Origin: Paracoccus alcaliphilus
GTDB taxonomy: Bacteria; Pseudomonadota; Alphaproteobacteria; Rhodobacterales; Rhodobacteraceae
Assembly (NCBI RefSeq): GCF_028553725.1
Contig: NZ_CP067124.1
Span: 2,800,001 to 2,864,000, forward strand
DNA: 64,000 nucleotides
Reading direction: 5' to 3'
Part shown: positions 1-64,000 of the stretch, one piece after another
Layout: every line of letters begins with the position of its first letter
Position numbering within the stretch: the first letter of the stretch is position 1
Position numbers and translations under genes: made by a program
Notes under the pieces: model-generated
What the model was told of the DNA's origin: nothing
Seen by the model: the letters and a program-made list of their open reading frames with translations, nothing else
Databases searched by the model: none

Positions 1-336
1 CAGCCCGCTCGTGCTGTGCCAGTCGGGGATCTGGGCATCAATGATCTCGCGGCGGGCCAGCGTTCGGATCGCCTTGCCCGGTGCATTGCCGGGCGAGGTG
101 CCAACGTTGCGGACGATCTTCGACAGGATCATCACGTTTTCCGGCAGCGATTGCTTGGTGCCGCTGACCAATGTCAGCACCATGGACTCGGTCTTGGCAT
201 TGGGCTTGATCGTGACGATTGCCCTCATGCCCTCATTGAGCCAATCGCGAAGTTCGACGGCGGTCCAGTGGACGGCATCAGCGTCTTGCAGGATGGTGGA
301 TGCGCGGCGCATCACGTCGGCGGCGGTGAACGACAT
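1..336 (-). CDS. Phage head-completion/adaptor protein (DUF6682-like), partial
   Basis: The reading frame starts at an ATG at 336 and is open to the left edge, so only the first 112 residues are seen. The N-terminus has the pattern of small phage adaptor proteins of the DUF6682 type: a helix with SFTAADVMRRASTILQD, then WTAVELRDWLNEG, then a segment ending in SLPENVM. Such proteins are thought to join the portal to the neck or tail. It lies 12 bp downstream of the previous leftward gene. The family assignment is from memory of the pattern and is tentative. Confidence 0.6.
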   Translation of the reverse strand, partial: MSFTAADVMRRASTILQDADAVHWTAVELRDWLNEGMRAIVTIKPNAKTESMVLTLVSGTKQSLPENVMILSKIVRNVGTSPGNAPGKAIRTLARREIIDAQIPDWHSTSGL

Positions 337-348
337 AGCAGATGCTCC

Positions 349-876
349 TTACTGGCGCTCGGCCATGGCGGCTTCGATCTGTGCCTTCATGGTGTCGATG
401 CGCATGTTCGCGTGTGGCTTGCGCCCGATCAGTTCCTCGAATTGGGCGCGCAGGGCGGCCTCGTCGTCGGGAAGGGTGCCGGCAGGTTCATCGTCCTGCT
501 TATCCTCATCTTCACCTTCCGGCTCCGGTTCGGCTCCGATCTGGCTCTGTTCCGGCTCCGGTTCCGGTTCCGGCTGGGGTTCGGGTTGGGGCACGGGCTG
601 GGGCACGCTGCCATCGTTCAGCAGGTGATCGAATGGGCGGCCGGGGAAAGCCTCGTCCAGCGCGGCGCGGGCCTCGTCCAACGTCACGGGCGCAGCCGGG
701 ATGTGATCAAGGGCGCGATAGCCTTCCGCAATGGACAGCAGCACGCGCGCGTGCGCCTCGTCGGCCACGATAGCGACATGGCGCGGATCGGGGCCTTCCG
801 GCTTGAAATGATACTCGGTCGCGCCAAGGGTGATGTTGGTCCCACCGGGGCGACGGATGATGCTTTCGATTTTCAT
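349..876 (-). CDS. Phage protein with proline-glutamate repeat linker
   Basis: This is a 175-residue protein of unknown function. Its start is the ATG at 876. Residues about 95 to 125 form a low-complexity PQPEPQPEPEPEPE linker followed by an acidic stretch. The flanks look folded, and the C-terminal segment FEELIGRKPHANMRIDTMKAQI resembles a short helical Lys/Arg-rich tail of SAP- or HeH-like type. Its position next to the capsid genes suggests a virion or head-completion role. The DNA under the linker is a run of GGTTCC-like hexamers that could change length by slippage. Confidence 0.7.
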   Translation of the reverse strand: MKIESIIRRPGGTNITLGATEYHFKPEGPDPRHVAIVADEAHARVLLSIAEGYRALDHIPAAPVTLDEARAALDEAFPGRPFDHLLNDGSVPQPVPQPEPQPEPEPEPEQSQIGAEPEPEGEDEDKQDDEPAGTLPDDEAALRAQFEELIGRKPHANMRIDTMKAQIEAAMAERQ

Positions 877-904
877 GGGACAATCCCTCTGGGCGTGATG
901 GAAA

Positions 905-929
905 GCGGCCCCCGCGCTTGGGGGGCCGC
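905..929 (-). terminator. Candidate Rho-independent terminator
   Basis: A 9 bp stem of GCGGCCCCC pairing with GGGGGCCGC with a 7-base loop. Read on the minus strand, the stem is followed by TTTCC. It lies between two leftward genes, so it may cut down readthrough from the capsid transcript. Confidence 0.45.
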
Positions 930-937
930 AGGGGTGC

Positions 938-1384
938 TTACGATCCGGTGGCGTAGCGCAGCCGCAGCACAAGCCTGTTCGCCGGGTTGGCCGACACAGC
1001 CTCGGTGAACACGACGCCGATGGATCGCGGGATCTCGGACGACGCCAGCCCGGCAAGGTCGATCAGCGGCGCGCTGGTCTCGGTGGTCGGGGTCACTCCG
1101 TCAAAGATCTCGTCACCCGAGGTCCGGTCAGCATCGGGCGAGCCGACCTCCCCGGTCATGAAACCGACATCGACATCAGCATCACCGGTCCCGACCGCCA
1201 CAATCGTCGCATCAAGGATGCGGCAATAGGCGGGCAGATAGGCCAGTTCGAGGATGTCGGTGGTTGCGATGGCTTCGCGGAAGTTGTGAGTGATCAGCAC
1301 TTCCGTTGCAACGTTCGCGACATAGGGCGAGGGCAGTTGGCTGCGACCGTTGCCCCCGGTGTAGGTGGATTTCTTGATCGCCAT
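938..1384 (-). CDS. Phage structural protein, capsid-associated, unknown
   Basis: A 148-residue protein starting at the ATG at 1384, directly downstream of the major capsid gene. It has no recognised domain. It is rich in beta-type sequence and small residues, and begins MAIKKSTYTGGNG. Many phages place a decoration or head-stabilising protein here, which would fit the position and size. That role is an inference from location only. Confidence 0.65.
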   Translation of the reverse strand: MAIKKSTYTGGNGRSQLPSPYVANVATEVLITHNFREAIATTDILELAYLPAYCRILDATIVAVGTGDADVDVGFMTGEVGSPDADRTSGDEIFDGVTPTTETSAPLIDLAGLASSEIPRSIGVVFTEAVSANPANRLVLRLRYATGS

Positions 1385-1416
1385 GGCGATAATCTCCGTT
1401 CTGGTTTGGGGGTGAA

Positions 1417-1435
1417 GCCCGGCACCATGCCGGGC
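1417..1435 (-). terminator. Hairpin after capsid gene, possible weak terminator
   Basis: An 8 bp perfect stem (GCCCGGCA with TGCCGGGC) around a 3-base loop, directly downstream of the capsid stop codon. There is no good T-run on the minus strand. It may therefore attenuate transcription or stabilise the mRNA 3' end rather than fully terminate. Confidence 0.35.
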
Positions 1436-1443
1436 ATCGGGTC

Positions 1444-2553
1444 TTAGGCGGCGACGGCCGGGTTCGGGTTGCGGGCGGCGGTATCGACAGCGATCACGCC
1501 GAAGTCGCGCCCATTGAACCGGGTCTTTTTCACGCCAGCGATCACGCCGGCATAGATGGCGACACGGTTCTTGGCGTCCTTCAGTTCTTCCTCCCACTGG
1601 AAGCGGGTGCCGTTGCCTGCCTCGCCATATGCGACGACGCCAGCCTGACGGCCGAGGAACAGCGCGCGTGCGGCATCGACGTTCGAGCCAGCGCCATAGT
1701 CGCTGAACCGCAGGACGTTCTCATGCTGGTGCAGCACGACATCGTTCAGCATCCCCAGCGCGCCCTTGAACAGCGGGTTGTTGCGGCCCTCGGCGCCAGC
1801 GGCGGCCTTCTGGATGTCGGCCCAGGTCAACTCGCCTTTTTCGATCCGCAGACTGTGCGCCTGGAAGGGCGACATCAGCATCACGAAATGCTTGCCGCCA
1901 TCGACGTTGACCGGGGTCATCTTCACAACGTCCGGGTCAACCGCGTTCATCATCCGAGGCATGACGGACACGCGCTCGATCAGGTCGCGCGACATCGTGT
2001 CGGCTGCGGTCAGAGTGGCCTTCGATGTCGCGGCTCCGGCATAGGCCATGTGCGCGGCGTCGGGCGCCTGAATGGGGTTGCCCGCGAAGGCGGTGGTCAG
2101 TTTCTTGTCCTCATTGATCGCGGCGAACGTGGCGTCACCGGACAGGTAGAGGAAATACAGTTCATCGAACCATTCCGCGGTGTATTCGGCGGTGCGGTCC
2201 TTGGCGATCTGGCGCAGATCGTGCAGCGTGCGCTTGCGGGTCATGCGCCCGCCAGCATCCGCGCCCTTCCGGGCTTGGTCGATACGAACCTCATCCGTGT
2301 AGAAGGTCAGGTTTTCTTCCTTCCCTTCCACGGTATCGTCACCATAGGTCATGCCGCCGCGCAGGCGCATGGACAGATCGAAGCTGATCCGGTCGCCCGC
2401 GTCGGACTCAAGGTCCACCTTGCGCTCGATGATGTTGTTTTCGCCTTTGCCGACAAAGCGCGAGAAGTAGATCATCTTCTCGGTGTCGGTGGCGAGGCTG
2501 GTCGCCCAACGCTTTACGGCGCGCGGATCGCCCACTCCGATAACGGTCTGCAT
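1444..2553 (-). CDS. Major capsid protein, N4-gp56 family
   Basis: A 369-residue protein starting at the ATG at 2553. An in-frame extension upstream has no supporting ribosome binding site, whereas AAGGAGAC lies just before 2553. The sequence matches the N4-gp56-type capsid family: an N-terminal VKRWATSLATDTEKMIYFSRFVG, a charged E-loop-like region GMTYGDDTVEGKEE, and a C-terminal KNRVAIYAGVIAGVKKTRFNGRDFGVIAVD. It forms the icosahedral shell. It is the last large gene before two smaller structural genes. The upstream region carries the 12-bp-period repeat array. Confidence 0.85.
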   Translation of the reverse strand: MQTVIGVGDPRAVKRWATSLATDTEKMIYFSRFVGKGENNIIERKVDLESDAGDRISFDLSMRLRGGMTYGDDTVEGKEENLTFYTDEVRIDQARKGADAGGRMTRKRTLHDLRQIAKDRTAEYTAEWFDELYFLYLSGDATFAAINEDKKLTTAFAGNPIQAPDAAHMAYAGAATSKATLTAADTMSRDLIERVSVMPRMMNAVDPDVVKMTPVNVDGGKHFVMLMSPFQAHSLRIEKGELTWADIQKAAAGAEGRNNPLFKGALGMLNDVVLHQHENVLRFSDYGAGSNVDAARALFLGRQAGVVAYGEAGNGTRFQWEEELKDAKNRVAIYAGVIAGVKKTRFNGRDFGVIAVDTAARNPNPAVAA

Positions 2554-2643
2554 GGAAGTCTCCTTATGATCACAGACACTTGGTTTGCGACCTGTCGGCA
2601 CTTCCTATGCGTTCAGTCAGTTATCGGTTTATCACAGCCCCTC

Positions 2644-2676
2644 CGGTTCGCGCAACGGTTCACACATCGGTTCACA
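2644..2676. repeat. Three-copy 12-bp-period repeat (CGGTTCACA)
   Basis: Copies begin at 2644 (CGGTTCGCG), 2656 (CGGTTCACA) and 2668 (CGGTTCACA), spaced exactly 12 bp. They lie about 90 to 120 bp upstream of the capsid start. The same 9-mer occurs as a 12-bp-spaced pair near the integrase at 24028-24048, reading on the opposite strand. This looks like a protein-binding array rather than chance. The ligand is unknown. Confidence 0.6.
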
Positions 2677-2779
2677 AATGATGATCAATCGTGGCCTGCG
2701 GCCATGCCCGCCCTGCGCTCCGCGTTTTAGGGTCAGGTATGTGATCGCAGACTCCGAACCGATCAAACTGGTATGGGAA

Positions 2780-2806
2780 GGGCCCGCGCCGTTTCCGGGC
2801 GGGCCC
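2780..2806 (-). terminator. Candidate terminator between csrA-like gene and capsid gene
   Basis: An 8 bp GC stem (GGGCCCGC with GCGGGCCC), followed by TTCC when read leftward. It separates the upstream transcript (terminase to the CsrA-like gene) from the capsid gene, which has its own repeat-bearing upstream region. Confidence 0.45.
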
Positions 2807-2828
2807 TCGGGCGACGACTGCGCGTCAA

Positions 2829-2996
2829 CTATCGCCGGGATTTCACTGTCTCGTCGTTCTCGATGATGATGGGCATATCCTTCGGGGCCGCCACGCCGAT
2901 CTTGGATGAGCGTTCACCGATGCGGAAGATCACCACCTCGATGTCACCGACCTTGACGCGGATCGGTGATGACGCGGATATGTTTTTGATCAGCAT
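2829..2996 (-). CDS. CsrA-like small RNA-binding protein of the phage
   Basis: A 55-residue protein starting at the ATG at 2996, 15 bp after the scaffold stop, with GGGG upstream as a ribosome binding site. Residues about 12 to 48 follow the CsrA/RsmA pattern: a beta strand IRVKVGDIEVVIFRIG, then SKIGVAAPKDMPI. That second segment mirrors the conserved IGVxAPxxxxV strand and proline-containing loop of CsrA. Canonical CsrA begins MLxLxRK, and the N-terminal strand here is less typical (MLIKNISAS). CsrA binds GGA motifs in mRNA leaders. A phage copy could control late mRNAs or reprogramme the host. Recognition rests on the short core motif. Confidence 0.6.
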   Translation of the reverse strand: MLIKNISASSPIRVKVGDIEVVIFRIGERSSKIGVAAPKDMPIIIENDETVKSRR

Positions 2997-3011
2997 GTTG
3001 GCTGTGCCCCG

Positions 3012-4094
3012 TTATGCGCCGCGAAGATAGGCTTCTTGCTCGGCCTTGCTCATGGACTCGAACGCAGCTTCCGCCTCCAGCCCGTCGGCCCGGTCGATGG
3101 CCGAGAACCGCCCGTCGCTGGCATCGATGTCGGTTGCTGCGCTGACATTGGCGAGGGTTTGCAGCGCCTGCCGCCGCTTGCCCTGCTTTTCGACTGCCTC
3201 TTTGGCGCGGCCCAGCGGATCGGCCTTATCGGCGGCCTTTCCAGCCTCCGTCTCGCCCTTCGCTTGCTTGTCGGTTGTCTTTGGCGCTTTGCCCGGCTTT
3301 TTCAGGCTGAACTCGGCGGCTTCCTCGCCGGTCAGGCTCTTGATGTGGTCGCGGACCATGCGCGCGCCGATCTCGATCTTCTGATCCATCGACAGCTTGG
3401 CATACTCCGGGCGGCCGGTGACAACGCGCAAAGCCCGGTCGAACAGGACCAGCGACGAATCCCCGCCGTATTCCTGCTTTGCGGTGTTGTCGGCAAAGGC
3501 GGGATGGGCATCCATGAATGCCTTGGTTTTGCCGAACCAGACCTCCTGCACGCCTTTCAGCGCCTGTTCGTCTTGTCGCTCTGCGGTCTTGATCGCAGCT
3601 TTCGCCTCGGCAATCTTGTCGTTCAGCGCGTCAAGCTGCTCGTCATATTCCTCGTCGGTCATGTCGCCGTCGCTGTAAGCCTCGCGCAGTTCCTTGCGCT
3701 TGGTGGCGGCGGCATCGACTATAGCCTGTTCCGCCGATACATCGGTCGGCTGGAACACCGGGTCGGGGGTGTCGTCGGCTTGCGCGGCTTCTTCCTCGCC
3801 TTCTTGGGCCGCGTTATCGTCGTCGCCTTCGCCGTCGCCCTCATCCTTTGCCTCGTCGTCCGTTTCGCCGTCGTCGTCGCCGCCGTCGTCGTCGGATACG
3901 GCAGAATCTTCCGCCTTCTCATCCGGCAGCGTGGTGATCGGATCGTCACCTTCAGCCAGCCGGGCGATTTCCTCGGGCTCCAGATGGTCTTTCAGGCTAT
4001 CCAGCGTGAAACTGGCGGGCAGGCCCATGGCTTTCAGCGCGTCGTCGTCAGCACCGGTCAGGTCGAGGGCATCGGGGGTGTTCTGGTCGGTCAT
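3012..4094 (-). CDS. Phage scaffolding-type protein
   Basis: A 360-residue, strongly acidic protein. Residues about 60 to 110 are mostly Asp, Glu, Gly and Ala. A coiled-coil-like middle follows (about 120 to 180), and the C-terminus is Lys/Ala-rich and helical. Position between portal and capsid, acidity and helical content fit an internal scaffold used during head assembly. Its start codon overlaps the portal stop (ATGA at 4091-4094), implying translational coupling. No enzymatic motif is visible. Confidence 0.7.
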   Translation of the reverse strand: MTDQNTPDALDLTGADDDALKAMGLPASFTLDSLKDHLEPEEIARLAEGDDPITTLPDEKAEDSAVSDDDGGDDDGETDDEAKDEGDGEGDDDNAAQEGEEEAAQADDTPDPVFQPTDVSAEQAIVDAAATKRKELREAYSDGDMTDEEYDEQLDALNDKIAEAKAAIKTAERQDEQALKGVQEVWFGKTKAFMDAHPAFADNTAKQEYGGDSSLVLFDRALRVVTGRPEYAKLSMDQKIEIGARMVRDHIKSLTGEEAAEFSLKKPGKAPKTTDKQAKGETEAGKAADKADPLGRAKEAVEKQGKRRQALQTLANVSAATDIDASDGRFSAIDRADGLEAEAAFESMSKAEQEAYLRGA

Positions 4095-6352
4095 TGCGGC
4101 ATCATTCCTTGTGCTGCGGGGTCAGGGGTGGCCGGGGAGGCCGGGGTTTGCTCGGGTTGTTGCGGGGCGGCCAGTTGCCCGGCCGCGAACGCTTCTTCGG
4201 TCGCCTGCCGCATCATGGCATCGACGGCACGCGCGACGGCCGGCGCACCGCCCAGCTTGATCGCGGCATCCACGGCGGCATTGATCTGATCCAGATTGTC
4301 GGTGCGCAGCCCTAGCAACGAGCGGGCGGCGTCGGCGCGGGTCTTGGCGGTCTTGGCTTCCTCGCCCTCGATCTGGGCCATCATGGCGCGTTCCTGCATC
4401 TGGGCGGCCTTTTCGGCGGCCTTCTGCTGGGCGATGGTTTCCGGGCTGGGGTTGTTCGGATCTTCGTCGGGGTCTGACACGCCGGTTTCCTGCCGGATGC
4501 GCTTCACCAGTTCGTCACGCTTGGGCATGTCCATGGATTCAATCACGAGATCCAGACACTTGATGACGATCTGAGGCGCGGTGGCGGCGAGTTCGCGCAT
4601 CAGGTTCATCAGCTGCTCGGCCTGCGCCTGACGACTGGTCGCGCGCCAATCTTCCTCGTCAATGATGAAGTCGGCTTTGAACAGGCTGATCGCGTTCGGG
4701 AACGTTCCATCATTGATCGTCACATATTGCGGGTTGCCGCGGGTGTCGGTGATGCGGAATTGCTGTTCGTCGGTGTAAAACTGTTCGATGTTGGTCAGCA
4801 GCTTTTCCCCATTCAGGCGCATGGCGAAGCGGAAGTTGTCGAAGAAAATGCTCGTGGCCAGCTGGCCCTGATCCTGCTTGGCGAGGATGGCCCGGCCCGA
4901 TGTGGCGTTGGTGTCGCGGCCCAAGTTCTCGTTGGTGACGCCGCCGACCTGCTGGATCATGTTGGCGTCCATCTGCATCAGGTCGATATGGGCCGAGGCC
5001 ATTTCCGCATCTGATTTGATGTCAGGGGGTTGATAACCTTGCTTGTAAACGATCACCGAGTCGGGGCGGCCCGCCTCCGTGCGCAGTTCCTCGATGTCGT
5101 CAACAGCGCCTTCCTGAACCTTGACCTGCGTGCTGGACAGGTAATGCAGCGCCTTGGATGCGCGCTTGTTCAGGTCGCGCTGGATGTCGCGCAGCCCCCT
5201 GATGATGCCATAGGGCATTCCGTCACGGCTGCGCCGATAGCCCCAGATCGGGGTGAATGGGAAACGGTTGTGCCGATATGGCGATTGCCGCACATCCAGC
5301 AGGCCTTTTTCGGTCATGAGCGCGACGTGGATCAGTTCGCGCGGTCGCTCGATCAGCGTGGCCCGGCCCTGTTCCAGATCATACCAATGGCCCTCTGACC
5401 ACGGATCGAACAGTTCCCGGTGAAAATCCCCGCCCTTCATCACCGGGACCATTTTCGGCTCCTTATACCACATTTCCATGCAGCGGATCCGGTGCCGAAT
5501 TGCGTTGCCGCCGCTGGTCACGGGCGCGCTGAAACGGCTGTCGTCCTCGGATGAGTCCATCGGGTCATCGCCGTAATCGGACAGGCCAGCGATCGACGAC
5601 AGAAGGTTGCCCTCGGTGGACAGGCGCAGCAGGCCCTTGCGTTGTGGCCAGAGGGCGGATGCGATGTCGAAATCCAGCCATTTCGTGCGGCAGATATATC
5701 GGGCGTCTTGCAGATCCATCTGCTTTGCCCGGCTGTCCCACAGCATGTTGCGCCAACCCTCGTGGCGCTCGAACACGATGGGCCCGTCGGTCGGATCGCC
5801 TTCGCCTGTCTCGATCCAGCCCACACCGGCCTTGACGGCATCAGCGAAGCCGGCGGCGCGCGCCTCAAGCGAATGGTTCTCGTCGCGCAGGTGGCGCATC
5901 AATTCGTCTTTGCGCTGCGCGGGCTTCAGCCCTTCCTCACGACGGGGCAGGATCTTGTAATCCATGCTTGCCCGGCGTTGCGATCCCAGCACCCAATTGA
6001 TCGTGGTCTGAATGAGGTTGAACACGATGGGGGTCTGGCCCCGCTCCCGCAGGGCGGCAACTTCCTCGGCTGTCCATTGGATGTGGTCATACATATCCTC
6101 GTCCAGCGCCATTTCCGCGCGGTTCTCGGACTGCCTTTCGAGTTCATAGCGATAGGTCGCCAGCAGGCGGCGATGCAGGCGCATGGCGTCGGCTTCATCG
6201 AGGGGATGGATGCGGCCGTTCTCGTCCAGGCTGACATGGCGGCTGGCCTGCGCTTTCGCCCCGTCGGCCTTGAACAGCACTTCGCCGGGCGCCTGATAGC
6301 TGCGCCCCTTTTCGGACAGTATCTGCCCGCCGCTGAAATCAATCTCGAACAT
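4091..6352 (-). CDS. Portal protein (P22/N4-type)
   Basis: A 753-residue protein starting at the ATG at 6352, overlapping the upstream gene by 14 bp. It has the features of large podovirus portals: an early segment YDHIQWTAEEVAAL, then FNLIQTTINWVLGSQRRA, a central PFTPIWGYRRSRDGMPYGIIRGLRDIQRDLNKR, and a long helical Ala/Gln-rich C-terminus that would form the barrel. It forms the dodecameric ring through which DNA enters and leaves the head. The gene order terminase, portal, scaffold, capsid supports the call. Confidence 0.85.
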   Translation of the reverse strand: MFEIDFSGGQILSEKGRSYQAPGEVLFKADGAKAQASRHVSLDENGRIHPLDEADAMRLHRRLLATYRYELERQSENRAEMALDEDMYDHIQWTAEEVAALRERGQTPIVFNLIQTTINWVLGSQRRASMDYKILPRREEGLKPAQRKDELMRHLRDENHSLEARAAGFADAVKAGVGWIETGEGDPTDGPIVFERHEGWRNMLWDSRAKQMDLQDARYICRTKWLDFDIASALWPQRKGLLRLSTEGNLLSSIAGLSDYGDDPMDSSEDDSRFSAPVTSGGNAIRHRIRCMEMWYKEPKMVPVMKGGDFHRELFDPWSEGHWYDLEQGRATLIERPRELIHVALMTEKGLLDVRQSPYRHNRFPFTPIWGYRRSRDGMPYGIIRGLRDIQRDLNKRASKALHYLSSTQVKVQEGAVDDIEELRTEAGRPDSVIVYKQGYQPPDIKSDAEMASAHIDLMQMDANMIQQVGGVTNENLGRDTNATSGRAILAKQDQGQLATSIFFDNFRFAMRLNGEKLLTNIEQFYTDEQQFRITDTRGNPQYVTINDGTFPNAISLFKADFIIDEEDWRATSRQAQAEQLMNLMRELAATAPQIVIKCLDLVIESMDMPKRDELVKRIRQETGVSDPDEDPNNPSPETIAQQKAAEKAAQMQERAMMAQIEGEEAKTAKTRADAARSLLGLRTDNLDQINAAVDAAIKLGGAPAVARAVDAMMRQATEEAFAAGQLAAPQQPEQTPASPATPDPAAQGMMPQ

Positions 6353-6842
6353 TGCTGGCCACCACCTCGATTTCCTGAACCGTTTTGCCGGATTCCCTCT
6401 CGGTGATTTCGATTTCGCCCACGGGGATTGCCCCGTGCTTGATGGCCGCCTTCGGGGGCAGAGGCGGCATGGACCACAGATCACGCAGGCGAGACTGCAC
6501 GGCGTCGAAGATGCGGAAGGCGTCTGACCTGTCGTCAGGGACGCCGGGCAGCGCGCCCGAACTTATCCAGTCATGAACGACGCGGGCGACGTGGGCGGGA
6601 TCACCCATTTCGCGGGTCCACTTCCACATGTCGGACAGCGGGATGATGCACGGGATGGTGCGGCCCGGTCGCACGGGGCGGTTGGCATCGAGCAGCACAA
6701 GGCAAGGCTCTGTCTGCCGGGACACGGGGTCCATATACCACGATCCGATTACGCGAATGCCGCGCGTCACGGTTTCAAAGGCCCTGAATTGCAGATCGAG
6801 AACGGGCCGCGCGTCGAGGGACAGGATGCGGGGGGCGCTCAT
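6339..6842 (-). CDS. Phage protein of unknown function, portal-adjacent
   Basis: A 167-residue protein starting at the ATG at 6842, with an ATGA overlap to the glutaredoxin gene and a 14 bp overlap into the portal gene. It carries no motif I recognise. It is mixed alpha/beta and not membrane-bound. The tight packing indicates co-translation with the packaging genes. Confidence 0.65.
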   Translation of the reverse strand: MSAPRILSLDARPVLDLQFRAFETVTRGIRVIGSWYMDPVSRQTEPCLVLLDANRPVRPGRTIPCIIPLSDMWKWTREMGDPAHVARVVHDWISSGALPGVPDDRSDAFRIFDAVQSRLRDLWSMPPLPPKAAIKHGAIPVGEIEITERESGKTVQEIEVVASNVRD

Positions 6843-7111
6843 GCGTCATTCCCCTCGTCCTGCGTGGCGCCGGCATAGATCATGCGCTCAGCCAGATCGG
6901 TGATGCGGGCCAGATCGAAGCCAGACCAATGCTCGGACTCTGACACGATGACGACGGGCGCGCTGCGGTATCCCATACGGGTGACGCGGGCCAGCGCCTC
7001 GGGGTCTGCTGTCAGGTCCACCGTGTTGAATGGGATGCCTCTGGCGGCCAAGGCGTGCTTGGTCGCGAGGCATGGGCCGCAATCCGGCTTGGTATAGATG
7101 GTGATTGTCAT
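6839..7111 (-). CDS. Glutaredoxin/NrdH-like redoxin
   Basis: A 90-residue thioredoxin-fold protein starting at the ATG at 7111, which overlaps the terL stop as ATGA. It begins MTITIYTKPDCGPCLATKHAL, with the CxxC redox centre CGPC at residues 11 to 14. The later SAPVVIV holds the cis-proline. The WSGFDLARI segment near the end resembles NrdH. Such proteins feed electrons to ribonucleotide reductase. No reductase gene is in the window, so it probably serves the host enzyme or helps virion protein folding. Its place between terminase and portal genes is unusual. Confidence 0.8.
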   Translation of the reverse strand: MTITIYTKPDCGPCLATKHALAARGIPFNTVDLTADPEALARVTRMGYRSAPVVIVSESEHWSGFDLARITDLAERMIYAGATQDEGNDA

Positions 7112-8706
7112 GCGGTCATTCCCGATGTTTTGCGGCGTTTTTTGGCCGTGGTACTTCCTGTTGCGTGGCTGGGGTTCCATCCTTGCGCCCACTGGCGCAG
7201 GGCGTCGGGCGCCTCGGAATGGCCGTCGTGCTTCTCGGGCTCGTCGTAGAACATGCCCAGCCGCGTGTTGAACTTCTTGCGGTAGAGGGTCAGGTGCTGG
7301 ATGCCTTCCTTGCAGCCTTCCTCGTCAAACCACGCCTCGGCCATACGATTCCGCAGCATGGTGATGCCAGCGGTGAAGTCATGGACGCGTGGGACGATGC
7401 GCCAGCGCCAGTCAGGGGCCAGTTCGGTCAGCATCTGGATAGGCGCGCCGACCTTATCGACAAGCTGGCGTTCTTGCGCGGCGTCGTGTGGCAGCAGGTG
7501 TTCCCCGAACAGCCAGCCGGTGCTGCGCATCTGGTTGACGTAATGGCTGTAGCCCTTGGCCCAATCCTCGATGTAGCGAATGAAATGGGTGGCCAGCCCG
7601 ACCTGCTGGAAAAGCCAGATGCCGGTGCCGTCGCCTGACCCGATGTCCCATGCCGAATGGACCGGCAGGCTGGGCAGATATGGCACCTTGCCGATCCGGC
7701 CGGCAGCCCGCGCCGCGTCCAGTTGGACGGTCAACCATGTTCCTTCGGTGGACTTCGCCCAGCATTCGGCCGGGGTCGAGGGCATTTCCTGGAACATCTT
7801 GAACTGGTCGCCCGAGAAATCATGCTCCAGCTTGTTCACATACCAAGCGCGCTGGGGCAGCATGATCTCGACGCCCTCCGATTCCTCGATGGAATCGAAA
7901 TATTCGTGCTGCTTGAGGCTGATGCGGACGTGCTTGGGGTCAGCGACATAGCCCGGATCGAGATACCACGGGAAGAAGTGGAACAAGAACTGGCCGGGGC
8001 CCGGCTGGACGCCTGCCTTAGCCATGTTCTCGGCCCTCGTAGCGATCTTGTGAAACTCGCCTTCCTGCCCCTCGGCGGTGGATTCGATCGTTGCGATGCC
8101 GGATTTCGGCACGGCGGGCAGCGAGCCCGTGACGATTTCCACCGCCTTTTCCGGGTATCGCTTGGCGATCTTCCCCATCTCGCTGATGTGCAGGAAGTGG
8201 ATCGTGCCCGATCGCATCGAGGTCGCCACGCGCAGGCTGCTGTTGTTGTGGCCGAACAGCAGTTCCTTGGCACTTTCGCGGGTCAGCGGCATCCTGTCGC
8301 GCAGCGGATCGGGCAGGTTCAGATAGGCGAACTTCACCTTGTCGCGCAGGATCTCCGCTGCTGCGTCCAGATTGTGCGCGATGATCCCGCACCGCTGGTT
8401 GGGAACCCACAGGCACCGATCCAGCGCCATGACGCTGGCCATCGTGGTGAAACCCAGCTGGCGGGCTTTGAGGATCACGTTGCGATCGTGCAGCCCGTGC
8501 AGGAAGCGCAGCTGGTTGATGTTGGGCAGGAACGGCAGGACGGTGACGGGCGATTCCTCGGCTTCCTGATCGTCGCCCTTGATCATGATCTTGTAGAGGA
8601 CGCCGGAACAGATGCGCCAGAACGGGTCGGCCAGGCACCGTGCCCATTCCTCTGCCGTCGTCGGCGCGGAGAGTGGCGCCGGTAGCGGTGTTGCCCAACG
8701 GCTCAT
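7108..8706 (-). CDS. terL: Terminase large subunit
   Basis: A 532-residue DNA-packaging motor. The ATPase domain has a variant Walker A, KARQLGFTT, at residues 80 to 88, a Walker B-like strand FLHISEMGK near 171, and the coupling motif IATIESTAEG near 204. The C-terminal RNase H-like nuclease starts with AWDIGSGDG, with a metal-binding Asp at 354, and ends with HSEAPDALR. It pumps and cuts concatemeric DNA together with the small subunit and the portal. Its start overlaps the terS stop (ATGA). Confidence 0.92.
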   Translation of the reverse strand: MSRWATPLPAPLSAPTTAEEWARCLADPFWRICSGVLYKIMIKGDDQEAEESPVTVLPFLPNINQLRFLHGLHDRNVILKARQLGFTTMASVMALDRCLWVPNQRCGIIAHNLDAAAEILRDKVKFAYLNLPDPLRDRMPLTRESAKELLFGHNNSSLRVATSMRSGTIHFLHISEMGKIAKRYPEKAVEIVTGSLPAVPKSGIATIESTAEGQEGEFHKIATRAENMAKAGVQPGPGQFLFHFFPWYLDPGYVADPKHVRISLKQHEYFDSIEESEGVEIMLPQRAWYVNKLEHDFSGDQFKMFQEMPSTPAECWAKSTEGTWLTVQLDAARAAGRIGKVPYLPSLPVHSAWDIGSGDGTGIWLFQQVGLATHFIRYIEDWAKGYSHYVNQMRSTGWLFGEHLLPHDAAQERQLVDKVGAPIQMLTELAPDWRWRIVPRVHDFTAGITMLRNRMAEAWFDEEGCKEGIQHLTLYRKKFNTRLGMFYDEPEKHDGHSEAPDALRQWAQGWNPSHATGSTTAKKRRKTSGMTA

Positions 8707-9320
8707 TCATCGCCGCCCTCGGCCCGCTGTGGCGCGTTGCGCGTGGCAATCGGGATCGTGGTGCCCTGCGCAGCTGCGATAAGGTCGGCCAGCCCGTCGG
8801 CAACCTGCCGGTTGTCCTTCTCGAACATGCCAAGGTGGCGCATCAGCTTGTCGATGGCGGCCCCCTTGTCGTGCATCTTGATTTTGAAGCTGCCCTTGTC
8901 GGTCATGCTGACTTCGGCCACGGCGCAGCTAAGGCGCCGCGGCAGGTCTTGACTGGCGACGGGGCGCACGAATGGCCGCATGAGGGCTTCACCATTCGGC
9001 ATGGTCACGGGCAAGCCTTCGTCGTCCTCGACTTCCTCCAGCCCCCATTCCATGACATCGCGAATGTCGGCCCGGACGATGTGCGCCAGCGTCTCGACAA
9101 TCTCGTCTGCCTCGATGTCGGATCGCTCCGACTTTGCGGCTGTGAGGCGCGCGACCTCGGCCTGCACATGCGGCATAGCCATCAGTTCATGGGCTTGCAC
9201 TTTGGCGCGCTTCTCGCTGTATCCAGCCTCGATGGCGGCTTTGGCACCGTTGAAATGAACGACGTAGCGCCTCGCAAATGCGGCTTGCTTGTCGTTCAAC
9301 TTGTTCGGTGACTTTGCCAC
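8703..9320 (-). CDS. terS: Terminase small subunit
   Basis: A 205-residue protein if read from the GTG at 9320, which has GAGG about 8 bases upstream. The frame stays open to a TTG at 9419 without a convincing ribosome binding site. Residues from the start show the terminase small-subunit helix-turn-helix: LNDKQAAFARRYV, then GAKAAIEAGYSEKRAKVQAHELM. It recognises the packaging site and hands DNA to TerL. It is the first gene of the leftward packaging cluster. The alternative upstream start cannot be excluded. Confidence 0.85.
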   Translation of the reverse strand: MAKSPNKLNDKQAAFARRYVVHFNGAKAAIEAGYSEKRAKVQAHELMAMPHVQAEVARLTAAKSERSDIEADEIVETLAHIVRADIRDVMEWGLEEVEDDEGLPVTMPNGEALMRPFVRPVASQDLPRRLSCAVAEVSMTDKGSFKIKMHDKGAAIDKLMRHLGMFEKDNRQVADGLADLIAAAQGTTIPIATRNAPQRAEGGDE

Positions 9321-9499
9321 GTCTCGGTCCTCGATCGCCTGCGCATTGGCGGATAAATGGTTCCCGTTCAGGTTCACATTTTCCACGGTTCGGCAAGATT
9401 TCGCAATAGGCGCGGACAAAAGGAACGAAGCTACGAAATATCGGGGTCCAGTTACGGTCGGTTACAGGCAAGCCGGAGGCTTGTTTGCCCCCAGCATTT

Positions 9500-9931
9500 T
9501 CAAGCCCGTCCCGGCGTCTGACCGCTGGTCAGAGCGTTCAGCAGCAGTTCGGACAGCATTTCCGAGTGCCTGCGAGACTGTGGCTGCGCGAGGAAGGCAG
9601 CCTTCAGCAGCTTCGTCAGCTTGCTTTCCTTGTCCTCGACCGGTGGCTTTGCGGGTTCCGGCTCGGGATTGTAATCCCCTGCGATGAAGGCCGCTGCGGC
9701 TGCTTCTCCAACTTCAGTAAGGGAGTAGATGTGGATTGTCGGATCGGCCCTGTTCCGATCAGCCAGTTTGACCACGCCGCCAGCGATCATGCGCTTGATG
9801 CGTCCGCGCGCGCTGTGATCCGAGACACAGCCCCGGCCGGCATAATCGGCCACAGTCAGTTCGATGGGCTTGCCTGCGCGGAAAAACGGGGCTGCGTGGG
9901 CCAACAGCTTGGTGTCGATGATCGCGCTCAT
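9500..9931 (-). CDS. Phage winged-helix-like protein, unknown
   Basis: A 143-residue protein starting at the ATG at 9931, overlapping the upstream stop as ATGA. The N-terminal 80 residues look like a winged helix: an ARGRIKRMIAGGVV helix followed by a beta wing ADPTIHIYSLTEVG. The C-terminus is a flexible linker plus a helical tail. It may bind DNA in replication or late-gene control. No closer family is recognised. Confidence 0.6.
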   Translation of the reverse strand: MSAIIDTKLLAHAAPFFRAGKPIELTVADYAGRGCVSDHSARGRIKRMIAGGVVKLADRNRADPTIHIYSLTEVGEAAAAAFIAGDYNPEPEPAKPPVEDKESKLTKLLKAAFLAQPQSRRHSEMLSELLLNALTSGQTPGRA

Positions 9932-10524
9932 GCCGTTGCCTTCTCGATGCTGATGGCATGCAGGACAGTCAGCACGTCGTCGCGCTTGAAGCGGTTGCCT
10001 TGGCCGTGGGTGGTATCGACCAGAAGATTGAACCGCTGCCGGATGAACGAGGGGCTGAACTCCATGACGGCGGCGATATCCCGGACGTTCTGCCCATCCT
10101 TTGCGCGATCAAGCATTTCCAGATCGTGTTGCTGCGTCCATTTTCCGCCCTTCTGGGCGAGTTTTTCCAGATGGGCTCGGATCTCTGACGCATTGGGCGG
10201 CATGGGTGTGCTGCTGACGCGCAGGCATGTCGGCATGGCGCTGTCGTCCACGTCCTCGTCCGCGATTTCAACCGGGCGGTTGATGTCCACCACTGTCACC
10301 ACGGTTTCATCGCTTCCGGGCTTTGCCAGATCGACGCCGACATGGCAGGGGCTGATGAAGATCCTGTTTCCGGTTTCTTCCTCGAAATTGGCGACGGCGC
10401 TTGCCAGTTTCAGCATCGCACCGGACATGCGGTCAGCGGCTGCGATTGCATCTCGCAATTCGTTGGCCTTGGCGGCGAGGTCTGCGGCATCCATCGCTTC
10501 GGTCAGTTTGGGCAGGTCGAACAT
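9928..10524 (-). CDS. Phage protein with C-terminal helix-turn-helix, unknown
   Basis: A 198-residue protein starting at the ATG at 10524, chosen because GGAG sits 7 to 10 bases upstream. A slightly longer start at 10536 lacks this. The first 60 residues form an Ala-rich helical region (coiled coil). Residues about 140 to 175 (RAKDGQNVRDIAAVMEFSPSFIRQRF) resemble a helix-turn-helix. Its role is unknown, and DNA binding is inferred. Confidence 0.6.
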   Translation of the reverse strand: MFDLPKLTEAMDAADLAAKANELRDAIAAADRMSGAMLKLASAVANFEEETGNRIFISPCHVGVDLAKPGSDETVVTVVDINRPVEIADEDVDDSAMPTCLRVSSTPMPPNASEIRAHLEKLAQKGGKWTQQHDLEMLDRAKDGQNVRDIAAVMEFSPSFIRQRFNLLVDTTHGQGNRFKRDDVLTVLHAISIEKATA

Positions 10525-10546
10525 GGTTATCTCCATTCGTTCGGGG

Positions 10547-11020
10547 TCAGGATTTCAGGTATGCGGGCGGTTGATCGCCGTATTTCTCGTAAAACTTGAT
10601 CATCTGCCGGGCGCTGGTGATGAGGGCGGCGGACTTATCGGCGCCTTCCGAAATGTCGCCGGGCATGGGCTTTTTGCCGCGCTTTGGGTTGTCCTTGGAC
10701 AGCCACGCCTTGCAGGCGGCTTCGATTGCCCATGCGGGATATTCCCGCAGTTCCGTGATCCAATCCTCGGCCATGGCCTCGATCGCTGCCGGCGCGATGT
10801 CTGCCGCGAAATAGTGATACAGCAGCGTGACGACACGTTGGCCGATCCACAGCGGGTCGGCGGGCTGGCTCAGGGGCTGGATTGCCCGCCGCGCCTCATC
10901 AGCCTCCGTCTTGGAACTTGGATACCGCCCGCGCAAAACCGGCTGCAAGATTGTCATGCGCTCGACTTGCGCCAGAGCGATATGTCGTTCGGCTTGGGCT
11001 GTGGTTTGGATCTGGTTCAT
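10547..11020 (-). CDS. Phage replication-region protein, unknown
   Basis: A 157-residue, mainly helical protein. The start given (ATG 11020) overlaps the end of the upstream DUF1376 gene by 122 bp. A second Met 21 codons in (10957) would reduce the overlap. The central region LWIGQRVVTLLYHYFAADIAPAAIE and EDWITELREYPAWAIEAACKAWL recalls proteins encoded beside phage helicase loaders. The function is not established. Confidence 0.6.
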   Translation of the reverse strand: MNQIQTTAQAERHIALAQVERMTILQPVLRGRYPSSKTEADEARRAIQPLSQPADPLWIGQRVVTLLYHYFAADIAPAAIEAMAEDWITELREYPAWAIEAACKAWLSKDNPKRGKKPMPGDISEGADKSAALITSARQMIKFYEKYGDQPPAYLKS

Positions 11021-11858
11021 GGTTTGCTGGTTCCAATTTGGGCGCCGATTGCATGGCGGCTTCGCGTTGCATCGCTTTGGTGAAATAGGTCAGGCGTCCG
11101 GGCGGGCCGTCGCGCTTTCGCGCCATGGTGTCGCGAATGACGGCCACGATGGTTTCGGGTGACAGGCCGAGATCGGTCTGCCACTTCTCGACGGTGTGCA
11201 TGTCGGATCGGTTGCCGAGGGGATTTCCGTTTGGTCCGGTCAGGCCGGTTATCGGGTCGGCTCCGCAGGCTGTGAGGATGCTTTCGCGCAGCGTCATCCC
11301 GTCGCCTTCGCGCGCGCACGCGCTACCATCACCACCATGAATCTTTATCTGGTTCTGGTTCTGGTTCTGGTTAGCATTGCTCCTGCATTGCTCCTGCATA
11401 TCGCATTCACTGTTTTCATTGCTTTTTTCCGGCGTGTGCTGCGAGCGTTGCTGTTTGTCACTTTGCGGTTTGACCTTCGCGTTTTCGACTCGGTCACTTT
11501 GCGTTTTGGCTTTCGACCATCTTGCTTCGGCCGCCTTTCGGCCCTGATCGGATGCCGCATCCATGGCCGATCTGGCGGCGACGATTTCGCGCTCGACACG
11601 GGCCTGCCAAAGCCCTTCGGGCACCTCGACCAACTTGCCCTCATCAAGCAGGACAGAGAGAATTTTCCTGAACGTTCCAGCTGGGCAATTGCACATGCGA
11701 GCCAGCCGCGCGGGATCGAAATTCAGCGGCGCCTGCCGCTCATACATCATGCATACCAGCGTGATATAAACGCCGGTTTCAGCTGGGGTCAGGCCGCGTG
11801 TCCCTGCCAGCCAATCGGACGGATAGAGGGCAATATGAACGGCTTTGTCCGCGCTCAT
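10899..11858 (-). CDS. DUF1376-domain phage replication protein
   Basis: A 319-residue protein starting at the ATG at 11858, overlapping the upstream stop as ATGA. The N-terminal 90 residues match DUF1376: MSADKAVHIALYPSDWLAG, then LTPAETGVYITLVCMMYE, and a winged-helix fold with LARMCNCPAGTFRKIL. This domain is common in replication-initiator-like proteins of prophages. A low-complexity linker near residue 170 (NQNQNQNQ) is encoded by four perfect 6-bp repeats. The C-terminus is a Lys/Arg-rich helical region. Confidence 0.75.
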   Translation of the reverse strand: MSADKAVHIALYPSDWLAGTRGLTPAETGVYITLVCMMYERQAPLNFDPARLARMCNCPAGTFRKILSVLLDEGKLVEVPEGLWQARVEREIVAARSAMDAASDQGRKAAEARWSKAKTQSDRVENAKVKPQSDKQQRSQHTPEKSNENSECDMQEQCRSNANQNQNQNQIKIHGGDGSACAREGDGMTLRESILTACGADPITGLTGPNGNPLGNRSDMHTVEKWQTDLGLSPETIVAVIRDTMARKRDGPPGRLTYFTKAMQREAAMQSAPKLEPANHEPDPNHSPSRTTYRSGASRAHDNLAAGFARAVSKFQDGG

Positions 11859-12280
11859 TTCTGAATCCCCCAATCTGAAAGTGCCGCATCGACATCTTTG
11901 CGTGACCGCACAACCGCGACCAAACAACCGAGGGACCGCAGGTGATCATGCAGCTTGCGCTGATCTGCATCGGGATAATTGCCTGGCGCCTTGACCTCGA
12001 ACATCATTACCACCGGACCGATCTCGATCACTTCGATGTCGGGATAACCCTTGCGCGTTCCCATGGCCTCGTTGTGGGCGATTTGGCGTTGGATCTGCTT
12101 GCCCGACAGGCCAATGCTGTTTGGGCTGTGGTGGATGCTGGCGGCCGGGAACAGGGCGCGCAGATAGGCAAGGATGTCCTTGTGGATCGGACCCTCGACA
12201 TCGGATCTCTTGCGCTTGGGCGCGCGCAGGCCGGGCGCGCTGCCGTCATCCGGACGCAGGATCCTGACGGGGCGTGTCAT
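11855..12280 (-). CDS. VRR-NUC domain nuclease
   Basis: A 141-residue nuclease starting at the ATG at 12280, coupled by ATGA to the upstream gene. The PD-(D/E)XK signature is visible: an early His-containing helix region EGPIHKDILAYLRALFP, then GYPDIEVI with the catalytic Asp, followed by VMMFEVKAPG with the ExK pair. VRR-NUC proteins in phages act on branched or recombining DNA. Its neighbours are other phage DNA-metabolism genes. Confidence 0.8.
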   Translation of the reverse strand: MTRPVRILRPDDGSAPGLRAPKRKRSDVEGPIHKDILAYLRALFPAASIHHSPNSIGLSGKQIQRQIAHNEAMGTRKGYPDIEVIEIGPVVMMFEVKAPGNYPDADQRKLHDHLRSLGCLVAVVRSRKDVDAALSDWGIQK

Positions 12281-12729
12281 GCCAACACCTCCCAGAGCAA
12301 CTTCGGCCCTGTCGGATGTCGCGGCGCCGCGCGCGGGCGCGAGGGATTGGACCATTCACCGCTCCGGCGCACTCCGATCAGGTGCCATCCCGCGCCGCGC
12401 AGCGAAGCGCCGCCCTCGTCCGGTAGCGTGTACGTGCCAATCCGGTCGAACCCTAAGGCGAAGGCTGCGCGAGCGGCCTTGCCGTAAAGAAAGCTGCAAG
12501 CATTGGGGGTTCCGTCAGTGCAAAGGCGCGTGACCTCGGCTGTCATCCCGTCGTCGCGGATTCTCGAAACCGGGCGGCCAACAATGACGACGCCCACCAG
12601 AATGTCACCCAGCACGGCGCCGATACTGAACAGGTGGCCGACCACGGATGGGTGGTGCCGATGGTGAGCATCGACAAATGCGTTTGCCTCGGCCAACTTG
12701 AGGCGGATATGGCGCATCCGGGCGGTCAC
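12277..12729 (-). CDS. XF1762-family phage protein (GNAT-like)
   Basis: A 150-residue protein starting at the ATG at 12729. It begins with basic residues and the conserved string LAEANAFVDAHHRHHPSVVGHLFSIG, then VVIVGRPVSR and EVTRLCTDGTPNACSFLYGKAARAAFALGF. I recognise this as the XF1762-type family common in proteobacterial prophages, with an acetyltransferase-like fold. The substrate is unknown. Both ends overlap neighbours by 4 bp. Confidence 0.75.
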   Translation of the reverse strand: MTARMRHIRLKLAEANAFVDAHHRHHPSVVGHLFSIGAVLGDILVGVVIVGRPVSRIRDDGMTAEVTRLCTDGTPNACSFLYGKAARAAFALGFDRIGTYTLPDEGGASLRGAGWHLIGVRRSGEWSNPSRPRAAPRHPTGPKLLWEVLA

Positions 12730-12917
12730 GGCTTCACCTCAATCCAGATGTTCTGCCGGTCCTCGTCGTGGATCGTTAACCGGCCCGCGCGGTATCCGCG
12801 CGAAAGAATGTCGCGTGCCTCGTCCATCGTCAGGCCGGCGCGCTCTGCGATCTCGCGCAGGCCCAGCTTCTGACCGCGCGCGGCGCGCATGAAGGCGATC
12901 GAGGCATCAGGCTGCAT
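12726..12917 (-). CDS. Small helix-turn-helix protein
   Basis: A 63-residue protein starting at the ATG at 12917. Residues 15 to 45 (GLREIAERAGLTMDEARDIL) form a typical helix-turn-helix. The rest is a short beta wing ending in IWIEVKP. It is probably a DNA-binding regulator within the leftward DNA-metabolism operon. Confidence 0.65.
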   Translation of the reverse strand: MQPDASIAFMRAARGQKLGLREIAERAGLTMDEARDILSRGYRAGRLTIHDEDRQNIWIEVKP

Positions 12918-13198
12918 TACATCGCCCCGACGGAAGCCCGGCGCGGGTCGATGTCCGACGCGGCAACTTGCGACTGGTCGAATTGCGTCCTGACGCTGTG
13001 GGGCTCCAGCACACTGCTGCGCAGGTGTTTCGACCACCGCTCATCACGAAGTGCCCGGCGCAGCCTGGTGGGCTGGACGTTCAGTGTCTCGGCCAGATCC
13101 TCTATGGTGAAATTTGTGCCGTGCGTCTGGCAATACGCCCATGCGCGGAATTGCATTGTTTTCACGGTCGGGTTGAATGACATACGAGTCTGGGTCAT
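12917..13198 (-). CDS. Small helix-turn-helix phage protein
   Basis: A 93-residue protein starting at the ATG at 13198, which overlaps the stop of the truncated methyltransferase frame (ATGA). The segment NFTIEDLAETLNVQPTRLRRALRDERW is a helix-turn-helix. Its last codon shares a base with the next gene's start. It is likely a DNA-binding protein, and its target is unknown. Confidence 0.6.
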   Translation of the reverse strand: MTQTRMSFNPTVKTMQFRAWAYCQTHGTNFTIEDLAETLNVQPTRLRRALRDERWSKHLRSSVLEPHSVRTQFDQSQVAASDIDPRRASVGAM

Positions 13199-13392
13199 GG
13201 GTCGACATCCCAGATGTTGCTGTCCAGATGCAGCGTCTCCGGGTGGTTGGCCGCGTGCAGGGCCAGCGCCGCCGCGCTGTGGTTGATGGCGACATCGGGC
13301 GAGCGGTTCAGCGCCATCTCGATCCCGGTGCTGACCCCGCCACCACCGGCGAAGCTGTCGATGATCAGGGGTGGGTGAGATTGATTGTTCAT
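13195..13392 (-). pseudogene. DNA cytosine methyltransferase fragment (N-terminal 65 residues)
   Basis: The 65 residues start with the SAM-binding motif I of C5 cytosine methyltransferases (LIIDSFAGGGGVSTGIEMAL) and motif II (VAINHSAAALALHAANHPET), and stop right after NIWDVDP. The catalytic Pro-Cys motif and target-recognition region are missing, so no methylation is expected. Both ends are neatly coupled (ATGA) to neighbours, so the deletion kept the operon reading smoothly. It is either a decay remnant or a domesticated short protein. Confidence 0.75.
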
Positions 13393-13931
13393 GCCTCAAA
13401 CTTCACTGTTTCATTGCCGAACAGCGTCCATCCGTCGCGGGGACGGCGTGCGAACAGTTCCAGCTTTCGATGGTCAGGCAGGCGCGCGTCGATGATGTCG
13501 TGCAGCCATTCGGGTTTGCGCGAATGCTCGCGGCGCTTTCCGGGGATTATGGATGTCGGAAACAGTGCGGGCTTGGGGCAAGGGAAGCGCCCGCGGGTGG
13601 CGATGATGCAGGGCTCGTGCCGGTTCCGAGCCCAATATCCTGTGGCGATCCGGCCTTTATCCCAGATCAACCGGGACTTGGCCTTGAAGCCCCAGCTTTC
13701 CAGAACTTCATTCGCCCGATGCTCGAATGGCACCGTGATCCACAGCAGCAATAGCGCCTGCTTGGCCACGATTTCGCGCACCGGCATGGCCGCGATCTGT
13801 TCGACGGTCATGGTGGAATAGTGCCGACGGACATTCCTGCCGGGCCGGGCCACGCTGTTGCCCGAAAACGCCCATGGAGGATCTGCGATCACGACCTCGA
13901 ATCCGCCTTCGGTGCCCGGCAGGTCAGGCAT
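13389..13931 (-). CDS. MT-A70-family adenine DNA methyltransferase
   Basis: A 180-residue protein starting at the ATG at 13931. It has the DPPW catalytic motif (VVIADPPWAF, about residues 14 to 23), the family string YSTMTVEQIAAMPV, then LLLLWITVPFEHRA. The C-terminal SRKPEWLHDIIDARLPDHRKLELFARR is the usual MT-A70 ending. It should transfer a methyl group from SAM to adenine N6. In phages this often protects DNA from host restriction. It overlaps the cro-like gene by 8 bp. Confidence 0.85.
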   Translation of the reverse strand: MPDLPGTEGGFEVVIADPPWAFSGNSVARPGRNVRRHYSTMTVEQIAAMPVREIVAKQALLLLWITVPFEHRANEVLESWGFKAKSRLIWDKGRIATGYWARNRHEPCIIATRGRFPCPKPALFPTSIIPGKRREHSRKPEWLHDIIDARLPDHRKLELFARRPRDGWTLFGNETVKFEA

Positions 13932-14178
13932 CAGACTTTTTCCGGGCTTTGCCTCGCCCCGTGAACCCGGGGATGAAGGCGGAAACCGGGATGTCGAGGC
14001 CGATCTTTTTACCGGCTTCGATGATGGCAGGGGCGTGAGCCTTCGGGATGATTCCGTCAGTCCCGCCCTTTTCCTTGGGTTGCGTCCATTTCCACGGTGC
14101 TGATCTCTGCACACCGCAGATTTCCGCTACCTTGGACGCGCCGCCAAGACGGCTGATGATGGTGTGTGCTGGTTCCAT
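13924..14178 (-). CDS. Cro/YdaS-like antirepressor or repressor
   Basis: An 84-residue protein starting at the ATG at 14178. The N-terminus AHTIISRLGGASKVAEICGVQRSAPWKWTQP is a Cro/YdaS-type helix-turn-helix. It faces the CI-like gene across a 121 bp operator region, the standard layout of a lysogeny switch. It is the first gene of the leftward operon, so it probably controls that operon and its own promoter. Confidence 0.75.
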   Translation of the reverse strand: MEPAHTIISRLGGASKVAEICGVQRSAPWKWTQPKEKGGTDGIIPKAHAPAIIEAGKKIGLDIPVSAFIPGFTGRGKARKKSDA

Positions 14179-14299
14179 GCCTTACTGTAGCCAGAATAGC
14201 TACAGCGATCAAGTTGCTTTGTAGCTGTTTTGGTAACTGTAAGGTTGTCGCTATTCGCGATACATCTAATGTCTAGCGATAGACAAAGGTAAGTAAGCA
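14179..14299. promoter_or_regulatory. Divergent operator/promoter region of the lysis-lysogeny switch
   Basis: A 121 bp gap between cro-like and repressor genes. It holds a perfect 6+6 dyad TGTAGCCAGAATAGCTACA at 14186-14204 and further TGTAGC half-sites around 14220. The RBS AAGGTAAG lies before the repressor start. The dyad recurs at 14910-14928, so it is the likely operator of this repressor pair. Confidence 0.65.
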
Positions 14300-14647
14300 A
14301 TGACTGATTCGACGCGGGTCAAAAAAGAGCCGCAAACCCTCATGAACCAATGGGCAAAGGAGGCCATCGAACATTCAGGTATGACGATGCAGGCAGTTGC
14401 CGACGCGCTCTCGGCGCGCCGAGAATTGGGCGCATATGGCCGGTCGATGGTTCAGAAGATGACGAAGGAGCGCCGAGTTCGACTTGATGAGGCTGCGGCC
14501 CTCTCGGAAATCACAGGTTTTCCGCTTCCTGGCGAATCAAAGGGGCCTGAGCTTGTCGAGCAGATTCAGGATCTGAACCCTGAAAACCGGGCGATAATTG
14601 GCTCTCTTGTTGCGCAGCTGCTTGCCGCTCAAGAAGCAAAGAAATGA
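14300..14647 (+). CDS. CI-like phage repressor (short)
   Basis: A 115-residue protein. Residues about 25 to 75 (SGMTMQAVADALSARRELGAYGRSMVQKMTKERRVRLDEAAAL) form an XRE-type helix-turn-helix. The C-terminal helix PENRAIIGSLVAQLLAAQ probably mediates dimerisation. It lacks the LexA-like peptidase domain of lambda CI, so induction would need another signal. It is transcribed opposite to the cro-like gene and followed by a clear terminator. Confidence 0.7.
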   Translation: MTDSTRVKKEPQTLMNQWAKEAIEHSGMTMQAVADALSARRELGAYGRSMVQKMTKERRVRLDEAAALSEITGFPLPGESKGPELVEQIQDLNPENRAIIGSLVAQLLAAQEAKK

Positions 14648-14825
14648 CACTTGTCACGATAGATCTATCGGGTGCGGGAAGGGTCTGTATAAGCTGCGCA
14701 AGTCTTTCGGGTGTCATTTCCAGATCAGTCATTAAGGAAGGTTCACCCTACTATCCGGCATGAAATGCAGGAGTCCAGCGAAGAAAGTTACCATCCGTCA
14801 ACCCTCATATTAACTGATTCTTGTA

Positions 14826-14850
14826 TCCCGCCTGACTACGGCGGGATTTT
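14826..14850 (+). terminator. Rho-independent terminator after the repressor
   Basis: A 7 bp stem (TCCCGCC with GGCGGGA) with a 7-base loop followed by TTTT on the plus strand. It separates the repressor transcript from the early operon promoter. Between 14648 and 14825 I see no gene. Confidence 0.75.
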
Positions 14851-14909
14851 GCTTATCAAAGCAATGCGATATCTGTGTATCCAATACGGCTACAAAAATG
14901 ATTGCATGA

Positions 14910-14928
14910 TGTAGCCAGTTTAGCTACA
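14910..14928. promoter_or_regulatory. Operator upstream of the rightward early operon
   Basis: The dyad TGTAGCCAGTTTAGCTACA differs from the 14186 operator only in the central spacer. It lies 38 bp before the first early gene (14966). A half-site GGCTACAAA lies at about 14888. It would let one repressor silence both the leftward and rightward operons. Confidence 0.65.
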
Positions 14929-14965
14929 ACGATTCCAACGGCAACAAACCGCTGGAATCGAACTC

Positions 14966-15145
14966 ATGCCCCGTCGCATCGAAGCAACAAACCACTTTCA
15001 ATACCACGATCCACGCGAAAACCGGGCACATCCGGGCGCGCAGTATCCCGAGCAAGACACCAATCGGGGGCACATCGCCCTCGGCCTGACCATCGTCGCC
15101 ATGATCTTGGGCTGGGGCGCGTTCTTCCTGTGGGTGCTGCTGTGA
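14966..15145 (+). CDS. Small single-pass membrane protein, early operon
   Basis: A 59-residue protein, the first gene of the early operon. The first 35 residues are polar. Residues about 37 to 58 (IALGLTIVAMILGWGAFFLWVLL) form one transmembrane helix. Its stop overlaps the next start (TGATG). The function is unknown. A superinfection-exclusion role would be a guess. Confidence 0.6.
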   Translation: MPRRIEATNHFQYHDPRENRAHPGAQYPEQDTNRGHIALGLTIVAMILGWGAFFLWVLL

Positions 15146-15321
15146 TGCGGGCCGCGGCGAATGCAGTGATCCTCGCGGTGCTGGCCTTTCTGGCCGCCGT
15201 GACCATGTACATTTTCCTCTTTGCCTTCACCTCTGACCCCGAGGCCGCGCGCCCCGCGCGTTGTGAAGGTCTGGGCGGCGCAGAGTGCTGGGCGGCCATG
15301 CAGCAAGGGTGGCAAGAATGA
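15145..15321 (+). CDS. Small membrane-anchored protein with a Cys pair
   Basis: A 58-residue protein with an N-terminal transmembrane helix (about residues 7 to 28) and a short outer tail with two cysteines (RCEGLGGAEC), which could form a disulfide. It is coupled by overlap to genes on both sides. No family is recognised. Confidence 0.6.
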   Translation: MRAAANAVILAVLAFLAAVTMYIFLFAFTSDPEAARPARCEGLGGAECWAAMQQGWQE

Positions 15322-15644
15322 CCGCCCCGAAATTCCTCTGTGATCGCTGCGACGGCACAGGCGAGAGATTTGACCGCCGCTGCCACACCTGCAAAGGGCG
15401 CGGCGGATGGTCCACGAGCCCGGAAGCGCGCGCCAAGGCGGCCAAGGCCGCGAAGGTGCGGCGCATCAGGGCGGCGCAGGAGCAGAACCGCAGCAACCCC
15501 GGCCTTTACATGGCCGTGGTGCGCAACTCGGCGCAAAGCGATTTCCTGAAATCCTTGCGGACGGCCGATGCGCGGGGCGAGGCGTGGACGACTTTCCAGC
15601 GCAACGCCGCCCGGCAGATTATCGACGCGAAGGGGTTGGCGTGA
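15318..15644 (+). CDS. Zinc-finger-like protein (DnaJ-type CxxCxGxG)
   Basis: A 108-residue protein starting at the ATG at 15318. Residues 8 to 28 contain CDRCDGTGERFDRRCHTC, a DnaJ-like CxxCxGxG zinc-binding motif. A long basic Ala/Lys-rich helix follows. It probably binds nucleic acid or a partner protein. The start overlaps the previous stop by 4 bp. Confidence 0.6.
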   Translation: MTAPKFLCDRCDGTGERFDRRCHTCKGRGGWSTSPEARAKAAKAAKVRRIRAAQEQNRSNPGLYMAVVRNSAQSDFLKSLRTADARGEAWTTFQRNAARQIIDAKGLA

Positions 15645-15841
15645 TGTGGGGCCCGACCGACGGAAACATGATCGCGGCAGATGCGCACTACGGGCAGGAC
15701 CGGCCCGAGGATCACGATTACTGCGCATCGTGCAACCGACCGTTCCGGCAGCCGGATCTGCTGGGCTTCATCGCACGGCAGGATGATACCGATTTCTCGC
15801 TCTGCGACGTGTGCGCATATGCACAGGATGATGAAGAATGA
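15644..15841 (+). CDS. Small CxxC...CxxC protein
   Basis: A 65-residue acidic protein with two CxxC pairs (CASC near 27 and CDVC near 54), a likely zinc-binding module. It is overlapped by one base with the previous gene and by 4 bp with the Dam-like gene. The function is unknown. Confidence 0.6.
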   Translation: MWGPTDGNMIAADAHYGQDRPEDHDYCASCNRPFRQPDLLGFIARQDDTDFSLCDVCAYAQDDEE

Positions 15842-16332
15842 GCATTTGGGAACCCAGCGTCGGCGCGACGGACGAATGGTATACGCCAGCCTATGTGTTC
15901 GCCGCGATGGATCCGATTATGTTCGATCTGGACGTGGCCGCGCCGAAAGCTGGCCCGGTTCACGTCCCTGCGCATGAGTGGTTCTGGTCTGACAGCCTGA
16001 ATTGTCAGTGGTGCGATTTTATCTGGATGAACCCGCCGTTTGGTGGCCGCAATGGGCTGGTCCCGTGGCTTGATAAATTCTTCGCCCACGGCAACGGCAT
16101 CGCCCTGACACCTGATCGCACCAGCGCCCCATGGTGGCAGGATGCCAACCGGCGTGCTGATGCAACGCTGTTCGTGGCGGGCAAGATCAAGTTCGAGCGC
16201 CCAGACGGCAGCATCGGCAAATCGCCCGGCACCGGCACCACTCTGTTCGCAGCCGGTCCCCGCGCTGTCGCTGCGCTGCACCGCGCAGAGGCCGCAGGGT
16301 TGGGTGTGACCATGCGGAGGGGCGCAGCATGA
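15838..16332 (+). CDS. Phage Dam-type N6-adenine methyltransferase
   Basis: A 164-residue protein of the phage DNA N-6-adenine-methyltransferase family. Hallmarks are DEWYTPAYVFAAMDP, then FDLDVAA, and the catalytic NPPF motif (WMNPPFGGRNG, near residue 62). A later TRTSAPWWQ-like segment and FERPDG follow. It methylates adenine N6 using SAM. It is the second adenine methylase in this prophage and is expressed early. There is no partner nuclease, so self-protection from restriction is the likely role. Confidence 0.85.
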   Translation: MSIWEPSVGATDEWYTPAYVFAAMDPIMFDLDVAAPKAGPVHVPAHEWFWSDSLNCQWCDFIWMNPPFGGRNGLVPWLDKFFAHGNGIALTPDRTSAPWWQDANRRADATLFVAGKIKFERPDGSIGKSPGTGTTLFAAGPRAVAALHRAEAAGLGVTMRRGAA

Positions 16333-16709
16333 TCCGCCAGCCTACGCCCCGCGAAACGCAATACGATTTCTGGCGCCGCACAGTTGCCGGTGAGCGTGTC
16401 CCGCGCTTCGAGGACGAACCCCAGCCCGGACTCTACAAGCGTCGGATGGTCCGCAACGGGCCGTTCGTGCCGGTCGAAATCTGGCTGGAACAGCAGATCG
16501 ACCCGGAAACGGGCGAACTGGTGGCAGACGAACGGTTGCGCGCGATCTGTAACGGAAGCCCGCGCGACCCTTATGCGATCTGGTCATACTGCCGCGCGAT
16601 TTCCGAGTCCGAATACGACGGGCTGACCGGCGCGCACGCAACAATCCCCGACATGGCGGCAACTCACGTCGCCCTGAACTTGCACGAAATGGCCGCGATC
16701 CGGCCCTGA
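16329..16709 (+). CDS. Hypothetical phage protein
   Basis: A 126-residue soluble protein overlapping the methylase stop by 4 bp. It includes PGLYKRRMVRNGPFVPVEIW and EQQIDPETGELVADERL, a pattern shared by small early-operon proteins of alphaproteobacterial prophages. The role is unknown. Confidence 0.6.
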   Translation: MIRQPTPRETQYDFWRRTVAGERVPRFEDEPQPGLYKRRMVRNGPFVPVEIWLEQQIDPETGELVADERLRAICNGSPRDPYAIWSYCRAISESEYDGLTGAHATIPDMAATHVALNLHEMAAIRP

Positions 16710-16721
16710 CAGGAGGTCTAA

Positions 16722-17477
16722 ATGGACGATCAAACACCGGCCGGTCCCGGCCACAACAGCCAGCTTCCCTACGATCCTGATGTGGTCGAGCGGCTGGAAA
16801 CCCGCGTTCGCGAACTGGCCGACGCCGGGGGCGCATGGCTGGATCTCAAGACGATCGAGACAGAGGAACAGGCCGGGAAGCTGGCTGACCTGATCGCGCA
16901 GACGCGAGCCGCGTTCAAGGAAACGGACGATGCGCGCAAAGCCGCAAAGGAACCGCATGTTGAGGCGGGCAAGGCGGTCGATACAAAGTTCAAGACGCTG
17001 CTGGACCCCCTCGAAAATCTCGGCAAGTCGCTCAAGGCCATGGCGGCGGCTTACATGGACCAGAAGCGCATCGAGGAAGAAAAGCGCAAGGCCGCAGATC
17101 GCGAGGAAGCCCGTCGCCAGCAGGAGGAAGCCGACCGGCTGCGCCGCGAGGCCGAGGCCCGCAATGACGTAATCGCACAGGCGCAGGCCGAGGTAGCGGC
17201 GAAGGAAGCCGCCAAAGCCGCCAAAGCCGCCGCGAAGCCGGTCAAGGTGAACGTCGCCAGCGCCACGGGCGGCGGGCGCACGATGGCGATGCGCACGAAT
17301 TATCGCGCCGAGGCCGAGAACATGAACCGGGCGTTTTCGTTCTTCCGCGACCACGCCGAACACGGCCCGAAGCTGCAAGAGTTCATCGAGCGGATGGCCG
17401 AGGCCGAGCGCCGCTCGAAAGACGGCGCAAAGGAAATCCCCGGCATCATTTTCCATGAAGAAAGGACGGCAGCATGA
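16722..17477 (+). CDS. Coiled-coil phage protein upstream of recT
   Basis: A 251-residue protein preceded by AGGAGG. Residues about 60 to 165 are a long charged coiled coil rich in Ala, Lys and Glu (RKAADREEARRQQEEADRL). The C-terminal 60 residues look folded. It overlaps the recT start by 4 bp, so it probably works with RecT in recombination. No catalytic motif is visible. Confidence 0.65.
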   Translation: MDDQTPAGPGHNSQLPYDPDVVERLETRVRELADAGGAWLDLKTIETEEQAGKLADLIAQTRAAFKETDDARKAAKEPHVEAGKAVDTKFKTLLDPLENLGKSLKAMAAAYMDQKRIEEEKRKAADREEARRQQEEADRLRREAEARNDVIAQAQAEVAAKEAAKAAKAAAKPVKVNVASATGGGRTMAMRTNYRAEAENMNRAFSFFRDHAEHGPKLQEFIERMAEAERRSKDGAKEIPGIIFHEERTAA

Positions 17478-18763
17478 ACGCGCCAGTCACCACCGGCCCG
17501 CGCGAGGCCCGACTCCCCATCAGCAAAATGCCGCTCCGTCAGGTCAACAGCGTCAAGGAAATGCTGGTCAACGATCAGGCCAAGGGCCAGCTGGGCGCCG
17601 TCGCGGCGGCGCACATGAAGCCTGAGCGAATGATGCGCCTGATTGCCAACGCGCTGCGCACCACGCCGAAGTTGGAGCAATGTTCGCCCATGTCCCTGCT
17701 GGGGGCGATGATGCAATGCGCCGGGCTTGGGCTGGAGCCGAACACGGTTCTTGGTCACGCCTATCTCATCCCGTTCGACAAGCGCGGGAAGAACAAGCAA
17801 ACCGGGCGCTGGGAAGTCATCGGCACCGACGTTCAATTGGTCATTGGCTACAAGGGTCTTATCGACCTGGCCCGCCGTTCCGGCCATATCACGTCGATCA
17901 GCGCGAACATCCACTATTCGGATGACGAATTGTGGGAATACGAGGAAGGGACCGAGGCCACCTTGCGGCACCGGCCCGGCCCGCAGGACGGAGACAAGCT
18001 GCACGCCTATGCCATCGCCAAATTCAAGGATGGCGGGCACGCCTATGTCGTCCTGCCGTGGTCACAGGTGATGAAGATCCGCGACGGCAGCCAAGGCTGG
18101 CAGTCGGCGCTCAAGACGGCGACGCAATACAATAAGCCGGTCAATAGCCCGTGGGCATCGCATGAGGACGAAATGGCGAAGAAAACCGCCATTCGTGCGC
18201 TGTCCAAGTATCTGCCGCTGTCCACCGAGTTCCGCGATGCGGTCGAGGTCGATAACAGCCGGGCGGCCTTCGCGGATTTCGCGATGAACCCGACCGAAGG
18301 GCTGAACGTCGAGCAGACCGATTACATCGACGGCGAATATGGGTCCGGTGACGATCAGGACTATGATCAGGAAACCGGCGAGGTCGCCCAAGTTGAGGAC
18401 CAGCGCGCGACCCAGCAGTCGATCGACCCGGAGCCGGAAAAGGAACCGGCCCCGCGCCAGCGCCGCAGCACGGCCAAGGCGGCCGATCACACCGACAAAA
18501 CCCCGCACAATGACCGCCCCAAGCGCAGCGCGCCGAAGGACGGCGACAAGGTGGGCGGCGGCCTGTTCTCGATGTCGGACCTGATCCAGAAAATCGACCA
18601 GTCGATCAAAGACAATCTGACCGACGGCGCACCGCTGGATGAGACGCTGGAACTGTTCGACGCGCAGCTTGCCGAGATCAAACGGGATGCGCCCGACGAA
18701 TATGCGGCGATGATCGAGGAATACGAAGCTTTCGTGGCTGAGCGTGAAGGTGAATCGCAATGA
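17474..18763 (+). CDS. recT: RecT-family single-strand annealing protein
   Basis: A 429-residue protein. The RecT core spans residues about 35 to 250: MMRLIANALRTTPKL, then SLLGAMMQCAGLGLEPNTVLGHAYLIPF, and VQLVIGYKGLIDLARRSGHI. The C-terminal 150 residues are an acidic, low-complexity extension longer than usual, ending in a helical tail. RecT anneals complementary single strands during phage recombination. No RecE-type exonuclease is adjacent. The PD-(D/E)XK protein at 20089 could be its nuclease partner. Confidence 0.88.
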   Translation: MNAPVTTGPREARLPISKMPLRQVNSVKEMLVNDQAKGQLGAVAAAHMKPERMMRLIANALRTTPKLEQCSPMSLLGAMMQCAGLGLEPNTVLGHAYLIPFDKRGKNKQTGRWEVIGTDVQLVIGYKGLIDLARRSGHITSISANIHYSDDELWEYEEGTEATLRHRPGPQDGDKLHAYAIAKFKDGGHAYVVLPWSQVMKIRDGSQGWQSALKTATQYNKPVNSPWASHEDEMAKKTAIRALSKYLPLSTEFRDAVEVDNSRAAFADFAMNPTEGLNVEQTDYIDGEYGSGDDQDYDQETGEVAQVEDQRATQQSIDPEPEKEPAPRQRRSTAKAADHTDKTPHNDRPKRSAPKDGDKVGGGLFSMSDLIQKIDQSIKDNLTDGAPLDETLELFDAQLAEIKRDAPDEYAAMIEEYEAFVAEREGESQ

Positions 18764-18999
18764 GCGCGGGCAACGAAAACAGCGGCGTGACGCCGGTCGA
18801 TTGGCCCTATGGCCAGCAGCAGGATGGAAAGCCTGCGCCAGCCCCGAATGACGGCCACTGGCATCGCAGCGACGGCAGCAGGGTCAAGATGTCGGACATG
18901 AACCCGTATCACCGCGCCGCCGCGATCAAGAAGGCGGAACGCGCGGGCGACACGGCCGCCGCCGATGCGCTGCGCGCCTCCGGCCCTCTGCCGGAATGA
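18760..18999 (+). CDS. Small hypothetical phage protein
   Basis: A 79-residue polar protein coupled to recT by a 4 bp overlap. It contains HWHRSDGSRVKMSDMNPYHRAAAIKKAERAGD, a pattern seen in small phage proteins next to recombination genes. No function is known. Confidence 0.6.
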   Translation: MSAGNENSGVTPVDWPYGQQQDGKPAPAPNDGHWHRSDGSRVKMSDMNPYHRAAAIKKAERAGDTAAADALRASGPLPE

Positions 19000-19065
19000 T
19001 GGTGATTTCCGGTGCGCAGCCCTGTGGGGCTGCCATCCCGAACTCATCATCAGGAGAGGGCAGAA

Positions 19066-19452
19066 ATGTCGGACGACACAAAAGTCACGCTCAGGACGGG
19101 CGATGGACAGACCGTTTTGGAAACCACGACGGGGGGCCTGAAGGCTGCCGCAGATCGGCTGAACCGCAAGCCGCCGATGAAGGATGATCCCGATTTCAGC
19201 AAGCACAACCAGCAGGCCTACGACGTGACGGCTGGCGAATTGCGGCAGTTCATCGAGCAGGTCGAGCAGCTGGAATCGGAGAAGAAGGAGATCAGTGACC
19301 AGATCAGGGAAACCTTCGCAGAGGCGAAGGCGCGTGGCTACGACACCAAGGCTCTCAAGACGGTGATCAGCGAGCGCAAGCGCGACAAGGACGAACTGGC
19401 CGAGCATGAGGCCATCGTGGACCTCTACAAGCAATCGCTGGGGATGGCGTGA
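19066..19452 (+). CDS. GapR-like DUF2312 nucleoid-associated protein
   Basis: A 128-residue protein with AGGAGAGG just before the ATG at 19066. Residues about 52 to 128 match DUF2312/GapR: ELRQFIEQVEQLESEKKEI, then IRETFAEAKARGYDTKALKTVI, and a final KRDKDELAEHEAIVDLYKQSLGM. GapR of Caulobacter clamps over-twisted AT-rich DNA ahead of replication forks. The N-terminal 50 residues are extra. A phage copy may aid phage replication. Confidence 0.8.
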   Translation: MSDDTKVTLRTGDGQTVLETTTGGLKAAADRLNRKPPMKDDPDFSKHNQQAYDVTAGELRQFIEQVEQLESEKKEISDQIRETFAEAKARGYDTKALKTVISERKRDKDELAEHEAIVDLYKQSLGMA

Positions 19453-19835
19453 TGCAGACCATGACCATTCCCGAATTCCATGCGGCGCTCATGGCCCAAG
19501 GCATGGATGATCGCGCCGACATGGCGATGATATGCCCCTGCTGCGGCACCGTGCAAAGCGCGCGCGACCTGATCGCAGCCGGCGCAGGGCAGGACTTCGA
19601 CACGGTTGAGCGTTTCTTGGGCTTTTCGTGTGTCGGTCGGTGGACCGGCGCGGGATCGCCCCGTCGCAAGCCTGACGGACAGCCCTGCGACCGGACGCTT
19701 GGAGGGATGTTCCGGCTGCACAAGCTGGAAGTCATCGACAGTGACGGTGTGAAGCACCCTCGTTTCGAGGTCGCAACGCCCGAGCAGGCCCAGCAGCACG
19801 CGCATGAGATTGCGCAGAAGGTTGGTGCGGCATGA
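19452..19835 (+). CDS. Phage zinc-binding-like protein
   Basis: A 127-residue protein whose ATG overlaps the previous stop (TGATG). It has a CPCC pair near residue 29 and FSCVGRWTGAGSP, with a conserved CxxC-like feature also found in proteins from other alphaproteobacterial phages. It is probably a metal-binding accessory protein. The function is unknown. Confidence 0.6.
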   Translation: MQTMTIPEFHAALMAQGMDDRADMAMICPCCGTVQSARDLIAAGAGQDFDTVERFLGFSCVGRWTGAGSPRRKPDGQPCDRTLGGMFRLHKLEVIDSDGVKHPRFEVATPEQAQQHAHEIAQKVGAA

Positions 19836-20092
19836 CGGATCATATCGAAAACGGCGGCCCCGCGTTCCCGTTCAAGAGTGTATATCGTGACAGCCAAGGT
19901 ATTGACCACGAAATTGTAAATAAAGGCCTGACCCTGCGCGACTGGTTCGCCGGTCAGGCGCTGATGGGTATTGGCGCATGGTGTCCTCGCAACTGTGAGC
20001 CTGGCTCGCCTGAATGGCATGAAGCGAGGGTAAAACTTGCGTATCGCGATGCCGACGCCATGTTGGACGCACGGAAAGGCGGTGCGGCATGA
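19832..20092 (+). CDS. Small conserved phage protein
   Basis: An 86-residue protein with the N-terminal hallmark ENGGPAFPF and the later GLTLRDWFAGQAL, a pattern common among small prophage proteins of unknown role. It is coupled on both sides by 4 bp overlaps. Confidence 0.65.
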   Translation: MTDHIENGGPAFPFKSVYRDSQGIDHEIVNKGLTLRDWFAGQALMGIGAWCPRNCEPGSPEWHEARVKLAYRDADAMLDARKGGAA

Positions 20093-20898
20093 CCGACCTT
20101 TTCACCAAGCCGGCGAAAGCTATCCGCCTGAAAGCGTCCGACATTCGCGCGGGCATGAAAAAACGCTGGTGCGATCCGCAATGGGCGATCATGTGGGAAG
20201 TCGGGGAAGGCACCGGGGCCATGTCCGGGCGCTATGCCGATGCTGTCATGATGTCGCTCTGGCCGTCGCGTGGGCTTGAACTGCATGGCGTCGAGATCAA
20301 GATAAGCCGCTCGGACTGGAAGCGCGAAGCAGCGGACCCAAGCAAGGCAGAGGCCATCGCCCGTTACTGTGATCGTTGGTGGGTCCACACCCCGCCCGGC
20401 ATCGTGGACGATCTGTCAGACCTTCCCCCGGCATGGGGCCTGCGCGAGTTCGACGGCAAGCGTTGGACCACCATCCGCGAGGCAGAAAAAACTCACGCCG
20501 AGCAGATCAGCCGATCATTCCTTGCCGCGATGTTGCGCCGCGCCGATGGCGTCATGCAGGGCATGATCGCGGACGCAACACGCGAGGCGCGAGAAATTTC
20601 CCATGCGGAAGCCGAGCGCCAGCGCGCGCAGTTCAAGCAACAGGTCGATGATGCCGTGAAGCGGCGCACGGCAGTTCTGGAGGAATCCGCAGCCAATGTC
20701 GCCAAATTCGAAGCCGCTTTTGGCGAGGGACAAGCAGCCTCCTGGAACACTGACCCGGTAGCGTGGGGCCGCGCTGCGCGTGCATTGGCCGATTGCAGGG
20801 ACGGCTTTTCGCCGCTCGTCGCCCGGCTCCGCAAGGCTGCCGACGAGATCGAGGCGCTGGAAGGGTTGGCGAAGAACCAGCCGGAAGGGGCGGCGTGA
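20089..20898 (+). CDS. PD-(D/E)XK nuclease-like phage protein
   Basis: A 269-residue protein. The first 110 residues hold a likely nuclease core: YADAVMMSLW with an Asp, then LHGVEIKISRSDW with the ExK pair and RYCDRWWVHTPPGIV. This resembles MmcB or VRR-like endonucleases. The C-terminal half is a coiled coil. It could process ends for RecT. The catalytic assignment is by motif only. Confidence 0.65.
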   Translation: MTDLFTKPAKAIRLKASDIRAGMKKRWCDPQWAIMWEVGEGTGAMSGRYADAVMMSLWPSRGLELHGVEIKISRSDWKREAADPSKAEAIARYCDRWWVHTPPGIVDDLSDLPPAWGLREFDGKRWTTIREAEKTHAEQISRSFLAAMLRRADGVMQGMIADATREAREISHAEAERQRAQFKQQVDDAVKRRTAVLEESAANVAKFEAAFGEGQAASWNTDPVAWGRAARALADCRDGFSPLVARLRKAADEIEALEGLAKNQPEGAA

Positions 20899-21116
20899 TG
20901 TCTGGCCGCCCCGAACCCTTCTGGATGGTCAAGGGCGCTGGCCCGGCATCCTGCACGCACCAAAGCCGCCGAGCGGCCGAGATGGAGGCGGATCGCCTCG
21001 CACGGCTGCATCCCGGTCACATGTTCTTCGTCATGGAGGCTGTCGCCATGCATCGCCGCGTCGATGTCGAGCGCGTGGCCTTCCGCGAGGACCAACGAGA
21101 GGAAATCCCGTTCTGA
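20898..21116 (+). CDS. Small hypothetical phage protein
   Basis: A 72-residue protein starting at the ATG that overlaps the previous stop. It carries EPFWMVKGAGPASCTHQSRRAAEMEADRLAR, a short pattern seen in prophage early operons. The function is unknown. Confidence 0.55.
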   Translation: MSGRPEPFWMVKGAGPASCTHQSRRAAEMEADRLARLHPGHMFFVMEAVAMHRRVDVERVAFREDQREEIPF

Positions 21117-21271
21117 TGCCCCGCTTTAACGTGACCGTCCGCTATGAGCAGACGAAAGAAATCAAGGTCTATGCCCGCAACGAAACCGAGGCCGAGGAAC
21201 GCGCCGTCGAGATCGTGGAAAGCTGGAACAACGTCCTTTCGGCCGAGGCCGACGACGTGAACGAGGAATGA
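21116..21271 (+). CDS. Small hypothetical phage protein
   Basis: A 51-residue protein of alpha/beta type (FNVTVRYEQTKEIKVYARNETEAEERAVEIV), similar in layout to small domains with a beta hairpin and helix. It is joined to the previous gene by a TGATG overlap. The function is unknown. Confidence 0.55.
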   Translation: MPRFNVTVRYEQTKEIKVYARNETEAEERAVEIVESWNNVLSAEADDVNEE

Positions 21272-21275
21272 CGAC

Positions 21276-21497
21276 ATGAACAAGCCGATGCCTTCCACCG
21301 TTTCTGCCGCCATCGCCGCCGAAGGCCCGTTGCGCAGTCTGTTGAAAGCGATTCAGCGCGACGATGCGACATGCAACGGCGTGCAGGCCGAATGGACCCG
21401 ACAGCTTCTCGGTTGGGTGATCGACGCTATCGAGGGCGCCGAGCCTGCGTGCGGATGGCCCAACCCGGCGCCCGTCCAGAAGGGTGACGGCCCATGA
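21276..21497 (+). CDS. Small hypothetical phage protein
   Basis: A 73-residue, mostly helical acidic protein. It is spaced 4 bp after the previous stop and overlaps the next start by 4 bp. No recognisable domain. Confidence 0.5.
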   Translation: MNKPMPSTVSAAIAAEGPLRSLLKAIQRDDATCNGVQAEWTRQLLGWVIDAIEGAEPACGWPNPAPVQKGDGP

Positions 21498-21724
21498 GTG
21501 ATACCAACATGCTTGCGAAGCTGCGGGCCGCCGCTGACCAGATACGGTCTGCCGATGACAATTTGCTGCGGGCCATCGCGGCAATTGCAGCACATGCCCG
21601 GGTTCAAATCATTCCGAACGACAGCTTGTTCGGCGTCGAGGCCAGACCGGTGATCGTCCTTCCGGTCAGGATGTATGATCGCATGCTGGAAATCATACCG
21701 AACGATGGAGGCCGGGATGAGTGA
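21494..21724 (+). CDS. Small hypothetical phage protein
   Basis: A 76-residue protein with an N-terminal helix LAKLRAAADQIRSADDNLLRAIAAIAAHA and a C-terminal beta part. The motif IIPND occurs twice. It overlaps the next gene by 8 bp. The function is unknown. Confidence 0.5.
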   Translation: MSDTNMLAKLRAAADQIRSADDNLLRAIAAIAAHARVQIIPNDSLFGVEARPVIVLPVRMYDRMLEIIPNDGGRDE

Positions 21725-21938
21725 TCGGCCGAGATACTTTGCCCGGTCTGCCAGCGACCGCACCAATGACTGGCCACGCTGGTTCGTGGCCGACCGGTCG
21801 AAGGGCGGAATGAACGTGACCGCCGACCTGATCCGCGAATATCGAAACCCGGACCATTGCGGCGGGGTATTTCTTCCGAGGATAGCCGCAGAGGCGCTGG
21901 CCGCCGAAGCGAATGGGGCCAGCCATGACCCACACTGA
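21717..21938 (+). CDS. Small hypothetical phage protein
   Basis: A 73-residue protein with RYFARSASDRTNDWPRWFVAD and a C-terminal AAEALAAEAN helix. It overlaps both neighbours, consistent with a compact early operon. No function recognised. Confidence 0.5.
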   Translation: MSDRPRYFARSASDRTNDWPRWFVADRSKGGMNVTADLIREYRNPDHCGGVFLPRIAAEALAAEANGASHDPH

Positions 21939-22203
21939 CCTGATCGCCCGGCTGCGGCTAAAGGGTCCGCAGGCCCACGAACAGCCAAATCATCATATTC
22001 GGCGGATGGAAGTCGAGCGCATCGAAGCCGCCGACGCCCTGACCCGGAACAAGACGCTGGAAGATGTCCTGTCAGAAATCCTTCAGCATGAGGAATGTAG
22101 CTTCTTTGGTCCCGACGCCGAAAAGCACAAGCGAGCGCAATGGCGAGGTATCAGGCGCAAGATAAAAGCCGCCCTAGCCACCGTCGGGAAGGGGGGAGGT
22201 TGA
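21925..22203 (+). CDS. Small hypothetical phage protein
   Basis: A 92-residue, basic, helical protein starting at the ATG at 21925. A slightly longer start exists at 21913. It ends GIRRKIKAALATVGKGGG. Its stop is TGATG-coupled to the next gene. The function is unknown. Confidence 0.5.
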   Translation: MTHTDLIARLRLKGPQAHEQPNHHIRRMEVERIEAADALTRNKTLEDVLSEILQHEECSFFGPDAEKHKRAQWRGIRRKIKAALATVGKGGG

Positions 22204-22403
22204 TGGCGCAGGTCAACATCAGTCGCATAGAGCGCGCGTTGCTGATCACGGCCCGGGTGGTAGCTCACAACGCCGCTGCCCTGCCGATCTTCGAGCGGTT
22301 GGACACAGAATTGCAGGCGGCGCGGGCAGAATTGGCCGCCCGCCACACGGATGATCCTCTGGCGCGCGCACGCGCGTTGGCACAACTGCGGAGGGCTGGC
22401 TGA
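22203..22403 (+). CDS. Small hypothetical phage protein
   Basis: A 66-residue helical protein preceded by GGGGGAGG. Its stop overlaps the next start. No family recognised. Confidence 0.5.
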   Translation: MAQVNISRIERALLITARVVAHNAAALPIFERLDTELQAARAELAARHTDDPLARARALAQLRRAG

Positions 22404-22675
22404 TGGATTTCTTTGAACAGCTTGCAACCCTATGCTCGCGGGAAATGACCGGCGCCTTGAAAGACAAGGACGCGGATCGGGTTTCCTGCGTGATCGAGGG
22501 CCTGGCGACGATGCTGGGCCGCTCGATCGCCCGCGGCACTGGTGGCGACGGCGCTGAAATCGAGAAACTGCTGATGGGCTGCGAATCTCATGTGGCGGCC
22601 GAAGCGGCGGGCATGGCCGGGATGATGAACTTACAGGCCATGATGCGCGAGCGCCGGGGCGGTTCTCGGATTTAG
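22403..22675 (+). CDS. Small hypothetical phage protein, end of early operon
   Basis: A 90-residue, Met- and Ala-rich helical protein. Its 3' end converges with and overlaps the integrase stop by 4 bp, so it is the last gene of the rightward operon. The function is unknown. Confidence 0.5.
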   Translation: MDFFEQLATLCSREMTGALKDKDADRVSCVIEGLATMLGRSIARGTGGDGAEIEKLLMGCESHVAAEAAGMAGMMNLQAMMRERRGGSRI

Positions 22676-23961
22676 AGGGCAATCGGGGACATTAGCCCGT
22701 GGACATGCGCCATATCGCCGCCCAGACCATACCGTTCCCGCTTGAGCCCATGCCCCATAAGGTCGCGCCTGATCCGCTCATCAATCCCGGCCACCAGCAA
22801 CCGATCCTCGAACGAATGCCGCAGCCCATAGAAGCTGTGCCTGTCGCTTTCCAGCAGCTTGTTTTCGACAAGGAACTTGTTGACCGTTGCAGATAACGTG
22901 GCGCTGTTGGACGCATAGCGCGGAAACCCGTTCTTCATTTCCCTGAATGCCTCCAGGCTGATCCCGGTCAGGGGGATATACCTTTCGGAATGGGTGTTTT
23001 TCAGGGCCCGGTTGTCGTTCGGCTGGATCAGGATATGCGGAACCTTTCCGTCCAGCTTGATTTCTTTCGGCAGGAGGCCCGCACCTTCGCTTGGGCGATA
23101 GCCGGTATTGATCATCCCCAGCAGGATATAGCGGGCATCCGCGTTCAGCCCGTTCAGCGCGCCATCCTTCAACAGCGTGCCGGTGATCCATTCATCCGAG
23201 AACGGGACGCGGGTCCGCTTCTTGGCTGCGCTGTCGGACAGCGCCAGACCGTCGGTGGTGAATTTAAGGTCGATCCGTTTGACGCGGGCGACGGCACGCC
23301 ACATGGCCGCCAGATAGGTGAAATCCTTGTTGGCGCTGGCGGCCAGCACCTCGCCCTTGGCCACGCGCTCCAGCCACCAAGCGCGAAAGGCGAACATATC
23401 GTCGGTGGTGATCTCGCTCAGAGGCTTGTTCTCGACGGCCTCGATGAAGTTGCGGGTGGCCTTCTTGCGCGGCGCCTTGTGGCGGCGCATCTGGTCGTCG
23501 TTCTTTCCCTGCACGCGGTCGGCAGCGACCTTGTAGAACTCGTCCACGGCTTCCTTGACGGTCAAGGATGGCTTGGGCGCGATGCCAAGGGCGGCGTCGG
23601 CTTCCTTCATGTTCAGCCGGTCGCGCTTGTCCACGACCGATTCGACCCGTTTCAGGATCTCGGTCAGCGGCAGCTTGGCCACAGCGTCGGCTTCCAGATA
23701 CCGATAGCCCCGGCGCTGAGCGAGGTTGTGCGCCGCCTTCAACCGGCGCTCGCCCTCGGCATCGTGGCCTTCCAGCATGGCTTCCCAACCTTCGATCATC
23801 TGGGCCCATATCTCGGGGGCTTTGTGCGCGGCGATCTTCGGGCTGTCGGTATAGAGGCAGATGTGGACATAGCCCCGCGGTTCGACGGGGGCATATCGGG
23901 CGGGAACGCGGCGGCGGATGTAATAGTGATCCCCGCGCAGGAAGGGCTTGGGCGCTTTCAT
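22672..23961 (-). CDS. int: Tyrosine-family phage integrase
   Basis: A 429-residue recombinase. The N-terminus DHYYIRRRVPARYA is typical of alphaproteobacterial phage integrases. The catalytic residues are visible in the last third: Arg in NTGYRPSEGAGL, then the box HSFYGLRHSFEDRLL, and a late Tyr in KRERYGLGG. It cuts and joins phage and host attachment sites. Its gene lies 174 bp from the 3' end of tRNA-Ser(GCT), which supports that tRNA as the attachment site. The intervening DNA carries a repeat pair. Confidence 0.92.
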   Translation of the reverse strand: MKAPKPFLRGDHYYIRRRVPARYAPVEPRGYVHICLYTDSPKIAAHKAPEIWAQMIEGWEAMLEGHDAEGERRLKAAHNLAQRRGYRYLEADAVAKLPLTEILKRVESVVDKRDRLNMKEADAALGIAPKPSLTVKEAVDEFYKVAADRVQGKNDDQMRRHKAPRKKATRNFIEAVENKPLSEITTDDMFAFRAWWLERVAKGEVLAASANKDFTYLAAMWRAVARVKRIDLKFTTDGLALSDSAAKKRTRVPFSDEWITGTLLKDGALNGLNADARYILLGMINTGYRPSEGAGLLPKEIKLDGKVPHILIQPNDNRALKNTHSERYIPLTGISLEAFREMKNGFPRYASNSATLSATVNKFLVENKLLESDRHSFYGLRHSFEDRLLVAGIDERIRRDLMGHGLKRERYGLGGDMAHVHGLMSPIAL

Positions 23962-24027
23962 GGGGATATTGTCGCGGTTTCAGATACGGATTTCAATTTG
24001 TATCGTGTCCCTATTTGCGATACATCT

Positions 24028-24048
24028 TGTGAACCGCCATGTGAACCG
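24028..24048. repeat. Pair of TGTGAACCG repeats, 12 bp apart
   Basis: Copies start at 24028 and 24040. They lie between the integrase gene and the attachment tRNA, where integrase arm sites or excisionase sites would be expected. The same 9-mer with the same 12 bp period occurs on the other strand at 2644-2676. Confidence 0.6.
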
Positions 24049-24135
24049 ATCCGGCACAAAAACAAGCAGCACCAGCGAGGCATCTAATGAAACGCTTACT
24101 TTTCAGGGGCTTGCGCGTCTCGAAAAATGGGAAAA

Positions 24136-24225
24136 TGGCGGAGACGAAGGGATTCGAACCCTCGAGGCGGTTTCCCGCCTGCACCCTTAGCAGGGGTGTG
24201 CCTTCGACCACTCGGCCACGTCTCC
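24136..24225 (-). tRNA. tRNA-Ser(GCT)
   Basis: A 90-nt class II tRNA on the minus strand, from GGAGACG to an encoded CCA. The anticodon loop CTGCTAA gives anticodon GCT. The long variable arm (GCAGGCGGGAAACCGCCTC) and GGTTCGAATCC T-arm are clear. Its 3' end faces the prophage, so integration probably rebuilt this end of the gene. Confidence 0.95.
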
Positions 24226-24359
24226 GCCGTGGGGTCTAGCAGCGGGGCGGGCAGCAAAGCAAGGCCTGATCCGCAGCGCGGGCAAAAAATCTTTCGGTTG
24301 AAAACAGCCGCCTTTGCAGACAGGGAAAGAGGCAGGATCAAGAAATCGAGGAGGCTCGC

Positions 24360-25097
24360 GTGGTGGACATGCTTGAAACCGCTCAGGGACGCAGCATCGC
24401 CTATCGGCAGCGTAAGGGGCGTGGCACCGGGGTTGTCTTTCTGGGCGGCTTCCGCTCGGACATGACGGGGACCAAGGCGGAATGGCTGGACGAATGGGCG
24501 CAGCGGACGGGGCGGCCGTTTCTGCGCTTCGACTATTCCGGGCATGGTGCCAGCAGTGGCGCGTTCGAGGATGGCTGCATCGGGCAGTGGTTCGCCGATG
24601 CCACCGCCGCGATCACGACGCTGACTGATGGGCCGCAGGTTCTGGTCGGCTCCAGCATGGGCGGTTGGATCAGCCTGTTGCTGTCACGCGCTATGCCGGA
24701 ACGGGTGGCGGGGCTGGTCACCATCGCCGCCGCGCCGGATTTCACCGAACAGGGGTACTGGGCCGGCTTCGACGAGGACCAACGACAGGTGCTGCTGCGC
24801 GAGGGGCGGATTGCCGTTCCCAGCGATTATGGCGACCCTTATGTCATCACCCGGCACCTGATCGAGGATGGCCGGGACCATCTGATCATGGACCGGGAAT
24901 TGCCGCTGCCCTTCCCGGTGCGGATGTTGCAGGGCACTGCGGATGAGGATGTTCCGGTCGATTGGGCGCTGCGGCTGCTGGATCACGCCAGGGGCGAGGA
25001 TGTCCGGCTGACGCTGATGAAGGGCGCGGATCACCGGTTTTCAACCCCCGAATGCCTGGAACTGATCGGGGCCAGCATCGAGGATCTGTCACGCTGA
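24360..25097 (+). CDS. Alpha/beta hydrolase
   Basis: A 245-residue hydrolase. The start is the GTG at 24360 with GGAGG five bases upstream. An ATG at 24369 is an alternative. It has the fold's landmarks: FLGGFRSDMTG oxyanion region, RFDYSGHGASSG, the nucleophile elbow VGSSMGGW (Ser near residue 99), a DEDVPVDWA acid turn and a final GADHRFS with the catalytic His. It is likely a thioesterase or esterase of the ABHD10-like type. The substrate is unknown. It ends at a bidirectional terminator. Confidence 0.85.
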   Translation: MVDMLETAQGRSIAYRQRKGRGTGVVFLGGFRSDMTGTKAEWLDEWAQRTGRPFLRFDYSGHGASSGAFEDGCIGQWFADATAAITTLTDGPQVLVGSSMGGWISLLLSRAMPERVAGLVTIAAAPDFTEQGYWAGFDEDQRQVLLREGRIAVPSDYGDPYVITRHLIEDGRDHLIMDRELPLPFPVRMLQGTADEDVPVDWALRLLDHARGEDVRLTLMKGADHRFSTPECLELIGASIEDLSR

Positions 25098-25104
25098 CAG
25101 ACAA

Positions 25105-25129
25105 AAGGCCGGGCATCGTGCCCGGCCTT
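25105..25129. terminator. Bidirectional Rho-independent terminator
   Basis: A 10 bp stem AAGGCCGGGC with GCCCGGCCTT around a 5-base loop. Leftward, the stem runs into TTTTGT, giving a good terminator for phaZ. Rightward it can end the hydrolase transcript. The two genes converge here. Confidence 0.8.
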
Positions 25130-25149
25130 GGTCGCCTTGGTGGGCGCGC

Positions 25150-26502
25150 TCAGACGGCGATCTTGCTGTTGTCACCGATCGAATCGCTGACGCCGCAATC
25201 GTCCTTGCGCGAACCGGCGGTCTTGCGGCGGCGCTTGGTCCGTTCGGGCTTGGCGTCGCTGGCATTGTCGTCGATGAAATCCAGCACCAGCGGGCGGATG
25301 TTCAGACGCCACGACTTGCCCGCGAAGATGCCGTAATGGCCCGCGCCGGGTTCAAGATGCTGAACCTTCTTCGAATCCGGCACGCCGCTGCACAGGTCCA
25401 GCGCGGCGACGCATTGGCCCGGCGCCGAGATATCGTCATTCGCGCCCTCGACCGTCATGATCGCGACATCCTTGATCTTGCTGATATCGACATGGCGGCC
25501 GTCCACCGTAAAGCGGTTCTGCGCGACTTCGAGATTCTTGAAGATCCGCTCGACCGTGGACAGATAGAATTCCGCCGTCATGTCCATGATCGCCAGATAT
25601 TCGTCATAGAACGTGTTGTGCTTGTCGCCTTCCGAGGCCGTGCCGCGCGCCTCGTTGAAGATCTTGTCGATGAAGGCCTTGGCATGGGTTTCCGCATTCA
25701 TCGCGATGAACGAGGACAGCTGCGCCAGACCCGGATAGACCATCCGCCCCGCGCCACGATATTTGAAGCCGACCGACTGGATCACCAGATGCTCCAGCTC
25801 TCCCATCGTCATGCGGTTGCCGAAATCCGTGACCTCGGTCGCAGCGGCGTCGGGATCGACGGGGCCCCCGATCAGGGTCAGGGTGCGGGGCTGGGCCTCG
25901 GGCTCCTGCTCGGCCAGCAACGCGGTGGCGGCCAGCGCCAGCGGCGCGGGCTGGCAGACGGCGATCACGTTGGTGTCGGGGCCAAGCACGCGGATGAAAT
26001 CCGCCAGATATTTGGTGTAATCCTCGACATCGAACTTGCCTTCGCTGACCGGGATGTCGCGGGCATTGTGCCAGTCGGTCACATAGACCTCGCAATCCGA
26101 CAGCAGCGAGGTCACGGTCGAACGCATCAGCGTCGCATAATGCCCCGACATCGGCGCCACCAGCAGCACCTTGCGCGGCATCGGTTCGCGGCGGGCGACG
26201 CGGAAATGGATCAGATCGCCAAAGACGCGCCGGGTGTGGCGTTCGACATAGACGATATGATCCTGCCCCTCGGCCCCGGCGATGGGCGGAATTTCCCAGT
26301 CCGGCTTGATGACCATGCGTGAAAAGCTGCGCTCGGTCACACGGCCCCATGCGCTCATCAGCTTGAAGGCCGGATGAGGGATCAGCGCAAAAGCGGGATA
26401 GGACGCGATGGCGCGGGCTGAAGCGCCCATCCATTCATTGGTATTCCGGATCGTTTCCATTGCGTCGTAGGAAATGATCCCCTTGACCCCTTTGATCGGC
26501 AT
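25150..26502 (-). CDS. phaZ: Intracellular polyhydroxyalkanoate depolymerase
   Basis: A 450-residue enzyme that breaks down stored poly-3-hydroxybutyrate. The nucleophile is a cysteine in VCQPAPLAL (Cys 183), as in intracellular PhaZ enzymes. The acid lies in VEGANDDISAP and the His in EPGAGHYGIFAG. An N-terminal YDAMETIRNTNEWMGASARAIASYPAF is the family hallmark. It lies divergently from phaC, sharing a 132 bp intergenic region with a near-match to the PhaR site at 26519-26529. A Lys/Arg-rich C-terminal tail may touch the granule. Confidence 0.93.
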   Translation of the reverse strand: MPIKGVKGIISYDAMETIRNTNEWMGASARAIASYPAFALIPHPAFKLMSAWGRVTERSFSRMVIKPDWEIPPIAGAEGQDHIVYVERHTRRVFGDLIHFRVARREPMPRKVLLVAPMSGHYATLMRSTVTSLLSDCEVYVTDWHNARDIPVSEGKFDVEDYTKYLADFIRVLGPDTNVIAVCQPAPLALAATALLAEQEPEAQPRTLTLIGGPVDPDAAATEVTDFGNRMTMGELEHLVIQSVGFKYRGAGRMVYPGLAQLSSFIAMNAETHAKAFIDKIFNEARGTASEGDKHNTFYDEYLAIMDMTAEFYLSTVERIFKNLEVAQNRFTVDGRHVDISKIKDVAIMTVEGANDDISAPGQCVAALDLCSGVPDSKKVQHLEPGAGHYGIFAGKSWRLNIRPLVLDFIDDNASDAKPERTKRRRKTAGSRKDDCGVSDSIGDNSKIAV

Positions 26503-26634
26503 GGCAGGTTACCCTTTGCTGCGTTGCGGCGGTCACTCTGCGCTTGGCAAGTTGCGGGGATACGGGAAAAGCCGGGTTTACGCCTGGACCGCCCTGCGCA
26601 TATGATAGGGTGGTATTAGGGGGGATCAGGTTTC

Positions 26635-28773
26635 ATGGCAAGCAGATCGGGACCAGCCGCCACCGGCCGCAAGCAGGCTTCGCGCGCAAAATCGGCATCG
26701 AAAGAATCCGCCGAAACGCAGAAAAAACAAGGGGCAAAGCCCATTGCGGCAGGGGTTTCCTCTGCCGCCGTCACGGCCAAACCTGACGTTGCGTCAACGT
26801 CAGCAAAACCCGCCCGCAAACGCACGCCAAAGGCCGTATCCGCAGATGCAGCGGCGCAGAAAAAGCCTGCCGCACGGCCTCGGAAAGCCGCCGCCAGACC
26901 CGCAGCAGAGGCCACGAAACCAGCCGCGACGGCGCAGGTTCCGCCCGCTTCCGGGACTGACGATGCGCCCACCATGCAAGAGGCGCTGAACCTGCTTGGC
27001 CTCGGCGTCAAGGCGCCCACCGCCCAGAAGCTGACCCAGAATATCGAACGGATCGACGCCCTGTCGCAGCGGCTGATGGCGGCGCTTGGCGAACGCATCA
27101 AGCATGATCCGGGTGTCGAGGGGCCGGGGCCGGATCTCTATCTGACTGCCGCCGGGGCCTGGATGAAGACGATGGCTGAGCAGCCCGCCCGGGTGATCGA
27201 GCAGCAGGTGAATTTCTGGGGCGAGACGCTGAAACACTATACCCGCGCGCAATCGGCGCTGGCGCGGGGCCAGCTGACCGTCACCGATGACGAGGATGAC
27301 AGCCCGCAGGACAAGCGGTTCAAACATCCCTTGTGGCACAGCCATCCCTTTTTCAACTTCGTGATGAAGCAATACCAGATCAACGCAAAGGCGATGCGCG
27401 AGGCCGCGCAGGATCTGGAACTGCCCGACGAGGTCGCGCGCCGCCGTGTCAACTGGCTGACCAATCAGGTCATCGACATGCTGGCGCCGACCAATTTCCT
27501 GGCCACCAATCCCGACGCGCTGGAAAAGGCGATCGAGACCGAGGGCGAAAGCCTTGTGCGCGGTCTCGAAAACCTTGTGCGCGATGTCGAACGCCACGGC
27601 GGCGAGATGATCGTGTCGCTGGCCGACCGTGATGCGTTTTCCGTGGGCGAGAATATCGGCACCTCTGAAGGTCGCGTCGTCCACCGCACCCCCCTGTTCG
27701 AGCTGATCCAGTACAGCCCCGCCACCGAACAAGTGCATGCGCTGCCGGTGGTGATCTTTCCGCCCTGGATCAATAAGTTCTATATTCTTGACCTGAAGCC
27801 GCAGAACAGCCTGATCCGCTGGCTGGTCGAGCAGGGCTATACCCTGTTCGTCGTCAGCTGGAAAAACCCCGACGCCAGCTATGCCGAGACCGGGCTGGAG
27901 GATTACATCACCGCCTATATCGAGGCGATGGACAAGGTTCAGGCCGTGACCGGGCAAAAGCAGCTGAACGCGGTCGGCTATTGCATCGCGGGCACGACCC
28001 TGTCGCTGGCGCTGGCGTTGCTGAAACAGCGCGGGGATCAGCGCGTGAACTCGGCCACCTTTTTCACCACCCTGACGGATTTCTCTGAACAGGGCGAATT
28101 CACCACCTTCCTGCAGGACGATTTCGTCAACGGCATCGGCGACGAGATCGAACGTCACGGCATGCTGATGGCGCCGCTGATGTCGCGCACCATGAGCTTT
28201 CTGCGCGCCAATGATCTGGTCTGGGGGCCTGCGATCCGCAGCTATATGCTGGGCGAGGCGCCGCCCGCCTTCGATCTGCTGTTCTGGAACGGCGACAGCA
28301 CCAACCTGCCGGGCCGCATGACGATGCAATATCTGCGCGGCCTGTGCCAGAGCAACGATTTCGCCGGCGACGGCTTCGATATCCTGGGCCACAGGCTGCA
28401 CCTGTCCGATGTCACCGTGCCGCTTTGCGCCGTGGCCTGCGAAGGTGACCATATCGCCCCGTGGAAGGATTGCTGGCGCGGCGTGGCGCAGATGGGCTCG
28501 GACGACAAAAGCTTCATCCTGTCGGAATCGGGTCATGTCGCCGGGATCGTCAACCCGCCCAGCAAGAAGAAATACGGCCACTATACCGGCGGTCGCGATT
28601 TCACCAACGGCTTTCAGGCCTGGCGCGATTCCTCCAGCTTTGGCGAAGGCAGCTGGTGGCCGGTCTGGGGCGAGTGGCTGGCGAATCGTTCCGGTGAAAA
28701 AGTGCCGGCCAGACAGCCGGGCGAAGGGTTGGGGCCAGCGCCCGGCACTTATGTCCACGAACGCGCCCTCTGA
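26635..28773 (+). CDS. phaC: Class I polyhydroxyalkanoate synthase
   Basis: A 712-residue polymerase that links hydroxyacyl-CoA units into PHA. The catalytic triad is Cys 450 in GYCIAGT, Asp 605 in CEGDHIAPW and His 634 in SESGHVAGIVNPP. The catalytic core matches class I enzymes. Residues 1 to about 110 are an Ala/Lys/Pro-rich basic extension absent from shorter homologues, possibly a DNA- or granule-binding tail. It is followed by phaP and phaR in the same direction. Confidence 0.95.
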   Translation: MASRSGPAATGRKQASRAKSASKESAETQKKQGAKPIAAGVSSAAVTAKPDVASTSAKPARKRTPKAVSADAAAQKKPAARPRKAAARPAAEATKPAATAQVPPASGTDDAPTMQEALNLLGLGVKAPTAQKLTQNIERIDALSQRLMAALGERIKHDPGVEGPGPDLYLTAAGAWMKTMAEQPARVIEQQVNFWGETLKHYTRAQSALARGQLTVTDDEDDSPQDKRFKHPLWHSHPFFNFVMKQYQINAKAMREAAQDLELPDEVARRRVNWLTNQVIDMLAPTNFLATNPDALEKAIETEGESLVRGLENLVRDVERHGGEMIVSLADRDAFSVGENIGTSEGRVVHRTPLFELIQYSPATEQVHALPVVIFPPWINKFYILDLKPQNSLIRWLVEQGYTLFVVSWKNPDASYAETGLEDYITAYIEAMDKVQAVTGQKQLNAVGYCIAGTTLSLALALLKQRGDQRVNSATFFTTLTDFSEQGEFTTFLQDDFVNGIGDEIERHGMLMAPLMSRTMSFLRANDLVWGPAIRSYMLGEAPPAFDLLFWNGDSTNLPGRMTMQYLRGLCQSNDFAGDGFDILGHRLHLSDVTVPLCAVACEGDHIAPWKDCWRGVAQMGSDDKSFILSESGHVAGIVNPPSKKKYGHYTGGRDFTNGFQAWRDSSSFGEGSWWPVWGEWLANRSGEKVPARQPGEGLGPAPGTYVHERAL

Positions 28774-28840
28774 TTGCAAAAATAATATCCCGCCTTCTCA
28801 GGTTGATGCGCAAAACAGGCGACTGTGGTAGGCTTTTATT

Positions 28841-28880
28841 CTGCAATGCAGCAAAAATAACTTGAAATGCTGCGCCGCAG
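28841..28880 (+). promoter_or_regulatory. Two CTGC-N3-GCAG sites upstream of phaP (PhaR operators)
   Basis: CTGCAATGCAG lies at 28841-28851 and CTGCGCCGCAG at 28870-28880. The second is the centre of a longer palindrome, ATGCTGCGCCGCAGCAT. A CTGC-N3-GCAG type element is the binding motif reported for PhaR in Rhodobacterales, as I recall it. They lie 74 to 114 bp before phaP, fitting repression of phaP by PhaR until granules titrate it. Confidence 0.75.
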
Positions 28881-28954
28881 CATGCATATTGAGGCAGTGA
28901 TAGAAATCACGCGGTGGCCCCAATCCATCACCCGCCGCGGAAATGGAGATTGAA

Positions 28955-29410
28955 ATGGCTAAGACCCCCGACTTCACCAAGACCCTGCAAGACCTGTTCT
29001 CGAACTTCCCGGTTGACACCTCTTCGGTGAAAGAGGCGGTGAAATCGCAGGCCGTCCTGAACGAAAAACTGGCCCGCGTCGCCCTGTCGGCTGCCGAGCG
29101 TTCGACCGAGATTTCGGCCCAGTGGGCCAAGGACACCTTCGCCCGCATCGGCGAACTGGCCGCCCCCAAGGAAGAGCCCGCCGATTACGCCAAGGCGATG
29201 ACCGATTTCGCGTCGGCCTCGGCTGAAGTCGCCGCCGAGCATATCGCCTCGTTCGGCGAAGTCGCCAAGAAAGTTCAGATGGACACCGTCGATCTGATGC
29301 TGACCGCTGGCAAGGACATTGCTTCGGACGCCCAGAAAGTGGCCGAAAAAGCGACCCGCGAAACGCAGGCCGCCGTCAAGAAAGCCACGACCGCTGCCGC
29401 CGCGAAATAA
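28955..29410 (+). CDS. phaP: Phasin
   Basis: A 151-residue PHA granule coat protein. The ATG at 28955 has GGAG seven bases upstream, better than the in-frame ATG at 28943. It is almost entirely amphipathic helix with heptads, for example AVLNEKLARVALSAAERSTEISAQWAKDTFARIGEL, and an Ala/Lys-rich C-terminus, as expected for a phasin. It limits granule size and blocks non-specific binding. Tandem PhaR-like sites precede it and a strong terminator follows. Confidence 0.93.
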   Translation: MAKTPDFTKTLQDLFSNFPVDTSSVKEAVKSQAVLNEKLARVALSAAERSTEISAQWAKDTFARIGELAAPKEEPADYAKAMTDFASASAEVAAEHIASFGEVAKKVQMDTVDLMLTAGKDIASDAQKVAEKATRETQAAVKKATTAAAAK

Positions 29411-29437
29411 TCCGGCGCCGATCGTCTGATCTTGTGG

Positions 29438-29462
29438 AAAGGGGGCCTTGCGCCCCCTTTTC
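29438..29462 (+). terminator. Rho-independent terminator after phaP
   Basis: A 9 bp stem AAAGGGGGC with GCCCCCTTT, loop CTTGC, followed by a T-run. This strong terminator allows phaP to be expressed at a level independent of phaR. Confidence 0.85.
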
Positions 29463-29544
29463 CTATTCCGGCCGGGCCCGCGCCCCGGCATCCCTGCCGA
29501 TCCTGTCGATTACGGCAGGTGCAGAATTTTTCTTTGCCTTTTCG

Positions 29545-29555
29545 CTGCGCTGCAC
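29545..29555 (+). promoter_or_regulatory. Near-match PhaR site upstream of phaR
   Basis: CTGCGCTGCAC matches the CTGC-N3-GCAG pattern in all but the last base. It lies 41 bp before the phaR start, fitting autoregulation. A similar one-mismatch site, CTGCGTTGCGG, lies at 26519-26529 beside the phaZ start. Confidence 0.45.
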
Positions 29556-29595
29556 TCATCATGCGGGAAATGTGACTGCCGAAAGGGGCCGATGA

Positions 29596-30210
29596 ATGGC
29601 CACAAATGCCGCGCCGCTTCTGATCAAACGTTATGCCAGCCGTCGGCTTTATAACACCGAAACAAGCGATTACGTCACGCTGGAGGATATCGCCGCCTTC
29701 ATCCGCGACGGCCGCGAGGTCAAGATCGTGGATCTCAAATCCGGCGACGATCTGACGCGCCAATACCTGCTGCAGATCATCGCCGAGCATGAAAGCCGCG
29801 GCGAAAGCGTCCTGCCAGTCGATGTCCTGACCGATCTGGTCCGCAGCTATGCCACCAACGCGCATTCGGTGGTGCCGCAATTCCTGGCCGCCAGTTTCGA
29901 GATGCTGCGCGAAAGCCAGTCGAAGCTGATGGAGAACATGACCACCATCCCCAACCCGATGAGCGGCATGGCCGGTTTCGAGGCGCTGCAACGTCAGCAG
30001 CAGATGTTCCTGAAGGCGATGATGGGCGGCTGGCGCAGCACCGGCTCGGCCCCCGACCCCGAGGATCTGCACGACGGCGCAGGCAATTCCGCGTCTCCGA
30101 CAGCGCCCTCTTCCGGCAATGGCGATACGGGGGCCGGCGACGACGCAGACGACATGAGCGAGATACGCCGGCAACTTGCGGAACTTCAGAACCGCATCTC
30201 CAAGCTCTGA
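29596..30210 (+). CDS. phaR: PHA synthesis repressor
   Basis: A 204-residue regulator. The N-terminal DNA-binding domain contains [30 protein letters not shown], the family signature, then [33 protein letters not shown]. Residues about 85 to 150 form the PHB-accumulation regulatory helix that also binds granules. The acidic C-terminus ends in a short coiled coil ([16 protein letters not shown]). It represses phaP and itself and is released when it binds PHA. Confidence 0.94.
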
Positions 30211-30233
30211 CTTGCGTCTGCTTTTGCGACGGG

Positions 30234-31955
30234 CTAGATGATCCCGACGGAGCGGTGGCCGAGTGGTCGAAGGCGCACGCCTGGAAAGTGTGTAGGCGGG
30301 GAACCGTCTCGAGGGTTCGAATCCCTCTCGCTCCGCCACTTCGGAACAAAACCGGGAACGCCGATTCCCGCCGATTTCCCTCCCTTGGCGGCTACCAGCG
30401 TCCTCAACAGGACGTTTTTGCTTCCTTTGATGTAGATCGCGTCGTCTGCGACCTCGACGTGTTGGGCGAAGGCCCGGACGTGTTCCCGCCGATAGCCGCC
30501 CTTTCCAAGCCGCAGTCGGGTGCGTGCTTCGCTCGCCAGTTCCCGCACGGCTGCCCCGGTGAGGCGCTGGTGGGTAGAGCTTGCGAGCATGGCTTCGATC
30601 CGCGTGGCATCGGCCCGCGCCTGATCCCGAAGCGCCGTGAGGCCCGCGATGCGCTCGCCAAGGGAAGACTCGGCCGGGTCGAGCGAACCGGCTTCAATGG
30701 CATCGTAGAGGCGCTTGAGGCGGTTGTCGGCCTCGGCCGCGCGATGGTTCAACTCGGCAATATGCTGGCTGCGCCGCTCGACGCCTTCCTGCCGGCGATC
30801 CAGAAGCGAGGCGAGAACGTCTTCGATCCGCTCGGGGTCGAGAAGCCTTTCCTCGATATGCGTCACCACCATGCGGTCGAGCTTATCCATCGGGATCGCG
30901 CGGCCCTTGCAGCCTGTGTCGCCCTGCCGTGCCCGAATCGAGCAAGCATAGTAGCGATACCGGCCGTTCTTGCCGGTGCGCAGCGTCATTGCGCCTCCGC
31001 AATTGCCGCAATGGCAGATGCCGGTCAGCAGGTTCGGGCCGCTGACGACGCGCGGCGGCGTCACCTTCGGATTGTTGACCTTCAAGCGATTCTGCACGGC
31101 CTCGAATATCTCAAGGTCGATCAGCGGCGGCACGGCGACGGTGACGATTTCCTCCTCCGGCTTCACCACGCCCTTATTGGAGCGGCGATTGAAGCGATGC
31201 TCGCCGATATAGGTGCGCCGGGTCAGGACACGGTGAAGCTGGCCGATGCCCCAACGCCCGCCGTTGCGGGTAAACATGCGGTGCTTGTTCAGGTGATTGA
31301 CGATGTTCTTGACGCCCATGGGGCCGGACGTGCCGTCGCCTTCCGATGCAAGGCGGAAAATCAGCCGCACGGTGTCGGCATGGAGCGGGTCGATCTCCAG
31401 CTTCTTCTTCATCTTCGCGCCGCGCTGCTCGGCATCGACGACACGGTAGCCGATGGGCGGCAGGGAGCCGTTCCAGAAGCCTTGCCGGGCGTTCTCCTTC
31501 AAGGCGCGCATGACGTGCTTGCCGTTCTCCTTCGACTGGTATTCGTCGAACAGCGCCATGATCTGCCGCATCATGACGTGCATGGGGTCGTCGCCCATCT
31601 CCTGCGTGATGGACACCAGCTTGACGCCGTTCTTGGCGAGCTTCCTGACGTTGAACTCCAGCTCGAAGTGATCGCGGAAGAACCGGCTGAACGAATGGAC
31701 CACGACGACATCGAAGGGCGCGGGCTTGGACGTGCCGGCCTCGATCATCCGTTGGAACTCGGGGCGGCGGTCATTGGTGGCCGAAGCGCCGGCTTCCACG
31801 AAGGTTTCGACAAGCTGGTAGCCGCGCGAGACACAATAAGCCTCGCCCTGCTTGCGCTGGTCGGGGATCGACACGTCATGCTCGGCCTGCCGCGTGGTGG
31901 AAACGCGCAGGTAGAGCGCGGCGCGCAGCGCAACATGGGGACTTTGCATATTCAT
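30234..31955 (-). CDS. Large serine recombinase of the ICE
   Basis: A 573-residue recombinase. The resolvase domain has the nucleophile Ser 19 in [10 protein letters not shown] and SFSRFFRDH. The recombinase domain follows ([24 protein letters not shown]). A zinc ribbon has Cys at 316, 319, 338 and 349, and a coiled coil is near 400 to 480. It inserts and excises the element without needing long homology. The last 35 codons are antisense to tRNA-Ser(GGA), so the C-terminus is borrowed from the attachment site. Its ATG overlaps the TumA-like stop. Confidence 0.9.
30249..30338 (+). tRNA. tRNA-Ser(GGA)
   Basis: A 90-nt class II tRNA from GGAGCGG to an encoded CCA. The anticodon loop CTGGAAA gives GGA. 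The long variable arm and GGTTCGAATCC T-arm are intact. The element on its 3' side begins with the recombinase, marking this as the likely integration site. No second copy of the 3' end is seen up to 64000. Confidence 0.95.
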
Positions 31956-32341
31956 GACCGGACTCCTTCCGCCGTGCGACGTTCTATCAGCGGCAATTCC
32001 AGCTCCACGCGGTCATGCAGCACCTTAGGGACGAGCTTCTGGCCCTCGCCGGGGTCCATACGGATCAGGCCGTAGCTCGCCATCTTCTTGAGGGTTCGGG
32101 ACAGGTTAGGCTTCGCCCGTCCCGTGATCCGCGACAGTTCCTCCAGCGAACCGGGTGACTGCTCGTCGATGACGCGCAGCAACTCGCGGTTCCCGCTCGA
32201 AAGGAGCTGCGCGAAGGATTCCATGGATGTGAACCACACCTTCGGATCGTCGGGTGCGGGCTTTTCCTCGCCTTTGGCGATCCGCATGGTGCGCGCCTTC
32301 ATCTCGTCGTAGTCGGCAATCCCGACTTTCAATGTGGTCAT
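31952..32341 (-). CDS. TumA-like antitoxin (MarR-type helix-turn-helix)
   Basis: A 129-residue DNA-binding protein. Residues about 55 to 95 (RELLRVIDEQSPGSLEELSRITGRAKPNLSRTLKKMASYGLIRM) form a winged helix-turn-helix of the type paired with TumE toxins (HVO_A0114-like). It overlaps the toxin gene upstream and the recombinase downstream by 4 bp each. It probably neutralises TumE and represses the operon, linking the recombinase to the toxin pair. Confidence 0.7.
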   Translation of the reverse strand: MTTLKVGIADYDEMKARTMRIAKGEEKPAPDDPKVWFTSMESFAQLLSSGNRELLRVIDEQSPGSLEELSRITGRAKPNLSRTLKKMASYGLIRMDPGEGQKLVPKVLHDRVELELPLIERRTAEGVRS

Positions 32342-32691
32342 GTTACGCCTCGTTCCTTCAACACCGCGTCCGCCGCCTGCCAGAAGTCGGCCAGCAGCGT
32401 GGCCGCATCCTCGTAGGCGTAGGGCTTCACGGTCTGGAGGCGATGCCGGTGGTCCATCGGCTCGCCCCGCCTTCCTCGGCCGACCGGATGGGCGTTATCG
32501 AATCCGACCAACCGTTCGCCCGAAGGCCCGTGAAGCGTGAGCGAATAATCGAGGCCGTGCGGCTTTTCCGGCGAGGCCGGAACGCGGGTGACGACGAACT
32601 TCACCCAATGGCCGCCCTCGGGATCGACAACGAGCACCTGTCCGTCGAGGTCCAGAAGCGTGTCGAGGCTCGGGTCACGATCCTCGCTCAT
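32338..32691 (-). CDS. TumE-like toxin (DUF6516 family)
   Basis: A 117-residue protein with the DUF6516 pattern: GHWVKFVVTRVPASPEKPHGLDYSLTLHGPSGERLVGFDNAHPVG, then the DHRHRLQTVKPYAYEDAATLLADFW region. These are toxins paired with a helix-turn-helix antitoxin on mobile elements. The reported biochemical target is not something I can confirm from the sequence. The gene sits between its antitoxin and an upstream gene, all by ATGA overlap. Confidence 0.7.
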   Translation of the reverse strand: MSEDRDPSLDTLLDLDGQVLVVDPEGGHWVKFVVTRVPASPEKPHGLDYSLTLHGPSGERLVGFDNAHPVGRGRRGEPMDHRHRLQTVKPYAYEDAATLLADFWQAADAVLKERGVT

Positions 32692-33008
32692 GGCTTAGTG
32701 TTATCATCGGAGGATAACCGTTGCAAGTCCTGATTGCCAGGATCGTCGATTGGGCCGAACAGTCGGTCGAGCACGTCACCGAAATACCGCTCGAAGATTT
32801 GCAGTTCTTCCTCGGTGATCGGCACCTTCTCGGGCCAGTCGTCGAAGACAGGCAACGACACCACATCGACGATGCGAAGCGGCGACCTGCGGCGCTCCCG
32901 GCCGTCCGGCGTAGGTTCGTCGGCATAGTCGAAAAGATCGTCGGGAAGTGTCTCGGGGACCGGCTGTCGCGGTCGCCCTTTGCGGGCGCGACGGCGCTCT
33001 GCACACAT
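32688..33008 (-). CDS. Hypothetical ICE protein, first gene of recombinase operon
   Basis: A 106-residue protein with a basic N-terminus (CAERRRARKGRPRQ) and an acidic middle (ITEEELQIFERYFGDVLDRLFG). It is coupled by ATGA to the TumE-like gene. It has a good ribosome binding site (AAGGAGGATTCC). The region 54 to 120 bp upstream contains the 67 bp repeat shared with the repA operon. The function is unknown. Confidence 0.6.
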   Translation of the reverse strand: MCAERRRARKGRPRQPVPETLPDDLFDYADEPTPDGRERRRSPLRIVDVVSLPVFDDWPEKVPITEEELQIFERYFGDVLDRLFGPIDDPGNQDLQRLSSDDNTKP

Positions 33009-33061
33009 GGAATCCTCCTTGGTTCTGGTGGATTCCGGGGCGCTGTAGGCCCCGGAATTGG

Positions 33062-33128
33062 GCGAACCATGGAGGGCAGTCGGCGGGCTGTAGCGTGCCG
33101 CATTTGCGTCTATGCGCTGGCGGCACCC
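33062..33128 (-). repeat. 67 bp repeat copy A, upstream of recombinase operon
   Basis: The copy begins GCGAACCATGG and contains nested inverted repeats: outer GTGCCGC (33095) with GCGGCAC (ends 33126), inner GCGT...GCGC. It matches copy B at 57841 over most positions with the same internal spacing. It lies 54 bp before the first gene of the recombinase/toxin operon. It is probably a shared regulatory or structural site. Confidence 0.75.
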
Positions 33129-33143
33129 CTGCCGGGATGGGAC

Positions 33144-33371
33144 TCAGTTGGCGGCTCGCCGTGCCTTGGCGAAGCCGCGATCCGTGGCGATGAACCGCTC
33201 CAGCATGGGCACGATGAGCCTGACGGGATCGGCGACGGGCTGGCCGCTCTCGCGGGCCAGCACCTCGGCATAGGCGGTCAGATCGCGGTGAAGCGGCGCG
33301 GGTAGCTCCACCGTCACCTTCACGGGCTTGTCGTCGGGAAGCGGGCCGAGTTTCAGCTTGGTCATGGTCAA
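33144..33371 (-). CDS. DUF2274-family protein
   Basis: A 75-residue protein that follows trbI in many Tn4371-like elements: MTMTKLKLGPLPDDKPVKVTVELPAPLHRDL then LTAYAEVLARESGQPV. It has a ribbon-helix-helix-like feel and may bind DNA or regulate transfer. Its ATG overlaps the trbI stop. The molecular role is not known. Confidence 0.75.
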   Translation of the reverse strand: MTMTKLKLGPLPDDKPVKVTVELPAPLHRDLTAYAEVLARESGQPVADPVRLIVPMLERFIATDRGFAKARRAAN

Positions 33372-34504
33372 CCTCCTGCCGGCTCAAATACAAGGTCGCG
33401 GGTGACGATGATCCTGACCGGGAAGCCGGGCCGGATGGTGAGAGTCGGCGCAACCTGCAACTGGCGCTGCACGATCTGCTGGCCCGCCTGATTGACGGTA
33501 TCCTGCGCCCCGTCGCGGATAGCTCGAACAAGCCGGTCCTCGTCGCTGGTCGCCAGCTCCGTGCCGACTGCGAGCAGCGTGGACAGCCCTGCGGCCTTCA
33601 TCAGATCCCACCAATGGTAATCAACCCCGTCTTCCAGCCCGGCATAGCCGCTGGCGTCCGCGCCCGGCAGGCGCTCAAGGACGATGGAACGGCCACCGGG
33701 CAGGATCAGGCGATTCCACACCAAGAGCACCCTGCGCTGGCCGAAGGTCACGCCGTCATCGTATTGACCGATGATGCGCGTCCCTTGCGGGATCAGGAGC
33801 AGGCTGCCGGTCGGGCTGTCATAGACGTTCTCGGTCACTTGCGCCGTGATCTGGCCCGGCAGGTCCGAGCGGATGCCGGTGATGAGCGCGGCGGGGATCA
33901 CGGCCCCGGCCTGAAGGATGTAGGGCGATGCCGGCGGCGCGACGCGATCCGGCGCGATGGTCTGCCGGTCCACGGGTCCGTTGAGGAAAGCCGCGTGCCG
34001 GTCTTGCGTCGCGGGCTGTCCGCCGAGGCCGAGTCCTGCAAGGCCGGGCATGGACGTTCCTGCCGGCGCTCCCGTGCGTGGGCCGGACTGGAAAAACACG
34101 TTGCTCAAGCGCGCGGCTTCTTCCTCGGCGCGGCGGCGTTCTTCTTCGGGATCGACGGCGGGCGTCGTCATGACGGGCGGCGCGACCGGCTGTCCCCTGT
34201 TCTGCGCGTCGAGGATCGGACGGCCGAGGTCGCCGGGCAGCGCCGGGCCGAGCACCGGCCCCGTATAGTCGCGCGGCAAGCCGGACAGGCCGTCCGCCGT
34301 TGGGCGGTTCTCGGTCGAATAGAGTTCTTCGCCTCCCGGCCCTGCATCGCGGATCTGGAGCGCGTAGATCAGTGCGCCGCCGATGCCGAGCAAGGCGACC
34401 GCGCCGACGCCTGCCAGCATCTTGCGAGACAGGCGGGTGACGCGCGGCGGTTCGGCGCGCAGGCGCATGGGCGCGATGGTGTCGCTGATGGTGTTGTCGG
34501 TCAT
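33368..34504 (-). CDS. trbI: TrbI conjugal transfer protein (VirB10-like)
   Basis: A 378-residue protein starting at the ATG at 34504, overlapping trbG (ATGA). It has a short cytoplasmic start, one transmembrane helix near residues 30 to 46 (GVGAVALLGIGGALIYAL), a Pro-rich linker and a C-terminal beta-barrel domain (GSLLLIPQGTRIIGQYDDGVTFGQRRVLLVW) typical of VirB10. It bridges inner and outer membranes in the type IV secretion channel. Confidence 0.92.
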   Translation of the reverse strand: MTDNTISDTIAPMRLRAEPPRVTRLSRKMLAGVGAVALLGIGGALIYALQIRDAGPGGEELYSTENRPTADGLSGLPRDYTGPVLGPALPGDLGRPILDAQNRGQPVAPPVMTTPAVDPEEERRRAEEEAARLSNVFFQSGPRTGAPAGTSMPGLAGLGLGGQPATQDRHAAFLNGPVDRQTIAPDRVAPPASPYILQAGAVIPAALITGIRSDLPGQITAQVTENVYDSPTGSLLLIPQGTRIIGQYDDGVTFGQRRVLLVWNRLILPGGRSIVLERLPGADASGYAGLEDGVDYHWWDLMKAAGLSTLLAVGTELATSDEDRLVRAIRDGAQDTVNQAGQQIVQRQLQVAPTLTIRPGFPVRIIVTRDLVFEPAGG

Positions 34505-35502
34505 GACGGGGAGCCTCCGGTCGCGCTGGCGGGCTGTGCGGCAGCGGCCTGCGTCGGGTTGATGCGAACGATCCTGACGACCTGCTGGCGGTTGCCGTTG
34601 CCAAGGCGCAGCTCGGCCGCGCCGAACAGGCGGTCCACGATCAGGACGTTCTGGTGGACTCGGCTGTTGACGATCTGCGGTTCGCCATTCGTGCCGAGCA
34701 CGAAAATCGGCGGCATTTCGCCCTGCACGATCCCGGCCGGGAAGACGACATAGACGCGCCGGCCATCGTCGAACACGGAAGCCGGCCGCCATGGCGGGTT
34801 GTCGCCCTGCACGTGCAATGCATAGCGGTAGTTCCGCGCAGCCTCGGCCGGGATGATCGGTGCGGCTGGAACGGTGTGACGCTGGCCGGCAGGCGGTGCG
34901 GGATAGGCCCATGCGACGGCCGGCATGTAGAGTGATTCCCGCGCGCGCAACTCGATCATGTAGGTGCGCCGGTCGGTGGTGACGACAAGGTTGGTGGAAA
35001 TGTCAGGTCGCGTCGGTTTCACGAGGATATGGACGCGGCGGTTCGCACCGCTGCCGCTCTCGGTGTCGCCTATGATCCAGCGGGCGGTGTCGCCGGCCGC
35101 AATCGGCCCCGCGCCTGTCAGGCTCTCGCCCGGCTCCAGCGCAATGGTCGTGATCTGCCCGACTGCGGCATAGACCTGATAGAGCGCGCCTTCCGACCAC
35201 GGATAAATCTGGATTGCATTGTAGTAGCCTTCCCGGCGCGGCTCGACGCGGGCGGCTGCATTGGCGTTCTCGACGCGGCCGGCCGGCGTCCCTGCGGCGG
35301 TTCCTCCACGCGCGACGGTCCATGCAGGGGGCACACGCAAAGGCCGGGGCGTGTTATCGGTTGCCGCCGCCTGCACGGTTGGCAGCGGGGGTACGCTGGC
35401 GTCATAGCTGAATTGCGGCGTCCGGTTGGTGGCGCAGCCTGCGAGCATGGTGGCAGAAAGCAGCACGGCCGCGATTGTGGGGGTGCGGGTGATCGTCCTC
35501 AT
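34501..35502 (-). CDS. trbG: TrbG conjugal transfer lipoprotein (VirB9-like)
   Basis: A 333-residue protein starting at the ATG at 35502. The signal peptide ends in a lipobox (LSATMLAGC), so it is probably a lipoprotein. The C-terminal domain (YRYALHVQGDNPPWRPASVFDDGRRVYVVFP) is the VirB9 outer-membrane core fold that contacts TrbI. ATGA overlaps bind it to trbF and trbI. Confidence 0.92.
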   Translation of the reverse strand: MRTITRTPTIAAVLLSATMLAGCATNRTPQFSYDASVPPLPTVQAAATDNTPRPLRVPPAWTVARGGTAAGTPAGRVENANAAARVEPRREGYYNAIQIYPWSEGALYQVYAAVGQITTIALEPGESLTGAGPIAAGDTARWIIGDTESGSGANRRVHILVKPTRPDISTNLVVTTDRRTYMIELRARESLYMPAVAWAYPAPPAGQRHTVPAAPIIPAEAARNYRYALHVQGDNPPWRPASVFDDGRRVYVVFPAGIVQGEMPPIFVLGTNGEPQIVNSRVHQNVLIVDRLFGAAELRLGNGNRQQVVRIVRINPTQAAAAQPASATGGSPS

Positions 35503-36188
35503 TGGCTCATCTCCCGCGACCACGAAATTGCGTTGACGTAGATGCCGAGCGGATTGGCGCGCAGCCGTTCGGCATCGCGCGGCGGCTGGATGGCGATGGT
35601 CAGGATCGCGGTCCATCGTTCCGTGCTGGAAAGCTGGCCGTTCTCGAAATGGCGTTCGGTCCACGCGACGCGGAAGCTGTTGGGGGACGCCCGGATGACG
35701 CTAGACACCTCGACGGCGACCTGTTGACGGCCGACCTTGGCGAAAGGATCATTGGCGCGGGCGTAGTCGTTGAGCGCCGCCGCCCCGCGATCCGTGGTCC
35801 ATTCGTAGGCGCGAAGCCAGTTCTGGCGGACAATGATCGCGTCGGCCGGGATCGCGCGGACCTGCTCGATGAATCGGCCGAGATGGAAAGCGATCTGCGG
35901 GTCGGTCGGGCGATAATCGGCGGCGGCCGGCGCGACGGTCTGCGCCTGTCCAAGATTGTCCACCTGCACCACCCACGGCACCACGGTCCCGCGCGCGGAT
36001 TGCCAGACCAGCGCCGAGGCGAAGCCGGCCGACAGGATCAGGGAACCGAAGGCCATATAACGCCAGTTCCTCGCCTGCACGCGGGCCGAGCCGATACGCT
36101 CGTCCCATGCCTGCGCGGCCTTCTGATAGGGCGTCTCGGGTTCCGGCGATTTGCCGTAGTGGGTTGCTGGTCGTTTGAAGATGCTCAT
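35499..36188 (-). CDS. trbF: TrbF conjugal transfer protein (VirB8-like)
   Basis: A 229-residue inner-membrane protein with one transmembrane helix near residues 45 to 65 (WRYMAFGSLILSAGFASALVW) and a periplasmic VirB8 domain (FVEVDNLG-like start, WTTDRGAAALNDYA, VAWTERHFENGQL). It nucleates channel assembly. Confidence 0.9.
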   Translation of the reverse strand: MSIFKRPATHYGKSPEPETPYQKAAQAWDERIGSARVQARNWRYMAFGSLILSAGFASALVWQSARGTVVPWVVQVDNLGQAQTVAPAAADYRPTDPQIAFHLGRFIEQVRAIPADAIIVRQNWLRAYEWTTDRGAAALNDYARANDPFAKVGRQQVAVEVSSVIRASPNSFRVAWTERHFENGQLSSTERWTAILTIAIQPPRDAERLRANPLGIYVNAISWSREMSQ

Positions 36189-37546
36189 GAGCGGTCACTT
36201 TCGGAAAGGTTGATGGAGGAACCGGAGCCGTGGCTGTCGCCGGAGCGCACCGCATGGGCGGCCATGGTCGTGCCGTGGTTCATGGCCTGCGAGCGCCGCA
36301 TCCGTTGCGCCCATGCGGGCGGGCTGCCGGCCGGGCCGGATGCTGCTGCGGTGGGATCGGCGCTCGCGCCGCCGACCGTGCCTGCGGTGGATGAGCCGCC
36401 GGTCACACCGAAGGCGGCGCGTGCGCCACCGGAAAAGCTGGACTTGACGCTCTCGGTGGCTTTCGAGACGGCGCGCTTCAAGGGAGAGACGGCGGCCGAG
36501 CCTGCGGCGCGGGCAACACCACCAAGGCCGGAAGCAACACCGACCGCGCCGGACTGGCCGAGCGCGCCGACGCTATAGGCTGCGGTTGCCGCGCCCGCGG
36601 CGGTCGCACCGCCGCGGACGGCCGCGGCCCCACCGGAGAGGGCGGCAGCACCGCCCTTGGCCGCAAGCATAGCCCCGCCGCCAGCGGCGACACCTGCACC
36701 TGCGACCGCAAGGCCGGTTCCCACGGCCGCGCCCGCGCCGAGCTGCGGGCCGCCAGAGACGATGCCGTTGGCGATGCCGGGGCCGAAGATGCCGAGGCCG
36801 AGCAGCGACAGGGCTGCCAGCACAATCGCCATGGCGTCGTCGATGGTCGGGGTTGCCCCGCCGAAACCGGCCGTGAATTGCGAAAATAAGGTGCTGCCGA
36901 TGCCGATGATGACGGCGAGCACCAAGACCTTGATGCCGGACGACACCACATTGCCCAAGACCTTCTCGGCCATGAAGGCGGTCTTGCCGAACAGGCCGAA
37001 GGGGATCAGGACGAAGCCGGCGAGCGTGGTCAGCTTGAACTCGATCAGCGTCACGAAAAGCTGGATGGCGAGGATGAAGAAGGCCAGCACCACCAGCGCC
37101 CATGCAAACAGCAGGCACGCGATCTGGATGAAGTTCTCGAAGAAGCTGATCCAGCCCATCAGGTCGGAAATGGAATCGAGAAGCGGACGGCCGGCGTCGA
37201 GGCCGGTCTGCGCCACGCGGCCCGGCCGCATCAGATCGGTGACGGAAAAGCCGGTGCCCGAGGCCATGAGGCCGAGGCCGGCGAAACTCTCGAAGACGAT
37301 GCGGGCGAGGTTGTTCCAATTGCCGATGATGTAGGCGAAGACGCCGATGAACAGCGTCTTTTTGACCAGCCGCGCGATAATGTCGTCATCCGCGCCCCAT
37401 GCCCAAAAGAGCGCGGCGAGCGTCACGTCGATGACGATCAGCGTTGTGGCGATGAAGGCGACCTCGCCGCCGAGCAGCCCAAAACCACTGTCGATGTAGG
37501 AGGTGAAGACTCCGAGGAAATTGTCGATGACGCCCGTGTTGCCCAT
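36185..37546 (-). CDS. trbL: TrbL conjugal transfer protein (VirB6-like)
   Basis: A 453-residue polytopic inner-membrane protein with at least six hydrophobic helices in the first 280 residues, for example VAFIATTLIVIDVTLAALFWAW and IQIACLLFAWALVVLAFFIL. A long Ala/Gly-rich cytoplasmic tail follows (about 290 to 453). Such tails vary in length between elements. It forms part of the inner channel. Confidence 0.9.
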   Translation of the reverse strand: MGNTGVIDNFLGVFTSYIDSGFGLLGGEVAFIATTLIVIDVTLAALFWAWGADDDIIARLVKKTLFIGVFAYIIGNWNNLARIVFESFAGLGLMASGTGFSVTDLMRPGRVAQTGLDAGRPLLDSISDLMGWISFFENFIQIACLLFAWALVVLAFFILAIQLFVTLIEFKLTTLAGFVLIPFGLFGKTAFMAEKVLGNVVSSGIKVLVLAVIIGIGSTLFSQFTAGFGGATPTIDDAMAIVLAALSLLGLGIFGPGIANGIVSGGPQLGAGAAVGTGLAVAGAGVAAGGGAMLAAKGGAAALSGGAAAVRGGATAAGAATAAYSVGALGQSGAVGVASGLGGVARAAGSAAVSPLKRAVSKATESVKSSFSGGARAAFGVTGGSSTAGTVGGASADPTAAASGPAGSPPAWAQRMRRSQAMNHGTTMAAHAVRSGDSHGSGSSINLSESDRS

Positions 37547-37548
37547 GG

Positions 37549-37815
37549 TCAGCGCGCCTCGCTGCGGTCACGGCCGAGGAAGCGGTCGCGGGATTCAGCC
37601 CAAGCGGCGAGGCAGTCGGCATCGCTTGCGGCGGCCTCGCCGAGCTGCTGGCAACGGCGCAGGCTGGCGCGCAGGGGATCGGGCGGCGGCTGGAGGGCCG
37701 AGGCCGGGAGCGGCGCGGAAGGTTCATCCTTCCGCGCCATGTCGATTGCGGTCACTGTCAAGGCAATCGCAACGAACACCACGGCCCCGAGCCGGGCCAG
37801 CATCTTGCCGTCCAT
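37549..37815 (-). CDS. trbK: TrbK-like entry exclusion protein
   Basis: An 88-residue protein with an N-terminal signal anchor (LGAVVFVAIALTVTAI) and a small outer domain with two cysteines (RRCQQLGEAAASDADC), matching the alternative TrbK type found in Tn4371-like elements. It should block entry of a second similar element. It lies between trbL and trbJ as expected. Confidence 0.8.
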   Translation of the reverse strand: MDGKMLARLGAVVFVAIALTVTAIDMARKDEPSAPLPASALQPPPDPLRASLRRCQQLGEAAASDADCLAAWAESRDRFLGRDRSEAR

Positions 37816-37829
37816 GGCGAGCCTCCCGG

Positions 37830-38606
37830 TCAGTTGTTGCCGTTGTTGAACATCTGCGCGTTGCCCGGCAGGTAGCCGGTGCCGGGTGTCAGGAACCGCT
37901 CGCGCTGGATGCGGCCCTGTTCAGCAGCGGTCGCGCGCTCGGCCTCGGTCAGCGCGTCGGCCCGGCCATTGGCCGAGATGACCGCGATCAGGTCGGAAAG
38001 CTGCTGCGACTGGAGGGCGAGAAGCTGGTTGCCGGCCTGCGTGGCTTGCAGCGCGCCGGTCGCGCCTTGGCTCTGGCCGACCAGCGCGGCCATTTCGGCG
38101 CGGTTGCTGTCGATATTGCCGACCGCTCCCGCCTGCACGCGCATGGCGTCCTGCAAGCTGCCGACCGTGTTCTCCCACCGGCTGCGCGCATCGGCGACAA
38201 GCTGGGCGTCGGTCGCCGAAAGCGAGACATTGCCATATTGCTTCTGGAACGCTTGGTCGATCTGGCCGACCTCGAAGGCGATGTTCTGTGCCTGCCCGAG
38301 AAGCTGCTGCGTGCGCTGGACGCTCTGCTGGAGCTGCTGGAGCGAGGAATATGGCAGGCTCGCCAGATTGCGGGCCTGATTGATGAGCATCTGCGCCTCG
38401 TTCTGGAGGCTCTGAATCTGGTTGTTGATCTGCTCCAGCGTGCGCGCGGCGGTAAGCAGGTTTTGCGCATAGTTGGTCGGGTCATAGACGATCCGGCCGA
38501 AGCCGAATTGTGCATGGGCCGGGCTTGCCAGCATGGGCGAAAGCGCGACGGGCATGGCGAGCGCCAGCGCGAGGGCCGAGGCCCCAACGATCTTGGGATA
38601 GGTCAT
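37830..38606 (-). CDS. trbJ: TrbJ conjugal transfer protein (VirB5-like)
   Basis: A 258-residue secreted protein with a signal peptide ending near SPAHA. It is helical and Gln-rich (QNLLTAARTLEQINNQIQSLQNEAQMLINQARNLASLPYSS), typical of VirB5 minor pilins. It probably sits at the pilus tip and contacts recipients. Its start overlaps the trbE stop. Confidence 0.9.
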   Translation of the reverse strand: MTYPKIVGASALALALAMPVALSPMLASPAHAQFGFGRIVYDPTNYAQNLLTAARTLEQINNQIQSLQNEAQMLINQARNLASLPYSSLQQLQQSVQRTQQLLGQAQNIAFEVGQIDQAFQKQYGNVSLSATDAQLVADARSRWENTVGSLQDAMRVQAGAVGNIDSNRAEMAALVGQSQGATGALQATQAGNQLLALQSQQLSDLIAVISANGRADALTEAERATAAEQGRIQRERFLTPGTGYLPGNAQMFNNGNN

Positions 38607-41095
38607 GGAAGAATCTCCTGTGTGGGGTGGCTATCGAGCGGGGCCGGCGCGGCGGATTCCGGCCGGTCGGCAAGATTGGTGAGGTTCGGGATCAGGTCGG
38701 CCGCCCAATCGACGCCGCGCTCGCGCAGCCATGCGGCGAGGAAGCCGTCGCGGCCGCGTTCGGCGACGATCTGCGCAATGAGGGTCTGGTCGGATTTGGC
38801 GGATGCGGCGCAGAGGGCGAGGCCGACTTCGGACAGGCCAAGCTCGAACAGGCGATTGCCGCGCCGTGACTGGCAGTAATAATCCCGCTTGGGCGTGGCC
38901 CGTGCGAGGATTTCGATCTGCCTGTCATTGAGGCCGAAGCGGCGATAGATGGCCGTGATCTGCGGCTCGATGGCGCGCTCGTTCGGCAGCAAGAGTCGCG
39001 TCGGGCAGCTCTCGATAATCGCGGGCGCGATGTTGCTGCCGTCAATGTCGGACAGGCTTTGTGTGGCGAAGATGACGCTGGCGTTCTTCTTGCGCAGCGT
39101 TTTCAGCCACTCACGGAGCTGGCCGGCGAAACCCTCGTCGTCCAGGGCAAGCCAGCCTTCATCTATGATGAGCAGCGTGGGGCGGCCATCGAGCCGGTCG
39201 CCGATACGATGGAACAGATAAGCAAGCACGGCAGGGGCCGCGCCGGTCCCGACAAGGCCCTCGATCTCGAAGGCTTGCACGTCCGCCGATCCCAAATGCT
39301 CTGTCTCGGCGTCGAGCAGCCGGCCATAGGCACCGCCGACGCAGAACGGACGGAGCGCCTGTTTCAGATCGTTGGATTGCAACAGCACCGCAAGGCCGGT
39401 GATGGTCCGTTCCTCGACCGGCGCGGAAGCGAGCGAAGTCAGCGCCGTCCAAAGGTGTTCCTTGACCTCGGGCGTGATCGCCAGCCCCTCGCGCATGAGG
39501 ATGGCCGCAATCCAGTCCGCCGCCCATGCGCGTTCATAGGTGTCGTGGATGCGGGCAAGTGGCTGGAGCGAAACGGACGCCTCATCTCCTTCCGTGAGGC
39601 CACCGCCCAAATCGTGCCAATCCCCGCCCATGGCGAGCGCGGCGGCGCGGATGCTGCCGCCGAAGTCGAAGGCGAAAACCTGCGATCCCGCATAGCGCCG
39701 GAACTGCAAGGCCATGAGCGCCAGCAGCACGGATTTGCCCGCGCCGGTCGGGCCAACGACAAGGGTGTGTCCTACGTCGCCGACATGGAGACTTAGCCGG
39801 AACGGGGTTGAGCCTTCAGTCTTTCCAAAGAGCAAAGGGGGTGCACCGAAATGCTCGTCCCGTTCCGGCCCCGCCCACACCGCTGAAAGCGGGATCATGT
39901 GGGCGAGATTCAAAGTGCTGATGGGCGGCTGGCGGACATTGGCGTAGGCGTGTCCGGGCAGACTGCCGAGCCATGCGTCAACCGCGTTGACGCTCTCGGG
40001 CATGACGGTGAAGTCACGGCCCTGAACGATCTTCTCGACCAGGCGCAGCTTCTCTTGCGCCACGCGCGGGTCGGCATCCCATACGGTGACGGTCGCCGTG
40101 ACGTAGGCCATGCCCGCCACGTCTGCCCCAAGCTCCTGCAACGCCATGTCGGCGTCGAGCGCCTTGTTCGCCGCGTCGGTGTCCACAAGGGCGGACGCCT
40201 CGTTGGTCATCACCTCTTTCAAGATCGCCGCGATGCTCTTGCGCTTAGCGAACCATTGGCGACGGATGCGGGTCAGCAACCGGGTCGCATCGGTCTTGTC
40301 GAGCAGGATCGCGCGCGTGCCCCACCTGTAGGGGAACGGCAGCCGGTTCATCTCGTCGAGCAGGCCCGGCATCGTTGCGGTCGGGAATCCCACGATGGTC
40401 AGGACGCGCAGATGTGTGTCGCCAAGGCGCGGCTCCAGCCCGCCAGTCAACGGCTGGTCGGCGAGCAGCGCGTCGAGGTGCATCGGCACCTCGGGCACGC
40501 GCACGCGATGGCGGTTGGTTGAGATGGTGGAATGGAGGTAGGTCAGCGTTGCGCCGTCATCCATCCAACGGCACTCGGGCATGAAGCCGTCGAGCAGCGC
40601 CAGCACGCGGTCGGTGCGGTCGATGAAGCCGCGCATCAGCTCCCACGGGTCCACGCCGGTTTTCTCGCGGCCCTCATAGAGCCATGCCTCAGTGCGGGCG
40701 GCTTCCTCGGCCGGGGGCAGCCAGAGGAAGGTGAGGAAGTAGCCGGACACGAAATGCGCGTCCGCTTCCTCGAAACCAGCCTTCCGTTCCGCATCGACCA
40801 GCGCCGACGCGGCATCGGGAAAGCGACTATCGGGATAGGTCGCCGCCTCGCTGCGCTGTGCCTCGACGAAGATGCTCCAGCCGGAGCCGAGACGGCGCAC
40901 GGCGTTGTTGATGCGGCCGGCGACGGCGACCAGCTCGGCCGCGACGGCGGAATCCAGATCGGGGCCGCGAAACTTCGCGGTCCTCTGAAAACTCCCATCC
41001 TTGTTCAAGACGACGCCGGAGCCGACCAGTGCCGCCCATGGCAGATAGTCGGCGAGTCGGGTGGCGGTGCTGCGGTATTCGGCAAGGTTCATCAT
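38603..41095 (-). CDS. trbE: TrbE conjugal transfer ATPase (VirB4-like)
   Basis: An 830-residue protein starting at the ATG at 41095 with GGGAGG upstream. It is the VirB4-type motor. Walker A is LVVGPTGAGKSVLLALM and Walker B is TLLIIDEGWLAL, followed by KKNASVIFATQSLSDI. The N-terminal half is the VirB4 membrane-associated region. It drives pilus assembly and DNA transfer. Confidence 0.94.
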   Translation of the reverse strand: MMNLAEYRSTATRLADYLPWAALVGSGVVLNKDGSFQRTAKFRGPDLDSAVAAELVAVAGRINNAVRRLGSGWSIFVEAQRSEAATYPDSRFPDAASALVDAERKAGFEEADAHFVSGYFLTFLWLPPAEEAARTEAWLYEGREKTGVDPWELMRGFIDRTDRVLALLDGFMPECRWMDDGATLTYLHSTISTNRHRVRVPEVPMHLDALLADQPLTGGLEPRLGDTHLRVLTIVGFPTATMPGLLDEMNRLPFPYRWGTRAILLDKTDATRLLTRIRRQWFAKRKSIAAILKEVMTNEASALVDTDAANKALDADMALQELGADVAGMAYVTATVTVWDADPRVAQEKLRLVEKIVQGRDFTVMPESVNAVDAWLGSLPGHAYANVRQPPISTLNLAHMIPLSAVWAGPERDEHFGAPPLLFGKTEGSTPFRLSLHVGDVGHTLVVGPTGAGKSVLLALMALQFRRYAGSQVFAFDFGGSIRAAALAMGGDWHDLGGGLTEGDEASVSLQPLARIHDTYERAWAADWIAAILMREGLAITPEVKEHLWTALTSLASAPVEERTITGLAVLLQSNDLKQALRPFCVGGAYGRLLDAETEHLGSADVQAFEIEGLVGTGAAPAVLAYLFHRIGDRLDGRPTLLIIDEGWLALDDEGFAGQLREWLKTLRKKNASVIFATQSLSDIDGSNIAPAIIESCPTRLLLPNERAIEPQITAIYRRFGLNDRQIEILARATPKRDYYCQSRRGNRLFELGLSEVGLALCAASAKSDQTLIAQIVAERGRDGFLAAWLRERGVDWAADLIPNLTNLADRPESAAPAPLDSHPTQEILP

Positions 41096-41108
41096 CGACG
41101 CGCCTCCC

Positions 41109-41390
41109 TCACACCGCCAGATGGCCGGGGATGCGCAGATGCCGCCGCCCGACCTCGACAAAGAGGGGATCGCGCTTTGCCGCCCACACGGCCGCGAAAT
41201 GACCGATGGCCCAGATGGCGATGCCGACCAGCCAGAGGCGCAGGCCGAGGCCCACGGCCCCGGCCAGCGTGCCGTTCAGAATCGCGATGGAGCGCGGTGC
41301 GCCGCCGAGCAAAATATGCTCGGTCAGCGCCCGATGGACCGGGACCGTGAACCCCGGCACCGCGTCGAGCTGTTCGAGGCCGCCCGCCAT
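41109..41390 (-). CDS. trbD: TrbD conjugal transfer protein (VirB3-like)
   Basis: A 93-residue protein starting at the ATG at 41390, overlapping the trbC stop (TGATG). It has the VirB3 pattern: VPVHRALTEHILLGGAPRSIAILNGTLAGAVGL and two transmembrane helices. It helps place the pilin for assembly with VirB4. Confidence 0.88.
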   Translation of the reverse strand: MAGGLEQLDAVPGFTVPVHRALTEHILLGGAPRSIAILNGTLAGAVGLGLRLWLVGIAIWAIGHFAAVWAAKRDPLFVEVGRRHLRIPGHLAV

Positions 41391-41722
41391 CAGATGAGCG
41401 CCCCGCCGCCGAACGAGAAGAACGACAGGAAGAAGCTCGACGCCGCGAAGGCGATGGACAGGCCGAACACGATCTGGATCAGCTTGCGAAAGCCGCCGCC
41501 CGTATCGCCGAAGGCCAAAGTCAGGCCGGTCACGATGATGATGATGACGGCGATGATCTTGGCGACCGGCCCTTCGATGGACTGGAGGATGCTTTGGAGC
41601 GGTGCTTCCCACGGCATCGACGAACCGGACGCATGGGCGGCCGGGGCGAGCATGAAGCTGATGACAAGGGTGGATGCGGCGGTCGCGGCGAAGCGATAGC
41701 CGCGCGAAATCGTGCGGATCAT
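41390..41722 (-). CDS. trbC: TrbC pilin (VirB2-like)
   Basis: A 110-residue prepilin. Residues 1 to about 32 are a long signal peptide ending AAHASGS. Two hydrophobic helices follow (VAKIIAVIIIIVTGLTLAF and IAFAASSFFLSFF). It is the major pilus subunit. The TraF-type peptidase at 55326 probably matures and cyclises it. Confidence 0.9.
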   Translation of the reverse strand: MIRTISRGYRFAATAASTLVISFMLAPAAHASGSSMPWEAPLQSILQSIEGPVAKIIAVIIIIVTGLTLAFGDTGGGFRKLIQIVFGLSIAFAASSFFLSFFSFGGGALI

Positions 41723-42714
41723 GAAGATTCTCCTGTGCTGGTGGGGATTGCCAAAGGGATGGGATGCGTGATGCGGTAGTCGCCGTCCGGTCCCAGCCCT
41801 TCGACGCGGGCGAGTTCGGCCAGCCGGCGCGCGGAACCGCGCCCGGAAAGGACGGCAACGAGGTCGATTGTCTCGGCGATCAGGGCGCGCGGGACGGTGA
41901 CGACAGCCTCTTGGATGAGCTGTTCAAGGCGGCGCAGCGCGCCGATGCCGGTGCCTGCATGAATGGTGCCGATCCCGCCCGGATGGCCCGTGCCCCATGC
42001 TTTGAGCAGGTCGAGGGCTTCCGATCCGCGCACCTCGCCGATAGGGATGCGGTCGGGGCGCAGGCGCAGCGAGGACCGGACCAGATCGGAAAGCGTCGCC
42101 ACGCCGTCTTTCGTCCGCATGGCGACAAGGTTGGGCGCGGCGCATTGCAGCTCGCGCGTGTCCTCGATGATGACGACGCGATCCGCCGTCTTCGCCACCT
42201 CGGCGAGCAGCGCATTGGTCAGCGTGGTTTTGCCGGTGCTGGTGCCGCCCGCTACCAAGATATTGGCGCGGGATGCGACGGCTTCGCGCAGCGTTTCCGC
42301 CTGATCGGTGGACATGATGCCCGCCGCCACATAGTCGTCGAGCGTGAACACCGCGACGGCGGGCTTGCGGATGGCGAAGGTCGGGGCAGCGACCACGGGC
42401 GGCAATAGCCCTTCAAACCGCTCCCCGCTCTCGGGCAGTTCGGCCGAGACGCGGGGGCTGCGGGCATGAACCTCCGCGCCGACATGATGCGCGACTAGCC
42501 GAACGATGCGTTCGCCATCGGCGGCGGACAGTCGCTCGCCCGTGTCGGAAAGCCCTTCGGATAGCCGGTCCACCCAAAGGCGACCATCCGGGTTCAGCAT
42601 CACCTCGACGACGGCCGGGTCTTCGAGCAGCCGGGCAATGGCGGGGCCGAGCGCGGTGCGCAACATGCGCGCGCCGCGCGCGATGGATTCCGGTTTTTGG
42701 TGGTTGGTGGTCAT
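41719..42714 (-). CDS. trbB: TrbB conjugal transfer ATPase (VirB11-like)
   Basis: A 331-residue hexameric secretion ATPase. It has Walker [17 protein letters not shown], an Asp box ([10 protein letters not shown]), Walker B and a His box ([16 protein letters not shown]). It is the first gene of the trb operon. The 118 bp upstream carries the repeat shared with traG. Confidence 0.93.
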
Positions 42715-42832
42715 GTCGGCCCCGTTTCTTCATGGGGCGCGACAGGCAATCCCCAGATCGGGGTCGATTAAGAGAGACCGAAATGCGGCCGGTTCAACAA
42801 GTATCTATGAGGCGGCGGTGATCGGCGGCGAA

Positions 42833-42853
42833 CGGCGGTAAATAGGATGGGTC
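42833..42853 (-). promoter_or_regulatory. Shared repeat upstream of trbB
   Basis: GGCGGTAAATAGGATGGGTC here matches GGCGGCAAATAGGACGGGTC at 45441-45460 with two changes. It lies about 120 bp before trbB. The second copy lies about 100 bp before traG. It is likely a common transfer-gene control element. Confidence 0.6.
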
Positions 42854-42860
42854 CGAATAC

Positions 42861-43340
42861 TCATTCTTGATCGCCGTTGCTCTCGGACTCGTCCGGCAAC
42901 TGATCGTCGGGAAGTGAGTCGAGGTCACGCGACAGCTCCTTGAGGAACCTGTCGCCCGTCGCCAGACGCCGGCCGAGATTTTGCATGAAGCCCTCGAACC
43001 GCTCCGCGCCTTTCGCTCGGGCAGCGGATTGTGCGGCTCCCGTAAGCGGCGGTGTGATGGTCATCCAGAAATGGATGAACTGCGCGACCGTCTCGCCGAG
43101 GACGGCGAGATCCAGGTCGAGCGTGTCGATCTGGCGGCCGAGCTTGTCCATGCGGCGCGACATGGCGGCTTCAAGCTGGTCGTCGGCATCGCCGGACAGG
43201 TAAGATATGACCGCCGCCTCCACGATGGCGGATTTTGAGACATTACGGCGCAGCGCCACCGAGCGGCGCAGCGCCATCGCTTCGATCTGCGGAATGAGCG
43301 CGGGGTCGAAATAGAGATTCAGGCGGGTTCTGGTTGCCAT
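42861..43340 (-). CDS. CopG/ribbon-helix-helix-type transfer regulator
   Basis: A 159-residue protein starting at the ATG at 43340 with GAGGA eight bases upstream. Residues 3 to 45 (TRTRLNLYFDPALIPQIEAMALRRSVALRRNVSKSAIVEAA) match a CopG-like ribbon-helix-helix DNA-binding fold. The rest is helical. Neighbours are traG and trbB. It probably controls transfer-gene expression or assists the relaxosome. Confidence 0.8.
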   Translation of the reverse strand: MATRTRLNLYFDPALIPQIEAMALRRSVALRRNVSKSAIVEAAVISYLSGDADDQLEAAMSRRMDKLGRQIDTLDLDLAVLGETVAQFIHFWMTITPPLTGAAQSAARAKGAERFEGFMQNLGRRLATGDRFLKELSRDLDSLPDDQLPDESESNGDQE

Positions 43341-43350
43341 GGTCGTGTCC

Positions 43351-45339
43351 TCAAAGGTCGATTCCGTCATCGGGGTTCAATGCGACCTGCCGCGCGACCA
43401 TCCTCATACGTTGGCGCATGGCGCGGGCCTTGGCCGCGTCAACGTCCGGCTCGTCGTCCACAAACTCGAACTCCTGTTCGGGTGATGGCGGCGGGGCGAC
43501 GATTTCCTCATGCTCAGGCAGCTCCGGCTCGCGGCGGATGCCAGCATTGGCCGGATCGCCCTCGGCCCCGTGTGCGGCGTCGGTCGCGGAATGGCTTTCC
43601 GCCGCGACCACACGGCCGGACCAATCATCGGCGGATGGACTGGGCGCCAGCGGAGCGGCGACCAGATCGGGCGGGGTCAGGATGCGTTCCTGCAACCGCG
43701 CGTCCTCGAAATAGCGGGCCTTGGTCGCGCGGATCGGCGGTGTGCCCGCGACCATCACGATTTCATCGGTGGGCGGAAGCTGCATGATTTCGCCCGGCGT
43801 GAGTAGCGGGCGGGCCGTCTCCTGCCGTGAAACCATGAGATGCCCAAGCCACGGGGCCAATCTGTGCCCGGCGTAGTTGGTGGAGTCGCGCAGTTCGGTC
43901 GCGGTGCCGAGTGCGTCGCTCACCCGCTTGGCCGTCCTTTCGTCGTTCGTGGCGAAGCTGACGCGCACATGGCAGTTGTCGAGGATCGCGTTGTTCGGGC
44001 CATAGGCGCGCTCGATCTGGTTGAGGCTCTGCGCGATCAGGAAGCCTTTGATTCCATACCCCGCCATGAAGGCGAGCGCCGATTCAAAGAAGTCGAGCCG
44101 GCCGAGCGCCGGAAACTCGTCCAGCATCAACAGCAGCCGATGGCGCTTGCCGGAGGTGGTCAGTTCCTCGGTCAACCGCCTGCCGATCTGGTTGAGGATC
44201 AGGCGAATGAGCGGCTTGGTGCGGTTTATGTCGGATGGCGGCACGACCAGATAGAGCGTGACGGGCTGGCGGCTGCCGACCAGGTCGGCAATGCGCCAGT
44301 CGCACCGCGCCGTCACCCGCGCCACCACGGGATCGCGGTAGAGGCCGAGAAACGACATGGCGGTGGAGAGCACGCCCGACCGCTCGTTCTCGGATTTGTT
44401 CAACAGTTCGCGGGCGGACGACGCGATGACGGGATGAGCGCCTGCTTCGCCGAGATGCGGCGTGTCCATCATCGCGCGCAAGGTTGCCTCGACCGGGCGG
44501 CGGGGATCGGACAGGAAGTTGGCGACGCCCGCCAAGGTCTTGTCCTTCTCCGCATAGAGAACATGCAGGATCGCGCCGACCAGCAAGCTATGGCTGGTCT
44601 TTTCCCAATGGTTGCGCTTGTCGAGACTGCCTTCGGGATCGACCAGAATATCCGCGATATTCTGCACGTCGCGGACTTCCCATTCCCCTTGCCGGACCTC
44701 CAGCAGCGGGTTGTAGGCCGACGATCTGGCGTTGGTCGGATCGAACAGCAGCACGCGGCCATGCTTCGCGCGGAAGCCCGCTGTCAGCGTCCAGTTCTCG
44801 CCTTTTATGTCGTGAACGATGGCGGATGCCGGCCATGTCAGCAGCGTCGGCACCACCAGCCCGACGCCTTTGCCGCTACGCGTCGGGGCAAAGCATAGGA
44901 CATGCTCGGGACCGTCATGGCGCAGATAGTCCCGGTCGTATCGGCCGAGCAAGACGCCATCGGGGCCGAGCAATCCGGCCGCACGGATTTCCCGGTCCTC
45001 AGCCCATCGCGCCGATCCGTAGGTGGCGACGTTGCGCGCCTCCCGCGCCCGGATGATCGACATGAAGATGGCGGCGGCGATGGCGAGGAAGCCGCCCGAT
45101 ACCGCGATGATGCCGCCCTCGACGAAGATCGCGGGCGCGTAGGCGTCGAACGAAAACCACCACCAGAAGAAGGCGGGCGGATAATAGACCGGCAGGCCCG
45201 CCAGCTCGAACCATGGTGCTCCAAGCTGCGGCTGGAAGCCGAGGCGGAACGCCGTCCATTGCGTCGCTGCCCACACCATCACCAGAACGATGGTGAAGAC
45301 GGCACCAATCTGCCCCCAAAGGATTCGGCCTCCGCGCAT
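43351..45339 (-). CDS. traG: TraG/VirD4 coupling protein
   Basis: A 662-residue protein starting at the ATG at 45339. Two N-terminal transmembrane helices (IGAVFTIVLVMVWAATQW and a second near residue 70) anchor it. The ATPase has Walker A PTRSGKGVGLVVPTLL and Walker B LLLMLDEFPALGRLD. It docks the relaxase-DNA complex to the channel. The C-terminal 120 residues are a variable acidic tail. Confidence 0.93.
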   Translation of the reverse strand: MRGGRILWGQIGAVFTIVLVMVWAATQWTAFRLGFQPQLGAPWFELAGLPVYYPPAFFWWWFSFDAYAPAIFVEGGIIAVSGGFLAIAAAIFMSIIRAREARNVATYGSARWAEDREIRAAGLLGPDGVLLGRYDRDYLRHDGPEHVLCFAPTRSGKGVGLVVPTLLTWPASAIVHDIKGENWTLTAGFRAKHGRVLLFDPTNARSSAYNPLLEVRQGEWEVRDVQNIADILVDPEGSLDKRNHWEKTSHSLLVGAILHVLYAEKDKTLAGVANFLSDPRRPVEATLRAMMDTPHLGEAGAHPVIASSARELLNKSENERSGVLSTAMSFLGLYRDPVVARVTARCDWRIADLVGSRQPVTLYLVVPPSDINRTKPLIRLILNQIGRRLTEELTTSGKRHRLLLMLDEFPALGRLDFFESALAFMAGYGIKGFLIAQSLNQIERAYGPNNAILDNCHVRVSFATNDERTAKRVSDALGTATELRDSTNYAGHRLAPWLGHLMVSRQETARPLLTPGEIMQLPPTDEIVMVAGTPPIRATKARYFEDARLQERILTPPDLVAAPLAPSPSADDWSGRVVAAESHSATDAAHGAEGDPANAGIRREPELPEHEEIVAPPPSPEQEFEFVDDEPDVDAAKARAMRQRMRMVARQVALNPDDGIDL

Positions 45340-45439
45340 ACAGGCTCCAGTCGGCAAAAAAAGACGGAGCCGATCAGAGAGTAGGCAAAATCGGGACGGG
45401 CAACAGGAAAGAGGATGCCGGAGGGCTGCCGGATACTAT

Positions 45440-45460
45440 CGGCGGCAAATAGGACGGGTC
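45440..45460 (-). promoter_or_regulatory. Shared repeat upstream of traG
   Basis: Second copy of the 21 bp element described at 42833. It lies just before the traG start and close to the end of the lysR gene at 45471. Two copies, each upstream of a transfer operon, suggest a shared regulator. Confidence 0.6.
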
Positions 45461-45470
45461 GCCTTTGCCG

Positions 45471-46454
45471 TTATCGTGCCGGTCGAGTGCCATCGAGGAA
45501 ACGATTGGGCGAATCGCCGTCACGCTTCATTTTGCCTGCGAGGTTGAGTAGATTTTTCAGTGCGGAGCTGCGATTGAACGGCGACCAGACGGCTGTAAAG
45601 GCAACCGGCTCCGGTTCATCGAGGAAGGGCAGGAAGACGATGCCGGTCGTCGGCAATAATGACGTGGCCTCGCCGACGATAGTGATGCCGAAGCCTTGTC
45701 CGACCATAGATAGCAGCGTGCCGCGCCCCACATCAAAGCGCAGGATCGACGGTGCGGGCCAACGCCCGGCAAGGCGCAGCACGATATGGTCATGGACCTG
45801 CGGGCCGGTGCCACCATAGCGAACAATGAAAGTCTCGCCGACCAGATCGGACCAAGTGATTGCGGACTGCCCGGCGAGGCGATGCCCATCCGATAGCACC
45901 ACCACCAGCGGTTCGGTCCAGATCGGTCGGGTATGGCAGTCGGGCATCTCGGGCTTGCCCGCGACGAACGCCACGTCGAGCTGGTCAGCACGAAGCTGCA
46001 TCACCGCATCGCGGGCCGTGCCTTCGGTTATCTCGACCTCAATGCCGGTATGGGCTTCCCGATAATGACGGATCAGCTCCGTGAGAAAGCTGCGTGGGAT
46101 CAAGGCATGGATGCCGATGCGAAGCCGGCCACATTCTCCTTGAGCTGTCATGCCGGCGGTCTTCACCGCGTGATCGAGTTGATCGACACCCGCCGTGACA
46201 CGCTCCATGAAGTGCCTGCCTGCGTCTGTTAGCCGAACGCCCCGCGCATGGCGCTCAAACAGCAGGATACCAAGGTTATCCTCCAGCGCTTTCACACGCG
46301 CGCTGACGCTCGACTGGCTGACGCCGAGTGCCTTGGCCGCATGCCGAAAATTCAGATGCTCGGCGACGGCGATGAACTGAACAAGGGAAATGAGCGGTAT
46401 CCTGCCAGACAGGATACCGCCATTCACGAGGTTTCGATGGTTAGTGCGCCGCAT
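45471..46454 (-). CDS. LysR-type regulator, downstream of floR
   Basis: A 327-residue LysR family protein. The helix-turn-helix at residues about 22 to 60 (FIAVAEHLNFRHAAKALGVSQSSVSARVKALEDNLG) and the effector domain are intact. The gene starts 27 bp after floR, the usual floR-lysR order. It is closely related to the second LysR (48012) but has many differences, so it is not a recent copy. Confidence 0.88.
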   Translation of the reverse strand: MRRTNHRNLVNGGILSGRIPLISLVQFIAVAEHLNFRHAAKALGVSQSSVSARVKALEDNLGILLFERHARGVRLTDAGRHFMERVTAGVDQLDHAVKTAGMTAQGECGRLRIGIHALIPRSFLTELIRHYREAHTGIEVEITEGTARDAVMQLRADQLDVAFVAGKPEMPDCHTRPIWTEPLVVVLSDGHRLAGQSAITWSDLVGETFIVRYGGTGPQVHDHIVLRLAGRWPAPSILRFDVGRGTLLSMVGQGFGITIVGEATSLLPTTGIVFLPFLDEPEPVAFTAVWSPFNRSSALKNLLNLAGKMKRDGDSPNRFLDGTRPAR

Positions 46455-46481
46455 CGGAGCGGGCCTGCCACCAGTCGTCGG

Positions 46482-47696
46482 TTAGACGACTGGCGACTTC
46501 TCGGTGGCAGTCCCACGGAGCCGAAGGAGCGCCAGCCCCAACGACACCAGCACTGCCATCGCCGTGGCGTAACAGATCACCGGCCACGCTGTGTCACCGT
46601 TTAACAGCGTCACCGCCAATGTCCCGACAATGCTGACTATCAGGCTTTGAACGCAGAAGTAGAACGCGACCGCTGATCCTGCGATGTCGTCGAACTCTGC
46701 CAAAGCGCCGTTCGCGGTAACGGACACAGTGAAGACAATGGCGACCGCCATGACCCACATCGGCACGATGAAGGTGAGGAATGACGGCGAACCGAAGAGT
46801 TCGCCGATCCCCAACAGGACCGCCCCGAAAACGAGCAACGCCATTCCACGCGCTACGCATCCCGCGATGCCCCATCTGGTGACAAAGGACTTCGCGAAAC
46901 GAGTTGTCACGATCATTACAAGCGCGACAGTGGCGAAGGCAAAGCTGAATCCGATCTCGGAATATTCCGCTTGGCCTATGAGCACACGGGGAGCCGTCGA
47001 GAAGAAGACGAAGAAGGTGCCCATACCGGCGCTAAAGCCGATGGTGTAAACCCAAAAAGCCGGACTCGCGAAGATCGGCAAAACAGATCGGCGCGTCTTC
47101 GCTTGATCCAGAGGGCGGGTTTCGTGCCACCTGAAACCCGCATTTAGGAGTGCGAGCATCGCCAGTATAGCCAAAGCAATGAATATCGCCTGCCATCCCA
47201 AGAACTCGCCGATCAACGCTCCGGCGATAGGGCCGAGCGCAGGTACGAACGCCAGCATCGAACTGAAAAGGCCGTAGATGACGACACCCTCAGGACGACT
47301 GGCATAAACGTCGCGAACCGTCGCGAACGTCGCCACCAGCATGGCCGACGCGCCGACTGCTTGAAGCAGACGGAAAGCGACAAAGGCTGGTGCAGTTGAA
47401 GACCAAGCTGCTCCCAGAGACGCAATGACGAAAGCCGTTGCGCCCGCAAGTAGAATTGGCCGTCGCCCGATGCGGTCTGAGAGCGGACCAAAAATCACCT
47501 GGCCCACACCGAGCATCACAATATAGAGGCTCAACGTGAGTTGGATCATGGCGGGCGTCGTGTTCAGGATGCCGGGCATCGCTGGAACGACGGGGAGATA
47601 AATATCCATCGCCAGTGAAGCGAGGATGTCGAAGGGAGCCATCAGCAGTAGGGCTGCCGGCAGCGTATAGGCCCATGCAGGGCGTGTGATGGTCAT
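46482..47696 (-). CDS. floR: FloR florfenicol/chloramphenicol exporter
   Basis: A 404-residue MFS drug/H+ antiporter. The sequence matches FloR throughout from memory: MDIYLPVVPAMPGILNTTPAMIQLTLSLY, GPLSDRIGRRPILLAGATAFV and ending ATEKSPVV. It pumps out florfenicol and chloramphenicol and should give high-level resistance. A leader peptide and hairpin lie just upstream, and lysR genes lie on both sides. FloR differs from the commonest version at scattered positions, so it is a variant rather than an identical copy. Confidence 0.95.
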   Translation of the reverse strand: MTITRPAWAYTLPAALLLMAPFDILASLAMDIYLPVVPAMPGILNTTPAMIQLTLSLYIVMLGVGQVIFGPLSDRIGRRPILLAGATAFVIASLGAAWSSTAPAFVAFRLLQAVGASAMLVATFATVRDVYASRPEGVVIYGLFSSMLAFVPALGPIAGALIGEFLGWQAIFIALAILAMLALLNAGFRWHETRPLDQAKTRRSVLPIFASPAFWVYTIGFSAGMGTFFVFFSTAPRVLIGQAEYSEIGFSFAFATVALVMIVTTRFAKSFVTRWGIAGCVARGMALLVFGAVLLGIGELFGSPSFLTFIVPMWVMAVAIVFTVSVTANGALAEFDDIAGSAVAFYFCVQSLIVSIVGTLAVTLLNGDTAWPVICYATAMAVLVSLGLALLRLRGTATEKSPVV

Positions 47697-47774
47697 GATA
47701 AGTCAACCGCTCGATTAAGAAATCTCGGGCGGCGTCTGCACATCAGCAATCACATGGGATTGGTCTCACAGAGC
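47697..47774 (-). promoter_or_regulatory. floR untranslated leader region between hairpin and start codon
   Basis: On the minus strand this 78-base segment contains CGCCGCCCGAG (47724-47734). Its CGCCGC can pair with GCGGCG at the end of the upstream hairpin arm, giving an alternative fold. A weak ribosome binding site (GAGCGGTTGAC) precedes the floR ATG. The competing pairings fit induction by ribosome stalling on the upstream leader ORF. Confidence 0.5.
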
Positions 47775-47802
47775 GCCGCAACAACAATTTTGCTGTTGCG
47801 GC
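47775..47802 (-). promoter_or_regulatory. Hairpin downstream of floR leader peptide (attenuator stem)
   Basis: A perfect 9 bp stem GCCGCAACA with TGTTGCGGC around a 10-base loop, beginning right after the stop codon of the nine-codon leader. There is no T-run, so it is not a normal transcription terminator. The arrangement mirrors translational attenuators of chloramphenicol-resistance genes. Confidence 0.7.
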
Positions 47803-47832
47803 TTACTTGTCTGCTGACTTTGGATTTCCCAT
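47803..47832 (-). CDS. Nine-residue leader peptide of floR
   Basis: The ORF ATG to TAA encodes MGNPKSADK. GGAG lies eight bases before the ATG. It ends directly at the attenuator hairpin. Its sequence resembles the leader of cmlA (MSTSKNADK as I recall it), sharing the Lys-x-Ala-Asp-Lys end. Stalling of a drug-bound ribosome on such a leader is known to open the downstream ribosome binding site of related resistance genes. Confidence 0.75.
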   Translation of the reverse strand: MGNPKSADK

Positions 47833-48011
47833 GCTGACCACTCCACGATCACAAATTTGACTAGCTATCACTTATACGATCAGCTGTTGCCTCGCAATGC
47901 CGTATCGCTGGCTCGTAGCCACCCAATCCCCCGCTGTTGACGTTCCCGTCATTCTTGGCCGTATGAAACCCCTATGCCTTGCTTTGGCGGTTGGCTGGAA
48001 CGGGCAGAGGT

Positions 48012-48974
48012 TCAGTCGACGCGGATCAGCCGACCCATTTCTTTTGCGAGAGAGAGCAGATCACGGAGCGCGGCGCTTCGATTGAACGGCGACCAGACGG
48101 CGGTAAAGGCAACCGGCTCTGGCTCATCGGCGAAAGGCAGGAAGGTGATGCCGGCAGTCGGCAGCAGTGCCGTCGCTGCCCCGACGATGGTAATGCCGAA
48201 TCCCTGTCCGACCATGGATAGTAGCGTGCCACGTCCTACGTCGAAGCGCAGTATCGAAGGCGCGGGCCAGCGCCCGGCAAGGCGCAGCACGATATGGTCA
48301 TGAACCTGCGGGCCAGTGCCACCATAGCGGACAAGGAAGGTTTCGCCGACCAGATCGGCCCAAGTGATTGCCGGCTGCCCGGCAAGACGATGCCTATCCG
48401 GTAGCACCGCTACCAGCGATTCAGTCCAGACCGGCCGTGTATGGCAGTCGGGCAGCTCTGGTGTGCCAGCGACGAACGCCACGTCCAGCCGGTCGGCACG
48501 AAGCTGCATGACCGCATCGCGGGCCGTGCCTTCGGTGATTTCGACCTCGATGCCGGGATGGTTTTCCCGATACTGCCCGATCAGATCGGCGAGGAAGCTG
48601 CGCGGAATCAAGGCATGGACGCCGATGCGCAGGCGGCCCCATTCCCCCGTCGCCGCCATGCCTGCGGTCTTCACCGCATGGTCGAGTTGATCGACGCCGG
48701 CTGCGATCCGCTCGACGAAGTGGCGTCCGGCTTCGGTCAACCGAACGCCACGCGCACGACGCTCGAACAGGAGGATGCCAAGGTCTTCTTCCAGCGCCTT
48801 CACGCGGGCGCTGACGCTGGATTGTGCAACCCCGAGTGCGTTCGCTGCGTGGCGGAAGTTGAGATATTCAGCGACCGCAAGCGTCTGGATCAGCGACAAG
48901 AGAGGTATGCGCGACCCGAGCAGCGTTTCACTTGATCGGAAGGCATCGTTCGCATGTCTTTTCGAACGCCGCAT
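48012..48974 (-). CDS. LysR-type regulator, downstream of RlmN/Cfr-like gene
   Basis: A 320-residue LysR protein with helix-turn-helix near residues 27 to 65 (TLAVAEYLNFRHAANALGVAQSSVSARVKALEEDLG) and the same effector domain architecture as the gene at 45471. It starts 12 bp after the methyltransferase gene, so both share a transcript. It may repress or activate the neighbouring resistance genes. The effector is unknown. Confidence 0.88.
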   Translation of the reverse strand: MRRSKRHANDAFRSSETLLGSRIPLLSLIQTLAVAEYLNFRHAANALGVAQSSVSARVKALEEDLGILLFERRARGVRLTEAGRHFVERIAAGVDQLDHAVKTAGMAATGEWGRLRIGVHALIPRSFLADLIGQYRENHPGIEVEITEGTARDAVMQLRADRLDVAFVAGTPELPDCHTRPVWTESLVAVLPDRHRLAGQPAITWADLVGETFLVRYGGTGPQVHDHIVLRLAGRWPAPSILRFDVGRGTLLSMVGQGFGITIVGAATALLPTAGITFLPFADEPEPVAFTAVWSPFNRSAALRDLLSLAKEMGRLIRVD

Positions 48975-48986
48975 CCTAAGCTCCCG

Positions 48987-50060
48987 CTAGGCGGCCTTTT
49001 TTGTGGCTCCGCGTTTTTCGACCGGGATTCCGCGCAGATCGCGCAACCAGAGCTGACCGCATGCCGCCGAAATATCCCGCCCCTGTGTATCCCGCACCAC
49101 GACCGGCACACCGGCGCGATCCAGCACTTCACGGAAAAGTCCGAGGCTGCGGTCGCCGGTTCGATCAAGCGCGATGCCATCGACAGGATTCCAGCGCATA
49201 AGGTTCACACGCGCCCTTCGCTTGTTCATGAGACCGGCAAGCCGTTTCGCATCAGCAAGCGTGTCGTTGATGCCGGGGAGGACCAGATAGACAAAGGTGA
49301 CGATCCGGTTGTGCCGTTCCGCCCATGACGAAGCGCGCGCGATGACTTCCTTGATGTCGTGCTTACGCGATCCGGGGATGAGACGGTCGCGAACTTCCTG
49401 CGTCGTCGCATGCAGCGATATAGTCAGATTGATCGCCAGATGCTCTTCTCGCAATTGCGCTAGAGCCTTCGGTATGCCGATGGTCGAAAGCGTGATTCCC
49501 GTGGTGGGAAAATTCATCCCTCGCCGGTCGCGCAGGATACGAATCGCCTTCATCACCTGCTCGTAGTTGTTCAAAGGCTCGCCGATGCCCATGAACACGA
49601 TCCGGTTGACCTTCGGCCCGAGTTGAACGACCTGTTCGACAATCTCGCCCGCCGAAAGGTTGCGCTTGAGGCCGGCTTGGCCGGAAGCGCAGAACTGGCA
49701 GGCGAAGGCACATCCAACCTGTGACGAAATACAGGCGGTGTGTCCGTCGTGACGACGGATCAGAACGCTTTCAACGGCATAACCGTCATGAAGGCCGAAA
49801 AGCACCTTCTGCGACCGACCGCCGCGCTCATGCGTGATTTTGCGAAGGCTCCGCAACTGGACGCCCCGAGCCTCTGACCAGTTCCGCAAGGCGCGCGGCA
49901 GGTCCATGTGTGGGCAGAACAGGTCGCGATAAGCGATTTGCGGCCCGCTGCTCGCGTTCAACGCATCGAACTCGTCGGCCATGAGGTTCAGCGCCAAGGT
50001 TGGCGCAGGCAGTGCTTTTTGTCGTTCGCCCCCCAACGGGCTGGGTTCTTGTATAGGCAT
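48987..50060 (-). CDS. RlmN/Cfr-family 23S rRNA A2503 radical SAM methyltransferase
   Basis: A 357-residue enzyme. The radical SAM cluster cysteines are 117, 121 and 124 in GCAFACQFCASG. The methyl-accepting/catalytic Cys is 334 in DISAACGQL. SAM contacts such as GIGEPLNN and TLSTIGIP are present. The N-terminal region is shorter than chromosomal RlmN. It could methylate A2503 at C2 (RlmN) or C8 (Cfr-like). The segment GLKRNL is close to both. It sits on an ICE beside floR and behind an interrupted tetR, so a role in resistance is plausible but unproven. An alternative start is Met 27. Confidence 0.8.
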   Translation of the reverse strand: MPIQEPSPLGGERQKALPAPTLALNLMADEFDALNASSGPQIAYRDLFCPHMDLPRALRNWSEARGVQLRSLRKITHERGGRSQKVLFGLHDGYAVESVLIRRHDGHTACISSQVGCAFACQFCASGQAGLKRNLSAGEIVEQVVQLGPKVNRIVFMGIGEPLNNYEQVMKAIRILRDRRGMNFPTTGITLSTIGIPKALAQLREEHLAINLTISLHATTQEVRDRLIPGSRKHDIKEVIARASSWAERHNRIVTFVYLVLPGINDTLADAKRLAGLMNKRRARVNLMRWNPVDGIALDRTGDRSLGLFREVLDRAGVPVVVRDTQGRDISAACGQLWLRDLRGIPVEKRGATKKAA

Positions 50061-50107
50061 GATAGTCGTTCCGGGTTTCCGTGCCCGGCGATACCGTGGC
50101 GCACGCC

Positions 50108-50140
50108 TTATAAATAACCGACACGACTGTTATAAACAAC
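50108..50140 (-). promoter_or_regulatory. Paired direct repeats between tetR and the methyltransferase gene
   Basis: TTATAAATAAC at 50108 and TTATAAACAAC at 50130 are 11-bp direct repeats 22 bp apart, two helical turns. They lie in the 93 bp gap between the tetR stop and the methyltransferase start. This is a candidate operator for the disrupted TetR regulator. A CCGGG/CCCGG stem lies nearer the start codon. Confidence 0.45.
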
Positions 50141-50675
50141 CCTCCAGATGGTGTTACCCGAACACATGGTCGGGATAGAGGACGGACAGAAGCATGTGGG
50201 TGCGCTTGGTCATGAAAGCCGCTAGCTCGCCTTCCGGCTCAACGAGCCATTGCATGCAAGACCCCTGAATGACCGTCTGAATCAAGCCGGCGGTATGCTC
50301 GGGTGGGCGCGGCCCGGCGGGCAGTCGTGCCTCGATAGCTTTCAGGACCAGTCTGTTCCGCTCCGCCGCAAGGGCGCGAAGCGACGGCTCCTGAACGTCT
50401 CCCCACAATAGAAGAAGGTAGCCTTCCGTTCCGGCACCGTCACCCATACCGGCGATGAGGTCCTTGAGCATCGCCCACAGCGGATCGAGGCCCTTTTCGG
50501 GACTCGCACCCGCGAAATAGTCGCGCACCTCCTGCGTGTTGCGCTCCATGACCTTTAGATGCAGCGTCGCCTTGTCTTTGAACCGCTGGATCAGTGCAGC
50601 CCGCGAGATGCCGACCGCTTCCGCAACATCGGAGAGGGTGAAGGCCGATGGACCTTTCTGAAGAAGGATGCCTAG

Positions 50676-51502
50676 GCTCAGGACCCATTGATTTGCGGCG
50701 TGCGATCTGATTCAGGCTCCTGAGGAGTCTGGATTATGAGCGATCTTTATTGGCTGACGGACGAGCAGATGGCTCGGCTGGAGCCCTATTTCCCTAAGAG
50801 CCACGGCAAACCTCGGGTGGATGATAGGCGGGTGTTGAGCGGGATCATCTTCGTCAACCGCAACGGTCTGCGCTGGCGGGATGCGCCGGCAGCCTACGGG
50901 CCTCACAAGACGCTCTACAATCGCTGGAAGCGGTGGAGCGAGGCTGGCGTCTTCGTTCGGATGATGGAGGGCCTTTCTGGCGCACAGGCCGAACGCCGGA
51001 CCGTCATGATCGATGCCACCTATCTAAAGGCGCACCGTACGGCTTCGAGCCTGCGGGTAAAAAAGGGGGCCTCGGGCGACTGATCGGACGGACCAAAGGC
51101 GGGATGAATACCAAGCTGCACGCCGTCACCGATGCGAATGGACGCCCCATTAGCCTGTTTGTGACGGCTGGTCAGGTCAGCGACTACACCGGCGCGGCGG
51201 CTCTTCTGGATAGTCTACCCCGAGCCCAGTGGCTGCTGGGCGATAGGGGCTATGACGCGGATTGGTTCAGGGACGCCTTGGAAGCCAAGGGGATCACACC
51301 TTGCATCCCCGGACGTAAAACCCGCACCGAGCCCATCCGGTATGACAAGCGCAGATACAAACGACGCACCCGCATCGAAATCATGTTCGGTCGTCTGAAA
51401 GACTGGCGACGCGTTGCCACGCGTTATGATCGGTGCCCGAACGTCTTCCTCTCCGCCATAGCCCTCGCCGCTACAGTGCTCTTTTGGCTATGAGTCCTGA
51501 GC
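50676..51502 (+). mobile_element. IS5-family (IS427-group) insertion sequence, 827 bp
   Basis: Ends carry the inverted repeat GCTCAGGACYCAT, with one mismatch between ends. The 4-bp sequence CTAG is duplicated at both sides (50672-50675 and 51503-51506). It holds one transposase made by frameshift. Size and target duplication fit the IS427 group. It interrupts tetR. Confidence 0.92.
50736..51493 (+). CDS. IS427-group transposase, made by -1 frameshift
   Basis: The first frame (50736-51083) and the second (ending 51493) overlap at a slippery AAAAAAGGGGG near 51058. A -1 shift joins them. The DDE residues are the Asp in VMIDATYLKAH, the Asp in GDRGYDADWFRD and the Glu in RRTRIEIMFGRLKDWRR. The full enzyme would be about 250 residues. 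It moves the IS. Confidence 0.85.
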
Positions 51503-51658
51503 CTAGCGCGGTATCTAGAATGAACTCATCGCTATGAAGTTTCGGTCTCGGCATATCTTCTTTTCTACTGCTCGCTTGAATGATGGCCCCTACAATAGCC
51601 GGCATCCAGCGTGAGATACACGGGGCATGATAGATACCGGATGAAACACGCGTATGTG

Positions 51659-53713
51659 CTAAAGGCCAAGGTCATGCCTTCGCCCCAACTGCCACGACAC
51701 CGATCCGCCCTGCACGACGCCAGTGATCTCGCGGCCGAGCTGGCGGTCGATCACCGGCCGCCACGGGACAAGCGTGAACTCATGGCTCTTTTCCACCACG
51801 GCGAACTTGCCGCTCGATAGCTGAACGGTCCCGGTGAACTTGCCGCTGACGTTCTCGCCGTCCGTGGCGGCACGGAACGGCAACCCCTTGCCCTCGGCCA
51901 TCTCCGCGCCAATGCGGGCAACCTCCCGCTCGCGCAAGGTGGCGAGAAGGCTGCGCCGGTAGAAGATGCGGCCGTTCCGTGCTCGGGTGGCATCGCCCTG
52001 TTCGATGTGATGCTCGCGCCGCTGGTCCATCGCCTCACGCACCTGCTGGCCGAAGCCGGCCGGCGCAAGGTCGGCCGTTTCGCCATGGACCAATCGCCGG
52101 TCCAGCCATGTCGTGCCGTCCGATCCGATCTGCTTGCCTAGATCGACCGGGGAAAGGATGCGAACGCTGGCCTGCCGGTCACGGCCGGCGTCATAGGCGG
52201 CGGCGCGGCTGACCAGATCATCGGGGATGCGCCATTGGTCGGCGTCGATCCTCTCGACGATCCCGGCGCGGCGCAATGCCTCCAGTCGCCGGACATGGGC
52301 ATCGACATAGCCCTCATAATCGCCGCCCGGAACGCGGCCCTCGAACTTCGCCTGCTCCAGATGGCGGCTCGGACGATAGATGCCGTCCTCGGTGATGGCG
52401 GCAATGGCGCGTTCGGACGGTCGGGCGGTCGCCTCGGCCGGGCCGATCTGGACGACGCTGCAAACGCGGGCGTCCTCCAGCCGCTCGGGCGCGATGCCTG
52501 CGATGTGGTGCGTCCTGCCGTCGATCCCGTCCACCACAATGGTCAGGTTCTCGCCCAGCTCGTCCGACAGGTGCTTGTCCACGACGCGGCCGACGATGGG
52601 TGTCTCTGGCGCTCCGTCATGGATTTGAAAGCTCATGGGATCGCGTTCGCCTCCCTGCGGGCCGAGCGCCTTCTGCATGGTGCGGATAATGTCGCCGCGC
52701 TCGCCCAACTCGCGCAGGGCCGGCTCCATGTCCTTGCTCAACTCCCAAACGCCGGGCGCGTGCTCGGTCGCCAGTCCCATCTTCTCCAGCTTGGCGAGAC
52801 GGCGCAGGCGTAAGGTGCGCTCGAACTGGCGGCGCGGTGCGGCCGGTTCATGGCGCAGGTCGAGGAACCGGGCATCGGCTTCCTCGGCCATGGCGCGGTC
52901 AATCCGGGTGAAACGGTCCTGGTCTATCTCGGCCGACAGCTTGCGGGTCTGCTCGATTTCGGTGACGGGGCCGAGTTCCAGACTGGCAAGCTCGCTGGCG
53001 CGCTCCCGTAGGCCGTTGGCGAGGTAGTCGCCATTGATGATTAGATCCTCGCCCATCTCGTCGCGGCCGTTGACGATGACATGCACATGGGGATGGCCGG
53101 TGTTGTAGTGGTTGACGGCGACCCAATCGAGTTTCGTGCCGAGGTCGGCTTCCACCTGCTTCATGAAATCGCGGGTGTAGGCCGTGAGGTCCGATAGCTC
53201 CGCGCCATCCTCGGGCGAGACGATGAATCTGAACTGGTGGCGGTCGTCCTTGCCGCGATCAAGGAAGGCGTCGCCATCGGCGCGGTCCTCGGTCGCCGAA
53301 TAGAGCCGGCCCCGCTCGCCGTCGCGTGACGTGCCGTCGCGCTGGACATAGCGCAGATGCGCGCGGGCGCGTGCGCCCTTCCACGCGGCCCGAACGCTGC
53401 GCTGCTTGACGATCACGCGGCGGCTGCCGGGCTGGCGATGATGCCATTGGCCGGAGATGTTCCGAGCGCGCACGAAGCTCGCGCCCCGGCCGCGCTTCAC
53501 GCCCTTGCCGCTGGCGACCACGGCACGGGACCGCCCCGGCGATGACGGGCGAGCGGATGACGGCATGGAAGGATCGCGGGAGGCTGCTGCCTGATGCTGC
53601 CGGGTGATCTTCTTGACCTGCGTGAAAAAGCTCTTGGTCTTGCCGGCCTTCGGTGTGTCGGATCGGATACGGCCCGGCTTCGGACGGAAGCGGTTTTCAT
53701 CGTCGGCGCTCAT
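51659..53713 (-). CDS. Relaxase, VirD2/DUF3363-type
   Basis: A 684-residue relaxase starting at the ATG at 53713. Residues 1 to about 120 are basic. The metal-binding motif is NTGHPHVHVIVNGRD (three His, near residue 210). A long DUF3363 region follows to the end. It nicks the transfer origin and pilots the strand. The upstream region is a candidate oriT. Confidence 0.88.
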   Translation of the reverse strand: MSADDENRFRPKPGRIRSDTPKAGKTKSFFTQVKKITRQHQAAASRDPSMPSSARPSSPGRSRAVVASGKGVKRGRGASFVRARNISGQWHHRQPGSRRVIVKQRSVRAAWKGARARAHLRYVQRDGTSRDGERGRLYSATEDRADGDAFLDRGKDDRHQFRFIVSPEDGAELSDLTAYTRDFMKQVEADLGTKLDWVAVNHYNTGHPHVHVIVNGRDEMGEDLIINGDYLANGLRERASELASLELGPVTEIEQTRKLSAEIDQDRFTRIDRAMAEEADARFLDLRHEPAAPRRQFERTLRLRRLAKLEKMGLATEHAPGVWELSKDMEPALRELGERGDIIRTMQKALGPQGGERDPMSFQIHDGAPETPIVGRVVDKHLSDELGENLTIVVDGIDGRTHHIAGIAPERLEDARVCSVVQIGPAEATARPSERAIAAITEDGIYRPSRHLEQAKFEGRVPGGDYEGYVDAHVRRLEALRRAGIVERIDADQWRIPDDLVSRAAAYDAGRDRQASVRILSPVDLGKQIGSDGTTWLDRRLVHGETADLAPAGFGQQVREAMDQRREHHIEQGDATRARNGRIFYRRSLLATLREREVARIGAEMAEGKGLPFRAATDGENVSGKFTGTVQLSSGKFAVVEKSHEFTLVPWRPVIDRQLGREITGVVQGGSVSWQLGRRHDLGL

Positions 53714-53760
53714 GGGCGCGACTCCTGATAAAACCACCGAAAAACGGCTGATATGGGCCT

Positions 53761-53902
53761 ATGGTGCCGCTCGAAACCCAGCAAAGCCAAGGCTTTGTGC
53801 GAAATCGCGGCACGCGACCCCTCAAAACCATGGTGCCGGAACCGGCCACCTAACCAGTGTGCAGACAACAACAATTTCCAGAAGCGGCCCGATATGGTGC
53901 CG
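53761..53902. other. Candidate oriT region upstream of the relaxase gene
   Basis: Between the relaxase and transglycosylase genes (53714-54026) there is no gene. The 9-mer ATGGTGCCG occurs at 53761, 53830 and 53894, and an inverted repeat CAAAGCC/GGCTTTG lies at 53782-53797. Repeats near the relaxase gene are typical of oriT. The nic site is not identified. Confidence 0.4.
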
Positions 53903-54026
53903 TCTTCTTTAATCTTGCCCTCCGCCCTTTCTGTCTTTTCTGCCCCTCCTGCCGGGAATCCTGCCGGGCGCAAACCTGCCCGACCGGATGCCGAAACCAG
54001 CGCCGCCGAGCGCGGGAACGCCGCCC

Positions 54027-54959
54027 TCATGGCGTTCCCCCGTCGCTGGCGCTCGCCACGAAAATGCTGCCGTCCTGCGGCTCCGCACGGGCGGGGTCGC
54101 GCGCCGGAACGGCAGCGCGGCCGTCGCTGGATTGCGCCTCGGACGGCGGCGCGGCGGCACCCCGCGTGTCGGCCGGGCGCATGACGAATAGCGGTGCCTC
54201 GCGCCAATCGGGCGGCGGTGCCGGTGGTTGCAACGGCGCATCCGATGGAGCCGCGCCGCCAAGGATCGGGGCGAGCGCGGCGACATAGGCGCGTGTCTCG
54301 GCGGGAAGCGGTCGGCCCGTCGCGTGGTGCTCGTCGTAGCGGCCGGGACCGGCATTGTAGGCCGCAAGCATCGCGCCGACATTGCCGTAGCGGTCGAACA
54401 TCTCGCGCAGATAGGCCGTGCCTGCCATGATGTTGTCGCGCGGGTCGTAGGGATCACGGCCGAGGCCATGGCGGACGCGCAGGCCCGCCCATGTGTCGGG
54501 CATCACCTGCATCAATCCCATGGCCCCGGCCGACGAAATCGCGCGCACGTCGCCCGCGCTCTCGGCGCGCAGCACCGCGCGAATCCAGTGCTCGGGGATG
54601 CCGAAACGCTGCGACGCCTCGGCGATGTGCGCCGCATAGGGATGGGCGGCGGCCGGGCGCTCGACCGACGCGGATTGCGCGACAGCGACGCCCGATCCGA
54701 TGCAGACGGAAAGCGCCCCCGCCAGCAGCAGGACGGCATAATGCCATGCCGGCCTGTCTCCGCTTCGCCGCCAGCCTGCCAGCGTGCTCGCTGCGGTCAA
54801 GGGCAAGGCGCAAGCGCCGGCCGATGGCCGCCCCTGACCTTCGCTGCGCGCGCCGGCCGTCTGGTCGCCGAGCGGGACGAAGGGATGAGACGGCTTTTCC
54901 GCGAACAAAGGGATGCCGATCTTTGACCGGATGACGGGCCGGACGCGCGCGGCCGTCAT
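54027..54959 (-). CDS. Lytic transglycosylase of the transfer system
   Basis: A 310-residue protein. The start overlaps the DUF736 stop by ATGA. It has a long N-terminal cytoplasmic part, a transmembrane anchor near residues 74 to 95 (YAVLLLAGALSVCIGSGVAVA) and an SLT domain (ESAGDVRAISSAGAMGLMQVMPDTW with the catalytic Glu, GPGRYDEHHATG). It cuts peptidoglycan so the transfer channel can pass. The tail is Ala/Pro-rich. Confidence 0.85.
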   Translation of the reverse strand: MTAARVRPVIRSKIGIPLFAEKPSHPFVPLGDQTAGARSEGQGRPSAGACALPLTAASTLAGWRRSGDRPAWHYAVLLLAGALSVCIGSGVAVAQSASVERPAAAHPYAAHIAEASQRFGIPEHWIRAVLRAESAGDVRAISSAGAMGLMQVMPDTWAGLRVRHGLGRDPYDPRDNIMAGTAYLREMFDRYGNVGAMLAAYNAGPGRYDEHHATGRPLPAETRAYVAALAPILGGAAPSDAPLQPPAPPPDWREAPLFVMRPADTRGAAAPPSEAQSSDGRAAVPARDPARAEPQDGSIFVASASDGGTP

Positions 54960-55291
54960 TCCTCATCCTCGATCTTCCGGGCGTGCTTCCAACGCAGGGT
55001 CCAGACCGAAGGATTGTCGTTGGACTGGAACAGTTTGGCGCGGATGGGGAACGGGAAAACCGGCCCCTCCAACCGCATCGACACGAAGTCGCCAGCGTTG
55101 TCGCTGGAGTCTTTCCATGCGGGGCCGGCGTCAGGGCCGTCCTCGCTATCGAGGCGCACGCGGTAGTCGGGCGCGTTTTTCACATCGCTCGGTTTGGCCG
55201 GGACGATGAACAGCTTTTCGTGGAGGCCGAACGAATGAAGCTCCCCCGCATAGCCGGTTTCGGTGCGGGTGAAGGTGCCTATCTCTGCCAT
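54956..55291 (-). CDS. DUF736-family ICE protein
   Basis: A 111-residue protein starting at the ATG at 55291 with GGAG upstream. It carries the DUF736 pattern GTFTRTETGYAGELHSFGL, then KLFIVPAKPSDVKNAPDYRV. It is common beside relaxase genes in Tn4371-like elements. Its function is unknown. Confidence 0.85.
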   Translation of the reverse strand: MAEIGTFTRTETGYAGELHSFGLHEKLFIVPAKPSDVKNAPDYRVRLDSEDGPDAGPAWKDSSDNAGDFVSMRLEGPVFPFPIRAKLFQSNDNPSVWTLRWKHARKIEDEE

Positions 55292-55325
55292 GGAAATCTC
55301 CTGCGGTTGGTTTTTTTTGGGGGGG

Positions 55326-55871
55326 TCAGTACGTCGGCACGCGCCACTCGTAGCGGCCGACGCCTTCCTCATCGGTCCAGAGCGGAACCGCTCGGCCGAT
55401 GACGGAATCTGCGGGGATGGGTCCGAAATAACGGCCGTCGAGGCTGTCGCGGACTTCCCAATTCATGAGGAAAAGCTGGTCGCCGCCGATGACGCGGCAG
55501 CCCTTCCAGACGGGCAGATCGCGACCGAGGCTGTCGCGCTCCAGCGCCTCGCCCATCTCGATCCCGTCAACCGTGATCGTGCGGCCGGCTCGGCAAACCC
55601 GCTGTCCGGGCAGGCCCAAGACGCGCTTCAAGAGCGGGACGCCTCGCGCGATATAGCCGCGCTCGACCATGAAGCTGGCGAGCGGTTCGGGCGGCATGAT
55701 GGCGACCAGCTCGGGCACGTCGATCCGGTCTGCCGGCTCGACGGTGTAGAACCCGACTGGCGCGCTGGCGGTGGCGTTCCATATGAGTTTCGTCGGCGTC
55801 TTGACCGCGCTTGCGGCGGCGATGCCGATCACCGCCAGCGCCGTCACCGTAAGGGTGCGGCGGCGCGTCAT
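55326..55871 (-). CDS. traF: TraF-type signal peptidase (S26)
   Basis: A 181-residue membrane peptidase starting at the ATG at 55871, ATGA-coupled to DUF2840. It has an N-terminal transmembrane helix. The catalytic Ser is in SAPVGFYTVEP and the Lys in LLKRVLGLPGQ. The later region holds VIGRAVP. It matures the TrbC pilin in RP4-type systems. Confidence 0.85.
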   Translation of the reverse strand: MTRRRTLTVTALAVIGIAAASAVKTPTKLIWNATASAPVGFYTVEPADRIDVPELVAIMPPEPLASFMVERGYIARGVPLLKRVLGLPGQRVCRAGRTITVDGIEMGEALERDSLGRDLPVWKGCRVIGGDQLFLMNWEVRDSLDGRYFGPIPADSVIGRAVPLWTDEEGVGRYEWRVPTY

Positions 55872-56386
55872 GGCTCGATCCTTCGACGGTGAAGCCAAGC
55901 GGCATGTCGCTCAGGCGTGTAGGCGTGCGGTTCCAGATTGGCGGTCAAACGGTTGTGGACGTGCCGCCAGTGATCCGGCGAGGCGTCGGCCGGATCGAGG
56001 CCGAGCGCATCCACGGCGTCGATAGCTACAAGCGCACGCTGCACCTTGGGCCAGCCGTCGAGGCGCAACAGGATTTCGCCACCGGGGCGCACGAAGGGCA
56101 ATGTCTGGAACGGCTCGCCGCGCCCGATGGCGCGCACAATGTCGATGCGCGAAATGACAGTGCCGTGCTCGCCAGATGCCCAACGGACGAAGGCGAAGAC
56201 GCTGCCCGGCGCGAAGCCGACGACGCTGCGGCGGCGGTCGATGATCTGCTCGTAGCTCTTGCGGCCGAAGCGTATCCAGTGCTCGACCTTGCGTTTCTCG
56301 AAGGTCAGCTCGACCAATGTGGTGAAGGGCGCAGGTCCGTCCGGCAGCGGACGGCCGTGCGCGCTGCGGTGGGCGCGACGGGTCAT
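55868..56386 (-). CDS. DUF2840-family ICE protein
   Basis: A 172-residue protein starting at the ATG at 56386. It has the conserved region TTLVELTFEKRKVEHWIRFGRKSYEQIIDRRRSVVGFAPGSVFAFVRWASGEHGT. It sits between repA and traF genes in Tn4371-like elements. Its role is unknown, though DNA transfer or maintenance is likely. Confidence 0.8.
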   Translation of the reverse strand: MTRRAHRSAHGRPLPDGPAPFTTLVELTFEKRKVEHWIRFGRKSYEQIIDRRRSVVGFAPGSVFAFVRWASGEHGTVISRIDIVRAIGRGEPFQTLPFVRPGGEILLRLDGWPKVQRALVAIDAVDALGLDPADASPDHWRHVHNRLTANLEPHAYTPERHAAWLHRRRIEP

Positions 56387-56448
56387 TGTTCGTCTCCGGG
56401 GATGTGCTGGGGGCTGCGCGGGCACAGCGCGTCGAGCGCGGCCCTCAT
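56383..56448 (-). other. 21-codon ORF filling the position of parA
   Basis: A short frame, ATGA-coupled to repA at its start and to the DUF2840 gene at its end. Related elements carry parA at this place. The encoded MRAALDALCPRSPQHIPGDEQ has no ParA motif. It may be a deletion scar that kept operon coupling, or simply chance. Confidence 0.4.
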
Positions 56449-57521
56449 GGCTCGCCCCTTCGGGCAGAACCGGCACCACGCTTCGCCTGCGCGCGCGTCA
56501 AAGAAAAAGAGTTAGATTCTCTGTTAGATAAGTTAGCGGTCGGATTCCGCGTTTCAGGCCAAAGCGTTAGCTGCGGTTCGTGCGCCTGATCTGCCGATAG
56601 TGCTGCGCCTGATGTGCCGATACCCCGTGCGCCTGATCTGCCGATGGCATTAACAGGGTTATCAACAGTGCCTGTTGATGAGCTTTCGGGGCGGATGCGC
56701 AGCAGTTCGCGGTCGTCTTCCCGCTCGATCTGGAGCAGGTAGCCGGGAAGTTGCTGGCGGGCCGCGATCCGGCGCAGGTCGAGCGCGAAGTCGGACGGCC
56801 GGGCGAGGCTGCCGGATTTCTGGTGGAGGTGCGCGACCTCGAAAACCCAGCCGTGGCGCTGGTGCCCGGCGTGCTTTCGGGCGACGCGGTAAAGCCATCG
56901 CTCGATGCCGCCAGTCAGGCGGAAATAGGCCGGGTCGATGGTCAGGACCAGCGAACGGTCGATGACGCTGTTGTAGAACCATTCGGGCAGGACGAACTCC
57001 ATGCCCTCGACGCGGCCGGCGCGCGTCGTCATTTCCTCCCACTCGTTGATCCATGAGAATTGCCGGCGACGCCAATGCGGGCCGTTGCGGATGGTGGTGG
57101 CGATGACGGTCGATTGCAGCCGCGCCAGCGCGGCTTTCAGAAGCCGGTATTGATGATTGCCGGTCGGCCGCCCGATGGCGCGCAACAGATGGTAAGGCGT
57201 AAACCGGACAAAGCGCGAAGTGGTGAGGCCGTTGTTCTCGGCCGCAACGATCTGCGAGGCCGCCCATATCAGCACATCGGCGTCCCATATGGTCGCCATG
57301 CCGTGCTCGGGCATCCCGAACACCTGCACCTCTATGTCGGCGGCCTTGTAAAGAATCGGCTTGGTGCGCGGGGTCTTCGCCAGCGAGAAGAACGGCCGTT
57401 CCATCAAGTCGCGCTGGTCGCGCGGCGGCGCGTCGCCGGTTGCGACCACGAAGGGGTCTAGGCGGCTACGCTCGCTGTCCTCGGTCGGCTGTGCGGGATC
57501 GTGGTCGTCCTCGCGCAGCAT
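56445..57521 (-). CDS. repA: Replication initiator protein RepA
   Basis: A 358-residue protein of the replication-initiator-A family found in Tn4371-like elements. Conserved parts include ERPFFSLAKTPRTKPILY, IWDADVLIWAASQI, FTPYHLLRAIGRPTGNHQYRLLKAALARLQSTVI and SINEWEEMTTRAGRVEGM-like motifs. It is likely to initiate limited replication of the excised circle. It directly follows the helix-turn-helix gene with no gap. Confidence 0.88.
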   Translation of the reverse strand: MLREDDHDPAQPTEDSERSRLDPFVVATGDAPPRDQRDLMERPFFSLAKTPRTKPILYKAADIEVQVFGMPEHGMATIWDADVLIWAASQIVAAENNGLTTSRFVRFTPYHLLRAIGRPTGNHQYRLLKAALARLQSTVIATTIRNGPHWRRRQFSWINEWEEMTTRAGRVEGMEFVLPEWFYNSVIDRSLVLTIDPAYFRLTGGIERWLYRVARKHAGHQRHGWVFEVAHLHQKSGSLARPSDFALDLRRIAARQQLPGYLLQIEREDDRELLRIRPESSSTGTVDNPVNAIGRSGARGIGTSGAALSADQAHEPQLTLWPETRNPTANLSNRESNSFSLTRAQAKRGAGSARRGEP

Positions 57522-57791
57522 CTAGCAGTCGCCCCGTTCTTCGGGCGTAAGCGGACGCGCGGGAAAGACGGTGCCGGCGGTCTTGTCGCGGGTGGATTTG
57601 CGCTCGCCCGCCGCGCTCCAGTCTTCCAGATCGCGGACGGTGTAGAGGACGCGACCGCCGACTTTGCGATAGGTCGGCCCGGTGCCATAGGTGCGATGCT
57701 TCTCAAGGGTGCGGATGGATATGCCGAGGAAGCGCGCGGCTTCCTTGGTGCGCAACAGGCGCGGCGGCAGGCCCGCAAGTGGGTTGGGCAT
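57522..57791 (-). CDS. AlpA/MerR-like helix-turn-helix protein
   Basis: An 89-residue protein starting at the ATG at 57791 with GGAGG upstream. Residues about 12 to 45 (LLRTKEAARFLGISIRTLEKHRTYGTGPTYRKVGGRVLYTV) form an excisionase-like winged helix. It heads the repA operon. The upstream DNA carries copy B of the 67 bp repeat. It could act as a regulator or directionality factor. Confidence 0.8.
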   Translation of the reverse strand: MPNPLAGLPPRLLRTKEAARFLGISIRTLEKHRTYGTGPTYRKVGGRVLYTVRDLEDWSAAGERKSTRDKTAGTVFPARPLTPEERGDC

Positions 57792-57840
57792 GGATCACCT
57801 CCAGTCGGGATTGGGCTGCCGGGGGCGGCAGCGGACTGTG

Positions 57841-57907
57841 GCGAACCATGGCGAGGGATCGGCGGCGCGTAGCGTGCCGCATTTGCGCCTATGCGCTGGC
57901 GGCACCC
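57841..57907 (-). repeat. 67 bp repeat copy B, upstream of repA operon
   Basis: The match with copy A begins at GCGAACCATGG. The outer inverted repeat GTGCCGC/GCGGCAC is at 57874-57905 and an inner GCGC/GCGC pair lies within. The spacing to the first gene is 50 bp, against 54 bp at copy A. The rest of 57908 to 58246 holds no gene. It includes another GGTGCC/GGCACC stem near 58059. Confidence 0.75.
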
Positions 57908-58246
57908 CCTTCGGGGCGGTGCGCGGCCAATAGATGAGGGATTTCAGCGGCTCATTGCCTGCTGCGCCGAAAAGCCAGAGACATTCCCACGCGGTTCGGT
58001 TAAGAATCGCAGCGGAGCAGACGCGCTGCTCTGGGGCGTAGTAACCCCTCACGAATGGCCGGTGCCAGCCAGAACGGCACCAACTCCTTGACCTATGGTC
58101 GGGGAGCCTGTGGCGTATACAACAGGCTTTCCGAGCTAAAGGCCATGGGGCCGTTTCGTGACGGTTACTAACTCCCCGATCACCAAGAGTCAGAGAGAAT
58201 CGTTTGCGGGGGCGCACCGCAGACAAAGCTCTCTCGGATACGGGGA

Positions 58247-58540
58247 ATGACTATGCGGGTTCCCGTCGAACTCGATCCAGATGTGGACGATGAAGCGCCG
58301 ACCGGCGACACCATAACCGTCTATGACGAACAACATTACGTCACATATCTGCGTTTGCTGGATGCGAAGGCCGAGGGCGCGGACTGGAAGGAAGTCGCGC
58401 GGATCGTGCTGCACCGTGATCCGGCCGCTGAGGAACTGCTGACCCGCCGTTGCTGGCAAAGCCATCTCGAACGCGCGCAATGGCTATCGCGTGAAGGCTA
58501 TCGGAAGATTCTGGAGCAGGCGGCAGCCAATAGGGCGTGA
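58247..58540 (+). CDS. DUF2285-type DNA-binding protein
   Basis: A 97-residue protein with a recognisable DUF2285 core: EQHYVTYLRLLDAKAEGADWKEVARIVLHRDPAAEE then RCWQSHLERAQWLSREGYRKIL. It is a helical DNA-binding domain frequent in alphaproteobacterial ICEs. The gene is divergent from the repA operon and convergent with the next DUF2285 gene. It probably regulates the element. Confidence 0.8.
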   Translation: MTMRVPVELDPDVDDEAPTGDTITVYDEQHYVTYLRLLDAKAEGADWKEVARIVLHRDPAAEELLTRRCWQSHLERAQWLSREGYRKILEQAAANRA

Positions 58541-58558
58541 GGTCGATGGCCGTGCCCA

Positions 58559-59342
58559 TCAACGCTTGTCGGGCTTGATCGGATAGTGGAGCAGAAGGCG
58601 ATAGCCCCCGCGCATCATCTTGATGCCGTGCGCGACCAGGCGGCGGGCTTTGTTCTTGCGCGGATCGCTCTCGAAATCCTCCTTCGTGCCGCGAAAGCCG
58701 AGCAGGACTTCAGCGATGGTGCGATAGCTTTCGCCGCGCAACCGCGCGTCAAGCGCGCGCAGGGTCAAGATATGCCATTGCCGGAGTTGGGCAGGCACGG
58801 CTCGGAAATCAGGACCGGGCGCGCGACCGTTGAGGGACCGCCAAAATCGGCGGGCCGCGTGAGCACGCAGTTCCAGAAACGAATCCATCGGCAACGTGAC
58901 GGCGTAGAATGCGGCGGCATCGGGCACGGCATCGGGCAGCCAGAATTGATGCGCGACGCCATCCACCTGCCAGATGCCGTGCCAACCATCGGCGGCGCGG
59001 CGCAAGTCAAGGCCATCGAGATGCGCCAGCGTCAATATTGGTTCGGTATCGCCGTTCTTGTGATCGACCGGCGACAACATCACCGCTTGCGGGTGAAGAT
59101 TCGGATTCCAGATCGGCGATTGCGGGTCATGCTGCGCGTCGGGATCGCACGGGAAATCGCAAGCCCCAGCGATGTGCAAACATTTCGAGGTCACTGCCGG
59201 TCGGTTCCCCGGTCCTAGCGATGGTCTCGAAGTCCTGACGATAATCGTCATTCCGGCGCAGGTATTCCCAAGCGAAACCGGCGGCCGGAATTTGCTTCGC
59301 GTGTCTGTATGCCGCCGGCAAACGCCAGTCGATGCTTAGCAT
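58559..59342 (-). pseudogene. DUF6499-DUF2285 regulator, split by a frameshift
   Basis: The first part (ATG 59342) encodes a DUF6499 domain (MLSIDWRLPAAYRHAK, then AWEYLRRNDDYRQDFE) and ends at RFP. The second frame continues the normal family sequence, from CDPDAQHDPQSPIWNP to a DUF2285 C-terminus. Moving one base at TTTCCCG (near 59150) would rejoin them. It is either a real frameshift, a sequencing error or a programmed slip. Confidence 0.7.
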
Positions 59343-59436
59343 GGCGTCACCTCTCAAAGCCGGGGCGCGCGAGGCTGCGCCCGGACAAGAGAGATTCAAG
59401 TATCTATTCAAGTAATATAAGATGCTCAAAGCAGAT

Positions 59437-59463
59437 ATATTGATCATCTAACGCGATCAATAT
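59437..59463. promoter_or_regulatory. Perfect 9-bp dyad in AT-rich region
   Basis: ATATTGATC at 59437 pairs with GATCAATAT ending 59463 across a 9-base spacer. It lies about 95 bp before the DUF6499 start. Nearby, ATTCAAGTA occurs twice about 12 bp apart (from 59394). This is a likely operator for the element's own regulator. The rest of 59343 to 59538 holds no gene. Confidence 0.55.
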
Positions 59464-59538
59464 TGGTTATTTTCTTCTTAACACTATCTCGTTGAGTTTT
59501 ACAGTCGTCGCCCGCATGTGCGAGCAAGCGACCGGCCT

Positions 59539-60066
59539 TCATCTGCTGGAAAACACATGGACCTCATCATGTGCGGTCTCTACGGTGAAAAGGTCGCCAC
59601 TCATTTCAGCGTCTCGCGCCATTGCCTGCCAATCGACATAGTAGCGTAGCGCCTCGGGAATCGTGATGCTCTCGGTGGTCAGTTCCTCCATGTAATCGGC
59701 GAGACTGCCAAACTGACCATGATAGCAGTCCTGCAAGGCGGTTTCGGCTTGGTCCATGTCGCCGATGAACTGCTCCAGCAAGCCCGCGCCGAGTGCGCCA
59801 TGCTCTGAGATGAAAGCGCCTATACGCGCCACGGTGTCGATGCCGGCATATTCGCTGATCGTGATGCCCTCGAAGCCTTCAAAGTCGTGGATGGCGTATT
59901 CCTCTGCGTGCGCGATGGGGGACCGTGCCAGCATGGTCACAATCTTATCCCTGATTTGGTCCGCGTCCTGATCCGCGTCGATCCAAGCCCCATGCAGATA
60001 GCCGCTATTGTAGGCGGCAAGGCAGGCCACATAGATGCGGGGGCTGCTCTCGGATATGTTGGTCAT
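59539..60066 (-). CDS. ardA: ArdA antirestriction protein
   Basis: A 175-residue acidic DNA mimic. It begins SPRIYVACLAAYNSGYLHGAWIDADQDADQI and has the family helix AEEYAIHDFEGFEGITISEYAGID, then FGSLADYMEELTTES and YYVDWQAMARD. It inhibits type I restriction enzymes after entry into a new host. A GAAGGTCAG/CTGACCTTC dyad lies about 20 bp before the start (60086-60121). Confidence 0.92.
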   Translation of the reverse strand: MTNISESSPRIYVACLAAYNSGYLHGAWIDADQDADQIRDKIVTMLARSPIAHAEEYAIHDFEGFEGITISEYAGIDTVARIGAFISEHGALGAGLLEQFIGDMDQAETALQDCYHGQFGSLADYMEELTTESITIPEALRYYVDWQAMARDAEMSGDLFTVETAHDEVHVFSSR

Positions 60067-60707
60067 GTCTCTGATCCTCGGGTCTGAAGGTCAGCGAAGC
60101 GGAACGCCGCGCCTGACCTTCTGGCCGTCGCCGAGACTGGGGTAGCAACGAGCAAGGGCGACCGGGGTGGAGGGGGATCACCCGGCATGCACAAGCCCCT
60201 CGGGGTGCGGAAGGCTGGGGATGCCGCCCCGGACGGTTCCACTTACCTTGCTGGCGCGAGGGCAAGGCCCTTAGCAAAATTGTTGAGGATCGCGCGGCGG
60301 CGGCCGTGCCGGCCCGGAGGCGAACGCGCTTCCACATTGCGCTGTAGAGAGCCGGAGGGCAGCGAGTGGCAAAGCCACGCCACCACCTTTTCTCCGTCGC
60401 AAACATCCTGCAACAGACTGAACAGAAAGGATATTTCAGCGGTTCAAACGGCATCGAGCCAGTTCCGCGCCAATGGGGAGACTTCGGCCCTCCCCAAATC
60501 CCATCGACAAGGAAGCGTTCCTGCTCCCATTGACCCATAACCGAGGAGCTTTCGAGCTCCTCTGGACACTCCCGGTCAACCCTGAGCGGATTGGATGCCT
60601 TCAGGAGTTTCGCGCTCTGAACCATGGCCGAGCAACCAACAGGCGGATATTGACCTTTTGCTTCAGGGAGTCTCGATGCTATTCTAGGACACAGGGGGAG
60701 TGTCAAA
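60067..60707. other. Long non-coding stretch between ardA and the Gabija-like operon
   Basis: About 640 bp with no convincing gene on either strand. It holds the ardA-side dyad at 60086-60121 and an 8 bp stem with a TTCG loop (GAGGAGCT...AGCTCCTC, 60543-60562) lacking a T-run. A TTGACC box at 60650 could be part of a promoter for the next gene. Base composition shifts toward AT to the right, where cargo begins. Confidence 0.5.
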
Positions 60708-62306
60708 GTGTTCATACATCGCGTCGTTATTCAAAATTACCGCTGCCTAAAAGCAGCGGATGTCATAATGAACGACAATCTAAACGTGATCGTCGGAAAC
60801 AACGAATGCGGAAAATCTACGCTTCTTGAAGCCGTTCACCTCGCGTTGTCCGGTCAGCTCAATGGCCGACCGCTTGTGGTGGAGATGCACCCGTATCTGT
60901 TCAATCTCGACCTTGTACGCAAATACATCGATAGTCTAGCAGCAGGCGAGAAACCACACCCCCCGCACATCCTCCTTGAGGTTTATCTCGCCGACGACCC
61001 GAACCTGACTAAGCTCAAGGGCGATCACAATTCGCTTAAAATAGACCGCCCCGGCGTATCGCTCAGCATTGAGCTTAATCCATCACATGCCGAAGACTTC
61101 ATTCAGTATGTCAGCGATCCCGCAGAAATTCGCACCGTTCCGATTGAATATTATCGTATCGTATGGCGCAACTTTGCAGGCAACGACATTGCCCACTCTC
61201 GCGACATTCCACTTCACGCGAGCCTCATCGACGCCAGCACGCTCAAGAACAATGCTGCCGCAAGCAGGTATGTCGTGGACATTGTTAAAGAGAGCCTGTC
61301 GGCACAAGAAAAAGTCGATCTTGCTCTCACTTATCGTCTGATGAAGGACCGCTTTCTGGAGCAGCCCAAGGTCAAAACAATCAATGACGCGCTTGCTCTA
61401 AAAAAAGGGAAGATCAGCGAGAAAACCATATCTGTTTCGCTCGACACGTCGGCCCGTGCGAGTTGGGAGGCAGGGGTAATGCCCCACCTCGACGACATTC
61501 CGCTCACGCTTGTCGGCAAGGGTGAGCAGAACGCCGTCAAGATCAAGCTCGCGATGGAGACGTCCGCCAAGTCCCACATCATCCTGATCGAAGAGGCGGA
61601 AAACCATCTCTCCTACGCCAGCCTCAACGAGTTGATCGGGCATATTTCCGCGAACGCGGGCACGAGACAGATTTTTATTACGACCCATAGCAGCTTTGTG
61701 CTGAACAAACTGGGCGTAGAGTCGGTGCTCCTGTTCCAGCGAGGCAGCGGCGTTCGGCTTTCTGATTTAGCAAATACGTCAACACAAGACTATTTCATGA
61801 AGCTGCCGGGCCACGACACGCTGCGTCTTATTCTCGCTAAGCGGTCCATTTTGGTCGAAGGCCCATCCGACGAGCTGATTGTGCAGCGCGGCTACCAAAA
61901 AAAGCACGGAAAGATGCCACTGGAAGATGGAGTCGACGTGATTTCCGTCAACTCCCTCGCCTTTAAACGCTTTCTCGAAATTGCGGTTCTGCTAAAAACC
62001 GAGACCGATGTCGTGACCGACAATGATGGCAGCGTGGCCGGGCTGCTGGCGAAATATGCTAATTACCTCACCTCGGATGTTGTCAAAATCCGGTACGACA
62101 CGGACGAGACGGCCAAGACCCTTGAGCCACAGCTCGTCAAAAAGAACGGGCTGACAACCATAAATGCGGTACTCGGCAAGACTTTCACCGACGAAGCGAG
62201 CGCCATCGAATACATGGTCAAGAACAAGGCAGATGTAGCCTTGAGGTTCTTCGAGACCACCGTGGATTGGTCCGTGCCGGACTATATAGCCGATGCCATC
62301 CGCTAG
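60708..62306 (+). CDS. Gabija GajA-like OLD-family nuclease
   Basis: A 532-residue protein starting at the GTG at 60708 with GGGGGAG upstream. The ATPase has Walker A GNNECGKST (30-38), signature-like VGKGEQ (269-274), Walker B IILIEEAENH (from 291) and FITTHSSF. The TOPRIM nuclease has LVEGPSDE (Glu 384) and TDNDG (Asp 438, Asp 440). This is a class 2 OLD nuclease, as GajA of the Gabija defence system, though shorter than the usual about 580. The next gene overlaps it by 14 bp. Confidence 0.82.
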   Translation: MFIHRVVIQNYRCLKAADVIMNDNLNVIVGNNECGKSTLLEAVHLALSGQLNGRPLVVEMHPYLFNLDLVRKYIDSLAAGEKPHPPHILLEVYLADDPNLTKLKGDHNSLKIDRPGVSLSIELNPSHAEDFIQYVSDPAEIRTVPIEYYRIVWRNFAGNDIAHSRDIPLHASLIDASTLKNNAAASRYVVDIVKESLSAQEKVDLALTYRLMKDRFLEQPKVKTINDALALKKGKISEKTISVSLDTSARASWEAGVMPHLDDIPLTLVGKGEQNAVKIKLAMETSAKSHIILIEEAENHLSYASLNELIGHISANAGTRQIFITTHSSFVLNKLGVESVLLFQRGSGVRLSDLANTSTQDYFMKLPGHDTLRLILAKRSILVEGPSDELIVQRGYQKKHGKMPLEDGVDVISVNSLAFKRFLEIAVLLKTETDVVTDNDGSVAGLLAKYANYLTSDVVKIRYDTDETAKTLEPQLVKKNGLTTINAVLGKTFTDEASAIEYMVKNKADVALRFFETTVDWSVPDYIADAIR

Positions 62307-62920
62307 CCGCATCGTTATAGCCGCCGCCGGCGGCGGCAAGACCACCCGCGTCGTCGATCAGGCGCTAGGTGCTGACACAGGCATTACGGCGCTTGTGACA
62401 TACACGCGGAATAATATCCGCGAGATCGGGCTCAAGATGCATGAACGCTCAAGGGCGATCCCTCCGCATGTCGAGGTGATTTCGTGGTACACGTTCCTCT
62501 TGCATGAACTGGCCCGCCCCTACCAGTCAGCAATGCACTCCCGCAGGATCGATGGATTTTTTTGGACCGAAGGAAAGTCGGTCATTTATGCGCCGGAGGC
62601 CAACACGGCAGCACATTATTTTTCCGATGGCCGCCTAATCTACTCCGATAAAATCTCGAAGTTCATCTGCGCGTGCGACGCCAAATCCGGCGGTTCGGTG
62701 ATGCGAAGGTTGCGGCAGCGGTTTGCCCATATCATCATCGACGAAATTCAGGACATGGCGGGCTACGACCTAGATTTGCTGGAGCTGATGCTCAGGTCGA
62801 ACGTCAGGGTGACGTTCGTCGGCGATCACCGCCAAGCCACCTTTGCCACCAACAATGCTCCGAAGAACAAGGCTTTCCGAGGCCCGGCTATCATCAATAA
62901 GTTCGAAGCATGGAAGAAGG
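62293..62920 (+). pseudogene. GajB-like UvrD helicase, cut by IS6100 after 209 residues
   Basis: The frame has Walker A IAAAGGGKTTRV (near residues 10 to 20), motif Ia-like TYTRNNI, a Walker B HIIIDEIQDMAGYDL and motif III-like VGDHRQAT. After residue 209 it runs into IS6100 and stops nine codons later. UvrD-type helicases usually need about 500 residues, so the C-terminal half (motifs IV to VI) is missing. The enzyme should be dead. It is coupled to the nuclease gene by a 14 bp overlap. Confidence 0.85.
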
Positions 62921-63800
62921 GGCTCTGTTGCAAAAATCGTGAAGCTTGAGCATGCTTGGCGGAGATTGGACGGACGGAACGATGACGGATTTCAAGTGGC
63001 GCCATTTCCAGGGTGATGTGATCCTGTGGGCGGTGCGCTGGTATTGTCGCTATCCGATCAGCTATCGCGACCTTGAGGAAATGCTGGCGGAACGCGGCAT
63101 TTCGGTCGACCATACGACGATCTATCGCTGGGTCCAGTGCTACGCCCCGGAGATGGAGAAGCGGCTGCGCTGGTTCTGGCGGCGTGGCTTTGATCCGAGC
63201 TGGCGCCTGGATGAAACCTACGTCAAGGTGCGGGGCAAGTGGACCTACCTGTACCGGGCAGTCGACAAGCGGGGCGACACGATCGATTTCTACCTGTCGC
63301 CGACCCGCAGCGCCAAGGCAGCGAAGCGGTTCCTGGGCAAGGCCCTGCGAGGCCTGAAGCACTGGGAAAAGCCTGCCACGCTCAATACCGACAAAGCGCC
63401 GAGCTATGGTGCAGCGATCACCGAATTGAAGCGCGAAGGAAAGCTGGACCGGGAGACGGCCCACCGGCAGGTGAAGTATCTCAATAACGTGATCGAGGCC
63501 GATCACGGAAAGCTCAAGATACTGATCAAGCCGGTGCGCGGTTTCAAATCGATCCCCACGGCCTATGCCACGATCAAGGGATTCGAAGTCATGCGAGCCC
63601 TGCGCAAAGGACAGGCTCGCCCCTGGTGCCTGCAGCCCGGCATCAGGGGCGAGGTGCGCCTTGTGGAGAGAGCTTTTGGCATTGGGCCCTCGGCGCTGAC
63701 GGAGGCCATGGGCATGCTCAACCACCATTTCGCAGCAGCCGCCTGATCGGCGCAGAGCGACAGCCTACCTCTGACTGCCGCCAATCTTTGCAACAGAGCC
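62921..63800 (+). mobile_element. IS6100 (IS6 family), 880 bp
   Basis: Ends begin GGCTCTGTTGCAAA and finish TTTGCAACAGAGCC. The length is 880 bp, as in IS6100. The left flank GAAGAAGG and right flank TCCGTCGC differ, so there is no 8-bp target duplication. That points to a deletion or replicon fusion rather than a simple insertion. Confidence 0.95.
62982..63746 (+). CDS. IS6100 transposase
   Basis: A 254-residue IS6-family transposase beginning MTDFKWRHFQGDVILWAVRW. The DDE residues are in LDETYVKVRGKW, NTDKAPSYGAA and the Glu in NNVIEADHGKLK. It makes cointegrates and adjacent deletions. Confidence 0.95.
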   Translation: MTDFKWRHFQGDVILWAVRWYCRYPISYRDLEEMLAERGISVDHTTIYRWVQCYAPEMEKRLRWFWRRGFDPSWRLDETYVKVRGKWTYLYRAVDKRGDTIDFYLSPTRSAKAAKRFLGKALRGLKHWEKPATLNTDKAPSYGAAITELKREGKLDRETAHRQVKYLNNVIEADHGKLKILIKPVRGFKSIPTAYATIKGFEVMRALRKGQARPWCLQPGIRGEVRLVERAFGIGPSALTEAMGMLNHHFAAAA

Positions 63801-63952
63801 TCCGTCGCCATGCTCACCTCGCTTTGGTGCACACGAGTATTGAGCATAGTCGAGATTGGTGCAGATCACTTCTGATATTGAACTGTCAGGAGCTGGCTGC
63901 ACAACAGCCATTACGCCCAATCAACTGGTGCAGTCGTCTTCTGAAAATGACA
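63801..63952. mobile_element. In4/Tn402-type class 1 integron terminus (152 bp)
   Basis: The segment directly beyond IS6100 ends at 63952 with the 25 bp Tn402 inverted repeat (TGTCATTTTCAGAAGACGAC... on the minus strand). The distance of 152 bp from IS6100 fits the known In4 structure in which IS6100 abuts an integron end, as I recall it. No integrase or gene cassette is in the window. Confidence 0.85.
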
Positions 63953-63961
63953 TGCAGGGCG

Positions 63962-63989
63962 TGTCGCAAAACTTAGGACTTATGCGACG
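63962..63989. repeat. Resolvase-site-like 28 bp palindrome
   Basis: TGTCGCA at 63962 and TGCGACG at 63983-63989 form an imperfect inverted repeat with 28 bp total, like subsites bound by Tn3-type resolvases. Tn402-family ends are known to insert near such sites. No resolvase gene is visible before the window ends at 64000. Confidence 0.55.
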
Positions 63990-64000
63990 CTTACTGTCGT

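What the first reader, a model, noticed from the sequence alone, without database searches (positions are those of the whole stretch)
47697..47832. Leader peptide and hairpin suggest drug-inducible translational attenuation of floR
Seen: on the minus strand, a GGAG ribosome binding site, a nine-codon ORF MGNPKSADK (47832-47803), then at once a perfect 9 bp hairpin (47802-47775) with no T-run, then floR 78 bases later. Known: cat and cmlA genes are induced when a chloramphenicol-bound ribosome stalls on a short leader. The cmlA leader, as I recall it, is MSTSKNADK, sharing the end K-x-A-D-K. GCGGCG in the right arm can also pair with CGCCGC downstream (47724-47734). Inferred: floR here is inducible. 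I do not recall such a leader being standard for floR, so a regulatory variant or a borrowed leader is possible.
Basis: partly seen in the sequence, partly recalled or inferred. Interest (0 to 1): 0.8.

Follow-up and report, generated by a model that had tools for sequence, protein, structure and literature searches.

The report
Drug-sensing mRNA switch before floR
The message for this florfenicol-resistance pump begins with a tiny decoy gene and RNA hairpins that probably let a drug-stalled ribosome switch the pump on; such a leader is already described for floR, but comparison with relatives suggests how the distant hairpin could reach the gene's start signal and that the switch is older than the mobile resistance gene.

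Summary
In detail: nine-codon ORF MGNPKSADK with a GGAG site, an abutting hairpin without T-run, floR 78 bases on. The idea that such a leader is unusual or borrowed does not: it is the usual floR leader, in print as a putative attenuator (PMC5890775, PMC8256890), with drug induction measured as mRNA. Both papers note that the hairpin lies away from the floR ribosome-binding site; one calls its role unclear. Leader and hairpin occur in 119 of 125 floR-family loci examined, down to about 59% FloR identity. Best reading: a four-segment switch. Segment 1 pairs with 2, so 3 pairs with 4, which holds the binding site; a phenicol-stalled ribosome covers 1, 2 pairs with 3, and 4 is freed. Pair changes support 1:2 and 3:4, and 2:3 weakly. 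Against it: equilibrium folding opens the site clearly in only 8 of 40 leaders, the commonest mobile allele fits poorly, and RNAalifold does not show 3:4. In 65 of 65 readable leaders the third residue from the end is Ala, Ser or Thr, the residues that favour chloramphenicol stalling. Nothing was tested at the bench.

The parts
47872..47897 (-). promoter-like stretch TTG-N18-TATAA, upstream of the leader
   Evidence: a like pattern in 25 of 31 non-redundant loci, 6.3% of shuffles; the pattern was chosen after seeing the sequences; the stricter sigma-70 scan found none
47841..47844 (-). GGAG ribosome-binding site of the leader ORF
   Evidence: sequence
47803..47832 (-). leader ORF MGNPKSADK-stop
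   Evidence: conserved peptide end in relatives
47775..47802 (-). leader hairpin (segments 1 and 2 paired)
   Evidence: covariation
47792..47802 (-). segment 1
47768..47785 (-). segment 2 (47785-47775 pairs with 1; 47779-47768 can pair with 3)
47725..47739 (-). segment 3 (47739-47729 can pair with 2; 47732-47725 pairs with 4)
47707..47714 (-). segment 4, overlaps the best (weak) match to the anti-SD before floR
46482..47696 (-). floR, phenicol exporter
   Evidence: NF000219 FloR 871.5 bits, cut-off 700

Best explanation
A four-segment translational attenuator of the ermC/cmlA kind. Without drug the leader is translated and released; segment 1 pairs with 2 and segment 3 with 4, hiding the floR ribosome-binding site. 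A ribosome with bound chloramphenicol or florfenicol stalls when Ala7 (or Ser6) is the penultimate residue of the nascent leader, with codon 8 (or 7) in the P site, and covers much of segment 1. Segment 2 then pairs with 3, segment 4 is freed and FloR is made. Shown here: the segments, their conservation, and pair changes across relatives. From papers: drug induction of other floR alleles as mRNA, and the chloramphenicol stalling rule. Inferred: stalling on this leader, ribosome coverage, the switch, and its effect on translation.
For: Leader and hairpin in 119 of 125 floR-family loci (83 of 89; 36 of 36). 1:2: 99.4% of cells paired in 31 non-redundant leaders, 3 pairs changed on both sides, 0 of 500 shuffles as high on cells paired and on double-changed cells. 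3:4: 97.4% of cells paired in the 31 rows of one register class, 7 double-changed cells, 1 of 500 shuffles. Partner swapping among 31 leaders: own partners bind better for 3:4 (0 of 10000 permutations) and 2:3 (145 of 10000). Energy order needed for a switch holds in 28 of 31. For the window, hiding segment 1 raises the unpaired share of segment 4 from 0.16 to 0.50. Third residue from the leader end Ala 48, Ser 16, Thr 1 of 65, matching the stalling rule (PMC8066774, passages). The CmlA leader KNAD arrests with chloramphenicol (PMC10192921, passages). Model R1 hits at E below 1e-6 in exactly the 31 of 247 genomes that hold a FloR relative (recall partly by construction).
Against: At equilibrium, hiding segment 1 opens segment 4 in 32 of 40 leaders but by more than 0.2 in only 8 (8.3% of shuffles do so); the commonest mobile type (L004) moves the other way and the L002 type hardly moves. 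RNAalifold on 40 leaders does not return 3:4. 3:4 complementarity is within 5 of 500 shuffled spacers in 0 of 40 rows, 2:3 in 22 of 40. 2:3 shows no covariation above shuffles in the 40-row alignment (385 of 500). On two other measures are not exceptional (30 and 472 of 500). The outer four pairs of 3:4 vary on one side only. The floR SD match is weak. The published induction is of mRNA. Related rows inflate shuffle tests, and I chose the registers after looking.
Confidence: 0.7

Rival explanations
1. The stalled leader ribosome mainly protects the transcript from decay, so floR mRNA and hence FloR rise without any switch at the floR start.
For: Published induction was measured as mRNA (PMC5890775, PMC8256890; passages); equilibrium opening of segment 4 is weak in most leaders.
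Against: It does not explain the paired changes in 3:4, which lies far from the leader.
Confidence: 0.15
2. The leader controls transcription: the hairpin, or Rho acting on untranslated RNA, stops transcription unless a ribosome stalls.
For: Induction seen as mRNA; a strong hairpin follows the leader.
Against: No T-run and no terminator-like site in 47690-48020; 3:4 would have no role. Rho dependence was not tested.
Confidence: 0.08
3. A neighbouring LysR regulator induces floR transcription and the leader adds little.
For: A lysR gene ends 179 bases before the leader and an 83% identical one follows floR.
Against: Leader and segments are kept in many relatives; published plasmid floR contexts without an upstream lysR (e.g. 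L002, L004) keep the leader. Not exclusive with attenuation.
Confidence: 0.05
4. The leader is a conserved but idle passenger.
For: Two relatives lack the leader stop (L073, L074) and six Bacteroidota floR copies lack the leader.
Against: Peptide end and pairing are kept to about 59% FloR identity.
Confidence: 0.02

Closest known systems
Putative floR attenuator of ICEApl2, pAR060302 and P. aeruginosa floR variants (PMC5890775, PMC8256890; passages read)
   Same: Nine-residue leader, adjoining inverted repeat (11 bp there), floR downstream; drug induction as mRNA.
   Different: This allele has Pro at position 4; those papers see a hairpin away from the RBS and propose no second pairing in the passages I read.
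cmlA attenuator (Stokes and Hall 1991, as reviewed in PMC8876359; passages read; cmlA1 DNA read in L099)
   Same: Leader ending K-x-A-D-K, same segment 1 and 2 core, a CGCCGC segment 3, two alternate stem-loops described; model R1 matches it at 57.3 bits.
   Different: Start-site hairpin of other sequence; in my folds that hairpin largely persists when segment 1 is removed, so switching is less clear there.
ermC attenuator (recalled; named as similar in PMC8876359)
   Same: Alternative pairings 1:2 + 3:4 versus 2:3 controlled by a stalled leader ribosome.
   Different: Macrolide-sensing, unrelated leader.
cat and fexA attenuators (recalled; named in PMC5890775)
   Same: Phenicol-induced stalling on a short leader.
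   Different: According to PMC5890775 their attenuators overlap the RBS directly.

Membership tests
floR attenuator as published | nine-residue leader ORF and adjoining inverted repeat upstream of floR | tested here: met
   PMC5890775 passages
floR attenuator as published | drug induction of floR | not testable with these tools
   published for other alleles only
four-segment translational attenuator (ermC/cmlA kind) | hairpin 1:2 conserved with paired changes | tested here: met
four-segment translational attenuator (ermC/cmlA kind) | helix 3:4 over the ribosome-binding site of the gene | tested here: met
   for relatives; not returned by RNAalifold and poor in the commonest mobile allele
four-segment translational attenuator (ermC/cmlA kind) | alternative helix 2:3 competing with both | tested here: inconclusive
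   97.0% of cells paired but no covariation above shuffles; swap test 145 of 10000
four-segment translational attenuator (ermC/cmlA kind) | freeing of the binding site when segment 1 is occupied | tested here: inconclusive
   window 0.16 to 0.50, but over 0.2 in only 8 of 40
four-segment translational attenuator (ermC/cmlA kind) | drug-dependent stall in the leader | not testable with these tools
   peptide end fits the rule in 65 of 65 readable leaders; no experiment
transcription attenuator | intrinsic terminator in the leader region | tested here: not met

The most novel reading that the evidence does not exclude
The phenicol-sensing four-segment switch is an ancestral part of an alphaproteobacterial exporter family. 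Mobile floR arose inside that family and carried the switch along; cmlA holds a related one. This would answer the point left open in print, how a hairpin distant from the floR start can control it. Since mobilisation the switch has drifted: the commonest mobile allele is predicted to pair less well over the start site, and the Bacteroidota copies seen have lost the leader.
Probability: 0.5. Interest if true: 0.6.

Novelty: new member of a known kind. Interest (0 to 1): 0.42.

Why it matters
Two papers left open whether the floR attenuator acts at all, because its hairpin lies away from the start site. The segment model gives a testable answer, predicts the stall codons, and makes drug sensing something inherited with the exporter from environmental bacteria instead of added after mobilisation. 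The floR leader itself is already known; what I did not find in print (nine searches of one open-access library) is the pairing that reaches the start site and the wide distribution in relatives.

Tried and rejected
Borrowed or unusual leader: rejected, it is the usual one. A real exchange was seen elsewhere: L051 has a cmlA-like leader before a floR2-like gene. Terminator: none found. Rfam: one listing at E up to 1 in 45000-51000, HCV_SL669 at 22.9 bits against a gathering score of 80, taken as chance. Hairpin pattern in the class: 2 of 385 genomes, the own one (two floR copies) and G051, whose hairpin lies by another gene. NF033134 in the class: 1 of 385 genomes over the cut-off, the own one. 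The strong R1 match G784:C9 lies before a short FloR-like 5' remnant. Seven genomes have R1 matches at E 1e-4 to 0.01 and no FloR found; one was looked at (L199) and did not look like such a leader. The different induction of floR-T1 and floR-T2 in PMC8256890 looked like a test of the model, but figures are not held and I could not identify their leaders, so nothing is claimed.

Rows and counts: the 89 loci are 9 plasmid loci plus 80 (best 80 of 190 confirmed stretches). L007 (leader before a beta-lactamase gene), L099-L101 (cmlA), L102 and the own second copy L092 are not in the 89. Searches gave 31 and 6 genomes, 37 matches; 36 became loci then; some repeat earlier ones (L141 is L090, L171 is L080). 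The 37th (L198) was fetched later and shows leader and segments by eye. 76 rows (40 of A1 plus 36) gave 69 distinct leaders. Not in the 65 of the residue count: L073 and L074 (no stop), L146 (no ATG found), L158 (start outside the scanned 200 bases). 31 non-redundant leaders remain at a similarity limit of 0.85.

Full report
What is there. On the minus strand, 179 bases after the end of a lysR gene, lie a promoter-like stretch (47897-47872), GGAG (47844-47841), the ORF MGNPKSADK-stop (47832-47803), a hairpin from the next base on, and after 78 more bases floR (47696-46482). FloR scores 871.5 bits against a cut-off of 700. The hairpin has 9 perfect pairs, 12 with a G-U; the 106-base region folds far better than its shuffles (z -4.1, 0 of 200). 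No terminator-like site was found. A promoter-like pattern lies upstream of the leader in 25 of 31 non-redundant loci against 6.3% of shuffles, but I chose the pattern after looking, and the stricter scan of the window found none.

How common it is. 2282 plasmid records match this region; of 60 taken evenly down the ranking 58 cover the whole leader. In complete E. coli genomes 949 of 5426 hold a match over at least 80% of the 204-base regulatory region. Of 89 floR-family loci 83 have the segment 1 motif; the six without are Bacteroidota copies in which no such leader was seen. Searches of 247 and 248 genomes around a Rhizobium and a Microvirga found FloR relatives in 31 and 6; leader, hairpin and downstream segments are seen in 36 of the 36 loci fetched and, by eye, in the 37th. 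Identity to this FloR falls to 59% among rows of the tree. Many relatives lie on long contigs and are presumably chromosomal; this was not checked one by one. FloR itself is patchy near the window's genome: 1 of 20 other genomes of its genus at E 1e-110 or better.

What is already known. PMC5890775 (passages) describes before floR of ICEApl2 and a plasmid a nine-residue ORF and an 11-bp inverted repeat that does not overlap the floR RBS, cites an eight-fold rise under florfenicol (Lang et al. 2012; not held) and reports more floR RT-PCR product with chloramphenicol. PMC8256890 (passages) finds the like for P. aeruginosa variants, mRNA induction strong for floR-T2 and slight for floR-T1, and says that, the stem-loop being distant from the RBS, its role is not clear. 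For cmlA a review (PMC8876359, passages) describes two alternate stem-loops, one hiding the start region. Nine library searches turned up no paper that I saw to propose an alternative pairing for floR; most listed papers were seen as listings only.

Proposed mechanism. Segment 1 is 47802-47792, 2 is 47785-47768, 3 is 47739-47725, 4 is 47714-47707. 1 pairs with 2; 3 pairs with 4, which overlaps the best, though weak, anti-SD match before floR (31 of 31 non-redundant loci). CGCCGC in segment 3 can instead pair with segment 2, so occupying segment 1 should favour 2:3 and release 4.

Evidence on the helices. 1:2: 99.4% of cells paired in 31 non-redundant leaders, three pairs changed on both sides, 0 of 500 shuffles as high on cells paired, double-changed cells and covariation; slid by 1-2 columns it falls to 27-33%, by 3 to 74%. 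In 69 distinct leaders nine of eleven pairs form in 69 and two in 65. 3:4: in the first alignment of 40 leaders its main helix is 92.9% paired. There are two register classes. The outer four pairs form in 99.2% of cells of 65 distinct rows with one-sided changes only, so they add no covariation. In 31 rows of the bulged class 97.4% of cells pair (0 of 500 shuffles), with 7 double-changed cells and covariation each reached by 1 of 500, while pairs changed on both sides (30 of 500) and further pair types (472 of 500) are not exceptional. 2:3: 97.0% of cells paired, reached by 36 of 500 shuffles; covariation 385 of 500. Swapping partners among 31 leaders: 3:4 -10.86 own against -9.00 swapped, 0 of 10000, own better in 29 of 31; 2:3 -19.61 against -18.73, 145 of 10000, own better in 21 of 31. 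The energy order for a switch (1:2 plus 3:4 below 2:3 below 3:4 alone) holds in 28 of 31.

Against or missing. At equilibrium, hiding segment 1 in 40 leaders raises 2:3 pairs from 1.7 to 7.6 and lowers 3:4 pairs from 7.3 to 4.3 on average, but segment 4 opens only from 0.18 to 0.275: upward in 32 of 40, over 0.2 in 8 of 40, against 8.3% of shuffles. The window does well (0.16 to 0.50); L002 hardly moves (0.15 to 0.16) and L004, the commonest mobile type, goes from 0.43 to 0.31. RNAalifold on the 40 leaders returns 1:2 and part of 2:3, not 3:4. Against shuffled spacers, 2:3 is within 5 of 500 in 22 of 40 rows, 3:4 in none and within 25 of 500 in 2. Related rows inflate shuffle tests.

The leader peptide. 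Of 69 distinct leaders 65 were read with a start and a stop abutting the hairpin. Third residue from the end: Ala 48, Ser 16, Thr 1; next: Asp 60, Thr 4, Arg 1; last: Lys 38, Arg 23, Thr 3, Asn 1. Synonymous codons vary there in 40 leaders, which speaks for selection on the peptide. Chloramphenicol arrests when Ala, less so Ser or Thr, is penultimate and no Gly comes in (PMC8066774, passages); the CmlA leader KNAD arrests with it (PMC10192921, passages). The likely stall has codon 8 in the P site; with the usual ribosome footprint (recalled) most of segment 1 would be covered. That florfenicol follows the same rule is assumed.

Distribution and age. Model R1, built on 31 leaders, matches at E below 1e-6 in exactly the 31 of 247 genomes that hold a FloR relative; recall is partly by construction. 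Seven other genomes have matches at E 1e-4 to 0.01. R1 also matches cmlA1 (57.3 bits). In a tree of 38 proteins the window and two mobile types form a starred group inside a starred group of 17 rows, mostly alphaproteobacterial with one Marinobacter and one Myxococcota bin; many inner branches are unresolved and cmlA1 is a very long branch. That the switch was inherited with the exporter is inferred from this.

Verdict. A real, functional-looking phenicol attenuator, already described for floR. Added here, as far as searched: the pairing model that reaches the start site, the constraint at the stall codons, and the wide distribution among relatives.

Noticed in passing
48987-50060, minus strand: A divergent RlmN/Cfr-family methyltransferase beside lysR-floR: RlmN model 275.7 bits (cut-off 290), Cfr 196.6 (cut-off 550); the genome's other copy is 40% identical. 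An rlmN stands at the same place in a Rhodobacter plasmid (L001). Possibly an accessory enzyme acting near the phenicol site.
   Followed up: partly
48012-48974 and 45471-46454: Two LysR genes, 83% identical over 298 residues, flank floR.
   Followed up: partly
G000:C1:2427552-2428763 (L092): A second, 90% identical floR in the same genome, with leader MGNSKSADK.
   Followed up: partly
L051, 2366-2503: Comamonas copy with the cmlA leader MSTSKNADK before a floR2-like hairpin and gene: a natural leader exchange.
   Followed up: partly
L007, 1989-2165: The floR leader and a floR 5' piece lie upstream of blaAFM-1.
   Followed up: no
L073 and L074, leader: The leader lacks its stop codon, so the frame runs on into the hairpin.
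   Followed up: no
L008, L027, L029, L035, L037, L038: Bacteroidota floR copies without the leader; in L008 an IS4351-type transposase gene lies just upstream.
   Followed up: no
38603-45357 and 51659-53737: Conjugation-type genes (TraG/VirB4-like, coupling protein, DUF3363 relaxase) flank the floR region; an IS4/5-type transposase lies at 50736-51493 in two overlapping frames.
   Followed up: no
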